47,377 bases of DNA. Origin: Tepidiphilus sp. J10. Its GTDB lineage: Bacteria > Pseudomonadota > Gammaproteobacteria > Burkholderiales > Thiobacillaceae. A program made the position numbers and the translations under genes. How positions within the stretch are numbered: position 1 is the first letter of the stretch; every line of letters begins with the position of its first letter. The stretch is taken from NCBI GenBank assembly GCA_945897955.1, contig CAMDGQ010000031.1, forward strand, positions 1-47,377. Reading direction: 5' to 3'. Below are positions 1-47,377 of this stretch, piece after piece. The notes under the pieces are model-generated. The model ran no database searches and had not been told where the DNA came from. It saw only the letters and a program-made list of their open reading frames with translations.

Positions 1-2
1 CT

Positions 3-224
3 CCATGTCCCAACTGCCGCATCCGAGAAAACATAGCGCTGGCCGACCCTGGCACGCCACTGGAGTCGGTGATGCAGGCGGGGAAGTTGGCGGTTGGCAA
101 AGCGGCTATTGCTATTACTTTCGCCATATTTACCGCATGCGTGTACTGCTTTAGTGTTCGATACGCCTGCAAAGCAGGTTTGATCAACGCAAAAAGAAGT
201 CCATACAGGGCAGGAATTACGTGA
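3..224 (+). pseudogene. Fragment of an RTX-type ABC exporter gene (HlyB-like remnant)
   Basis: The reading frame is open from the window edge to a TGA at 222-224. Codons 18-92 read [20 protein letters not shown] and then AGKLA. This lines up with the nucleotide-binding domain of the intact exporter in this window (12561-12640, [19 protein letters not shown]), just downstream of its Q-loop region. After about position 95 the similarity stops abruptly and the frame continues into an unrelated hydrophobic stretch. The ABC signature, Walker B and H-loop that should follow are absent, so this cannot be a working ATPase. I infer that it is the broken end of a duplicated exporter gene joined to foreign sequence. 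How much lies upstream of the window is unknown. Confidence 0.7.
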
Positions 225-373
225 GAGCAAGCAACGTTTGTCCATATCAAGATGCCCTCACACAACTTGATGCGCTGACCGCGAACGGTCGGATCGCCAC
301 ACAGCAGGAACTGCGCTCCCTTGCCAGCTCGGTTTCGGTTTACGCCCAGGGTAGTGTCACAGTGCTTTACTAA
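221..373 (+). pseudogene. Truncated N-terminus of an RTX protein (50 codons)
   Basis: A GTG at 221 overlaps the TGA of the preceding frame (GTGA), and the frame ends with TAA at 371-373. The 50-residue product contains DALTQLDALTANG followed by SVSVYAQGSVTVLY. This aligns without gaps to residues 9-47 of the giant RTX protein (EALGALSALTSTG followed by QVSVHAEGAVTVLYSG). The remnant stops exactly at VLY, inside what is a longer conserved N-terminal domain in the intact protein. It is most simply the beginning of a second RTX gene whose remainder was deleted. A short translated peptide cannot be excluded, because the start and stop codons overlap its neighbours as in an operon. Confidence 0.72.
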
Positions 374-435
374 TGGCGAATGATCAAAGAACACCCCTCG
401 CGGCGCGCGGCAACACTAATCAGGAGGAAAACAAA

Positions 436-882
436 ATGGCGTTTGTGAATGAAATCATCAGTGATGAAGACCGCAGGAAATACGGGCTGGACGAACTCGA
501 TAGTAGTCAAGCCATGCGCGGTAGTTCGCCGCAACGCAACTGGACGATAGACCATGAGCGCGACATCTATTTGCGCAACATAGGCCGCGGTCGGGAGGAA
601 TTCAGCCATACATCGACCTGGCATTTTTACTGGCACAGCGAGTTGATGATGGTCTGCCTGGAAATAGCGGACTCCGGTGGTGACAGCAAGAAAGGCGGTC
701 ATCACTGGGTGCGTTACCAACTGGTGGATTGTTACAAGAAGGGTTTTTTCATTCCGGAACATTTACTCGACCGCCGCGACGAAATTATCGCCGCTCTGAA
801 ATCAGCGCTGAGCAAATACACCGAGGGGGGCGTGTATTCGCCTTCCAATTTCGGTTCCTATGAAACCACACTCGCAATCTGA
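436..882 (+). CDS. Unrecognised 148-aa protein upstream of the RTX gene
   Basis: I chose the ATG at 436 because a full AGGAGG lies 8 bases before it. The in-frame ATG at 373 would add 21 residues and has no ribosome-binding site. The product is soluble, with no signal peptide or membrane segment. Visible motifs are an N-terminal FVNEIISDEDRRKYGLDE, then WTIDHERDIYLRNIGRGREEF, an aromatic/histidine-rich WHFYWHSE, and a C-terminal GVYSPSNFGSY. It ends 15 bases before the RTX start, so the two are very likely co-transcribed. It is not an HlyC-type acyltransferase by length or motif. Its position and size would suit an immunity protein or an RTX-specific chaperone, but no function can be assigned from the sequence. 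Confidence 0.8.
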   Translation: MAFVNEIISDEDRRKYGLDELDSSQAMRGSSPQRNWTIDHERDIYLRNIGRGREEFSHTSTWHFYWHSELMMVCLEIADSGGDSKKGGHHWVRYQLVDCYKKGFFIPEHLLDRRDEIIAALKSALSKYTEGGVYSPSNFGSYETTLAI

Positions 883-897
883 CCGGGGAGAATCAAC

Positions 898-3800
898 ATG
901 GCTTACAACACACTGCCCGAAGCGCTGGGTGCCCTTTCTGCCCTGACCTCCACCGGCGATGCGCTCAAGGCCGATCTGCTGAATCTGGTCAAGCAGGTTT
1001 CCGTTCATGCTGAAGGCGCTGTTACGGTGTTGTACAGCGGCAATGTCGATAGCCAGAAAAGTGGCGACATCATCAAGAACATGCTCGCCAGTGGCAAAGA
1101 TATCCGCGTCATCAACGAGACCGTCGCCAGCAAGCTCATGGAATCGGACGAATTCCGCATCAAGGTTGCCGATGCGTTTGGGATCAATTTTGAGGATTTG
1201 CGCGATAGCAAACCATCCGCCACCTCCGCCAACAACTGGCTCTACGACCCCACAAATAGTCCTTGGGCCGATGCCTCCGTCCGCTTTATTCAGGAAACCA
1301 CCGGCGAAGTCCGCATCCTGACCGAATCACCCAACCCGACCCGAATTCTCTACGCCCGCGAGATCCCCGCGCTAACTGAACTTCTACGGAACACCACCAG
1401 CATCACCGCCATCGACGGCATCAGCCGCGATGATCTGCTCAAGATCACCGCCCCGGCCAGCCTCAACGATATCGAGAAAGCGGCAGCACTACGCAACTCA
1501 ATTATCAACAACGCCATCACCCAAACCCACTTCACCAAGCCCGCATTGGGCAACTTCGGCAGTTGGCTCCACTTGGCGCCGGATGGATTGACGGGCATCT
1601 TGAACAACATCAGCGCCGCCGAACATAAAGCCTGGCAAGACCTGTTAAGTCCATTCGAAGTCCCGCGCGTCGCCACCCGCGCATTCAGCAAACTGGGGCC
1701 TATTGGCGGGGTCGTCACCTTCGGGCTGATGAGCATGCAAGCCAGCGCAGCCGAACTCAAGGGCGACCACGAAGGCGCCAAGCAGATCGTCACCGAATGG
1801 GGGCTGGACATTGCCGGCTCCACCGCCGGACAGGCCATCGGCGCGGCTGCGGGCGCGGCCGCCCTCACTGCGCTGGCCGCTGTGGGCGTCGTCTTTACCG
1901 CCCCGGTAGCCGGCGCGCTCGTTGTCGGCGCCGCCCTCATCGGCGGCCTATTCGGCGGCGATGCCGCAAATGACATCTACGCCCTCACCAAAGACGCCGA
2001 CAACAACGGCAAACTCGACCTCTTCGACCGCCTCACCACCCTGCTTTTCGGCGACAACTACACAATCACCACCCCGCTGCCCGCCACCCTCGATGGCAAG
2101 CCGATCAAGCTGGATGCCAGCATCAGCCGCGAAGCAATGGTCTCCGCCGCCAAGACCAACATCGCCTGGCGCTATGCCCTGCGCGAGTTGAACCCCTTCG
2201 TCATCCCCAATATCGACTACAGCCAGCACAACACCGACGGCTCGCTCGACCTTTACGACCCGGTGACCGGCCAAGGCGCGATGACCGACCTGTATCTGGC
2301 TGACCGCGCCGCGATGCTGGCTTGGAAGATTCGGTACGACAAGGGCGATCGGGACGACAACGACATTCTTTCCAGTGGTCCAAAGCCTTACGCCGAACAA
2401 TGGGACACCAGCAGCATTTCCGGTGACTGGAACTTTGTGGACCTTGCCACCCAGGTCAACGGCAGCCCTTTGTCGCTGTTCATTGATGGCAAGGGCGACA
2501 GCATCCTCACCGCCGACCCCGATCATCAGATCGTCTTTGGCTCAAGCAGCGCAGATACGCTGACTGGCCAGGAAACATCCGACCACCTCTACGGAATGGC
2601 CGGTGCCGACACCCTCACCGGCGGTGCCGGTTCCGACTACCTCGAAGGCGGCGCCGGCTTCGACACCTACCAATTCGCCCCCGGCGACGGCTTCGATACC
2701 GTACTCGACAGCGACGGCCAGGGCGTCATCAGGTTCGGCGCGGTGGACGCCAAAGGCAGCACCGGCCTTGACCCGCAGCACTGGGCTCAGCTTCCCGGCA
2801 ACGTCTGGTTCGATTCCCTCAACGACATCACCTACACCCGCAGCTTGGTCGATGGCGCAGCCCGGTTGCTCATCAAGAACGGGGACAATACCGTGCTGGT
2901 CAAAGGCTGGACGGACAGCGGGCTTGGCATTGCGCTGGGAGCAGGAGAGATCACCGCCACGCACACCTACACTGGCAGCACCGCCACCGACCTCATGATG
3001 AACTGGGATGGGTCAGGTTGGGGCTGGGACGGCAGCCGCAACTACGCGATCCCCGGCTCGGTCAACCGCTACCAGGGACTCGGCGGAGCCGACTTCATCC
3101 AGACCGACTTTACCGACGACCTCATCGAAAGCGGGGACGGCAACGACTACGTGCTGGCCCAGTACGGCGGCTCGGACCAACTGCATGGTGGCATCGGCAA
3201 CGACTACCTCAACATCGGCGACCCCGACCCCGCCAATGACGATGGCGCCTCCTCGGCGAGTCGCATTCCCGCCGACAACCGCGCCCATGTTGACGGCGGC
3301 GACGGCAACGACACCATTACCGTGGCCAGGGGCTACCTTCCGATGGCGCTGGCGGTGGATGGGGCCGATGCCAACACCGCTTACCTGCTTTCCGATGCCG
3401 TCAATAACTTCGCCACCTCCTGGTCATCGGCCTATACCGGCTGGAGCCGCGACGGCAACACCTTCATGTCGCTGCCGGGCGTGCCGTCCTACACCTTCGC
3501 CGACTATCTGCGCGACGGCGTTGCGATGGTGCGTGATGAACAGGGCGCGCTGAACCTGTACGCCCTGTTCCAGTTCCCGCAAGGCATGCTGCTGCAGGAC
3601 CGATTCGGCGCAACCCGGCTCGCACCGCTGATCGCCTATTACCCCGGCCAGGACAATGACGACGCCAGCGGCCATAACCTGTTCGGCGGCGCCGGCAACG
3701 ACATGCTGGAAGGCGGCTTTGGCGATGATTTCATCGAAGGTGGCGCGGACAACGATGCCCTGGATGGCGAACGTGGCAATGACGTTTTGTTCGGAGGTTC

Positions 3801-6800
3801 CGGCGATGACCTGATCCTGGGCGGCGAGGGCGTAGACTGGCTGGAAGGTGGCGGCGGGGCCGATACGCTGATCGGAGAAGCCGGCAGCGACACGATGAAG
3901 GGCGGCGAGGGTGACGACACCTACATCGTTGACGACCCCGTTGGCGATGAATTGATCGAAGTGGCTGGCGAGGGCAAGGATGTGATCATCCATACGGCCA
4001 ATATGCCCATTGAGCCCTCCAACAATGGCACGTTCGCGCGCGCCGCCGGGCAGGCGCTGGAAACCGGCGCCCCGCTCAACATCGTCCTGCCGGACAACTT
4101 CGAGCAACTCGTACTGGAAGGGGTTGGCGAGGCCAACGGCACAGGTAACGCGGAAGACAACGGGTTGTGGGGCAACGCCGGCAACAACGTCCTCCACGGC
4201 GCAGCAGGCAACGATTTCCTGATGGGGAACCCGGGCGACGATATTTACCTGTTCAACCGAGGCGATGGCCAGGATTCCATCGACAACACTGATTTCCTGC
4301 GTGATACCGGCAACACTGATCGACTTGCCGCCAGCGACACGCTGCGCTTTGGCGAAGGTATCGCCGAATCGGATGTATTGGGATTCCAGGTCGGCATGAA
4401 CCTGGTTCTCACGCTGAAGGGCAGCAGTGAACAGGTTGCGGTGATCAACTACTTTGGTGCGGACGTTGTCGAAGGCAGCTTGGTATCCGATCAGAAGATC
4501 GACCGGGTGGAATTCGCTCCTTTACCAGGCTCGGGGCAGGCTGGCACGGTGTGGGACCAGGCCATGATTCAAACCGTGGTTAATCGCGCTGCGAACAATC
4601 GGGCGCCGACCATGAATAGCTTCTTGCCGGTGTTGAAGGCGACAACCGGCAGTGCATTCAGCTTTACCGTGCCTGGTAACGCCATCGTTGATCCGGATCC
4701 TTGGGATTCAATCACCTACAAAGTGGAAATGCCGGACGGCTCGGCGCTGCCGGCCTGGCTAAGCTTTGATCCGATAACACTGACTATTAGCGGTACGCCA
4801 GGTGCTGACCATGTCGGCGAACTGCGTTTCCATTTGTTGGGATCCGATAATTACGGGGCCTATGCGGGGCAGGTTGTGCTGTTAAACATCGGTTTGCCCA
4901 ACCGCGCGCCTGTGTTGTCCTCGCAGTTGCCGGATCAAGCCGTGTTTCAAGGCAGTATGTTTATTTACACTTTGCCGCCCTCGGCGTTTACCGACCCCGA
5001 TGCGGGCGATACGTTGAGCTACAGCGTATCGCTCGCCGACGGCAGCGCCCTGCCGCCGTGGTTGATATTCGATGGCTTGACGCGGACTTTCAGCGGCACA
5101 CCACACAATTCCGGTACGACCAGCCTCCGGGTTACGGTCAAGGACAGCGGTAATCTGACCGTCTCGGATGCGTTTGATCTAGTGGTGACTGTGCCGAAAC
5201 TGCTGCTCAATGGCACAGCCGGCGCGGACACTCTAACGGGTAGCGTGGGTTCCGATAGCCTGTATGGTGGTGAAGGCAATGACCTTCTCAATGCCGGCAA
5301 TGGTGCCGACTTACTTGCTGGCGGTGCGGGCAACGATACCTTGAACGGCGGCGGAAACACGACTTTCGGCGGGTCTGACACCTATCTGTTCGATTTGGGC
5401 GGCGGGGTGGATACCATCAACGAGACCTATGATCTCTACGGTTTTGCCAAGGATGTTCTCAAGTTTGGCGCAGGGATTAACCCAAGCGATATCAGCGTTT
5501 TGCGCAATGGTGTAAATCTTGAGCTCCGCCACTTCAATGGCGCCGACAAAGTTATCGTCAACAACTGGTTCACTTCATCCGATTCGCGCTATCACAAATT
5601 GGAATGGGTGGAATTTGCCGACCTCACTAAGTGGGATTATTCACAACTGAACGAAATGGCGCTCTCGGCCAAAGGAACCGGCGCCAGTGAGTCCTTGTAT
5701 GGTATTGAATCGTTTGGCGATGTTCTGAGCGGACTTGACGGCAACGACATTCTGTATGGTTTGAGTGGCGCCGATGCGCTGATCGGTGGCGCTGGGGACG
5801 ACCAACTCAATGGCGGCAGCGGGGACGATATTCTTGCTGGTGGAATTGGCAATGACACTCTGAATGGATCAGACAGCATTTACTCCAATGAAGCGAATAC
5901 CTACCTGTTTGATCTGGCCGGAGGTGTAGATACCATCTATCAGACCGGTTACAACAGCCGCGATGTGCTCAAGTTTGGCGCTGGAATCAAGCCGGAGGAC
6001 ATCAGCGTGGTGCGTGACGGCGTCAATCTGGAATTCCGCCTGGGCAATGGTACCGACCGGGTCATCGTGCATGGCTGGTTCTATTCTGCTGATGCCAGAT
6101 ATAACAAGCTGGAGCGGGTGGACTTCTCCAATGGTGCCCAATGGAATCAGGCGGATTTGGCGGCACTGGCGGCAATCACGCTGAATATCAATGGCACTGC
6201 TGGCGCCGACAGCCTGAATGGTACTGAAGCCTACGGCGATGTCATCAATGGCTTTGCCGGTAACGACACCCTGATCGGCCTGGATGGCGATGACACCCTT
6301 GCCGGCGGTTTTGGCAACGATATCTTGTACGGCGATGGCAGCAGCAACTACATCAATGGTTCGGACACCTATTTGTTCGGCCTTGGGGACGGAGTGGATA
6401 CCGTTATCGAGAACCAATATGGCTATAACAGTGAAACTGGCGATATCGATGTGCTTAAGTTTGGATCAGGCATCAATCCTGTCGACATCAGAGTGGTCCG
6501 CACTATTGCCAATCTGGAGTTTCGTATCATCAACAGGTCGGACAAGGTGATCGTCCGCAACTGGTTTGAATCGATGGAGCCAGGCCAACACCAACTGGAG
6601 CGCATTGAGTTCGCCAATGGCGTCCAGTGGCATCAGGCAGATTTGGTAGCGCTGGCGGAGTTGACATTAACCACCAATGGCACTGCAGCCGCCAACACCC
6701 TGTTCGGCACATCATCAGACGATGTCATCAATGGTTTGGCAGGCAATGACATTCTGGATGGAGGATTCGGCAACGATAACCTTGCCGGAGGTCTTGGCAG

Positions 6801-9800
6801 CGACAGCCTGTACGGTGGCGAGGGGGGGGACCACTATCAGTTTGATCTGGGTTGGGGAATCGACACCATATTCGAGACTGTAGATGTGTTCGCTCCCGAT
6901 ATCGATGTTCTCAAGTTTGGCGCTGGAATCAACCCTGGCGACATCAACATCGCGCGCTCTGGAGCCAATCTTGAGTTCCGCCATGCCAACGGCGTCGATA
7001 AAGTTGTTGTCAGCGACTGGCTTGCTTCAACCAATCCGGGTAGTTACAAGCTGGAACGGGTGGACTTCGCCGATGGCAGGCATTGGGGGCTGCCGGATTT
7101 GACGGCGATGGCGGCACTGACCTTAATTGCCGACGGCGGCGCACTCGCCGACACCCTGATCGGATCAGCCTATGACGACGTACTGAATGGGCTTGCCGGC
7201 AACGATCTGCTCGAAGGTGGCGACGGCTCAGACACTTATCTGTTCAACCTTGGCAGTGGCGTCGATACCATCGTGGAAGCATATGATTTCTATGGTGTCG
7301 ATATCGACGTGCTCACGTTTGGTAGCGGTATCAACTCAATTGATATCAGTGTGGCCCGCGTCGGCAACAACCTGGAACTTAGTCACATCAATGGAGCCGA
7401 CAAAGTCATTTTCAACGACTGGTTTATTTATGGAGCCAGCGATCACGGCAAAGTGGAGAGGTTGGATTTCGTCTCTGGCGATCAATGGACGAGAAGAGAT
7501 TTGATGGCGGCGCTGGGTTTGACTTTGTCGATCACGGGTACACCCGGCGCTGATACCCTGTTCGGGGGGGCAGGCTATGACAACATCATCTTGGGCTTGG
7601 CTGGCGACGATCTGATTTCCGGTGACGGTAGTTCTATTCAGGATGGTGGTGATGGCAATGACAGATTGAACGGCGCTGCCGACAGTGACGACCTGAACGG
7701 TGGTGCAGGTGCGGACAGCCTAAAAGGCTTTGCCGGCAACGACATTTTGAATGGCGATGATGGCAATGATCTTCTAGACGGCGGGCTTGGCAACGATATC
7801 CTGGCTGGCGGCCGTGGCAATGACACCCTGAACGGCGATGGCAGTTCTTCTTCCAACGACTCAGATACCTTCCTGTTTAATCTGGGTGATGGGTTGGACA
7901 CCATTACAGATACTTACTATGGCCGTGATGAACTTGTATTTGGCGCCGGCATCGCATCAAGCGATATCACCGTGGTTAAAAGCGGCAACAATTTGGAGTT
8001 CCGCCATACCAACGGCATGGACAAGGTTATCGTCAACAACTGGTTCAATTCTGCTGATGCCAGATACAACAAACTGGAACGGGTTGTCTTCCTTGATGCC
8101 CAGTGGATGCGAATGGAATTGTTGGCGCAAGCCGAATCGGCTTCTTTGGCTCTAATCACCCAGAAAGGCGCAGAAGGCGCTGATACGCTTGTTGGCACAA
8201 TTAATGGCGATATTTTGTTTGGAATGGCTGGCAACGATTTGCTCCTTGGCAAAGACGGCAATGACACCCTGGCGGGTGGCTTCGGCAACGACACCTTGAA
8301 TGGCGGCGAAGGTAGCCTTTCAGGCGGCTCCGATACCTACCTGTTTGATTTGGGAGGCGGCATAGACATCATTGTTGAATCCTCTGATTTCCACGCCAAC
8401 ACTGACGTGCTCAAGTTTGGGGCCGGTATCAAGCCGAGTGATATCGTCGTGGCTAGAAATGGCGTCAATCTGGAGTTGCGCCACGTCAACGGTACGGACA
8501 AGGCCATCATCATCGACTGGTTTTCCAGTACCGATCCTCGCAAACACCGACTGGAATGGGTGGATTTTGTTGATGGCACTCAGTGGACCAAGGATCAGTT
8601 GACCGACCAGGGTCTGATCCTGAACAGCACGGTCGGCGCTGATGCGCTAACTGGCTCGGTTTATGACGAAACCATCCGTGGCTTGGCCGGCAACGACAGC
8701 CTTGTCGGTAACGCGGGCAACGATCACCTAATGGGGGATGATGGCAATGATTTCCTGGATGGTGGCGACGGTAATGACACCCTTGCGGGCGGCTTCGGCA
8801 ACGACACACTGATCGGTGGTATCAATTTCACTGGTGGCGGCTCTGATACCTATTTGTTCAATCTCGGCAGCCGCATCGACAGCATCATCGAAAACTTCGA
8901 CTCCAATGGTGAAGCCATTGACATCCTCATGTTCGGTTCTGGTATCACGCCAGGCGACATCAGCCTGGTACACAACTTAAGCAACCTGGAATTGCGCCAC
9001 GCCAACGGCACAGACAAGGTTATCGTTAATAGCTGGTTTACCGACACCGACTCCCGCGCCTACAAACTGGAACGCGTGGACTTCGCCGATGGCCGAGCCT
9101 TCGCGTTGAACGCCCTCCAGTTGGGTAGCCCCGGCAGCGATAACCTGCTCGGTCAGGGTGACAGCAGTGTTCTCATGGGGGATATCGGGAATGACACCCT
9201 GAGCAGTGGCTATGGAGACGACTGGTTAAATGGCGGTGGCGGTACGGATTCGATGTTTGGCGGCCCAGGCGACGACACCTACATCGTCGACAACACCGGC
9301 GACACCGCTGTTGAGTTCGCCAACGAAGGCACAGACACCATTGAAAGCTCGCTCACCTGGACTTTGGGTGGCAATCTGGAAAATCTGGTTCTATCCGGCG
9401 AATCCGCCATCAACGGGAGCGGTAATGCGCTGAACAACCGGCTTGCCGGCAATGGCGCCAAAAACACGTTAAGTGGTTTGCTTGGAAACGACACGCTTCA
9501 CGGCGGCGCCGGCAACGATTGGCTGGTTGGCGGCGCGGGCGCGGATGTGCTGGATGGCGGCGAGGGTATGGATACGGCCAGTTACAGCGGTTCCAACCTG
9601 GCGGTGACTGTCGATTTGGCATTGAATCAGGCCGGCGGCGGCCATGCGGAAGGCGATAGTTTCATCGACATCGAGCATCTTCGAGGTTCGAACTACAACG
9701 ACATGCTTATCGGCAATGCCGGCAACAACAGTCTCAATGGGGGTGCCGGAATGGATACTCTGATTGGCGGCGCCGGCAACGACACATATCTCGTTGAAGA

Positions 9801-10716
9801 TCTTGGCGATACGCCGACCGAACAGGAGAATGCAGGTACAGATACCGTTCAAAGCACGATTTCCTGGACTCTGGGCGCAAACCTGGAAAAGCTCGCGCTC
9901 ACAGGCACGGCCTCGGTTAATGGCTTCGGGAACGGACTGGCCAACACACTGACCGGCAACGAGGCGGCAAACACGCTGGATGGCCTGGATGGCAACGACA
10001 CCCTAAGCGGTGCAGCGGGTGCCGATATCCTTCGCGGTGGTATCGGCAACGACTGGCTGGTTGGTGGAGCGGGCGCGGATTTGCTTGATGGCGGATTGGG
10101 TAGTGATACGGCCAGTTACAGTGGCTCCAACCTTGGGGTGGCGGTGAATCTGGCGCTTGGTCATGCCAGCGGTGGGCATGCGGATGGGGACAGCTTTATC
10201 GGTATCGAGCATTTGCGCGGTTCGATTCATGGTGACACGCTGATCGGCAATTCCGGCAACAACAGTCTTGTTGCCGACAGTGGCGGTGATCTGCTGCAGG
10301 GCGGCGCCGGCAACGATAACTTGCAAGGCGGCTTGGGCAACGACACCTACCTGTTCAACCGGGGCGATGGTGTCGATGCCTGGATCGAGAACGATGCAAC
10401 CTTCGGCAATCTCGACATCGCCCGTTTCGGCGTCGATATCGCTCATGACCAGCTCTGGTTCCGCAAGATCGGCAACGACCTGGAAACACGGATCATCGGT
10501 ACCAGCGACCGCACCCTGGTGAAGAACTGGTACAGCGGCGACGGCAACCATATCGAACGCTTCGAAGCCGGCGACGGCCGGGTGTTGCTGGATAGCCAGT
10601 TAGACGCGCTGGTCCTGGCGATGGCTGATTTCACGCCGCCGGCGGCGGGCCAAACCACCTTGCCATCCAATTATCACGATGCGCTGGCGCCAGTGTTGGC
10701 GGCTTACTGGCAATAG
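898..10716 (+). CDS. Giant RTX calcium-binding protein (3272 aa), type I secretion substrate
   Basis: This is a secreted repeat protein expected to fold outside the cell on calcium binding. Domains in order: an N-terminal domain (residues 1-100, with VTVLYSG near 42-48); a glycine/alanine-rich hydrophobic stretch (about 304-358) like those in pore-forming or polymorphic toxins; an EF-hand-like loop DADNNGKLDLFD at 366-377; GGxGxDxLxGG nonapeptide blocks from about 549; two Ig/cadherin-like (He_PIG/CADG) domains at about 1235-1430; eight tandem RTX-plus-HCBP-related modules (1440-2741); a twofold repeat (2781-3130); and a C-terminal region suited to an uncleaved secretion signal. The start has a GGGGAG site 9 bases upstream. 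No recognisable enzyme domain, LapA retention module or LapG cleavage site was identified. Toxin, adhesin or S-layer-like roles are all possible. Confidence 0.93.
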   Translation: MAYNTLPEALGALSALTSTGDALKADLLNLVKQVSVHAEGAVTVLYSGNVDSQKSGDIIKNMLASGKDIRVINETVASKLMESDEFRIKVADAFGINFEDLRDSKPSATSANNWLYDPTNSPWADASVRFIQETTGEVRILTESPNPTRILYAREIPALTELLRNTTSITAIDGISRDDLLKITAPASLNDIEKAAALRNSIINNAITQTHFTKPALGNFGSWLHLAPDGLTGILNNISAAEHKAWQDLLSPFEVPRVATRAFSKLGPIGGVVTFGLMSMQASAAELKGDHEGAKQIVTEWGLDIAGSTAGQAIGAAAGAAALTALAAVGVVFTAPVAGALVVGAALIGGLFGGDAANDIYALTKDADNNGKLDLFDRLTTLLFGDNYTITTPLPATLDGKPIKLDASISREAMVSAAKTNIAWRYALRELNPFVIPNIDYSQHNTDGSLDLYDPVTGQGAMTDLYLADRAAMLAWKIRYDKGDRDDNDILSSGPKPYAEQWDTSSISGDWNFVDLATQVNGSPLSLFIDGKGDSILTADPDHQIVFGSSSADTLTGQETSDHLYGMAGADTLTGGAGSDYLEGGAGFDTYQFAPGDGFDTVLDSDGQGVIRFGAVDAKGSTGLDPQHWAQLPGNVWFDSLNDITYTRSLVDGAARLLIKNGDNTVLVKGWTDSGLGIALGAGEITATHTYTGSTATDLMMNWDGSGWGWDGSRNYAIPGSVNRYQGLGGADFIQTDFTDDLIESGDGNDYVLAQYGGSDQLHGGIGNDYLNIGDPDPANDDGASSASRIPADNRAHVDGGDGNDTITVARGYLPMALAVDGADANTAYLLSDAVNNFATSWSSAYTGWSRDGNTFMSLPGVPSYTFADYLRDGVAMVRDEQGALNLYALFQFPQGMLLQDRFGATRLAPLIAYYPGQDNDDASGHNLFGGAGNDMLEGGFGDDFIEGGADNDALDGERGNDVLFGGSGDDLILGGEGVDWLEGGGGADTLIGEAGSDTMKGGEGDDTYIVDDPVGDELIEVAGEGKDVIIHTANMPIEPSNNGTFARAAGQALETGAPLNIVLPDNFEQLVLEGVGEANGTGNAEDNGLWGNAGNNVLHGAAGNDFLMGNPGDDIYLFNRGDGQDSIDNTDFLRDTGNTDRLAASDTLRFGEGIAESDVLGFQVGMNLVLTLKGSSEQVAVINYFGADVVEGSLVSDQKIDRVEFAPLPGSGQAGTVWDQAMIQTVVNRAANNRAPTMNSFLPVLKATTGSAFSFTVPGNAIVDPDPWDSITYKVEMPDGSALPAWLSFDPITLTISGTPGADHVGELRFHLLGSDNYGAYAGQVVLLNIGLPNRAPVLSSQLPDQAVFQGSMFIYTLPPSAFTDPDAGDTLSYSVSLADGSALPPWLIFDGLTRTFSGTPHNSGTTSLRVTVKDSGNLTVSDAFDLVVTVPKLLLNGTAGADTLTGSVGSDSLYGGEGNDLLNAGNGADLLAGGAGNDTLNGGGNTTFGGSDTYLFDLGGGVDTINETYDLYGFAKDVLKFGAGINPSDISVLRNGVNLELRHFNGADKVIVNNWFTSSDSRYHKLEWVEFADLTKWDYSQLNEMALSAKGTGASESLYGIESFGDVLSGLDGNDILYGLSGADALIGGAGDDQLNGGSGDDILAGGIGNDTLNGSDSIYSNEANTYLFDLAGGVDTIYQTGYNSRDVLKFGAGIKPEDISVVRDGVNLEFRLGNGTDRVIVHGWFYSADARYNKLERVDFSNGAQWNQADLAALAAITLNINGTAGADSLNGTEAYGDVINGFAGNDTLIGLDGDDTLAGGFGNDILYGDGSSNYINGSDTYLFGLGDGVDTVIENQYGYNSETGDIDVLKFGSGINPVDIRVVRTIANLEFRIINRSDKVIVRNWFESMEPGQHQLERIEFANGVQWHQADLVALAELTLTTNGTAAANTLFGTSSDDVINGLAGNDILDGGFGNDNLAGGLGSDSLYGGEGGDHYQFDLGWGIDTIFETVDVFAPDIDVLKFGAGINPGDINIARSGANLEFRHANGVDKVVVSDWLASTNPGSYKLERVDFADGRHWGLPDLTAMAALTLIADGGALADTLIGSAYDDVLNGLAGNDLLEGGDGSDTYLFNLGSGVDTIVEAYDFYGVDIDVLTFGSGINSIDISVARVGNNLELSHINGADKVIFNDWFIYGASDHGKVERLDFVSGDQWTRRDLMAALGLTLSITGTPGADTLFGGAGYDNIILGLAGDDLISGDGSSIQDGGDGNDRLNGAADSDDLNGGAGADSLKGFAGNDILNGDDGNDLLDGGLGNDILAGGRGNDTLNGDGSSSSNDSDTFLFNLGDGLDTITDTYYGRDELVFGAGIASSDITVVKSGNNLEFRHTNGMDKVIVNNWFNSADARYNKLERVVFLDAQWMRMELLAQAESASLALITQKGAEGADTLVGTINGDILFGMAGNDLLLGKDGNDTLAGGFGNDTLNGGEGSLSGGSDTYLFDLGGGIDIIVESSDFHANTDVLKFGAGIKPSDIVVARNGVNLELRHVNGTDKAIIIDWFSSTDPRKHRLEWVDFVDGTQWTKDQLTDQGLILNSTVGADALTGSVYDETIRGLAGNDSLVGNAGNDHLMGDDGNDFLDGGDGNDTLAGGFGNDTLIGGINFTGGGSDTYLFNLGSRIDSIIENFDSNGEAIDILMFGSGITPGDISLVHNLSNLELRHANGTDKVIVNSWFTDTDSRAYKLERVDFADGRAFALNALQLGSPGSDNLLGQGDSSVLMGDIGNDTLSSGYGDDWLNGGGGTDSMFGGPGDDTYIVDNTGDTAVEFANEGTDTIESSLTWTLGGNLENLVLSGESAINGSGNALNNRLAGNGAKNTLSGLLGNDTLHGGAGNDWLVGGAGADVLDGGEGMDTASYSGSNLAVTVDLALNQAGGGHAEGDSFIDIEHLRGSNYNDMLIGNAGNNSLNGGAGMDTLIGGAGNDTYLVEDLGDTPTEQENAGTDTVQSTISWTLGANLEKLALTGTASVNGFGNGLANTLTGNEAANTLDGLDGNDTLSGAAGADILRGGIGNDWLVGGAGADLLDGGLGSDTASYSGSNLGVAVNLALGHASGGHADGDSFIGIEHLRGSIHGDTLIGNSGNNSLVADSGGDLLQGGAGNDNLQGGLGNDTYLFNRGDGVDAWIENDATFGNLDIARFGVDIAHDQLWFRKIGNDLETRIIGTSDRTLVKNWYSGDGNHIERFEAGDGRVLLDSQLDALVLAMADFTPPAAGQTTLPSNYHDALAPVLAAYWQ
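5215..9120 (+). repeat. Eight tandem RTX/HCBP-related modules inside the RTX gene
   Basis: Each module of roughly 125-210 codons has the same order: GTAGADTLxG-like RTX nonapeptides, SDTYLFDLGxGVDTI, DVLKFGAGINPSDI, NLEFRHxNGxDKVIVNxWF, and a closing KLERVDFADG segment. The DVLKFGAGI-type sequences start near 5449, 5965, 6448, 6901, 7306, 7927, 8407 and 8923. The spacing is uneven because the number of GGxGND nonapeptides between them varies, with the longest run near 7560-7850. The second half of each unit matches the haemolysin-type calcium-binding-related family (HCBP_related). The copies are diverged, so the array is not a very recent expansion. Two further, more distant versions occur at about 4340 and 10420. 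Confidence 0.9.
9238..10285 (+). repeat. Twofold tandem repeat near the RTX C-terminus
   Basis: Two consecutive units of about 500 bp (starting near 9276 and 9781) share the same series: DTYIVDNTGDT or DTYLVEDLGDT; GTDTxxSxxxWTLGxNLExL; GNDWLVGGAGADxLDGG; DTASYSGSNL; GGHAxGDSFIxIEHLRGS; and LIGNxGNNSL. This sequence type is distinct from the eight-module array upstream. It resembles the RTX plus SYSGS segments common in large secreted RTX proteins. The close match of the two copies points to an internal duplication more recent than the main array. Confidence 0.85.
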
Positions 10717-10746
10717 AGGTGACAAAGCCTGTTCCATAGATTTTGT

Positions 10747-10797
10747 AGGGTTTGCCGTGCGCACCGTCTGCCGTTGGTTGTGCGCACGGCACACCCT
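10747..10797. repeat. REP-like hairpin between the RTX gene and its exporter gene
   Basis: Perfect 11-bp arms GCCGTGCGCAC (10754-10764) and GTGCGCACGGC (10780-10790) are extended by AGGGT/ACCCT outside a two-base mismatch. No T-run follows, so it is not a classical terminator. The GTAGGG...GTGCGCACGG...ACCCT sequence looks like dispersed extragenic palindromes of proteobacteria. Its place 30 bases after the RTX stop and 68 bases before the exporter start suggests an mRNA 3' end or attenuation point giving more substrate than transporter. That role is inferred. Confidence 0.6.
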
Positions 10798-10865
10798 GCC
10801 TTTCCGCGCCAATTACTTCGATAACAACCCGCCGCCACGAACGGCGCACAAAAGGGATACGCGAC

Positions 10866-13013
10866 ATGCATCAAGAAGAAGGCGCGCACAGCGCTGAGAA
10901 CCCGCAGATTCACACCCACGATCCTGGCCTCGTCTGCCTGATCATGCTGGCCCGCTTCCATGGTGAGGCGGCGGAGCCGGCGCAATTGGCGCATGAGTTT
11001 GGCGCGGGGCGTCCGTTCGGGGTGACGGAGATTCTGCTCGCGGCGAAGAAGCTGGGTCTCAAGGCGAAACAGGTTGCCACCGATTTCTCGCGTCTGGCCG
11101 TGACGCCACTGCCGGCGCTGGCGGTAGGCCGGGAGGGCGACTTCTTCATTCTTGCGAAGGTCGAAGGCGACACCGCGCTGATTCACGACCCGGCTGCCGC
11201 GCGGCCGCAAACGCTATCCAGGGCAGCACTGGAACAACACTGGGCTGGCGATTTGATCCTGTTCACGTCGCGCGCGTCCCTGGCTGGCGAGCTGGCCCGC
11301 TTCGATTTCACCTGGTTCATCCCGGCCATCGTCAAATACCGCAAGCTGCTCGGCGAAATCCTGCTGGTGTCCTTTGTGCTCAATCTGTTCGCGCTGGTGA
11401 CACCGCTGTTCTTTCAGGTGGTGATGGACAAGGTGCTGGTGCATCGCGGCCTGACCACGCTGGATGTCATCGCCTTCGGCCTGCTGGTGGTGTCGCTGTT
11501 CGAAGTCGCACTGTCCGGCCTGCGTACCTATGTCTTTGCGCACACCACCAGCCGCATCGACGTCGAGCTGGGCGCGCGCCTGTTCCGCCATTTGCTCAAT
11601 CTGCCGATGGGGTATTTCCAGGCGCGGCGGGTGGGCGATTCGGTGGCGCGCGTGCGTGAGCTGGAGAACATCCGCCAGTTTCTTACCGGCAATGCGATTA
11701 CCGTCGTGCTGGATGTGTTCTTTTCCGTGCTGTTCATCGCGGTGATGCTGTTCTACAGCGGCTGGTTGACGCTGGTGGTGTTGGCGTCATTGCCGCTGTA
11801 CCTGTTGCTCTCGCTGCTGATCACCCCGGTGTTGCGCGCGCGTTTGCACGAGAAATTCAATCGCGGCGCCGAGAACCAGGCGTTTCTGGTGGAGACGGTT
11901 TCCGGCATCGACACCTTGAAGGCGATGGCGGTGGAGCCGCAAATGACGCGCGATTGGGACAAGCAGTTGGCGGGCTATGTCGCGGCCGGTTTTCGCGCCG
12001 CGACTTTGTCCACCGTGGCGCATGAGGGCGTCAATCTGGTCGGCAAGCTGGTCACGGTGGGCACGCTCTGGCTGGGGGCGAAGCTGGTGATCGAAGGCGA
12101 GCTCACGGTCGGCCAGTTGATCGCTTTCAACATGCTGGCCGGCCGGGTGGCGCAGCCGATCATGCGGCTGGCGCAGTTGTGGACGGATTTCCAGCAGACC
12201 GGCATTTCGGTGCAGCGGCTGGGCGACATCCTGAATACCCGCACCGAAGTCGCCGGCAACAAATCGCCCTTGCCAGCGCTGACCGGCCGCATCGAGCTGG
12301 ATCAGGTGGTGTTCCGCTATCGGCCGGATGCGCCGGAAGTGCTGCGTGGTGTGAGCCTGAACATCAAGCCGGGCGAGGTCATCGGTGTGGTGGGCCGCTC
12401 CGGCTCGGGGAAAAGCACGCTGGCCAAACTGGTGCAGCGGCTGTATGTGCCGGAACGCGGGCGTGTGCTGGTGGATGGTGTCGATCTGGCGCTGGCCGAT
12501 GCTTCGTCGCTGCGCCGCCAGATCGGCGTGGTGTTGCAGGAGAACGTGCTGTTCAACCGCAGTATCCGCGACAACATTGCGCTGGCCGACCCCGGTGCGC
12601 CGCTGGAGGCGGTGATGCGGGCGGCGAAGCAGGCCGGCGCGCACGAGTTCATCCTGGAATTGCCGGAGGGCTACGACACGCTGGTGGGCGAACACGGTTC
12701 CACATTGTCCGGTGGCCAGCGCCAGCGCATCGCCATCGCGCGCGCGCTGATCACGCAACCACGCATCCTGATTTTCGACGAGGCGACCAGCGCGCTCGAT
12801 TACGAGTCGGAACGCATCATCCAGCAGAACATGAAGGCGATCTGCCAGGGGCGCACGGTGATCGTCATCGCGCATCGGCTCAGCGCGGTGCGTGAGGCGG
12901 ATCGCATCCTCGTGCTGGAACGCGGCCAGATTGTCGAACAGGGTTCGCATGCCGAACTGTTGCAGCATCAGGCTGGTTTTTACAGTCGTCTGCACCGGAT
13001 GCAGCACGCATGA
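10866..13013 (+). CDS. Type I secretion ABC transporter/permease (HlyB-like)
   Basis: 715-residue inner-membrane exporter for the adjacent RTX protein. It has an N-terminal peptidase-C39-like domain (about 1-135), a six-helix transmembrane domain (about 155-435) and a nucleotide-binding domain. Visible motifs are Walker [10 protein letters not shown] (about residue 510), signature [15 protein letters not shown], Walker [13 protein letters not shown] (about 633) and H-loop VIAHRLS. The C39-like domain has DPGLVCL where active peptidases have DCG, so the catalytic cysteine is replaced by proline. It is therefore a non-cleaving CLD domain, as in HlyB. I preferred the ATG at 10866 to an in-frame ATG at 10752, because the latter would run back through the palindromic repeat. 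Its stop overlaps the next gene's start (ATGA). Confidence 0.95.
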
Positions 13014-14443
13014 GTCCGCGTATGAACCCGCGATTCGCCGCCACGCTCGATCTGATCGGCCGCTATACCGGTGTGTTGCGCTACGCATGGGGCGAGCGAA
13101 AGCGGATGGATGCCCCGCAACGACACGGTCATGAGACGGATTTCCTGCCGGCGGCGCTGGCCTTGCGCGATTCGCCAATGCATCCGGCACCACGCATCGC
13201 CATGGCTTTGATCATGCTGTTTGCTGCCATCGCCGTGCTTTGGGCGGTGTTCGGCCACATCGATATCGTCGCCAGCGCCCAAGGGAAGTTGATTCCGGAT
13301 GACCGCTCGAAAGTGATTCAGCCGATGGAAACCGCTTCCGTGCTGGCGATTCATGTCAAAGACGGGCAGCGCGTGGCCGCCGGCGATCTGCTGATCGAAC
13401 TGGATGCTACGCAGGCCCAGGCCGAGACCACACGCATCGATCAGGACTTGCTTTCCGCCCGAATCGACGCTGCGCTGGCTCGCGCGCTGCTCTCTTCGCT
13501 GGACGCAGCGCAGTCGCCCCGGTTGCTGCCCGACTTCGAGGTGGACGCTGCGCGTCTGGCCGCCGAGCAACGCCAGCTTGACGGGCGGCATGGCGAGTTG
13601 CGCGCCAGGCTGGCGCAACTGGATGCCGAGATCAAGCAACGGGAGGCGGAATTGCGGGCGACCGGCGAACTGGTCGAGAAACTCGCGCAGACCGCGCCCA
13701 TCGCCCGCCAACGCGCACAGGATTACAAGGATCTGCTGGAGAAAAACTTCATCTCTCGCCACGGCTACCTGGAACGCGAACAGGCACGCATCGAACAGGA
13801 AAGAGATCTCGCTGCACACCGGGCCAAGCAGGAGGAAATCCGCGCAGCCTTGCTGGCGGTGCAACGCCAGCGCACCGCCTTGATCGCGGAAACGCGGCGC
13901 GCCACGCTGGACAGACTGAATCAGGCCGAACAGAAGGCGGACAGCCTGGCACAAGACAAGGTCAAGGCGGAGGACCGCGGACGCTTGCTTCGCCTTACCG
14001 CCCCGGTAAGCGGCACGGTGCAACAACTGGCGGTTCACACCGTCGGCGGCGTGGTGACGCCGGCGCAACCATTGTTGGTGATCGTGCCGGGAGACAACCC
14101 GCTGGAAGTCGAGGCCTTTGTCGAGAACAAGGACATCGGCTTCGTCCATGTTGGGCAGGCCGCCGAGGTCAAGGTGGAGACATTTCCGTTTACAAAATAC
14201 GGCATTCTGCACGGCAAGGTGATGCAGGTTTCCAGCGACGCCATTCAGGATGAAAAACGCGGCCTGGTCTATGCCGCCCGGGTGAAGCTGGACAGGGCGA
14301 AGCTGAAGGTCGATGGCAAGATTGTCCATCTGAGCCCGGGCATGGCTGTCACCGCTGAAATCAAGACCGGCAAGCGCCGCGTCATCGAGTTCTTCATGAG
14401 CCCGCTGCTGCAATACGGCGACGAGAGCTTGCGGGAAAGGTGA
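13010..14443 (+). CDS. Type I secretion membrane-fusion protein (HlyD-like)
   Basis: 477-residue periplasmic adaptor that would link the exporter to an outer-membrane TolC channel. It has a short cytosolic N-terminus, one transmembrane helix (about residues 63-85, [13 protein letters not shown]), a first half lipoyl/barrel segment ([20 protein letters not shown]), and a long coiled-coil region rich in E, R, Q and A (about 125-325). The second barrel half follows ([21 protein letters not shown]), ending with the characteristic [23 protein letters not shown]. It overlaps the exporter gene by 4 bases, showing translational coupling. It converges on narL with a 10-base gap and no obvious terminator. 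No tolC-like gene follows, so the outer-membrane partner must be encoded elsewhere. Confidence 0.95.
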
Positions 14444-14453
14444 AATCCTTGCC

Positions 14454-15110
14454 TCAATGCTTCCCCTTGCCCAGGTTTTCCACGCTCCAGACCGCCGCTT
14501 CAACGCGTGAACGCAGATTGAGTTTGCGCAGAATGTGTTTGACGTGGACCTTGACGGTGCCTTCGGCGATATCGAGTTCCTTGCCGATCAGTTTGTTGCT
14601 CTTGCCGTTGGCGATGCGTTCGAGGATGCGTTGCTCCTGTTCGGTCAGGCCGGCTTCTTCTGGGTCTTTCGGTCGTTTCTGCTCGCGCAGCGCGACGGCG
14701 AGCAGGTGGGTGAGTTGTTCCGAAACAATGATGCGGCCGTCGGCGGCGGATTGCAGGTTCTCCAGCATTTCCTCCGGCTCCATGTCCTTCAGCAGGTAGC
14801 CATCCGCGCCGGCACGCAGCGCGGCAATCAGGTCGTCGGCCTGATCGGATACCGTGATCATGACGACGCGGGTGTCGAGATCGCCGGCCTTGATCGCGCG
14901 CAGAACATCGAGGCCGCTCATGTCCTTCATGTTCAGATCGAGCAGGAGCAGGTCCGGTCGAGCGGTCTTGACCAGGTCGATGCCATCCTTGCCGCATGAG
15001 GCTTCGCCCAGCAGCTCGAAGCGGGGCAGGGTGGCGAGGAGTTGGGTGAGTCCGCGCCGGAATAGGGGATGGTCATCGACGATGACGACGGTTTGTTTTT
15101 CCAGAGTCAT
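14454..15110 (-). CDS. narL: NarL-type response regulator
   Basis: 218-residue two-component response regulator. The receiver domain (1-125) has the acidic pocket VDDH near the N-terminus, phospho-acceptor Asp58 in LLLLDLNMKDMSG, and the conserved Lys in GYLLKDMEP. A linker leads to a LuxR/NarL-type helix-turn-helix (LTEQEQRILERIANG ... IAEGTVKVHVKHILRKL). The receiver and DNA-binding helices resemble enterobacterial NarL closely. Its start overlaps the sensor gene's stop (ATGA), so the pair is translationally coupled, with the sensor first. The family activates nitrate respiration genes and represses alternatives when nitrate or nitrite is present. The narGHJI targets are not in the window. 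Confidence 0.9.
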   Translation of the reverse strand: MTLEKQTVVIVDDHPLFRRGLTQLLATLPRFELLGEASCGKDGIDLVKTARPDLLLLDLNMKDMSGLDVLRAIKAGDLDTRVVMITVSDQADDLIAALRAGADGYLLKDMEPEEMLENLQSAADGRIIVSEQLTHLLAVALREQKRPKDPEEAGLTEQEQRILERIANGKSNKLIGKELDIAEGTVKVHVKHILRKLNLRSRVEAAVWSVENLGKGKH

Positions 15111-17014
15111 GGCAAGGCAAGCGGGCTGGTTGCTGAAATCACGTCTACTTGTGCGGGCTGGGCGCGAAACCGCAAGCCGACCCGGGTTCCGCCCTGAGGG
15201 CGGTTTTCAATGCTGATCTGGCCATTCAGACCCTGCGCGCGTTCGCGCATGATGGCCAAACCGTATTGGAAGCTGCTTTTTCCGGTACCGATGCCGATGC
15301 CGTCATCTTCGATACTGACCGCCACTTCCCCGCCTCCGGTATGTTTTACACACACCCAGGCCTGCCCGGCCCGAGCGTGGCGGTTTACGTTGGCCAATGC
15401 TTCGCGAACGATCTGCAAACTGTGAATTTCCTGGTTTGGCGACAGGTGACAGCCCGCCAGATTGACCTCCAGGTTGATTTTGAGGCCCCCGCGACTGGCG
15501 TATTCATCGACTGCGCTGCTTAGCAGAGTGCGAAAGTCACCTTCCATTTTCAGGCGGAATGTGGCGAGCAGCTCGCGCAGTTGCCGATAGGCCTCGGTGA
15601 TGCCGTCGCGCAGGTCGCGCAATGTTGTTTCGGCTTCTTGTCGATGCGTCGGATCGGCCAGAACCGGTTGCAGCAGGCTGGCCTGAATTTTCATGTAGGA
15701 CAGCGATTGGGCGATGGAGTCATGCAGCTCGCGGGCGATGATCGAGCGCTCTTCCTGCAGGGCAAGCAGTCGTTGCTGCTCGGTTTTGTGGGATATGCCA
15801 AGCGCAATGCCGATATGACGAGTCAGCGCTTCAAGCAGACGGGTTTGCCAGGCAGCTAGACGGCGCCCGGGCGACAGGGCAAGGCGAAGAATGCCATATA
15901 TCCCTTCCTTGTCCTGCAGCGGGATGGTCAACAATTGATGGTCGCCCTGGTCGCTATAGCGCCATACCGTCACTGTTGCAGGGTCGTTCAGACAATGCGG
16001 GCAATCGCCTTCGCCGCGCTCCGGGCAGCCCTCCATGGTTGACGCAAGCAATATCGCCGGGCCGCCGTGTTTGGGGAGCAGACAGGCCATGCTGCCGTCG
16101 ATGTTCAGTACCTGTTCGATTTCCTGCAGCATGACGCGATAGGTTTCCGGCGCCAGGGGGGCGTTATGCAGATTGGCAATTGCCTGATACAGCAGGCCGA
16201 GGGACTGGTTGCTGCGGGTCAGTTCCTCGGTTTTCTGCGCGACTCGCTGTTCCAGCTCCTGATAGTTGCGTGAGAGCTCCTCGGCCATGAAGTTGAAGGC
16301 GCGTCCGACCTGGCCAAGCTCGTCCTCGCCGGTATGACGAGCGCGCGCAAGGAAATCGCCGCGTGCGATACGGCTGGCGCTGTCCAGCAGGTCTGTCAGC
16401 GGAGCCAGCACGCTGCGCCGGACCAGGTACATCGCCGCCAGCATGACCAGTACCGTCAACGCCAGCGCGACGCCAAGCACGGTGCGCAGATTGCGGATGC
16501 GTTGCTCGGTGTCGGCTTCCAGTTGCGACACCATCAGGTCGATGTCATCCACGAAGCCGTCGATTGCGCGCAGCAATGCGTTGTGGCGCGAGCGCGCTTG
16601 CGGACTGTCGGCGGAAGTCAGCGCCGATTCGAGCAGGAGCGGTTTCAACATGGTCTGCCAACTCTCCTGCACCGATTCATAGCGGCGTGCGAAATCGCTG
16701 TCCGGTTGGCGCTCTATGGCTTGCAGCAAGTCCTTGTTGATCAGGCTGGCTTCAAATCGGGATATGCCGGCATGCAGATAATGACGCTCGACGACTTCGT
16801 TTTCCGCATCAGACAACACCATGCTGCCCATGCGGTGGCTTTGCATGCGCAGGCTGCCGGCGACATTGATGGCGCTGCCGCTGCCTTGCACGCGCTCGGC
16901 CACGATCACTGAAGCCGCCATACCGCCGACGCCGATGCCGGTGAGGGCGATCAGGGATAAAGCCAGGCTGAACAGGATCGAGCGACCAAACACTGCGTTC
17001 CATGTTTTCCACAT
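15107..17014 (-). CDS. narX: NarX-type nitrate/nitrite sensor histidine kinase
   Basis: 635-residue membrane sensor. TM1 is at about 10-37. The periplasmic sensor contains the P-box-like INVAGSLRMQSHRM, the nitrate-binding signature of NarX/NarQ. TM2 is at about 165-187, followed by a HAMP domain and signalling helix. A central GAF-like module contains a Cys cluster (GCPERGEGDCPHC), like the cysteine-containing central module of NarX. The kinase core is HisKA_3 type, with phospho-acceptor His431 in ARELHDSIAQSLSY, N-box REALANVNRHA and G-box EDDGIGIG. An upstream GGAG lies six bases before the ATG. The gene diverges from the Dnr-like regulator, and the 276-bp gap carries a NarL-type site. Specificity for nitrate over nitrite cannot be decided. 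Confidence 0.92.
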   Translation of the reverse strand: MWKTWNAVFGRSILFSLALSLIALTGIGVGGMAASVIVAERVQGSGSAINVAGSLRMQSHRMGSMVLSDAENEVVERHYLHAGISRFEASLINKDLLQAIERQPDSDFARRYESVQESWQTMLKPLLLESALTSADSPQARSRHNALLRAIDGFVDDIDLMVSQLEADTEQRIRNLRTVLGVALALTVLVMLAAMYLVRRSVLAPLTDLLDSASRIARGDFLARARHTGEDELGQVGRAFNFMAEELSRNYQELEQRVAQKTEELTRSNQSLGLLYQAIANLHNAPLAPETYRVMLQEIEQVLNIDGSMACLLPKHGGPAILLASTMEGCPERGEGDCPHCLNDPATVTVWRYSDQGDHQLLTIPLQDKEGIYGILRLALSPGRRLAAWQTRLLEALTRHIGIALGISHKTEQQRLLALQEERSIIARELHDSIAQSLSYMKIQASLLQPVLADPTHRQEAETTLRDLRDGITEAYRQLRELLATFRLKMEGDFRTLLSSAVDEYASRGGLKINLEVNLAGCHLSPNQEIHSLQIVREALANVNRHARAGQAWVCVKHTGGGEVAVSIEDDGIGIGTGKSSFQYGLAIMRERAQGLNGQISIENRPQGGTRVGLRFRAQPAQVDVISATSPLALP

Positions 17015-17167
17015 TGGGGACTCCGTATCGCTGTTTTCAAGAAATGCGTCTTCATCGGGGCTGGCCTGGCAACAATGGAGAGATACCCCCTCTTATTCAT
17101 GCGACCTGCCCAGTTGCCGGCATGAATGATAAATACTTGCCAAATCAACGTATTACAAAAATCGTGA

Positions 17168-17185
17168 ATACCACTTTAGTGGTAT
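17168..17185. promoter_or_regulatory. Candidate NarL/NarP 7-2-7 binding site
   Basis: The sequence TACCACT-tt-AGTGGTA (17169-17184) is a perfect inverted repeat of two heptamers separated by two bases. NarL heptamers follow TACYYMT, and the high-affinity arrangement for NarL and NarP is 7-2-7. Each half here matches 6 of 7 positions. It lies 154 bases upstream of the narX start and 106 bases upstream of the Crp/Fnr-type gene, so phosphorylated NarL could control either or both divergent units. Confidence 0.6.
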
Positions 17186-17187
17186 CT

Positions 17188-17202
17188 CGACAATTTTTGT
17201 CG
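17188..17202. promoter_or_regulatory. Second small inverted repeat in the narX/dnr-like gap
   Basis: CGACAA-ttt-TTGTCG is a perfect 6-bp inverted repeat starting two bases after the NarL-type palindrome. It could be a second operator or a weak hairpin near the 5' end of a transcript. No family of regulator is recognised for it. Confidence 0.3.
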
Positions 17203-17290
17203 GGTATGGCGCGATCCCTGTTCATGGTGCACCCCTTCTACACTGAGTGTGTCGTTAACCCGTACTTGAATCTAGGGATAAACAAGCACC

Positions 17291-17977
17291 ATGATGTTGG
17301 AAACACGGCATTCAATTTCTGAAATTCTGTCTCGGCAACGTCTGTTTCGCGGACTCGATGTGGATGAGTTGGCGCGCATGGCCAAGGGGTCGCGTGAATA
17401 TCGCATTGGCAAGAATGAAACCTTGTTTCAGAAGGGTGACATCCCAACCGGCATGCATCTGGTGATCGCCGGTCAGATCAAGTTATATCTGCCCGCCGCC
17501 AATGGGGCAGAGATGATTGTGCATATGGCAGGCGCGGGTGAGGCGTTTGGCGAGGAGGCCCTGCTGCAGCACAAGCCATGCCCGCTCGCGGCGCAAGCCA
17601 ACCGGGATACGCTGCTGGTGGTGATTGAAAAGCGGGTGCTGATCGAAGCCATGCACGCCAATTGCGAATTTTCCAACACCATGATGACGCACATGTGCGA
17701 ACGGGTTTGTGCGCTGGTCGAGAGCATGGAAACCTGTGTCCAGCTCAGCAGCGCGCAGCGGGTCGTGCATTACCTGACGCAACATGCGCCGAGCGAGGCC
17801 GACAGCTATCACCTTGAACTGGAATCCAACAAGCAGACCATCGCTTCGCAGCTCAATCTTGCCCCCGAGACGTTCTCTCGGGTGCTGAATCGCCTGTCGA
17901 AGGATGGTTATATCCATGTCAATGGCCGCAACATCACGCTGCGCAATCTGAACTCGCTGCGCAATTACGCGGGTTGA
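17291..17977 (+). CDS. Crp/Fnr-family regulator, Dnr-like
   Basis: 228-residue regulator with an N-terminal cyclic-nucleotide-type beta-roll (about 20-125), a dimerisation helix, and a winged helix-turn-helix (about 150-225). The recognition segment LNLAPETFSRVLNRLSKDGYI matches the Q/LxPETFSRxxxRL pattern of Dnr/NnrR-type nitrogen-oxide regulators. It lacks the N-terminal cysteine cluster of FNR (the cysteines present are scattered), so an iron-sulfur oxygen sensor is unlikely. A haem-based NO sensor of the Dnr class fits the length and the neighbourhood of narXL. The specificity is inferred and other Crp/Fnr subclasses remain possible. Two in-frame ATGs (17291 and 17294) are equally usable. 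Confidence 0.85.
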   Translation: MMLETRHSISEILSRQRLFRGLDVDELARMAKGSREYRIGKNETLFQKGDIPTGMHLVIAGQIKLYLPAANGAEMIVHMAGAGEAFGEEALLQHKPCPLAAQANRDTLLVVIEKRVLIEAMHANCEFSNTMMTHMCERVCALVESMETCVQLSSAQRVVHYLTQHAPSEADSYHLELESNKQTIASQLNLAPETFSRVLNRLSKDGYIHVNGRNITLRNLNSLRNYAG

Positions 17978-17987
17978 ACGGCGGTAG

Positions 17988-19910
17988 TCATTGCAATGCG
18001 AGACGCTGCAAGCCCTGGCTTCCACTTGCCGCGCCGCCATCATTCTGTCTGACTTGCCGCACCAGCTTGGCCAGATCGTCAGCCGGTAACGGGGTGCCAA
18101 AGTAGTAACCCTGAACGATCTGGCAACCGGCCTGTTTAAGGAAGGCCAGTTGTTCCTCGTTTTCCACGCCTTCGGCGGTCACGCCTATGCCCAGGCCTTT
18201 GGCCATGCCGATGATGGCGGTAGCGATCGCGGCGTCGTCCGGGTCGATATGGCTTTCGCGGACAAAACTCTTGTCTATCTTCAGGCGATGGATCGGCAAA
18301 CGCTTCAGGTAGGACAACGAGGAATAGCCGGTGCCGAAATCATCAATCGCAAGTTTGACGCCCAGCCTGCCCAGTTCATTCAGCTTCTCGATGGCTTCGA
18401 CGTTGTATTTGATCAGCACGCCTTCGGTAATTTCCAGTTCCAGCATGCCGGGTTCAAGGCCGCTGTCGAGCAATGCCTTGCGGACCTGATCAACCAGATC
18501 GCCGGTATGAAACTGGCGTGGCGACAGATTTACCGAAACGGTGAGATCGCCCAGGCCGGCATCGCGCCAGACCCGCATCTGGTGACAGGCTTCGTGCAGG
18601 GCCCAAGTGCCAAGCTGGTTGATCAGCCCGGATTGTTCGGCGATGAGAATGAAATCACCCGAAGCAAAAGTCCCGAATTCCGCTGATTTCCAGCGCAACA
18701 ATGCTTCAACTCCGAGAATCGCGCGGGTTTCCACGTCAACCAGCGGTTGGTAGTAGAGCAGCATTTCGTTCTTTTCCAGGGCCTGACGCAGGCTGGTCTC
18801 GATGGTGAACTGTTGCAGCGCCTTCAGATTCATGTCCGGGCTGAAGAACTGGAACGTGTTACGGCCGCTTTCCTTCGCTTGATACATCGCGGTATCCGCG
18901 CAGCGAAGCAAAGCGACGGCATCGATACCATCATCGGGATACCAGGCGATGCCGATGCTGGCGCCGACATAGACCTGTTGTTCAAAGACCGAAACCGGAT
19001 GCGAGATGGTCTGCAACGCGCGGGTCGCAACCGCATTCGCATCCGCGCGCTCGGCCGGGTGCAGCAGAATCACGTACTCGTCGCCACCCATGCGGCAGAC
19101 CGTATCGCCCGCGCGCAGCAGGCCGCGCAGGCGTTCGCCTATGGTGACCAGCAACACGTCGCCGGCATCGTGGCCGAGGGTGTCGTTGACCAGTTTGAAG
19201 TTGTCCAGATCAATGAACAGTACCGCGATGCCGTGTCGGTGCAGGTTGGCCGATTCGACGGCTTCGCGCAGTCGCTGCTGAAACAGATTTCTGTTCGGCA
19301 ACTTGGTTACCGGGTCGTACCAGGCCATCCGCTTGAGGTCCGATTCGGTATCGGAGACTTTCCGGCGCAGGCTGGAAAAGGCCTTCCAGGTGACCGAAAG
19401 CGAGATCAGCATGGCCGCCAGGCCGATGCCGGCAAACCATAGCAGGCGCTTGAACAGGCCATTCATGCTGGCGCGTACCACCAGGGTGCCAATGGCCTGA
19501 TTCTGGAATTCCAGCGCCTGATGCCAGTTCAATTCAAGCCAGATGCCATTGCGTGACTTTTCCAGTACCGGCGGCGTGCGGCGCGGGTCACTAATGAACT
19601 GACCAAGGAGGCTTCCCTCGACGTTGAATACCGATGCGCCGGTGATGACGGGAGAATCGTGCAGCGATTGCAGAATCCGATGCGTGGCCGCCGTGTCCCC
19701 GGCCTTGATCGCCAGGCTGAGACGGGTGGCGATGAGATGGACTTTTGCCGAGATGCCGGCATTGAACTCCTCGCGCAGCAGCCAGTAATGCGTTGCAAGC
19801 AGGACAAAAAAGGCAAGGATCAATGTGGCGCCGGCAAGGAACAGGCGTCTGCCGACCATGCTTGCCAGCATGTCGCCGGCGTACTGATGTGGAAGCGGGT
19901 TGTTGGGCAT
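17988..19910 (-). CDS. Membrane GGDEF-EAL cyclic-di-GMP protein with CHASE8-like sensor
   Basis: About 640 residues. TM1 (LFLAGATLILAFFVLLATHYW) and TM2 (FAGIGLAAMLISLSVTW) flank a periplasmic sensor with the pattern ILQSLHDSPVITGASVFNVEG, resembling CHASE8 domains of YfiN-type cyclases. The cyclase domain keeps MGGDEYVILL. The phosphodiesterase domain keeps EALLRW, NLSPRQF, ELEITEG, DDFGTGYSSLSYLKRL, AEGVENEEQ and QGYYFG, so both activities look intact. The frame extends to an ATG at 20039, but I chose 19910. The longer N-terminus is low in family character and would cover the 23-bp motif shared with the divergent HDOD gene. The ribosome-binding site is weak for either choice. Confidence 0.88.
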   Translation of the reverse strand: MPNNPLPHQYAGDMLASMVGRRLFLAGATLILAFFVLLATHYWLLREEFNAGISAKVHLIATRLSLAIKAGDTAATHRILQSLHDSPVITGASVFNVEGSLLGQFISDPRRTPPVLEKSRNGIWLELNWHQALEFQNQAIGTLVVRASMNGLFKRLLWFAGIGLAAMLISLSVTWKAFSSLRRKVSDTESDLKRMAWYDPVTKLPNRNLFQQRLREAVESANLHRHGIAVLFIDLDNFKLVNDTLGHDAGDVLLVTIGERLRGLLRAGDTVCRMGGDEYVILLHPAERADANAVATRALQTISHPVSVFEQQVYVGASIGIAWYPDDGIDAVALLRCADTAMYQAKESGRNTFQFFSPDMNLKALQQFTIETSLRQALEKNEMLLYYQPLVDVETRAILGVEALLRWKSAEFGTFASGDFILIAEQSGLINQLGTWALHEACHQMRVWRDAGLGDLTVSVNLSPRQFHTGDLVDQVRKALLDSGLEPGMLELEITEGVLIKYNVEAIEKLNELGRLGVKLAIDDFGTGYSSLSYLKRLPIHRLKIDKSFVRESHIDPDDAAIATAIIGMAKGLGIGVTAEGVENEEQLAFLKQAGCQIVQGYYFGTPLPADDLAKLVRQVRQNDGGAASGSQGLQRLALQ

Positions 19911-19917
19911 CGTCGTG

Positions 19918-19940
19918 CTTAACCCGGATATTTCATGAAT
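19918..19940 (-). promoter_or_regulatory. Shared 23-bp motif, copy upstream of the GGDEF-EAL gene
   Basis: Read on the minus strand this is ATTCATGAAATATCCGGG followed by TTAAG, ending 7 bases before the chosen EAL start. It matches the copy in front of the HDOD gene at 21 of 23 positions. Being so close to the start codon it could act as an operator or post-transcriptional target. Alternatively, if translation starts at 20039, it is coding sequence. Confidence 0.45.
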
Positions 19941-20146
19941 TTGTGTAGCGATTTCGCCAGCCCATTTGTGCGCCGGGAGTTGCGTGGAATATCCGAGTAG
20001 TCGTTCATACGACCGATCGAGCGGGGCTGCTGCCGCCAAAGTTGCCGCTTAAGTTGCCACCAAAGCGGTTTGAGAATCCGGCCTGCCGCCTTGCGGTTGG
20101 AGCGGAATGCCCGGTGCAGGCAAGGGACCAGCGAGGGCGCGCGAGC

Positions 20147-20169
20147 ATTTATGAAATATCCGGGATAAG
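20147..20169 (+). promoter_or_regulatory. Shared 23-bp motif, copy upstream of the HDOD gene
   Basis: ATTTATGAAATATCCGGG followed by ATAAG differs from the copy at 19918-19940 only at two positions, and points toward the HDOD gene. It lies about 45 bases upstream of the -35 element of the sigma-28-type promoter, a distance that suits an activator site. No regulator family is recognised. Confidence 0.45.
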
Positions 20170-20213
20170 AAAATGGGCGGGCTCGCATTTTTTCACGCGC
20201 GCGCAAACGGGGG

Positions 20214-20240
20214 TTAATTTTTACAGGCTTTAGCCGATAA
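20214..20240 (+). promoter_or_regulatory. Sigma-28 (FliA)-type promoter of the HDOD gene
   Basis: TTAATTTT (20214-20221), an 11-base spacer, then GCCGATAA (20233-20240). The -10 element is identical to the FliA consensus, the -35 matches TAAAGTTT at 6 of 8 positions, and the spacer is exact. Transcription would start near 20247, giving a leader of about 32 bases before the GTG start. FliA promoters drive flagellar and chemotaxis-class genes, so this would tie the HDOD protein to motility. Confidence 0.6.
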
Positions 20241-20278
20241 GGTCTGGCCTGCAAGACAGGAAAAATCAGGAGACCGGA

Positions 20279-21124
20279 GTGAGCACCGAATACGATCTGT
20301 CACATGACGAACTACACGAAACCCTAGCCAGCATCGAGATTCCGGCTTGCCCTGCCGTGGTCATGCAGGTCATGGCCGAAGCGCAGAAAGACGCGCCAGA
20401 CCTGAATGTGCTTTCCAGAATCATTGTCGGCGATGTCGGTATGTCCGCCTTTGCCATCAAACTGGCCAACTCCTCGCTGTTTCGTCGCGGGGATGCCACC
20501 AACAGCGTGCCGCAGGCCATTTCCAGGCTGGGCACGCGCAACATCGTATGTATTGTCGTTGCTGTTGCGTTGCGAAATACGATGAGTGGCGATATTCCCG
20601 CTGAAGTGCTTGACCGCTTCTGGAACCGGGCTGCCAGCGTCGCCCAGGCCGCCAGCCTGATTGCCCGCAAGTTGCGTGGCATCCCCCCCGATCTGGCTTA
20701 CACCTATGCGCTGTTCCACAACGCGGCCATCCCGGTGATGATGCGGCGCTTCAAGGACTACGGCCAAACCCTCAATGAAGTCGAGTCAACAGGGCAGTCT
20801 CTCGTCGAAGTGGAAGATGCGCGATATCGTTGCACGCATGCCGTGGTGGGCGCCATGCTGGCGCGCAACTGGGGCCTTTCGAGTCTGATCGCTGGCGCTA
20901 TTCGTTTTCATCATGACAGGGATGCATATGCACCCGGACGACCGGTCGTGGATGACCAGGCTTTGGGCCTGATTGCTGTAACGCATGTTGCGGAAGGCAT
21001 CCTGATGGACATGGCGCGCGAGGTGGATATCGAGGTTGGTAATCTGTTGCCGCAGGCGCTTGCCTATCTCGGGTTGTCCGAAGATGACGTGCTTGACTTG
21101 AAGGAGTTGCTGGCAATTCCCTGA
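20279..21124 (+). CDS. HDOD-domain signalling protein
   Basis: 281 residues starting with GTG, preceded by CAGGAGAC. Almost the whole protein is one HDOD domain. It shows the N-terminal IPACPAVVMQVMAEAQ helix, VLSRIIVGDVGMSAFAIKLANSS, VPQAISRLGTRNIVCIVVAVALRN, ALFHNAAIPVMMRRF and RFHHDRDAY. HDOD proteins are catalytically altered relatives of HD phosphohydrolases. They act as scaffolds in chemotaxis, stress and c-di-GMP signalling, and they lack the full metal-binding HD set. There is no attached GGDEF, EAL or kinase domain. The gene diverges from a GGDEF-EAL gene and has a FliA-type promoter, so a role in motile-to-sessile control is plausible but inferred. Confidence 0.88.
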   Translation: MSTEYDLSHDELHETLASIEIPACPAVVMQVMAEAQKDAPDLNVLSRIIVGDVGMSAFAIKLANSSLFRRGDATNSVPQAISRLGTRNIVCIVVAVALRNTMSGDIPAEVLDRFWNRAASVAQAASLIARKLRGIPPDLAYTYALFHNAAIPVMMRRFKDYGQTLNEVESTGQSLVEVEDARYRCTHAVVGAMLARNWGLSSLIAGAIRFHHDRDAYAPGRPVVDDQALGLIAVTHVAEGILMDMAREVDIEVGNLLPQALAYLGLSEDDVLDLKELLAIP

Positions 21125-21136
21125 CCCGGCCGGAAA

Positions 21137-21169
21137 CGAAAAAAGCCGCGAAGATCGCGGCTTTTTTCG
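21137..21169. terminator. Bidirectional rho-independent terminator between the HDOD gene and sodB
   Basis: Perfect 14-bp arms CGAAAAAAGCCGCG and CGCGGCTTTTTTCG around a 5-base loop AAGAT. The stem carries an A-tract on one side and a T-tract on the other, so it works in both directions. That suits its place between two convergent genes, 12 bases after the HDOD stop. Confidence 0.92.
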
Positions 21170-21212
21170 TTCTCGGCCGGCATTACGTGCCGGCTGATTC
21201 AGCCTTTGTCAT

Positions 21213-21800
21213 TCAGCCCGCGAAGTTGGCTTCCGCGAACGACCAGTTGACCAGACTGCTCAGGAAGGTCTCGACGAACTTCGGACGCAGATTGCGGTAG
21301 TCGATGTAGTAGGCGTGTTCCCACACATCGACGCAGAGCAGCGGCTTGTCGGCGGTGGTCAGCGGGGTGCCGGCGGCGCCCATGTTGACGATGTCGACGG
21401 AACCGTCCGCCTTTTTCACCAGCCAGGTCCAGCCGGAACCGAAGTTGCCGACGGCGCTGGCCTGGAAGGCTTTCTTGAATTCATCCAGACTGCCCCATTT
21501 CGCGTTGATTGCGTCGGCCAGTGCGCCGGAGGGAGCGCCGCCGCCGTTCGGCTGCATGCAGTTCCAGAAGAAGGTGTGGTTGGAGACCTGGGCGGCGTTG
21601 TTGTAGATGCCGCCAGCGGGCGCGGTCTTGACGATTTCTTCCAGCGACTTGTCCTCGAATGCGGTGCCCTTGATCAGGTTGTTCAGATTGGTGACATAGG
21701 CCTGATGATGCTTGGCGTAGTGGTAGTCGAAGGTCTCGGCCGACATGTGCGGGGCGAGTGCGTCCTTGGCATAGGGCAGGGCGGGCAGTTGATGTTCCAT
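21213..21800 (-). CDS. sodB: Iron superoxide dismutase
   Basis: 195-residue cytosolic enzyme that converts superoxide to oxygen and hydrogen peroxide. The sequence follows enterobacterial SodB closely from PALPYAKDALAPHMSAETFDY through NFGSGWTWLVKKADG to DVWEHAYYIDYRN. Metal ligands are visible as the first His of HYAKHHQ, the His of NHTFFWNC, and the Asp and His of DVWEH. NAAQVSNHTFFWNC has Ser where Fe-type enzymes usually have Trp (VWNHTF), a neutral-looking oddity. I chose the ATG at 21800, which has GGAGAG 6-11 bases upstream, over an in-frame ATG at 21851 that would add a 17-residue extension unlike the family. Confidence 0.96.
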   Translation of the reverse strand: MEHQLPALPYAKDALAPHMSAETFDYHYAKHHQAYVTNLNNLIKGTAFEDKSLEEIVKTAPAGGIYNNAAQVSNHTFFWNCMQPNGGGAPSGALADAINAKWGSLDEFKKAFQASAVGNFGSGWTWLVKKADGSVDIVNMGAAGTPLTTADKPLLCVDVWEHAYYIDYRNLRPKFVETFLSSLVNWSFAEANFAG

Positions 21801-21904
21801 CTGGGTCTCTCCGGGGTTGAGTGAAACGGGGGTAAAAATTGGAGCCCGCATTTTACGGGGCGGGATGCGGTGCGGGCAATGCTTGACTGAATTCCTTGGT
21901 TATT

Positions 21905-22197
21905 ATCCTTGAAACAGCAGTTGAACCCGTCCGAGGGCGGGTTGGAGAAGCCGGCTGGCAAGGTAGCGGAGTCGTAGAGCGTTAGCTCGTACGAATCCGG
22001 CATACCCCTTGCGGGTGCGCGACAACGAGTCATGCCGAGGCATGGCGAGGCGGAGCAACGCAGCCAGACGGCTTCCCCACCCCGACAGCGGGCGGGTAGC
22101 GGGCTCACCCAAATGGTGAGCGTCATCGAAGCGCAAAACATCAGCCAGCATGGGGCCTCACGAGGGATAAGGAGCGGTCAACTGCTGTTTCAAGGAT
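21905..22197 (+). mobile_element. 293-bp MITE-like element with 20-bp terminal inverted repeats and RNA-like folding
   Basis: The outer ends are perfect 20-bp inverted repeats: ATCCTTGAAACAGCAGTTGA at 21905-21924 and its complement at 22178-22197. TATT immediately flanks both sides (21901-21904 and 22198-22201), as expected for a target-site duplication. No gene fits inside. Several hairpins are packed between the ends. One is CCCGTCC/GGGCGGG (near 21927-21942), which needs a U-G pair and so is better as + strand RNA. Others are an extended CGGA-CGTAGAGC-GTTA-GCTC-TACG-TCCG stem (near 21967-22003), CATGCC-GA-GGCATG (22031-22044), AGCC-agac-GGCT, and GCTCACC-caaat-GGTGAGC (22103-22121). The ends could also be the closing helix of one large structured RNA. 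The right end is 6 bases from the pbpC stop. Confidence 0.75.
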
Positions 22198-22203
22198 TAT
22201 TCC

Positions 22204-24315
22204 TCAGCGTACTTCGAATTCGACCTGATCCAGCACAACACCTTGCCTGTCGATCAATTGCAGGCGGTGCCTGCCGCGCGCGAGCGGCCAGGCTGCGGTT
22301 TCCTGGCGGATATCGTCGATTTGCCAGACCGCGTCGGCAGGCATATTGCGGGCGCGGAAAGTGAGTTGCTGGCGAGCCGCAGGGATGTCCGGGTCGAGCG
22401 CGAGGATCAAGCCCTCGCTCGGGTACTCGATGCCGCTGGCCGGCACGGCGGCGGACCAGGTTTCGGCGCTGGGTTCGCTGCCGGGAATGAACCATTCCCG
22501 GCGAGACGGTTCACCGGCCGGCTGGATGTTCCTGCGGATCAGGCCGGCGGCGGCTTTCGGCGGCAGCAGTGCGTTATCCGTCTCGTTTCCGGACGGATGC
22601 AGGTGATCCATGATTGCCGCCCAGGCCGGCGCCGCACCGCTGATGCCGGAGACATCGTGCATCGGGCTGCCGTCGAAGTTGCCGACCCAGACGCCGACGC
22701 TGTAGCGGCGCGAGTAGCCAACGCACCAGTTGTCGCGCATGTCCTTGCTGGTGCCGGTCTTGACCGCGCTCCAGTAACGTGTGGCGAGCGGGTTCTCCAG
22801 GCCGAAGGTCAGTGCGCGCGCTTGCCGGTCCGAGAGGATGTCGCCGATCAGGAACGCCGCCTGCGGGCTCAACACGCGCCGGGCGTGCGAGCGCGGCTGC
22901 TCGGGCCTGAAACGCAGCGCGGATATTCGGCCACCATTGGCCAGACTCCGATAGGCGTTGACCAGTTCTTCCAGGCGTACATCAAGACTGCCCAGCGCCA
23001 GGGCGTAACCGTAGAAATCGGCGGCTTCGGTCAATTGCTTGAAACCCAGTTCGGCCAGACGCGCAGCAAATGGATCAAGGCCGGTCAATTCCAGCGTCCT
23101 CACGGCGGGAATGTTCAAGGAACTGGCCAGCGCGACGCGCGCGCTGACCAGGCCGCGATAGGCGTGATCATAGTTCTCAGGGGTGTACTGCCCGCCGCCG
23201 GCAGCAATCGACAGTGGTTCATCGCGAAGCGGCGAGGCGGCGGTAAGCAGGCGCTGTTCAAACGCCAGTCCGTATAAAAAGGGTTTCAGCGTCGAACCTG
23301 CCTGGCGCGGCGCCCGCACACCATCGTTCTGTGCTGCACTCGATTCGCCGCTGCTCAGACTGACATAAGCCAGCACCGCACCGCTGGCGTTATCGACTAC
23401 CAGCGCGGCGGCGTCGCGCGCATTGCGGGCGGCGAGATGCCTGAGTTGCTGTGCCAGTGTTGCGCGCACATGGCGTTGCAGGGCGGCGTCGAGCGTACTG
23501 CGCCGGGAAGCATGTCCGGATAGCGCCAGTCTGTGCGCCAGATGCGGCGCCAGATCGGCGGCCGGCAGAATGGGGTAGCGCCCGCTGAGGACATTGAAGG
23601 TGCGCGCTGTCAGTGCTTCGCATTCGGTCACTGCCGCCAACGCGCAGGCTCGGCGGGCCACGTCTTTCGCTCGTGCGTTCGGCGAGCGGATCAGTGCCGC
23701 CAGAATCAGCGCTTCGTTATCGTTCAACCCGGCAGGACGCTTGTCGAACAGACCGCGCGTGGCGGCGTCGATGCCGGTCAGTTCACCGCGAAACGGCGCC
23801 AGGTTCAGATAGGCCTCCAGTATTTCCGCCTTGCGCCAGGTCTTCTCGATGGTTTTCGCCGCCTGCATCTGACGCCATTTCTCGGCCACGTCCCGACGAG
23901 CGACCCGGGCGCGGTATTGCGCATCGAGCAGGCCGGCGAGCTGCATGGTCAAGGTCGAGGCACCACGCGGTCTTTCGTTCATCCAGTTGGTCAGCGCGGC
24001 TTTGCCGGCGGCCAGCCAATCGACGCCGGCATGTTCGAAGAAGCGTTGGTCCTCCGCCTTCAGCACGGCGGCGATCAGGGCCGGTGAAATATCCGCCAGT
24101 GGTGTCCAGAGTGTGCGGCGCACCTTCGGATCGACGCGGGTTTCCTGCAACAGTTCGCCATTGTGGTCGAGCAGCCATGCTTCAGAGGAACGCCAGTTGG
24201 CGCGCACCTGGGCGAAATCGGGCAGGGCGGCCTGCAGCGGGGCGGCCAACCCGAGCAGGACGCAAAGCAGTCCCCCCGCGAGATGGCTCCTGGCGCGGAA
24301 GTTGATCAATGACAT
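22204..24315 (-). CDS. pbpC: Penicillin-binding protein 1C (peptidoglycan glycosyltransferase/transpeptidase)
   Basis: 703 residues, anchored or exported by an N-terminal hydrophobic segment (AGGLLCVLLGLAAPLQA). The glycosyltransferase-51 domain shows EDQRFFEHAGVDW, RGASTLTMQLAGLL and KAEILEAYLNLAPF. The transpeptidase domain shows the catalytic serine in GSTLKPFLYG, SSLN, and KTGTSKDMRDNWCVGY. A C-terminal BiPBP-type beta domain follows (about 600-703). I took the ATG at 24315, two bases after the preceding gene's stop; the frame is open further upstream but that part is antisense-like noise. It is the last gene of a macroglobulin operon, the standard yfhM-pbpC pairing, in which PBP1c is thought to repair peptidoglycan after damage by trapped proteases. 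Confidence 0.93.
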   Translation of the reverse strand: MSLINFRARSHLAGGLLCVLLGLAAPLQAALPDFAQVRANWRSSEAWLLDHNGELLQETRVDPKVRRTLWTPLADISPALIAAVLKAEDQRFFEHAGVDWLAAGKAALTNWMNERPRGASTLTMQLAGLLDAQYRARVARRDVAEKWRQMQAAKTIEKTWRKAEILEAYLNLAPFRGELTGIDAATRGLFDKRPAGLNDNEALILAALIRSPNARAKDVARRACALAAVTECEALTARTFNVLSGRYPILPAADLAPHLAHRLALSGHASRRSTLDAALQRHVRATLAQQLRHLAARNARDAAALVVDNASGAVLAYVSLSSGESSAAQNDGVRAPRQAGSTLKPFLYGLAFEQRLLTAASPLRDEPLSIAAGGGQYTPENYDHAYRGLVSARVALASSLNIPAVRTLELTGLDPFAARLAELGFKQLTEAADFYGYALALGSLDVRLEELVNAYRSLANGGRISALRFRPEQPRSHARRVLSPQAAFLIGDILSDRQARALTFGLENPLATRYWSAVKTGTSKDMRDNWCVGYSRRYSVGVWVGNFDGSPMHDVSGISGAAPAWAAIMDHLHPSGNETDNALLPPKAAAGLIRRNIQPAGEPSRREWFIPGSEPSAETWSAAVPASGIEYPSEGLILALDPDIPAARQQLTFRARNMPADAVWQIDDIRQETAAWPLARGRHRLQLIDRQGVVLDQVEFEVR

Positions 24316-24316
24316 G

Positions 24317-24637
24317 CTATCGGTGGCTGCCGCCAGACTCCGGTTGGTCGCTCGCCTGCGGTTCGCAGGTATAGACCTGCGCCATTTCACCGCCACCCCG
24401 GCAATCCCGCGTAAGCACGTCGATGTACTGGCATCCCGGATTGCAGACCTGGGTGAAGCAGAGCGCGGTTTTGCCGGCGAAACCCGGCGTACAGATGGCC
24501 GCATCCGGCATGTCGCCGTCGCTGCCGATGACTTGCCGGCCCGGGCAATCGCCCTCGTCAACCAGCCGCCAGCCGGCCTGCGCGAGTGTTGTCGCCAGCG
24601 TTAGCGCCAACAGGGCCGGCGCAATCCTCTGTCTCAC
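24317..24637 (-). CDS. Small cysteine-rich exported protein in the macroglobulin operon
   Basis: 106 residues starting with GTG at 24637, which overlaps the macroglobulin stop codon (GTGA). The stop falls one base before the pbpC start. A clear signal peptide (MRQRIAPALLALTLATTLAQA) is followed by a mature protein with seven cysteines: GDCPG, AICTPG, ALCFT, QVCNPGC, RDCRGG and YTCEP. The spacing suggests disulfide-stabilised folding in the periplasm. The tight coupling on both sides shows it is made with the macroglobulin and PBP1c. I do not recognise the family. A protease-inhibitor-like or bait role is an attractive guess, but nothing in the sequence proves it. Confidence 0.8.
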   Translation of the reverse strand: MRQRIAPALLALTLATTLAQAGWRLVDEGDCPGRQVIGSDGDMPDAAICTPGFAGKTALCFTQVCNPGCQYIDVLTRDCRGGGEMAQVYTCEPQASDQPESGGSHR

Positions 24638-27600
24638 GGCACGACCTCGAACAGCGCGTTTGGCGTTTCGCCGAACATTTCCGGTGCATACATCGCTTCG
24701 ACGCGCGTCGGCGGCATCCGGAATGCGCCATCACTGTTCAGGCGCAGGCTGTATTCCAGACTGAAACGACCGCGCGGCACGTATTCGTAATAGGCGCGAT
24801 AGGTGTCGAACAGACGTTCCTGCCAGGCTGGCCAGGCATTGCTGCCTTCGTCCCGAATCAGCATCGCCGAGCCACGCTGCTTGCCGGCACCGAGGATGCT
24901 CGCTCCGGCGGGAACGGGGTCTTCCACCACCACCCAGCCCATATCGTCGCGCGCGTCGATTTGCAGGCGCACGCGCAGCACATCGCCGCGACTCCACTTG
25001 CCCGGCGTTTTCTGGTCAATCGGGATGATTTCACGCTTGACTGCGTAGCCGCGCTGAACCGCTGCGCCGAGCGGCACCGCAGCCAGCGTGGTGACGCTGA
25101 CATAGGGCTGGCCTGCGCCATCGTGCCTGAGCTTCAGGGTTGCCGGGTCGGTGGGCAGCGGCAGGAAAGCGGTCGCGCCCTTGGGAAAGGCCTGCCAGTC
25201 CACCACACGGCCATCCTTGCCAAGCACGACAGTGCTTTTGCCGTTCGGCTTGACAGCTTCGAACTGGCGCTGATAACGCTCCAGCGCCAGCACGCCCCAG
25301 GCATTCGCGGTGGTGGTATTCCAGCGGCCGTCGCGCTGCCGGGCCAGTGCGCCGGCGAGCAGTTTCGGCAGACGTTCCTTCCAGGCGGGCTCGGGCATCA
25401 GCGCAAGCAGCGCACGCGGCGCATTGGTGTCGGCCGAGGCCATCATCCACCACAGATCGTCGCGCGCTTCATTGCTGAAATTGAGACGCTTGCCGGTATA
25501 GGTGAAACGCGCATCCAGCGCTGTCAGCGCACTGCGCAGCAGGGCATCGCGATCGGCCAGCCGAGGCGTGTTGCGCAGGATGCCGATCCAGTCGATCAGC
25601 GCCGAGGATGGCCACAGATTCGGTTCCGGCTTGATCGTGGCGATCAACTCCGGCGTGGCCTTGCCGGCACGCGCCAGGGCTTCCAGCGCGGCGAGGCGCA
25701 GCACGACCGGGTTTTCCCAGGCGTTTACCGAACCCGTGCGCGGCGTCTCCAGTCGTCCGGCGACAAAGTCGGCCAGCGCGCGCTGCATGCGGGTTTGCGC
25801 GTCGAGTGGCAGGCTCCATTCGGCCTGGTCGGCGATCGCCAGCACATAGGCCGTCAGCGCGATGCTGCCGCTACCCGAGCCGGGGAAGAAGTTGGCGAGA
25901 CCGTTGTCGGCGAGATAGGTCGGCAGACTGGCGGCCAGCGCATCCCAGCCGGCGCGATCCTGCAGCGCAACCGCTCGGGATGCCTTCTGCTCCAGACAGG
26001 CATAGGGGTAACGGCGCATATAGTCGCGCAAGCCGGTCTGGCCATCGGCCAGGCTGGCGCTCAAGGTGGCACGCAATTCCGCACCGCCGGGCAGGCTTCC
26101 GGCCGGCGCGGCGATCGGCAGTTCAAGCGACTGTTCCAGGCGATACAGGCTGGATGACTGCACGCGCACGGGTACGGCAGCGTGAATGGCCTGTTTCACT
26201 TTCAGCGCATCGCGCGCCTTGCCGCCGCTTTCTCTGGCGCTCAGCGTCCATTCCAGATTGGCACCGGCGGGGACGACAAGCGGCCAGACGATTTCGCGCG
26301 CTTCGCCGGCAGCAAGATTCAGGCTGCGAATCGGCAGTTCGGGCAGACCCTGGGCGGCGGCGCTGACTTCGATTTTCATGCTGCGCTCGCTGCCGTTGCG
26401 CACACTGAAATAGGCTTGCAGACGGTCGCCGGCGCGGACAACCGGGGAAAGCCCGGAGATCATTTGCAGATCCTGGCTGCTGCGAATCGCTGTCCTGCCG
26501 GTGCCGAAGCGGGTCTCCGAGGCGGCGATGGCCACGATGCGGAATGCCGTCAGGCTGTCATTCAGCGGTATCTCGACTTCAGCCTCCCCACGCGCATCGA
26601 GACTGATGCCGGCCCGCCAGAACAGCAGCGTGTCGAACAGTTCGCGCGTCGGCAGTTTGCCTCCGCCGCCGCCGGCGGGAAGGGCTTTCTTGCCGAAGTG
26701 GCGCTTGCCGGTGATCTGCATCTGGGCGGTGAAGGTCTGCATGCCGTAGCCGCGCGCGGCCATCATGGCGTCGAGCAGGTTCCAGCTGTCGTTCGGTGCG
26801 AGTTCGAGCAAACCTTCATCGACGGCGGCGAGCGTAACCTCGGTACCGGCCGGCGGCGGGCTGCCATCCGGCGTGCGCACCTTGATGCGCGCCCTGGCTG
26901 TTTCACGTATCTGGTAACTGGCGCGGTCGGTCTTGATTTCGACTTCGAGACGATGCGCACGCTGGCCGATTTCGATGCCTGCAATGCCGAGCTTGAAGCC
27001 GGGGCGACCCAGGTCGATCAGCGCGGTCGGCTTGATCTCGTCATTGCGGCCGCGCACCACCAGCGCCGAGACGAAGACGTTTGGCGCCCAGTTTGCCTTG
27101 ATCGGAATTTCCAGCACGGGCGACTTGCCGGACAGGGTGACCACGCGGGCGTCGAGCACGCCTTCTCGCTCCACGGTAACCAGCGCGGTCGCGTTGCGAT
27201 AGGGCATGCGCACCTGAAAACGCGCGGTTTCGCCCGGCTCATAGTGTTTTTTCTCGGGTATCAGGTCGATCCGGTCGTGGTTGGCCTGATCGAATGCCCA
27301 TTCGTCGCGGCCTGTGACCCAGAAGCTGTGATGCGTCGTCGCGGCGCGGCCTGCGCTGTCAAGGGCGCGCGCGCTGACCTGAACCTCGCCGCTTTGTTCG
27401 GTTTTCGCCTGGCACGAGAACCGGCCATTGGTGTCGGTCTTGCCGGTGCAACCTGCCGGGAGGTCGGTTTCGCGCGTTTCACTGTGATAACCGTAGAAAC
27501 CGCCAGCCAGCCGCACGCGGTGCGAGTAGTTCTGACGCAGACGCAGCTTGACCTCCACCGCTGCTTCGGCTGCGGGTTTGCCGGTCAGATCGAGGGCCTG

Positions 27601-30240
27601 GAAGTGCAAGGTATGGTTTTGACCGGCTCGCGCCCAGCGCTCGTTCTTCATGCCAAGCACGACAGCCGAGGGCCACCACGGGGATACCCGGCTGACGGTC
27701 TGTATCTCGCCGTTCGGGTCGGCATATTCCAGTTCCACCCGCAGGTTGTGCGGCATCGCGCGTGCCGGAACGGACTCGATGCGGCCGCGTGCCATGCCGC
27801 TGGCATCCAGCTTCAGCATGCCGGTGGGCAATGTGACCGGTTCGCTTTCTTCGCTTGCGCCGTCAACATCGCGCCGGAGCGCAAAATCATGATCCTTGAA
27901 CCCGGCAAATTCGATGCGATAACGCGGTTCGAGTTGCGCCCGCAACTTCACCGCAAGATTCTTCGCGCCGCCGCCATTGAGGTAGCGCACCGCCAGATCG
28001 AACTCGGCATCGCGCGCGGCGATCGGTTCCTTGCCGACCGGGTCGATATCCGCGTGCATCAACGGCACACGGAAATCACCAACGCTGAACGCGCCGGATT
28101 CGAGTCCTTCCAGATATTCCAGTTGCTCGGCGGCGCTGTCCGGGTTGATCGCCTTGTTCAGCAAACGCAGGCTGTAATCGCCGCGCCGGGCGCCGACCGG
28201 CACTTGCCAGTCGCTGACCGCCGCGCCGTTCTTCCAGGCAAGGGGCAGAAACCAGCGCTGGCTGCTGGCGCCATGTTCGATCAGCAGGGTGGGCGGCGGG
28301 GTTGTCGAGTAGCTCAAGCCGGTATCGCGCCTGTCCCGCAGGATGTGCTTCATGTGAACGTGATCGCCCGGTCGGAACAGCGTGCGGTCAAGCAGACTGC
28401 GTGCGATGCGGGTATCACTGTTCCCGTCTTCCGGCAGGCCGAAGCGCCAGGTTTCGATACCTTCATTCCAGTCCGAACGCGCGAAACTGAGGTCGTCGTC
28501 CTTGCGTGCGCTGACGTAAAGCGGGCAGTCGTATTCCACGCTGCGCGGGTTGGGAATGTTCCTCGGCAGGAGTGCCATGCCGCGCGTGTCGGAGATGGCT
28601 TCGGCAAACAGGCGGCCACGGCAGTCTCGGACCGCAATTTTCGCTTCCGCCACCGGCGTACCCAGATCGAGCCGCGTCACCCAGGCCAGCGAGGCGGCCT
28701 GACCCCATTTGAAATGCACGGCAAGATTGGTCACCAGCGCGCTGGCGCGGACATACATCGGCCGTTTTTCAGCCAGCAGGGATCTGCCCAGATGTCGGCT
28801 TTCCGCTTCAAGTACATAAAAACCGGGGCGTTCCAGCGGCAGTCCGATGACCTCGAATGCCTTCGCCCCGTTCGGTTTGGGCAGGGCGCGCTCCTGCAGG
28901 TTGGCGATACCGTCGGTCAGCAGGCGATCGCGGCGAGGGTCCGGCTGCCTGGCTGCGCCTTCGACATAGGGCGGATGGTCGATCCTGTGCAGACGCGCCT
29001 GCCAGTCGAGGATGCCGGAATCGTCGGCAACCCGGACCCAGCGCACCCTGGCGGCGCTTGTGCCGGCCGGATTGGCCGGGTCGGGTTCGAGATTGCGCAG
29101 CGTCATCGGCAACAGCCCGCCGGCGACGCGTTCGATGATGCCGAAGTCGCCGGCAAACTTCATCAGCGGCGGCAGATCGGCGATCCGCACCGGCATCGGG
29201 AAGCGCGCCGCGTTGACCAGGGTGCGCGCCTTGTCATCGACGAATTTCGCCGGCAAGGACAAGCTCAGGCTGGTTTCGGCGGGAAACGGTCCGTTGAAGA
29301 CGATGTTGTCGTCCATCGTCGTCCTTTGCTCCGCTTTTACCTGCGGATAAAGCTTGCCCTTGCTGTCTTTCAGGGTGATGCGATCCAGCAGATCGCGCGT
29401 CACCGGGGCAGTGAAATCGACCTGTATCGGCGTGAACGGCAGGCAGCCGGCTTTGGCATTCTCGCGCTGGCAGCGCAGGCGGGCGACGAAATGATCACGC
29501 ACCTGGAATTCGAAGCGCTGGTCGGCGGGGTTGCGCTGTCCCGAAGGCGTGGCAATACCCGCACCCCAGACCAGCGCGACCTTGGCATTGGCCGGCAACG
29601 TGCGCTGGCAGCGCAGCAGTTCCAGGCGCGGATCCCTGGCTGCGGCGCTGTCGGTCCGGTTTTCGCCCAGTTCTCCCAGCACGTCCTTCAGCTGGCCCAA
29701 CATCTGTTGGCGTTCAGACCCGGTCAAGCGCAGCACGGGAATCTGTTCATGGATGCCATGCGCTTCGCAGCGAGCATGCGCGGCGACGCTGTCGGGCCGG
29801 GCCGGGCCGTTGAGCAGCAGGACGAAAACCTGGTCTTCGTCGATATTCGTTCCGGGGTAAGGCAGACTGGTCAGGATGCGCGGTCCGGCGACGGAAAATT
29901 CCTGGTCGGGAGCGCTTTCCACGCTTTCCCCGGCCAGAGTCGCCAGTCCGGGCTTGAGTGCGAAGCGGCAGGGCGCGCCCGCCGGTGGCGAAGTTGCCAG
30001 GTCATAGACCCAGGTGTACTCATCGGTCCAATAACCATTTCCGGAAACCCCGCAATGCACGCTAAAGGGCGCCGGCGCATCGCTGCGTCCGAGCGCGGCC
30101 ATCGGCGCGGAGAAGCGAGCTTGCGCCTGACGGATTTCAAGCTGCTCACCCTGCGGAGAAAAGTGCTCGAGCCTGGCAGCGTGGCTGGAGACAACCTGAA
30201 TCAATGACAATGCAGCGACGAATGCAATTTGGCGAAACAT
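24634..30240 (-). CDS. Bacterial alpha-2-macroglobulin with thioester motif
   Basis: 1868-residue periplasmic protease trap. The start ATG at 30240 follows GGGAGA. A Sec signal peptide (FVAALSLIQVVSSHA) lacks a lipobox cysteine, so unlike E. coli YfhM it appears soluble or differently anchored. Macroglobulin domains and a bait-region-like segment precede the thioester domain. The thioester motif CLEQ (Cys1415-Gln1418, in RRYPYACLEQKASR) is intact, followed by alpha-helical repeats and a C-terminal receptor-binding-like domain. It lies first in an operon with the cysteine-rich protein and pbpC. The family inactivates proteases by covalent trapping when the outer membrane is breached. Compared with the 1653-residue E. 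coli protein it is about 215 residues longer. Confidence 0.93.
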   Translation of the reverse strand: MFRQIAFVAALSLIQVVSSHAARLEHFSPQGEQLEIRQAQARFSAPMAALGRSDAPAPFSVHCGVSGNGYWTDEYTWVYDLATSPPAGAPCRFALKPGLATLAGESVESAPDQEFSVAGPRILTSLPYPGTNIDEDQVFVLLLNGPARPDSVAAHARCEAHGIHEQIPVLRLTGSERQQMLGQLKDVLGELGENRTDSAAARDPRLELLRCQRTLPANAKVALVWGAGIATPSGQRNPADQRFEFQVRDHFVARLRCQRENAKAGCLPFTPIQVDFTAPVTRDLLDRITLKDSKGKLYPQVKAEQRTTMDDNIVFNGPFPAETSLSLSLPAKFVDDKARTLVNAARFPMPVRIADLPPLMKFAGDFGIIERVAGGLLPMTLRNLEPDPANPAGTSAARVRWVRVADDSGILDWQARLHRIDHPPYVEGAARQPDPRRDRLLTDGIANLQERALPKPNGAKAFEVIGLPLERPGFYVLEAESRHLGRSLLAEKRPMYVRASALVTNLAVHFKWGQAASLAWVTRLDLGTPVAEAKIAVRDCRGRLFAEAISDTRGMALLPRNIPNPRSVEYDCPLYVSARKDDDLSFARSDWNEGIETWRFGLPEDGNSDTRIARSLLDRTLFRPGDHVHMKHILRDRRDTGLSYSTTPPPTLLIEHGASSQRWFLPLAWKNGAAVSDWQVPVGARRGDYSLRLLNKAINPDSAAEQLEYLEGLESGAFSVGDFRVPLMHADIDPVGKEPIAARDAEFDLAVRYLNGGGAKNLAVKLRAQLEPRYRIEFAGFKDHDFALRRDVDGASEESEPVTLPTGMLKLDASGMARGRIESVPARAMPHNLRVELEYADPNGEIQTVSRVSPWWPSAVVLGMKNERWARAGQNHTLHFQALDLTGKPAAEAAVEVKLRLRQNYSHRVRLAGGFYGYHSETRETDLPAGCTGKTDTNGRFSCQAKTEQSGEVQVSARALDSAGRAATTHHSFWVTGRDEWAFDQANHDRIDLIPEKKHYEPGETARFQVRMPYRNATALVTVEREGVLDARVVTLSGKSPVLEIPIKANWAPNVFVSALVVRGRNDEIKPTALIDLGRPGFKLGIAGIEIGQRAHRLEVEIKTDRASYQIRETARARIKVRTPDGSPPPAGTEVTLAAVDEGLLELAPNDSWNLLDAMMAARGYGMQTFTAQMQITGKRHFGKKALPAGGGGGKLPTRELFDTLLFWRAGISLDARGEAEVEIPLNDSLTAFRIVAIAASETRFGTGRTAIRSSQDLQMISGLSPVVRAGDRLQAYFSVRNGSERSMKIEVSAAAQGLPELPIRSLNLAAGEAREIVWPLVVPAGANLEWTLSARESGGKARDALKVKQAIHAAVPVRVQSSSLYRLEQSLELPIAAPAGSLPGGAELRATLSASLADGQTGLRDYMRRYPYACLEQKASRAVALQDRAGWDALAASLPTYLADNGLANFFPGSGSGSIALTAYVLAIADQAEWSLPLDAQTRMQRALADFVAGRLETPRTGSVNAWENPVVLRLAALEALARAGKATPELIATIKPEPNLWPSSALIDWIGILRNTPRLADRDALLRSALTALDARFTYTGKRLNFSNEARDDLWWMMASADTNAPRALLALMPEPAWKERLPKLLAGALARQRDGRWNTTTANAWGVLALERYQRQFEAVKPNGKSTVVLGKDGRVVDWQAFPKGATAFLPLPTDPATLKLRHDGAGQPYVSVTTLAAVPLGAAVQRGYAVKREIIPIDQKTPGKWSRGDVLRVRLQIDARDDMGWVVVEDPVPAGASILGAGKQRGSAMLIRDEGSNAWPAWQERLFDTYRAYYEYVPRGRFSLEYSLRLNSDGAFRMPPTRVEAMYAPEMFGETPNALFEVVP

Positions 30241-30303
30241 GATTTCTCCCGTGAGTCGGATGCCAATTTTGCCTAATCCCGCGTTGCGCGTGCCGGAATA
30301 ATT

Positions 30304-30322
30304 GTTGACCAAAAGGGTCAAC
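30304..30322. promoter_or_regulatory. Operator-like inverted repeat between the macroglobulin and tusE genes
   Basis: GTTGACC-aaaag-GGTCAAC is a perfect 7-bp inverted repeat. TTGACC could serve as a -35 element, with TACAGT 18 bases downstream (30329-30334) as a weak -10 for the tusE-type gene. The palindrome is 60-80 bases from both divergent starts, so a repressor bound here could affect either. Confidence 0.4.
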
Positions 30323-30380
30323 TATAGATACAGTTCGTGCATCCGCTTTTTGTCATTGTTTTGTAAGGAAAGGACGCATC

Positions 30381-30713
30381 ATGGAACTTGAAATCAACGG
30401 TCGTACCATCGAAACCGATCCCGAAGGCTATCTGGTCAATCTGGAGGACTGGTCCGAGGATGTCGCCATTTACCTGGCCGGGCAGGACAAGCTGGAACTG
30501 GGTGAAAACCACTGGAAAATCATCAACTATATGCGGGGCTATTTCCACGAGTACGGTACTGCGCCGAACCTGCGTTTTCTGCAGAAAGGCCTCAAGGAAG
30601 AATTTGGCGACGAGTGGGGCGAGAAAAAATTTCTCTTCGACATTTTCCCGTTCGGGCCCGCCAAACAGGCCGGCCGCTATGCCGGGACACCCAAGCCCAC
30701 GGGCTGCGTTTGA
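30381..30713 (+). CDS. tusE: TusE/DsrC-family sulfur carrier lacking the second cysteine
   Basis: 110 residues, the usual length of the DsrC/TusE/DsvC family, with the conserved GYLVNLEDWSEDVA, NHWKIINYMRGYF and FDIFPFGPAKQAG, ending PKPTGCV. The penultimate Cys (CysA) is present. The CysB position, filled in true DsrC by the Cys of a GPAKQxC segment, is Gly here (GPAKQAGRYAG). With only CysA the protein should act as a persulfide carrier, as in TusE for tRNA 2-thiouridine synthesis or as a DsrC-like regulator. It should not be the DsrAB trisulfide substrate. It stands alone with its own terminator. The symbol reflects the family; relay to MnmA is not shown. Confidence 0.88.
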   Translation: MELEINGRTIETDPEGYLVNLEDWSEDVAIYLAGQDKLELGENHWKIINYMRGYFHEYGTAPNLRFLQKGLKEEFGDEWGEKKFLFDIFPFGPAKQAGRYAGTPKPTGCV

Positions 30714-30741
30714 GCGAATACTGAACGCAAGCGACTAAACT

Positions 30742-30776
30742 AGCCCCGGCCGGAATGTTCCGGCCGGGGCTTTTTT
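30742..30776 (+). terminator. Rho-independent terminator after tusE
   Basis: Perfect 14-bp arms AGCCCCGGCCGGAA and TTCCGGCCGGGGCT with a two-base loop, followed by six T (30771-30776). It begins 28 bases after the tusE stop and ends 12 bases before the next start codon, so the downstream gene needs its own promoter or readthrough. Confidence 0.95.
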
Positions 30777-30788
30777 GATTGGACTGCA

Positions 30789-31079
30789 ATGTTTCGTTAT
30801 CTCCTTCCGCTGGTTCTGCTGCTGCTCAACGGCCAGGCGCTGGCTTTCCCCTGGTACTCCGGCGGCGACAACATTCGCGGCGCGGAATTGATGACGCCGG
30901 ATGAACGCAAGACCTATGTGGCACGGTTGCAGAGCATGAAGTCGCTGGATGAGTGCAAGGGCTACATGCAGGCGCATTACCTCGAAATCGACAAGCGTGC
31001 CAAAGAACGCAACGTCGTCTTGCCGCCGGTGGCGGGCGATCCCTGCGTGGTCATGAAGACGATGGGGCGGATACGCTGA
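30789..31079 (+). CDS. Small exported protein of unknown function
   Basis: 96 residues with a signal peptide (MFRYLLPLVLLLLNGQALA) and a mature charged domain. The motifs seen are RGAELMTPDERKTYVARLQSMKS, ECKGYMQAHYLEIDKRAKERN, and a C-terminal LPPVAGDPC ending MGRIR. Two cysteines could form one disulfide. This looks like a conserved small periplasmic protein of beta- and gammaproteobacteria, but I cannot name a function. No good ribosome-binding site is seen before the ATG, which follows the tusE terminator by only 12 bases. It is followed by thiO 54 bases later. Confidence 0.75.
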   Translation: MFRYLLPLVLLLLNGQALAFPWYSGGDNIRGAELMTPDERKTYVARLQSMKSLDECKGYMQAHYLEIDKRAKERNVVLPPVAGDPCVVMKTMGRIR

Positions 31080-31133
31080 TTCAGCCCACGCTGACCCAGT
31101 CAATGCTGATCAACTAGCCAAATCCGCCCGCAT

Positions 31134-32198
31134 TTGTTCCCCGATTTTCTGATCATCGGCGCAGGCGCTGTCGGTCTTGCCACAGCGCTTGAACTGACCC
31201 GTCGCGGCGCGCGTGTCACGCTGATCGAGCGTGGCCGCAGCGGCGCGGAATCGACCTGGGCCGGCGGCGGCATTCTTTCGCCGCTGTTGCCCTGGCAGTA
31301 TGGCGAAGCGGTCAATGCCCTGTCCGAATACTCGCGCGCGCTGTTTCCTGATTGGTGCGCCCGCCAACAGGTGCTATCCGGCCTGGACGCGGAGTATCGC
31401 GCCAGCGGCATGCTGGTGCTGCCGCCTTTCGATCAGACCCAAGCCTTCGACTGGTGCGGCCGGCATGGCTGGCGTTGCGAGATTCGCCCGCGCGCCGACT
31501 TTCTGCCGTCCGACACAGAGGAAGATGCGCTCTGGTTGCCCGATGTTGCCCAGACGCGCAATCCACGCCTGGCGCAGGTGCTGCGCGGCGCCGCGCTGGC
31601 CGCCGGCGTTCGCATCGTGGAGTCGGCGGAAGTCACCGCGATGCAGGCGTCAGACGGAAGAATCAGCCGTGTTGACACGACCCAAGGTGATTTTTCCGCC
31701 GCTGCTGTCATCGTCACGGCGGGCGCCTGGAGCGGCACCTTGCCGGGACTGGAGGTATTGGCCAAGCGGGTGTTTCCGGTACGTGGTCAGATGCTGCTGT
31801 TCAAGCTGGCGCCGGAGGTCTTGCGCAATATCGTGCTGCAAAACGGTGCTTATCTGATTCCTCGCCTGGACGGTCACATCCTGGCCGGCAGCACGCTGGA
31901 ATGGGCCGGTTTCGACAAATCCGTCACCGCTTCCGCCCGGCGCGATCTGCTCGCTTTAGCGGCAGGCATTCTGCCGGCCTTGAACGAGCGTGTGCTTGCT
32001 CAACAATGGAGTGGCCTGCGCCCAGGATCGCCGGACAACGTGCCGGTAATCGCGGCCTGTCCGGGTTACGCGAATTTGTTCATCAACAGCGGCCATTTCC
32101 GTTATGGCGTGACCATGGCGCCCGGCGCCGCGATGTTGCTGGCGGATCTGATCGAGGGCAGAGCTACGGCCATTCCGGCAGAGCCGTATCAGGCGTGA
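31134..32198 (+). CDS. thiO: Glycine oxidase/FAD-dependent oxidoreductase ThiO
   Basis: 354-residue DAO-family flavoenzyme. The N-terminal FAD-binding Rossmann motif IIGAGAVGLATALELTRRGARVTLIERG is followed by ESTWAGGGILSPLLPW, the ThiO hallmark. Then come the substrate domain (FPVRGQMLLFK, NGAYLIPRLDGHILAGSTLE) and a C-terminal FINSGHFRYGVTMAPGAA that closes the flavin site. ThiO oxidises glycine to iminoglycine for the thiazole half of thiamin. No other thiamin gene is nearby, so a broader D-amino-acid or secondary-amine oxidase role cannot be excluded. The start is a TTG at 31134, three codons before the Rossmann strand; no clear Shine-Dalgarno sequence is seen. Confidence 0.88.
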   Translation: MFPDFLIIGAGAVGLATALELTRRGARVTLIERGRSGAESTWAGGGILSPLLPWQYGEAVNALSEYSRALFPDWCARQQVLSGLDAEYRASGMLVLPPFDQTQAFDWCGRHGWRCEIRPRADFLPSDTEEDALWLPDVAQTRNPRLAQVLRGAALAAGVRIVESAEVTAMQASDGRISRVDTTQGDFSAAAVIVTAGAWSGTLPGLEVLAKRVFPVRGQMLLFKLAPEVLRNIVLQNGAYLIPRLDGHILAGSTLEWAGFDKSVTASARRDLLALAAGILPALNERVLAQQWSGLRPGSPDNVPVIAACPGYANLFINSGHFRYGVTMAPGAAMLLADLIEGRATAIPAEPYQA

Positions 32199-32212
32199 AT
32201 GCCGGTCCCGGC

Positions 32213-32857
32213 TCAATCCTGATGTTCGATCCGACCGAGGATGCCGCTGGCGATATAGCCCATGCCCAGTTGCGTTGAATGCCATTCGAAGCGGTCGCAA
32301 TGGCTGGCGACTCGGTCCCAGGGGTGCCAGAGATCGCCGGGACGCGCGTTGTAGGGGCGGTTCTTGTACCAGGCCAGAAGGTTCAGTGGGCCGGTCCACC
32401 AGGGAAAGAACTTCATGCCGGCCATGGCGATGCGTGCGCCGGGTTTGGCCTGGCGCAGGATATTGCTCACCGCCTGCGGTGTGCGGCTGATGTCGTGGAC
32501 ATAGTTGAACAGGATCGCATCCGGCTGCACGGGCAGTTCAACGTCTTCCGCCGCCGCGTTGACCTGCCAGACGTTTTTCCAGCCGTGGCGGCTGACCCGA
32601 TCCAGTGCCAGAGCGAACATGTCCGGACTTTGCTCGAAGGCGAGCACGCGGCCGGATTCACCCACACCGGCGCGCAGAAGTTCATAACTGAGACCGGTCC
32701 CGGCGCCGACATCGAGCACAACCTCGCCGGGGCGCAGGTTGAGCAGGTCGATGGTGCGCCGGCGCAGCGGCATGGTGAACTGCGCGGATTCGTCATAGCG
32801 GGCGGCATGCTCGCGGTACAGACGAATGGAAAGCTCGTTTTCTGTGTTGGCGGGCAT
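32213..32857 (-). CDS. SAM-dependent class I methyltransferase (UbiE/PmtA-like)
   Basis: 214 residues. Motif I LDVGAGTGLSYELL binds S-adenosylmethionine. An acidic ending to strand 2 (VLAFEQSPDM), then PDAILFNYVHDIS and KPGARIAMAGMKFF, complete the Rossmann methyltransferase core. The C-terminal half is rich in W, Y and P (FPWWTGPLNLLAWYKNRPY), suggesting a membrane or lipid-facing substrate site. The ATG at 32857 lies 13 bases after the SMR stop, and psd is two genes upstream in the same operon. Because Psd makes phosphatidylethanolamine, a phospholipid N-methyltransferase (UbiE-like PmtA) is an attractive guess. The substrate is not shown by the sequence. Confidence 0.8.
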   Translation of the reverse strand: MPANTENELSIRLYREHAARYDESAQFTMPLRRRTIDLLNLRPGEVVLDVGAGTGLSYELLRAGVGESGRVLAFEQSPDMFALALDRVSRHGWKNVWQVNAAAEDVELPVQPDAILFNYVHDISRTPQAVSNILRQAKPGARIAMAGMKFFPWWTGPLNLLAWYKNRPYNARPGDLWHPWDRVASHCDRFEWHSTQLGMGYIASGILGRIEHQD

Positions 32858-32870
32858 CGTGATGGAAACT

Positions 32871-33221
32871 TCAGACCGTGTTGCGCGAGGCGGCATGCAA
32901 ACCGAACACGCCGATCACGATCAGGCCGATGCTGACCATTTTCAACGTTGTTGCCGGTTCCTTGAAGTAAAGAAAGCCGATCAGCGCGGTCAGCACGGTG
33001 CCGACGCCGGACCAGACGGCATAGACCACGCTCAGCCCGAGCGTGCGGATGACCAGGGTATTGAGCGCAAACGAGGCGGCATAGAAGACGAAGATCAGAA
33101 CCGAGGGCGTCACGCGGCTGAAGCCTTCGCTGAGGCGCATTGAAGTTGTACCCGCGACTTCGAGCAGGATGGCGGCCGCAAGCACGGCCCAGGCCTGGCC
33201 GATGCTCAGAATTGGCAACAT
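32871..33221 (-). CDS. Small multidrug resistance (SMR) family transporter
   Basis: 116 residues with four transmembrane helices. The first helix carries the essential membrane-embedded glutamate (AAILLEVAGTTSMRLSEGF). The second and third contain SFALNTLVIRTLGLSVVYAVWSGVGTVLTALIGFLYFKEP, with the conserved AVWSGVGT segment, and the last is SIGLIVIGVFGL. SMR proteins work as proton-coupled antiporters for quaternary cations or guanidinium, usually as dimers. It begins 10 bases after the psd stop. An EmrE, SugE/Gdx or lipid-linked substrate cannot be told apart by eye. The operon with psd and a methyltransferase invites a link to lipid head-group chemistry. Confidence 0.88.
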   Translation of the reverse strand: MLPILSIGQAWAVLAAAILLEVAGTTSMRLSEGFSRVTPSVLIFVFYAASFALNTLVIRTLGLSVVYAVWSGVGTVLTALIGFLYFKEPATTLKMVSIGLIVIGVFGLHAASRNTV

Positions 33222-33231
33222 GGGGCTTGCC

Positions 33232-34074
33232 TCACCGTGTCGCCATCGATTCACCCAGACGCACCAGTTTCCCGGCCTGCCAGGACGGGTTGAAGGTCAG
33301 CGGGTCTTTCGGAAACAGCATCACTACCGTCGAGCCAAGCAGAAAGCGTCCCATCTCGTCGCCTTTGGCCAGTTCAACGCTCGGACTGTCGTAGTGCCAT
33401 TCCCGTATTGCGCGCGAGCGTGGCGGTGTGACCACGCCATGCCAGGACGCGGCGATCGAGCCGACAATGGTTGCGCCGACCAGCACCAGCACGAAGGGGC
33501 CGTCAGCACCTTCGAATACACAGACCACGCGCTCGTTGCGTGCAAACAGACCCGGCACGCCGCGCGCGGTGACCGGATTGACCGAGAACAGATCGCCCGG
33601 CACATGAATCATCCGGGTCAACCGCCCGGCGGCCGGCATGTGGATGCGGTGATAGTCGCGCGGGCTCAGGTAAAGGGTGGCGAAATGACCATCCTGGAAT
33701 TTTTCGGCCAGGCTGGCATCGCCGCCGACCAGCGTGGTGGTTGAATAGCGATGTCCCTTGGCCTGGAAAATCTGGTCCCGCTCGATCCGACCGTATTGGC
33801 TGATCGCGCCATCGACTGGGCAGATCAGCGCAGAGTCGCTGAGCGGTCGCGCGCCGACTTTCAGCGCGCGGGTGAAGAATTCGTTGAAAGTTGGATAAGC
33901 GGCGATATCTGAATTCGCCGCCTCGGCCATATTGACCTGATAGCGCGCCACAAAATGCCGAATCACCCAGGTGGTCAGGCCGCCCAGGCGCGCGCGGGCA
34001 AAGCGACCGGCGAGCTCGGTCAGCGCCTGCTTCGGCATCAGGTACTGAGGAAATACTGCAAGTCGGTCAGGCAC
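33232..34074 (-). CDS. psd: Phosphatidylserine decarboxylase proenzyme
   Basis: 280 residues. This membrane-associated enzyme converts phosphatidylserine to phosphatidylethanolamine. It is made as a proenzyme that cleaves itself at the LGST motif (GRFLLGSTVVMLFPKD) to form a pyruvoyl serine at the new N-terminus of the small subunit. Other family landmarks are YPTFNEFFTRALK, ICPVDGAISQYG, YLSPRDYHRIHMPAAG and ARNERVVCVFE. The length is typical of the bacterial long form. It is the first gene of an apparent three-gene operon with the SMR transporter and the methyltransferase. No signal peptide was seen. Confidence 0.96.
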   Translation of the reverse strand: MPDRLAVFPQYLMPKQALTELAGRFARARLGGLTTWVIRHFVARYQVNMAEAANSDIAAYPTFNEFFTRALKVGARPLSDSALICPVDGAISQYGRIERDQIFQAKGHRYSTTTLVGGDASLAEKFQDGHFATLYLSPRDYHRIHMPAAGRLTRMIHVPGDLFSVNPVTARGVPGLFARNERVVCVFEGADGPFVLVLVGATIVGSIAASWHGVVTPPRSRAIREWHYDSPSVELAKGDEMGRFLLGSTVVMLFPKDPLTFNPSWQAGKLVRLGESMATR

Positions 34075-34134
34075 ACTCGATCCTAGTCACATGAATCGGC
34101 CGGCAAGCGGACCCCGGGTGGATTTGCATGGTCA

Positions 34135-34554
34135 TCAGCCGCGCGTATTCGAATTGCCCGCGAACGTGGCCAGTTCAACACGCGGTGCCGGTTCCCAGCC
34201 GTCTTTGCGATGCTCCGCGACAACATTCGTGAAGATGCCGCCGCGGACATAGAACTTGGCGGTCAGGCGCATGAAGCGCGGCTCGGTGGCGCGCACCAGA
34301 TCGTCGAGGATGCGATTGGTGACGTCTTCGTGGAAATGGCCTTCCTCGCGGAACGACCAGATGTACAGCTTGAGACTCTTCAATTCGACGCAGCGTTGGT
34401 CGGCGATGTAGTCCAGATACAGCGTGGCGAAGTCGGGCTGGCCGGTCTTCGGGCACAGGCAGGTGAATTCCGGAATCTCCATGTGGATGTGGTAATCGCG
34501 CTTCGGTTGCGGGTTATCGAAGGTTTCAAGGTCTTTGGCGGGTTGGCTGGGCAT
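34135..34554 (-). CDS. queF: NADPH-dependent 7-cyano-7-deazaguanine reductase (unimodular QueF)
   Basis: 139 residues, the short tunnel-fold form. It reduces the nitrile of preQ0 to preQ1 in queuosine biosynthesis. The catalytic cysteine and acid are in [16 protein letters not shown]; the substrate-binding QueF motif is [24 protein letters not shown]; and [19 protein letters not shown] forms the C-terminal strand. No other queuosine gene is in the window. It diverges from smc, and the two start codons are 94 bases apart, which leaves a small shared promoter region. Confidence 0.95.
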
Positions 34555-34648
34555 GTGGGTTGGGATAGGTAAAGCAATGAAAAGATGCGCGGGGCACGTA
34601 AAATCAGCGCCGAATTATAGACGCCAGCCAACTTCTCCCTATTTCTCC

Positions 34649-37600
34649 TTGCGCCTCAAACATATCCACATCGCCGGTTTCAAATCGTTTGTCGATCCGG
34701 TCACGCTGCCGGCCAGCGCCCAGTTGACCGGCATCGTCGGCCCGAATGGCTGCGGCAAATCCAACGTCATCGACGCAGTGCGCTGGGTGCTGGGGGAATC
34801 GAAGGCGCGCGAACTGCGCGGCGCCAGCATGCAGGACGTGATCTTCAACGGCTCTTCCGGGCGCAAGCCGGCCTCGCGTGCCTCGGTCGAACTGCTGTTC
34901 GACAACAGCGACGGCAAGGCGGCCGGACAATGGTCGCAATATGCCGAGATTGCGGTCAAGCGGGTGCTGACGCGGGCCGGCGATTCCAGCTATCACATCA
35001 ACAATGTCCAGGTCCGCAAGCGCGACATGGCCGATCTCTTCCTCGGCACCGGCCTGGGCGGCGAGGCCTACGCGATCATCGAGCAGGGCATGATTTCGCG
35101 CATCATCGAGGCCAAGCCGGAGGAACTGCGCGGGTTTCTGGAAGAAGCGGCGGGCGTGTCGAAATACAAGGAACGCCGCAAGGAGACCGAAAGCCGGCTG
35201 CGCGATACACGCGAAAACCTGGACCGCGTTTCCGATATCCGCGAGGAACTTGGCCGCCAACTGGAAAAACTCGGCGTTCAGGCGGAAGTGGCGCGGCAAT
35301 TTTTCCTGCTCGACGCCGACCGCTCGCTGAAAACCCAGTGGCTGGCGTTGACCCGCAAACGCGAGGCGCAAGCCCGGCAGGCCGAACTGGCACGCCAGAT
35401 GGATGCCGCGCGCACCGACATCGAGGCCAAGACCGCCGAATTGCGCAGGCTGGAATCGGAACTGGAAAGCCAGCGCCTGGCCCAGTTTGAAGCCACGGAA
35501 AACCTGAACCAGGCGCAAGGCCGCTTTTATGCCGAAAGCGGCGAGGTCGCCCGGGTGGAACAGGAATTGCGCCATCTGCACGCGACGCGCGAGCGCCTGG
35601 GCAACGAGATAAGCCTGAACCTGGAACGCCAGACTCAGACTTTGGCCGAACAGCAGGCGGCGCTGACGCTGGGCGAACAGAACCGGACCGAACTGGAACA
35701 AGCCGAGGAGCAGGCGGAAATTCTTGCCGAGCGTGCCGCTCAAGCCGGCGAAGCATTGCCGGAGGCGGAAAATGCGATGCGCGCCGCGCAATCCGCCGTC
35801 GCCGCTCAGCAACGCGAAATGAGTCAGCACGAACAAACCGCGCAACTGGAAGAATCCAACCGGGCGCATGCGGAAAAGGTGATCGAGCAGCTCAAGACGC
35901 GCGAGTTGCGCTTGATGCAGGAACAGGAACGTCTGACGGAAAACGACGAGGCTGCCCTGGAGCAGCAACAGATCGCACTGGAAACCGAACAGGAACGCGC
36001 CGAGCGGCTGGCCGAATACCTGGAAGCCGCCCGCGCCGAGTGGCCGCAGCATGAAGCACGTTTGCGGCAAGCGCGACAGGCGCTGGACAACGCCAAGCGC
36101 GAAGCGCATCGACTGGAAGCGGAATCCGCCGCGCTCGCCAAATTGCAGGCCGGCGTGCAGAAGGCGGAGAGCCAGGGCGCGGCCTGGTTGACGACGCTTG
36201 GACTGGAAAACGCCGCGCGCCTTTGGCAGGAAATCCAGGTCGAGGCGGGCTGGGACACGGCCGTCGAAGCTGCGTTGGGCGAAGCGATGGCCGCGCTGGC
36301 GGTTGAAGCTCAAGGCAGCTGGTGCGAAACGCCGCCGGAAGCGCGCTTCGAGTTGCTGCTGCCGGATTCAATAGCGGATTTAATAGGGGACACGGATTTA
36401 ATAGGGGACAGACCACTATTTTATGAATCTCAAAATAGTGGTCTGTCCCCTATTGAATCGTCGCCGGCTAGCGAGGGCGATCTGAATCCATTGGCCGATC
36501 TGATCCATACCGACAACCCGCTGATCGCGCGATTTCTCTCCGATCGACTGGCGCTGGCCTTTGCCACCGACAATCTGCAACACGCCTTGCAGCATCGCGC
36601 GAAACTGCCGCCGGGCGGTTTCATCGCGACGCGTGACGGGCATCGCGTTAGTCGCGACAGCCTGATCTTCAATGCGCCGGAAAAGGCGCATCAGGGCCTG
36701 TTGGCGCGGGCCCGCGAGATCGAGAGATTGCAGGCCGAGAGTGATCTGGCACAGGCCAGCGTCGATGAAGTCGGCGAAGAAGTCACTCAAGCCGAAGCCG
36801 CTCAGCAAACTGCACGTCGCCAGGGCGAGGCGTTGCAGAATCAGCTTGGCCAGGCGCAGACGCAAATCCACCAGTTACAGGTCAGTCTGGTGCGCATGCA
36901 GGAAGCCGCGCGCCGGGTGGCCGACCGGCGCGCGCAGATCGCGGTCGAACTGGACGACATTTACGATCAGCTTGGGATTGAGGAAGCCACCTGGAACGAC
37001 GCCAGCGAACGGAATCGTGAAGCGCTGCTTGAAATCGACCTGGCCCGCGAACGCTTCGATGAAGCGCGCGAAGCCAGGCGCGAGGCCGATCTGAAATTGC
37101 AGACGCTGCGCGAATTGCATCGCCGGGTCGAGCGCGAAGCGCAGGAAGCCGCTTTCCAGGCGCGCTCGCTGGCGACCCGCCTGCAGGATCTGGCCGGTCG
37201 CGGCGCGCGCGCGGAAGCCGTGCTGGCCGATCTGGCGCGCGATCACGCGCGTCTGCAACATGAGCTTGACCAGGCCCGTGAAAGCCCGGCACTGGCGGCG
37301 CTTGACGCGGCGCTGGAAAAGCGCCGGCTTGCGGAAGCCGAACTGACCGAGGTGCGCGAGGCGCTGGAAGGCGCCAATGCCGCCCTGCGCGAACTCGACA
37401 CGGCGCGGGTGACCTGCGAACGCGCCCTGGAGCCGCTGAAGGAACGCGCCGTTGGCTTTGAGCTGAAACTGCAGGAAGCGCAGCTCAACGAAGCTCGCTT
37501 CAGCGAAGAACTTGAAGCCGTCGATCAGGCGGAACTTGAAACCCGTGCGCAAGCCTCCGGTCTGGCAGGTCGTGCCGAATCCTGGCTGAAGAACGAACTG

Positions 37601-38239
37601 AACCGGCTTGAGAGCGAGATCAATGCGCTTGGTCCTGTCAACATGGCCGCGCTTGACGAGCTCAAGGCGGCGAGCGAGCGCAAACAATATCTCGATGATC
37701 AATCGCTCGATCTGGAGACTGCCGCAGCTACGCTGGAAGAGGCCATCCGTCGCATCGACGCAGAAACGCGCACCCGTCTCAAGGATACGTTTGACCGCGT
37801 CAGCCGAGAGTTCAGGACGCTGTTCACCGAGTTGTTCGGCGGCGGCGAGGCGCAACTGATCCTGACCGGCGAGGAGATTCTCGATGCCGGCCTGACTGTG
37901 CTGGCCCAGCCGCCGGGCAAGAAAAACAGTTCGATCCACCTGCTTTCAGGTGGCGAGAAGGCGCTCACTGCGCTATCGCTGGTCTTCGCCTTCTTCCGTC
38001 TGAATCCGGCGCCGTTCTGTCTGCTCGATGAAGTCGATGCGCCGCTCGACGACAGCAATACGGAACGCTATTGCGCACTGGTCAGCAAGATGTCAGCTGA
38101 AACCCAGTTCCTGTTCATTACGCATAATCGCATCACCATGGAAATGGCCCACAACCTGGTCGGCGTCACCATGCCTGAACCCGGTGTTTCGCGTCCGGTG
38201 GCGGTGGATGTGGAGGATGCGGTGCGGATGGCGGTCTGA
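34649..38239 (+). CDS. smc: Chromosome partition protein SMC
   Basis: 1196-residue condensin ATPase. The N-terminal head has Walker A VGPNGCGKSNVIDAVRW and the GTGLGGEAYAIIEQGMISRII segment. Long coiled coils run on either side of a hinge (about 510-680), and the C-terminal head has signature LLSGGEKALTALSL and Walker B FCLLDEVDAPLDDSN. The frame is open to 34535, but I chose the TTG at 34649, because the protein then begins MRLKHIHIAGFKSFVDPV, the canonical SMC start. In the hinge region the coding sequence contains a REP/MITE-like insertion (36375-36454) that stays in frame, so the protein is slightly long for the family. No scpA or scpB is adjacent. Confidence 0.96.
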   Translation: MRLKHIHIAGFKSFVDPVTLPASAQLTGIVGPNGCGKSNVIDAVRWVLGESKARELRGASMQDVIFNGSSGRKPASRASVELLFDNSDGKAAGQWSQYAEIAVKRVLTRAGDSSYHINNVQVRKRDMADLFLGTGLGGEAYAIIEQGMISRIIEAKPEELRGFLEEAAGVSKYKERRKETESRLRDTRENLDRVSDIREELGRQLEKLGVQAEVARQFFLLDADRSLKTQWLALTRKREAQARQAELARQMDAARTDIEAKTAELRRLESELESQRLAQFEATENLNQAQGRFYAESGEVARVEQELRHLHATRERLGNEISLNLERQTQTLAEQQAALTLGEQNRTELEQAEEQAEILAERAAQAGEALPEAENAMRAAQSAVAAQQREMSQHEQTAQLEESNRAHAEKVIEQLKTRELRLMQEQERLTENDEAALEQQQIALETEQERAERLAEYLEAARAEWPQHEARLRQARQALDNAKREAHRLEAESAALAKLQAGVQKAESQGAAWLTTLGLENAARLWQEIQVEAGWDTAVEAALGEAMAALAVEAQGSWCETPPEARFELLLPDSIADLIGDTDLIGDRPLFYESQNSGLSPIESSPASEGDLNPLADLIHTDNPLIARFLSDRLALAFATDNLQHALQHRAKLPPGGFIATRDGHRVSRDSLIFNAPEKAHQGLLARAREIERLQAESDLAQASVDEVGEEVTQAEAAQQTARRQGEALQNQLGQAQTQIHQLQVSLVRMQEAARRVADRRAQIAVELDDIYDQLGIEEATWNDASERNREALLEIDLARERFDEAREARREADLKLQTLRELHRRVEREAQEAAFQARSLATRLQDLAGRGARAEAVLADLARDHARLQHELDQARESPALAALDAALEKRRLAEAELTEVREALEGANAALRELDTARVTCERALEPLKERAVGFELKLQEAQLNEARFSEELEAVDQAELETRAQASGLAGRAESWLKNELNRLESEINALGPVNMAALDELKAASERKQYLDDQSLDLETAAATLEEAIRRIDAETRTRLKDTFDRVSREFRTLFTELFGGGEAQLILTGEEILDAGLTVLAQPPGKKNSSIHLLSGGEKALTALSLVFAFFRLNPAPFCLLDEVDAPLDDSNTERYCALVSKMSAETQFLFITHNRITMEMAHNLVGVTMPEPGVSRPVAVDVEDAVRMAV
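36375..36454. repeat. REP/MITE-like palindrome inserted in frame within smc
   Basis: An 18-bp direct repeat CGGATTTAATAGGGGACA occurs twice back to back (36375-36392 and 36393-36410). The second copy runs into a perfect 23-bp inverted repeat (36400-36422 and 36432-36454, arms containing GGGGACAGACCACTATTTT) with a 9-base loop. It translates in frame as DLIGDTDLIGDRPLFYESQN and then SGLSPIE. The GGTCTGTCCCCTATT arm looks like palindromes often seen near REP-associated tyrosine transposases. Low-complexity, surface-compatible residues and an intact downstream frame argue that the host protein tolerates it. Confidence 0.85.
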
Positions 38240-38271
38240 CGGTCTGGTCTCGGCAATACGCGCCGAGCGCG

Positions 38272-39075
38272 CTATTTCGTCAGTCCCAGATCAAGCGCCA
38301 GATCGCGCGCCGGGTAGTGGAAGCTGACCGGGCCATCTTCTTCGCCATGCACGAATTGATGCACGAAGGGATGGCTGGATTGCGGCATGTCTTTCGCCGG
38401 GCCTTCCGCCACGACGATGCCGTTGTCGATGAAGATGGCGTAGTCGGCGATCTTCAGCGATTCGGCCACGTCGTAGCTGACCACGATGGAAGTCAGACCG
38501 AGCGCATCACTCATGCGGCGGATGATGTTGGCAATGACGTCGAGCGAGATCGGATCAAGTCCGGCAAAGGGTTCGTCATACATGGTGAGCATCGGGTCGA
38601 GTGCCACCGCGCGGGCCAGCGCCACACGCCGCTGCATGCCGCCGGAGAGTTCGCCGGTCATCAGTTTCCGGGCGCCGCGCAGGCCGACTGCATCCAGTTT
38701 CATCAGCACCAGATCGCGGATCATCGCTTCCGGCAGGTCGGTGTGTTCGCGCATCGGGAAGGCGACGTTTTCGAATACGGACAAGTCGGTGAACAGGCCG
38801 CCGGCCTGGAACATCATGCCCATCTTGCGGCGCAGTTTGTAGAGCGCGGCGTTGTCGAGTTCATGCACGATCTGGCCGGCAACCTTCACATAACCGCCGG
38901 CAGGTTCCAGTTGTCCGCCGATCAGTCTCAGCAGGGTCGTTTTGCCGCAGCCGCTGGAACCGAGAATGGCGACCACCTGCCCCATCGGGATAGTCAGGTT
39001 GAGGCCCTTCAACACTTCGCGATCGCCATAGGAAAAACGCAGGTCTTTGATTTCGATCAAGGGTTCGACAGACAA
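38272..39075 (-). CDS. mlaF: MlaF-type phospholipid ABC transporter ATPase, solitary
   Basis: 267 residues starting with TTG at 39075, preceded by CAGGAGA. Walker A is [11 protein letters not shown], then [13 protein letters not shown]-loop MMFQAGGLF, the MlaF-typical [11 protein letters not shown] and [19 protein letters not shown] (signature), and Walker [14 protein letters not shown]. MlaF powers MlaE in phospholipid trafficking at the inner membrane. The H-loop, VSHDV in E. coli MlaF, reads VSYDV here, so Tyr replaces the switch histidine. No mlaE, mlaD, mlaC or mlaB is next to it: downstream is convergent smc and upstream is divergent grpE. Its partners must lie elsewhere, or it serves another permease. 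Confidence 0.88.
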
Positions 39076-39174
39076 CGGGATATCTCCTGGACGTGCTGTG
39101 GCGCCAGTTCGATCGGCGCGAAGTAAACAATTATCGCGGAATCGCCGTATTGGCGCAGTCGGCTTGATCAAGGG

Positions 39175-39200
39175 CTTGAATTGCCTGGTTTCGTCCCCAA
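39175..39200 (+). promoter_or_regulatory. Sigma-32 (RpoH)-type heat-shock promoter of grpE
   Basis: CTTGAA (39175-39180), a 14-base spacer, then CCCCAA (39195-39200) closely fits the RpoH pattern CTTGAA-N13-17-CCCCAT. It ends 32 bases before the grpE start. No CIRCE operator (TTAGCACTC-type inverted repeat) is seen, so control is most simply RpoH-dependent and not HrcA-dependent. Confidence 0.7.
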
Positions 39201-39232
39201 AACGAAGCGGGTTTTTTAGAAATGGAAGTGTC

Positions 39233-39763
39233 ATGTCAGAACAGATCAACACAGAAGCGATGCAACAGGAAGCCGAACAGGTCGTATCGGAAGTCGAGGT
39301 CATGCCCAGCCTGGAGGCGCAGTTGCGCCAGGCTGAACTCAACGCCCAGGAACATCATGACGCCTGGCTGCGCGCCAAGGCGGATGCGGAAAACGCACGG
39401 CGGCGCGCGCTGGACGAGATCGACAAGGCGCGCAAGTTCGCACTTGACCGATTCGCGTCCGACTTGCTGGCGGTGAAGGACAGCCTGGAAGCGGCCCTGG
39501 CAACCGGTGACAGTGCCAGCATCGAAAGCCTGAAAAGTGGCGTCGAACTCACGTTGAAGCAACTGAGCGGAGTGTTCGACAAGAATGGTGTCAAGGAAAT
39601 CAATCCCTTGGGTGATAAATTTGATCCAAATTATCACCAGGCAATTGCGATGGTAGAGGGCGATGGCGAATCCAACAGCGTAGCGAGTGTGCTGCAAAAG
39701 GGTTATGCCCTGAACGATCGCGTGATACGTCCGGCAATGGTCACGGTGATCAAGCCGAAGTAA
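39233..39763 (+). CDS. grpE: Nucleotide exchange factor GrpE
   Basis: 176 residues. The dimeric cytosolic factor releases ADP from DnaK. The N-terminal half is a charged coiled coil (about 25-75, with [21 protein letters not shown]). The C-terminal beta-wing shows [21 protein letters not shown] and [19 protein letters not shown], the GrpE signature. I chose the ATG at 39233, which opens the canonical acidic N-terminus; the frame continues upstream through the promoter. It lies just downstream of an RpoH-type promoter and heads a grpE-dnaK-dnaJ series on the same strand. Confidence 0.97.
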
Positions 39764-39769
39764 CCCGTC

Positions 39770-39816
39770 CGTCATTCCCGATCCGGGCTTGTAAGCCCGT
39801 TTTCTCGGGAGTGACG
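39770..39816. repeat. Nested palindromic repeat between grpE and dnaK
   Basis: Outer arms CGTCATTCCCGA and TCGGGAGTGACG (one mismatch) enclose a perfect inner hairpin CGGGCTT-gt-AAGCCCG. It begins 6 bases after the grpE stop. The CGTCATTCCCG...CGGGA-TGACG outline is typical of dispersed extragenic repeats in beta- and gammaproteobacteria. It may mark an mRNA processing or stability point; no strong T-run follows. Confidence 0.65.
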
Positions 39817-39889
39817 AAAAAACAGCTTGAAATCGGCTATCTCAATCCCACTTGGCAAACACGTTTAATACATTCAGAGGAACATAAAA

Positions 39890-41815
<1,926 letters not shown>

Positions 41816-41851
41816 CTCAAAACCCGGCGCGGGGATAACCCAGCGCAAGCC

Positions 41852-41923
41852 CGTAGGTTGGGCAAAGCGAAGCGTGCCCAACATCGTGGATTGTTGGGCA
41901 CGCTTCGCTTTGCCCAACCTACG
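41852..41923. repeat. Perfect 32-bp inverted repeat between dnaK and dnaJ
   Basis: The arms at 41852-41883 and 41892-41923 are exact complements (outer part CGTAGGTTGGGCAAAGCGAA), with an 8-base loop. The sequence resembles the GTAGGTTGGGC...GCCCAACCTAC repeats found in many proteobacterial genomes and behaves as a MITE/REP-like unit. It fills most of the gap, 36 bases after the dnaK stop and 26 before the dnaJ start. In mRNA it would form a very stable stem that could separate dnaK from dnaJ expression. Confidence 0.85.
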
Positions 41924-41949
41924 TTACTCATGCAATAACGGAATCAGGC

Positions 41950-43080
41950 ATGTCCAAACGCGATTACTACGAAGTCCTTGGCGTCAGCAAAGGCGCTTCC
42001 GACGAAGAAATCAAAAAGGCCTTCAAGAAACTGGCCATGAAGCATCACCCTGACCGAAATCAGGGCGACAAGGCTTCGGAAGAGAAATTCAAGGAAGCGA
42101 AAGAGGCTTACGAGATTCTTTCCGACGGCAACAAGCGCGCGGCTTACGACCAATATGGTCATGCCGGCGTCGATGCATCAATGGGCGGTGGCGCTGGCGG
42201 TTCCGGCAATTTCCGAGATTTTGCCGATGCGTTCTCCGACATCTTCGGCGATGTATTCGGTGGCGCTGGCGGCCGTGGCGGTCGTTCGCATGTCTATCGC
42301 GGCGCCGACCTGCGCTACAACCTGGAAATTTCGCTGGAAGAAGCCGCGCGCGGTACCGAGACCAAGATCCGGGTGCCGGTTCTCAGCGAATGCGAACATT
42401 GTCACGGTACCGGCGCCAAGCCGGGTACCGAACCGACCACCTGCCCAACTTGCGGCGGCCATGGTCAGGTGCGCATGCAGCAGGGATTTTTCTCGGTACA
42501 ACAGGCCTGTCCACGCTGCCACGGTAGCGGCAAGATCATTGCCGATCCGTGTACGCATTGCCATGGCGAAGGCCGGATCAAGAAACACAAGACCTTATCG
42601 GTGCGGATTCCGTCCGGTGTCGATGAGGGTGATCGCATTCGTCTGTCGGGCGAAGGTGAAGCCGGCATCAACGGAGGCCCGCCGGGCGATCTGTATGTGC
42701 AGATTCATCTCAAGTCGCACCAGGTATTCCAGCGCGACCACGATGATCTGCATTGCGAAATGCCGATTTCATTTGCCACTGCAGCGCTCGGCGGCGAGAT
42801 CGAGATTCCGACGCTGGAAGGCCACGCCACGATCAGGATTCCCGCCGAAACCCAGTCCGGCAAGGTATTCCGTCTGCGCGGCAAGGGCATCAAGGGCGTG
42901 CGTAGCCAGCATCCAGGCGACTTGATGGCGCATGTGGTGGTGGAAACGCCGATCAACCTGACCGAGCGACAGAAAGAACTGCTGCGTGAGTTCGATACCT
43001 GCTGCAGCGACCATGAAGGCAAGCACAACCCGCGTGCCAAAGGCTTCATGGACAAGGTCAAGGCGTTCTTCGCGCAGTAA
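41950..43080 (+). CDS. dnaJ: Co-chaperone DnaJ (Hsp40)
   Basis: 376 residues. The J domain (1-70) has [19 protein letters not shown] and the DnaK-activating [11 protein letters not shown] (HPD). A Gly/Phe-rich segment (about 75-120) follows. The zinc-binding domain has four CxxCxGxG-type repeats: [24 protein letters not shown] and CTHCHGEG. C-terminal substrate-binding barrels ([22 protein letters not shown]) complete a class I DnaJ. It follows dnaK with a 134-base gap that contains a 32-bp palindrome. The only apparent heat-shock promoter in the cluster is ahead of grpE. Confidence 0.98.
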
Positions 43081-43107
43081 ATAGCGCTGCTCTGGATACC
43101 GCACAGA

Positions 43108-43133
43108 CAGGCTGAAACGACTGTTTCAGCCTG
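43108..43133. terminator. Hairpin between dnaJ and the CZB gene
   Basis: Perfect 11-bp arms CAGGCTGAAAC and GTTTCAGCCTG with a 4-base loop GACT, 28 bases after the dnaJ stop. The T-run is missing (TTGCGG), so termination would be weak or rho-assisted. Placement between convergent genes supports a shared termination or 3'-end-protecting role. Confidence 0.55.
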
Positions 43134-43151
43134 TTGCGGCAGACATTGGCA

Positions 43152-43514
43152 TCATTTTTTGCCCGCCGCCAGCGTGTCCAGTTTCAGTAATTTTTCCACC
43201 AGTAGTCCTGACAACTGGTGCATCTCGGTCAGCTTTTCTTCGGCAGCAGCCTGGTTTCCAGCTTCCTTGAATTCCAGTGCCTGACTACTGGCTTCGTGGA
43301 AGAGGCGATGGGGTTCGATGATCGAATCAAACAACGATTGCGCATCTGGGCCGATTTCGCCGGATTCAACCCGTCCCTTCGTATACAGCCATTGCCCTAA
43401 TTTGCAGTCATGATGGTCAGAGCCGCGAAAATCGCCGCGTCCACCCAGGGTGGCATGTAAGCGGTTCAGATATTGCAAATGGTCGTTCATGCGCATCAAG
43501 AAGAAAGCACCCAT
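43152..43514 (-). CDS. Stand-alone CZB-domain zinc-binding protein
   Basis: 120 residues, starting at the ATG at 43514 that follows CAGGAG. The sequence contains the chemoreceptor zinc-binding (CZB) pattern: RLHATLGG, HHDCKLGQWLY and EPHRLFHEA, giving the 3His/1Cys zinc site. CZB domains normally sit on chemoreceptors or diguanylate cyclases, where they sense zinc or oxidants such as HOCl through the cysteine. Here no signalling domain is attached and no membrane segment is present. It may act in trans on a receptor or on a c-di-GMP enzyme, or buffer zinc. It lies downstream of the BrkB-cNMP gene on the same strand, but a 20-bp palindrome separates them. Confidence 0.82.
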   Translation of the reverse strand: MGAFFLMRMNDHLQYLNRLHATLGGRGDFRGSDHHDCKLGQWLYTKGRVESGEIGPDAQSLFDSIIEPHRLFHEASSQALEFKEAGNQAAAEEKLTEMHQLSGLLVEKLLKLDTLAAGKK

Positions 43515-43554
43515 GATTAGCTCCTGAAACAGCGTTGGTGAAGTATTGAACCTA

Positions 43555-43614
43555 GAACCTTGAATCGCAGTAGGTGGGCTCAGCAATGGGTATCCCTACT
43601 GCGATTCAAGGTTC
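43555..43614. repeat. Perfect 20-bp inverted repeat between the BrkB-cNMP and CZB genes
   Basis: GAACCTTGAATCGCAGTAGG (43555-43574) and its exact complement (43595-43614) enclose a 20-base loop. It starts 16 bases after the BrkB-cNMP stop on the minus strand and ends 40 bases before the CZB start. No T-run follows on either side. It has MITE or REP-like form and is unlike the other palindromes in the window. Confidence 0.75.
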
Positions 43615-43629
43615 AAAGCAGCCCTATCC

Positions 43630-45000
43630 CTACGCCGATTGATTCATCCGCATCAGGCGTTGTGCCAAGGAGTCGATTATGCGGCGAGATAGCGGCGCAG
43701 AATACCGCATCAGTTCTTCCAGCATTTCCGGCGGCAAGACCAGCGCAGTGACATCCACTTTAGCGCGGACGCTCGCAGTACGCGGTTCATCAAGCAGGTA
43801 GGCCATTTCGCCCAGCAGGTTGCCGGCGTCAATATCCATCAGACGTTTATCGCCCTCAGGGAACTGCTTGTATACCGCGACGCTGCCTCGATGGATGAAG
43901 AACGCTTCGCGGGAGGTGTCGCCTTCACGAATCAATGTTTCACCCTCAGCGTAGTGCCTGCCATATTTCGCCAGCAGCCGGTTGGACCGGGCATACACGA
44001 AGGATTCAAGTTTGTTGGAACCGCCCAGAAAAAGCTTTTCCAGGGCGGTGACATCTGCTTTGGTCAGCGCATACAGAAACTGCGCCCAGAAGTAGAACGC
44101 CATGCAGGCGAAATAGGCGCCGATCAGGATGAATACAACCCCACCCAGCGCACCGTAAACTGCCTGATATTTTTCAATCTGGAAAAACAGGCCAAAGCCC
44201 TGAAACAATCCGGCCAAGGTCAAAGTAGCCAGCGCACTAACCAGCAGCGTCTGGCGGGGTGGCGGTCTGTGCAACGGCAATCGGCGCAACGCGGCGTAGA
44301 ACAGCGACCACACCAGCAATAGCACGATCACGTTGTTGAGCGCTTTCAGCAAAGCGGTGCGCGACTCGCCGAGGATGTCGACATTGGCGAGAAAGGTCAA
44401 ACTTGCCTGGATCGTCACCGAAACCACGACCAAAGCAAACATCACCGGAATAATCACCAGCGGCAGCATCCAGTTGAGGACGAAAGGACGTTTCGATTCA
44501 TCCGGGAAAATCACCCGAAACGCACTCTGGACAGCATTGAACAGCCCACGTGAGGACAATACCAGGGTCAACAACCCAACACCGCTGGCGGCCACCTGGG
44601 TTTTTTTCGGAATGAAGCCCAGGTTGGAAAGTTGGTCGAGATTGAATTGTTCATACAAGGCGGCGAGCAGGATCACCGCCGGTGTCGAGTTTTCCGCCAG
44701 CACGGCCAGATATTGTGCGGCGTAGGTCAACAACAGAATCAGGGGCGCGGCGGAAAGAAGGAAATAGAATGCAGTCGCGGCGGCGTGATTCTGCAATTCG
44801 TTCTTGATGAACAGCCGCAGCGTAGTGACCATGGCTTGCAGAAAACCATCCAGTCCATTGCGCCGACGCTCGCTCAGCTGAGGCAGTCTTGGTTTTGGAG
44901 GGGAAGGTGGCATGGTGGGATCAGCGGCAGTCATCAATTCATCGACCGAAATGCCAAGCAGATTTGGACGGGTATGGGCATGCGGCCTGAAATATCTCAC
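43630..45000 (-). CDS. YihY/BrkB-family membrane protein fused to a cyclic-nucleotide-binding domain
   Basis: 456 residues. Residues about 55-320 form the six-helix YihY/BrkB unit (HAAATAFYFLLSAAPLILLLTY, ... GVVFILIGAYFACMAFYFWAQ), a family of unknown transport function. The C-terminal 130 residues are a CAP-type beta-roll with YAEGETLIREGDTSREAFFIHRGSVAVY and the phosphate-binding-cassette-like GNLLGEMAYLLDEPRTASVRA, whose Arg is kept. There is no DNA-binding domain. This suggests a membrane protein gated or regulated by cAMP or another nucleotide. BrkB proteins rarely carry such a domain to my knowledge. The start is uncertain (ATG at 45000 or internal ATGs at about residues 23 and 30). 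Confidence 0.85.
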   Translation of the reverse strand: MRYFRPHAHTRPNLLGISVDELMTAADPTMPPSPPKPRLPQLSERRRNGLDGFLQAMVTTLRLFIKNELQNHAAATAFYFLLSAAPLILLLTYAAQYLAVLAENSTPAVILLAALYEQFNLDQLSNLGFIPKKTQVAASGVGLLTLVLSSRGLFNAVQSAFRVIFPDESKRPFVLNWMLPLVIIPVMFALVVVSVTIQASLTFLANVDILGESRTALLKALNNVIVLLLVWSLFYAALRRLPLHRPPPRQTLLVSALATLTLAGLFQGFGLFFQIEKYQAVYGALGGVVFILIGAYFACMAFYFWAQFLYALTKADVTALEKLFLGGSNKLESFVYARSNRLLAKYGRHYAEGETLIREGDTSREAFFIHRGSVAVYKQFPEGDKRLMDIDAGNLLGEMAYLLDEPRTASVRAKVDVTALVLPPEMLEELMRYSAPLSRRIIDSLAQRLMRMNQSA

Positions 45001-45108
45001 AAGTTGCTGACAAAATCCTTATCGGCGGTGAGGGCGGCAGACACGAAAATTCGCGGAGATATATCCGCGCGATAGAATTCGCGCTGTTCCGATTTCTGAA
45101 AGCTTTTC

Positions 45109-46359
45109 ATGTCCCTGATTCGTCCTTTCCCCGCCCTGCGTCCCGCACCCGGTCGCGCCCAGGAAGTCATCGCGCCGCCCTATGATGTGCTGAATACTGC
45201 CGAAGCGCGGCTAATGGCGGAAGATCGGCCATGGAGTTTTCTGCATATCTCGAAACCCGAAATCGACCTGCCGCCGGATACCGATCCGTATGCGCCCGAG
45301 GTCTATGCCAAAGCGGCGGAAAACCTGGGCAGGATGATCGATGCTGGCGTGCTGGTTCAGGATGCCGAAGCCGGCTATTACGCCTATCGCCTGATCATGG
45401 GCGAACATGTCCAGGTCGGCCTGGTCGCCGCCGCCAGCGTGGCGGATTACGACACCAACCGGATTCGCAAACATGAATTTACCCGGCCCGACAAGGAAGA
45501 CGACCGAGTGCGCCAGATCGAAGCGTTGAACGCACAGACTGGACCGGTTTTGTTGGCTTACCCGCATCAAGCAGAAGTGGATTCCATCCTTGCTGCCGCG
45601 ACTCAGAGCGCGCCGGATTCTGATGGCGTTGCCGAGGGGGTAAACGGCGGTGGTGTCCGCCATACGCTTTGGGCGATCCGCGATGCCGCGACGCTGGCGC
45701 GCCTGACCGAATTGTTCGATGCGATGCCGGCGCTGTACATCGCCGATGGCCATCACCGTTCCGCCTCCGCCAGCCGCATCTGCGCATCGCGCCGCGCTTC
45801 AAATAGCCAACACAGCGGCGATGAGGCTTACAACTACTTCCTGTCGGTGATCTTCCCGCATCACCAGATGCGCATACTGGATTACAACCGCGTCATCAAG
45901 GATTTGAACGGTCTCTCGGAACCTGAATTCATGGCGCGAGTGGCGGAAAGTTTCATGATCGAAATGAGCGATTCAGCGGTGAAGCCGGCGCGGACCGGCG
46001 AATTCGGTCTGTACATGAATGGCCGCTGGACTACCTTGACTATCCGTGCCGACCTGATCCCGCACGATCCGGTCGGCCGGCTCGATGTCAGCCTGCTGCA
46101 GAACAACCTGATCGCGCCGATTCTCGGCATTGATGATCCGCGACGTGACAAACGTATCGATTTCGTTGGCGGCATTCGCGGTCTGGCTGAACTGGAGAAA
46201 CGTGTCGATTCGGGTGAGATGGCACTTGCGCTGGCTTTACATCCCACCAGTATGGAAGACCTGATGGCCGTGGCGGATGCAAACGAAGTGATGCCACCGA
46301 AATCGACCTGGTTCGAACCCAAGCTGGCGGATGGTCTGGCATCGCATATGCTCGACTAG
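45109..46359 (+). CDS. DUF1015 (SerK/SbnI-like) protein
   Basis: 416 residues, starting MSLIRPFPALRPAPGRAQEVIAPPYDV, the N-terminal signature of DUF1015. Further family motifs are EFTRPDKEDDRVRQIEALNAQTGPVLLAY, ALYIADGHHRSASASRI and a C-terminal VGGIRGLAELEKRVDSGEMALALALHPT. The family includes free-serine kinases (SerK, SbnI) with a ParB/sulfiredoxin-like fold, and other members are uncharacterised. A phosphoserine-making role feeding cysteine synthesis is possible but not shown. The gene diverges from the BrkB-cNMP gene and ends at a long terminator, so it is transcriptionally separate from soxYZ. Confidence 0.88.
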   Translation: MSLIRPFPALRPAPGRAQEVIAPPYDVLNTAEARLMAEDRPWSFLHISKPEIDLPPDTDPYAPEVYAKAAENLGRMIDAGVLVQDAEAGYYAYRLIMGEHVQVGLVAAASVADYDTNRIRKHEFTRPDKEDDRVRQIEALNAQTGPVLLAYPHQAEVDSILAAATQSAPDSDGVAEGVNGGGVRHTLWAIRDAATLARLTELFDAMPALYIADGHHRSASASRICASRRASNSQHSGDEAYNYFLSVIFPHHQMRILDYNRVIKDLNGLSEPEFMARVAESFMIEMSDSAVKPARTGEFGLYMNGRWTTLTIRADLIPHDPVGRLDVSLLQNNLIAPILGIDDPRRDKRIDFVGGIRGLAELEKRVDSGEMALALALHPTSMEDLMAVADANEVMPPKSTWFEPKLADGLASHMLD

Positions 46360-46387
46360 ACGGATTCCCGACGCCCGCCTGACCCAG

Positions 46388-46440
46388 AAGCGCCCCTGCA
46401 TGTCATGACACTGTCATGACATGCAGGGGCGCTTGTTTTT
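46388..46440 (+). terminator. Rho-independent terminator with a 23-bp stem
   Basis: Arms 46388-46410 and 46412-46434 are exact complements around a single central base (core TGTCATGACA-c-TGTCATGACA), followed by G and then TTTTT (46436-46440). Such a long perfect palindrome is more than a terminator needs. It insulates soxY from the DUF1015 gene 29 bases upstream. Confidence 0.88.
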
Positions 46441-46637
46441 CGGAAAGTCAGTACAGGGCATCCGATAAATTATAAATTCAATACAATCATGTGCTTAATG
46501 AAATCTGAACGGTTGGCCCTGATCTTGCTGTATAGACTTGCCGTGCCCACTTCCTGTGTCATGCGGGGTGTAGCTGACCGGAGGTTTTCATCGCGGCGAG
46601 AAACATGATGCAAGTATTCAACTTAATGGAGTTTCGA

Positions 46638-47105
46638 ATGAACATTTTGCGCAGAAACGTACTGAAGGGTGCTGGCGCTGCCGGCGCGGTGAGCGTAGCG
46701 ATGGCCGCTGGCCTGCTGAAACCGGGCATGGCCTTTGCAGCGGACTGGAACAAAGCCGTGTTTGAAAGCAAAGATCTGGGTTCGGTGATGGGTGCTGTGG
46801 GTGGCGCGGGTGCCGCTGCTGGTGACATCAGCGTGAAAGCGCCGGACATCGCCGAAAACGGCGCTGTCGTCCCGGTTGAAATCACCTCCAACATTGCCGG
46901 CACTGAATCGATCATCATCATCGGCGAAAAGAACACCCAGCCGATGCTGGCCGAGTTCAATCTGAGCAACGGCGCCCAAGGCTTCATCTCCACCCGCATC
47001 AAGATGGGTGCGACCTCCAACGTGCGCGCCTTGGTGAAAGCCGGCGGCAAGATGTACACGGCGGCGAAGGAAGTGAAAGTCACCATTGGCGGCTGCGGCG
47101 GCTAA
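46638..47105 (+). CDS. soxY: Sulfur-oxidation carrier protein SoxY
   Basis: 155 residues. The twin-arginine signal MNILRRNVLKGAGAAGAV...GMAFA sends the folded protein to the periplasm. The mature domain has VPVEITSNIAGTESIIIIGEKNTQPMLAEF and ends KVTIGGCGG. The cysteine of this swinging arm carries the thiosulfate-derived sulfane during Sox oxidation. The ATG at 46638 has TGGAG upstream, while the frame is open from 46605. It begins the sox cluster in this window, and soxZ follows after 55 bases. The order with no soxX or soxA upstream suggests a soxYZ-first operon. Confidence 0.97.
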   Translation: MNILRRNVLKGAGAAGAVSVAMAAGLLKPGMAFAADWNKAVFESKDLGSVMGAVGGAGAAAGDISVKAPDIAENGAVVPVEITSNIAGTESIIIIGEKNTQPMLAEFNLSNGAQGFISTRIKMGATSNVRALVKAGGKMYTAAKEVKVTIGGCGG

Positions 47106-47160
47106 CAGGTTGACTGACCGACAGAACCGAACCCGTTAAAGAAACTTAGGAGCAAGAAAA

Positions 47161-47377
47161 TGGCAGAACCGATGAAAATCCGCGCCACCATGGCCGGCGA
47201 TGCAGCCGAAGTGAAGTGCCTGATGAACCACCCGATGGAAACTGGCCTGCGCAAAGACGCCAAGACCGGCGCTGTGGTCCCCGCGCACCACATCACCAAC
47301 GTCACCGCGACGCTGAACGGCGCGCAAGTGCTGAACGCGCAGTGGGGCGGCGGCATTTCCAAGAACCCCTACCTGGC
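47161..47377 (+). CDS. soxZ: Sulfur-oxidation protein SoxZ (partial, runs off the window)
   Basis: 72 codons of the N-terminal part are present, starting at an ATG preceded by TAGGAGC. It reads MAEPMKIRATMAGDAAEVKC with the characteristic LMNHPMETGLRKDAKTG and VVPAHHITNVTATLNGAQV. SoxZ is the small immunoglobulin-like partner that dimerises with SoxY in the periplasm and is exported with it, having no signal of its own. The window ends inside the gene, so completeness and the following sox genes cannot be judged. Confidence 0.97.

Follow-up and report, generated by a model that had tools for sequence, protein, structure and literature searches.

A short element in Tepidiphilus sp. J10, located between two genes within the 47,377-nucleotide stretch of contig CAMDGQ010000031.1 that was analysed here as a whole (the window), combines transposon-like ends with a hairpin-rich interior, which raises the question whether it is a piece of mobile DNA, a structured RNA, or both at once. 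The original prediction had proposed a candidate mobile structured RNA, comparable in style to the HEARO/omega RNAs. Its mobility was borne out, as was a hairpin covarying on one strand, while the connection to HEARO/omega RNAs had to be given up. As the favored explanation, we consider it moderately probable, judging from sequence comparison, that the element belongs to a class-wide family of miniature transposons (MITEs) whose + strand is transcribed into a hairpin RNA kept by selection, with the tip of this hairpin being recognized by a protein.

Borders, copies, and mobility of the element

Alignment of the window copy against other copies placed the element at 21907-22195, giving a length of 289 bp (299 bp counting both target duplications) in place of the 293 bp first proposed for 21901..22201. 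Likewise, the repeat and the duplication initially described as 20-bp ends with a TATT flank are real, with the same bases now being cut differently. Terminal inverted repeats of 18 bp and identical sequence, CCTTGAAACAGCAGTTGA, on the left (21907..21924, + strand) and on the right (22178..22195, - strand) are enclosed by a perfect 5-bp target-site duplication, ATTAT (21902..21906 and 22196..22200, neither assigned to a strand). Taken over 21902-21924 and 22178-22200, the inverted repeat spans 23 nt and is 96% complementary. The copy is flanked on one side by an iron/manganese superoxide dismutase gene (21213..21851, - strand; PF02777, PF00081), given as the longest open reading frame with a true start that probably lies further in, and on the other side by a penicillin-binding protein 1C type gene (pbpC; 22204..24561, - strand; PF00912, PF00905, PF06832), whose stop codon is found 4 bp from the right ATTAT duplication.

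Evidence for mobility comes from copy number, target duplications, and a corresponding site in a relative. Within its own genome, a 3.9 Mb draft of 128 contigs with 4.9% contamination, the element had 54 BLAST matches, and a degenerate pattern of its ends was detected at 77 sites compared with 3 for the reversed control, with 28 end pairs being spaced 130-300 bp apart (counted by hand from the site list). Further matches were obtained in 21 of the 22 other genomes of the genus, so that the proposed BLASTN check for additional copies turned out positive; outside the genus, BLAST matches were weak and seen in 2 of 18 genomes. In total, 75 distinct end-bounded elements were collected, with length peaks at 234/235 (36 elements), 289 (5), and 294 bp (5). 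A perfect 5-bp duplication accompanies 36 of the 75, and in all 36 the second base is T and the fourth is A (TTCAA 12, TTTAA 5, TTGAA 4, ATTAT 3, ATCAT 3, plus others). A relative (G021, L189) has no element in its corresponding pbpC-sodB gap; this gap has diverged, and the absence is therefore not equivalent to a base-exact empty site. Being short and devoid of a transposase gene, with terminal inverted repeats and a duplication of fixed length, the element is by its sequence features a non-autonomous DNA transposon (MITE).

Several side observations accompany this collection. Further size classes of 294, 345, and 366 bp are represented by L097, L098, L100, L280, L281, and L270, and the pbpC-sodB gap of another relative (G016, L198) carries a different palindromic repeat of the GTAGGGTGTGGTGAG... 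type. In two pairs of copies (L003/L005 and L006/L011) the left flanks are alike and the right flanks differ, suggesting strain mixture or chimeric contigs in the draft genome. Together with the contamination level, these pairs imply that some of the mismatched duplications may be assembly chimeras.

Insertion sites and search for the mobilizer

For 76 copies, 152 flanks were evaluated: the closest gene call is on the - strand of the element in 76 flanks and on the + strand in 45, leaving 31 without a call (the gene caller is crude, and the count takes L074 twice and L006 and L011 with their shared flank). Open reading frames chosen for their closeness contained a Pfam domain in 37 of 50 cases; the Pfam-confirmed neighbors, pbpC included, comprise 28 of 33 tested on the - strand and 10 of 18 tested on the + strand. 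Twenty-three confirmed genes end toward the element, and 10 of them use the TNA of the duplication as their stop codon. One insertion (L075) occurred in an ATGA stop/start junction with both genes staying open, another (L332) lies between two ABC transporter genes, and a third (L304) separates a response regulator gene from a histidine kinase gene. Such sites may reflect either target choice or the survival of harmless insertions.

An autonomous element with the same ends was found neither in the own genome nor in four further genomes, and no mobilizing transposase was detected in these genomes or among 27 examined IS1380 loci. None of the 27 has the 18-bp ends, and the own genome gave no IS1380 match. 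The IS1380 family still supplies possible mobilizers, since two of its members in the order share the CC start and a 5-bp duplication with the element, namely L235 (ends CCTGAyTCCGTGACC, duplication TGAAA) and L237 (ends CCCAAATTT, duplication TTCAT), and the ends of a further one, L166 (CCCTGAATCCGCAAGTT), resemble variant ends such as CCTTGAATCCTCAGTTGA. An end-bounded stretch of 1776 bp (L322, 509-2284) was considered as the autonomous parent and rejected, as it seems to be a copy into which an IS4-like insertion with inverted ends of its own (GGTAACGGTGTCTGG) has been nested; its score against NF033592 is 72.7 bits, under the 115-bit cut-off.

Conservation of the interior hairpin

The interior had been described as a chain of stable hairpins. 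What holds across copies is one long hairpin with a special tip, termed P2 (21925..22097, + strand) and defined by covariation, by the asymmetry of mismatches described below, and by a covariance model of P2 alone (model R2), which matched the window copy at 21925-22100 with 65.4 bits on the + strand and 24.7 bits on the - strand. Its outer arms extend over 21925-21959 and 22063-22097 of the + strand. The tip (21960..22062, + strand), characterized by tandem G.A steps, was delimited on the basis of other copies; its strands correspond to 21960-21963 plus 22017-22027, and to 22047-22061. A small stem, CTCACC-N5-GGTGAG (22104..22120, + strand), did not fare as well, with 88.6% of cells paired and 0 of 6 pairs changed on both sides. 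It is followed by a 3' tail (22121..22177, + strand), whose sequence is conserved mainly within the genus. A peptide encoded by the 3' half was rejected in view of in-frame stops in L077 and L080 (own reading of the alignment) and the lack of conservation of the tail outside the genus.

Elements of 230-237 bp numbered 41, of which 35 entered a first structure alignment; six that scored low against the window element were excluded. The aligned elements show a mean pairwise identity of 75% (minimum 60%). Across these 35 elements a hairpin of 35 columns holds its pairing while the letters change in blocks. Over 54 pairs, a count that includes the terminal repeats, which covary as inverted repeats anyway, 96.4% of the cells are paired (83.1% in shuffles) and 25 pairs are double-changed. 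None of 500 shuffles matched any of five measures, a figure that is not a probability because the shuffles ignore relatedness, and slid versions reached 32-43%. For the interior hairpin alone, 19 of 31 pairs are double-changed at 97.0% paired cells. A wider set of 32 sequences, composed of 11 of the 35 elements hand-picked for diversity and 21 loci from 16 other genera, raised this to 32 of 37 P2 pairs with 95.9% of cells paired, slid versions giving 29-44%. The extended stem-loop and its + strand U-G pairs, both part of the original prediction, are thus present again in other copies, in which P2 does not drift and compensatory changes on one strand maintain it.

At its tip, P2 consists of isolated Watson-Crick pairs with G.A/A.G steps between them. 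One of these steps reads A.G in 32 of 32 and G.A in 28 of 32 sequences, with less regularity at the step closer to the base (G.A 19/32, A.G 22/32). The Watson-Crick pairs separating the steps change on both sides, one position being C-G in 27, G-C in 3, and A-T in 2 sequences. Lower down, the stem retains a tandem U.G/G.U in wobble form, in 24/32 and 20/32 sequences.

Strand asymmetry and the nature of the folded molecule

Since the pairing of a DNA palindrome is uninformative on the strand, we counted G.T and A.C mismatches on a hairpin defined by geometry, for which about equal numbers are expected without selection on one strand. Within the genus, 88 G.T compared with 11 A.C were found among 1,223 cells; the 32-sequence set, evaluated with strand-neutral geometry, gave 116 versus 8 among 1,120 cells, and the sequences outside the genus alone 90 versus 6 among 735. 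Counted as gained events on a tree, the ratio is 51 to 8, and 22 to 3 in terms of columns. The signal was weaker (14 versus 7) for pairs taken from a G-U-free fold on both strands, as expected because the wobble columns are left out. Consensus folding is congruent with this asymmetry, yielding -96.9 kcal for the + strand versus -72.0 kcal for the - strand within the genus and -96.8 versus -43.7 kcal outside it (21 rows, one misoriented). The window element by itself folds markedly better than its shuffles on either strand (z -7.3 on +, -8.3 on -; 0/100 shuffles as good for each). The terminal repeats, which had been proposed to act as a closing helix, fit this role outside the genus with a lean of 33 G.T versus 5 A.C, while within the genus they are neutral (5 versus 3).

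The excess of G.T over A.C indicates that selection acts on the folded + strand of the window. Transcription-linked cytosine damage would presumably push in the opposite direction, because the neighboring genes are mostly on the - strand. Compensatory changes beyond the controls and strand specificity, as required of a conserved structured RNA, are both found. Tandem U.G/G.U wobbles and tandem G.A steps are typical of RNA, and their conservation in P2 favors RNA over DNA as the folded molecule. Since the folded strand is mostly antisense to its neighbors, its transcription would need a promoter of its own. Between 21750 and 22350 around the window copy no promoter-like site was detected on the + strand, the sole one in this region reading toward the dismutase gene from outside the element. 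This counts against the RNA reading, as does the antisense orientation, and a separate transcript is a supposition.

Distribution and repeats with other ends

When searched with a covariance model built on its interior (R1), the family proved to extend much further, with matches in 52 of 200 genomes of the order and 36 of 108 genera. Model R2 matched 80 of 369 genomes of the class and 62 of 272 genera, including weak hits and hits with other ends. Both models were short-calibrated, so that their E-values are approximate, and searches of more than 40 genomes used stricter filters. A rough reading of strands among the listed R1 matches of G044 and G203, with the origin taken to be at position 1, gave no evident bias toward one replication strand. 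In all 21 loci outside the genus (L285-L305), which represent 16 genera and 13 families, the end sequence directly flanks the borders of model R1 (by eye), and an exact duplication is present in 13. On class level, 28 of the 30 returned loci were examined, leaving out L335 (own genome) and L339 (genome already seen). Both 18-bp ends are present in 18 of these, 7 of which also show an exact duplication. Named contigs combining an exact end with a BLAST match to the element are mostly betaproteobacterial drafts, one being labeled Hydrogenophilales.

In the remaining 10 class loci the hairpin is bounded by different ends: a variable TATACCC...GGGTATA type in seven, GGGCCTGTTCACACTA in one, and others in two; L306 and L310 are further cases. 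A tip common to repeats with other ends suggests that something besides the transposase recognizes it. From copy number, we infer that the other-ended repeats may be mobile as well, genome G199 (L307) alone containing at least 12 near-equal matches of its repeat. Other-ended palindromic repeats with the same tip were noted at L306, L307, L308, L309, L310, L311, L347, L350-L356, L358, and L359, and at L310 two tips in opposite orientation lie within one 26-bp inverted repeat. Plasmids were searched without a match for the window element, L306, or L298; for L310, a repeat with other ends, one match turned up in a Variovorax plasmid. A phage search with L304 was without match; in viral contigs, 10 stretches contain an exact tip string, none of them matched by R1 at E <= 0.01.

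Proposed mechanism and alternative explanations

For the MITE family with a selected hairpin RNA, the following course may be envisaged. A DDE transposase encoded elsewhere would be supplied in trans, cut the ends, and insert the element at WTNAW sites; as these include stop codons and ATGA stop/start junctions, the duplication would restore both neighboring genes intact. The + strand would be transcribed and fold, with the terminal repeats closing the structure, and the conserved tip with its tandem G.A steps would be bound by a protein. The folded + strand RNA would be what selection keeps, with the same tip riding on repeats with quite different ends. As a guess, its role could be that of a small trans-acting or protein-bound RNA aiding persistence of the element, not that of a part of neighboring mRNAs. 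A more far-reaching version remains tentative at best. Here, the hairpin would be a class-wide RNA domain with a G.A-step tip, a module carried on several unrelated small transposon families and expressed as a ribonucleoprotein serving mobility or persistence. If this applied, an RNA-based selfish function would exist within DDE-type elements settling at stop codons and operon junctions. The usual view of small palindromic transposons is that of decayed filler; here a precise single-strand fold is kept over large evolutionary distances, and the tip shared between different ends makes a working RNA in a MITE directly testable. Independently, insertion at stop codons and ATGA junctions shows a route into operons without gene breakage.

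The strongest competitor, which we regard as unlikely, states that the folded strand acts as single-stranded DNA, exposed during replication or transposition and read by a DNA-binding protein. Strand-specific pairing is equally expected in this case, the window sequence also folds as single-stranded DNA far below its shuffles (z -9.56), and the conserved GTAGCG that follows P2 is reminiscent of the GTAG tag in REP hairpins (PMC3733652). On the other hand, the retention of tandem U.G/G.U and G.A steps in 16 genera is RNA-typical, and the ends and duplications indicate a DDE enzyme working on double strands. REPs and REPINs are extragenic palindromes as well, and GTAG follows P2 in nearly all element copies; REPs measure 20-40 bp (PMC3733652), whereas the element has 235-289 bp with transposon ends and duplications.

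A cis-acting mRNA device, in which the hairpin would function in read-through transcripts, for instance as an RNase III site as in Correia elements, appears distinctly improbable. It would agree with the copies at 3' ends and within operons, and Correia and ERIC elements act in this manner (PMC10969869), but 76 of the 121 called flanks have their gene on the - strand of the element, and an mRNA from there would contain the complement, which is less conserved. In general, Correia/NEMIS, ERIC, BOX/SPRITE, and QMITEs are below 500 bp, with terminal inverted repeats, target duplications, stem-loops, and locations at gene ends, and some such bacterial MITEs affect mRNA or yield small RNAs (PMC10969869). 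The element resembles them in size, inverted ends, duplications, stem-loops, and gene-end sites. It differs in its GC content of 0.65, MITEs being typically AT-rich (PMC10969869), and, as compared by description only, in the one-strand covariation over 16 genera and the tip common to other-ended repeats.

Even less credible is a passive palindrome, in which template switching or gene conversion between the arms keeps the pairing and the fold has no function. The arms do change in blocks while staying complementary, and the terminal repeats change jointly; such a process predicts perfect Watson-Crick arms, however, and leaves the excess of G.T over A.C, the kept wobbles, and the G.A steps unexplained. 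The strand asymmetry led us to reject it. A HEARO/omega-type RNA of an IS200/605-like element, which would likewise be mobile, structured, and of similar size, is the least plausible of all, as the inverted ends and 5-bp duplications are of DDE type, no Rfam 15 model matched at gathering score, and no associated nuclease gene was seen at the loci examined, so that the likeness is one of style.

The Rfam 15 covariance models were applied to the window and to 20 of the 21 outside-genus loci, with 0 matches at gathering score. Membership in any Rfam family was rejected, since the sole overlapping matches are below threshold. These comprise a Trans44_sRNA match overlapping the element or palindrome at L273 (E 0.051, 19.9 bits versus a gathering score of 108) and matches to microRNA families, the best at L356 (E 0.011, 31.1 bits versus 86). 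In the literature, with most subscription papers and ISfinder outside the scope, no article joining Thiobacillus with MITE was found, and none that describes the element family, judging by titles and the opening of abstracts. Four of six tip or end strings were absent, one occurred in a single Rhodococcus paper, and agtatacccg appeared in seven papers with seemingly unrelated titles. This looks like a structured family absent from Rfam 15 and apparently undescribed; if an RNA, it would add an abundant structured family to what Rfam 15 has.

The 53-bp palindromic insert

The window copy is a member of the 289-bp class, which is the rarer one and carries a 53-bp palindrome (21964..22016, + strand), absent from the 235-bp class, within the tip. 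With its tip split by the insert, this copy is a mosaic, and any RNA made from it may lack function. The 3' part of the insert, allowing up to 3 mismatches, occurs at eight places in the own genome: three are in elements of the 289-bp class, one (C14) adjoins a degenerate version of the ends, and four (C1, C8, C18, C71) do not lie in an element of this kind. Three of the latter four are in frame in genes with Pfam domains, namely an OmpA family gene, an oligopeptide ABC ATPase gene, and a uracil-DNA glycosylase gene. Repeats of about 53 bp (L216, L217, L221, L222, L223) are located between the halves of the oligopeptide ABC ATPase and at the end of the uracil-DNA glycosylase gene, and the in-frame repeat ends in the peptide ESGVPLAG. 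We take this palindromic repeat to be reminiscent of the Rickettsia palindromic elements.
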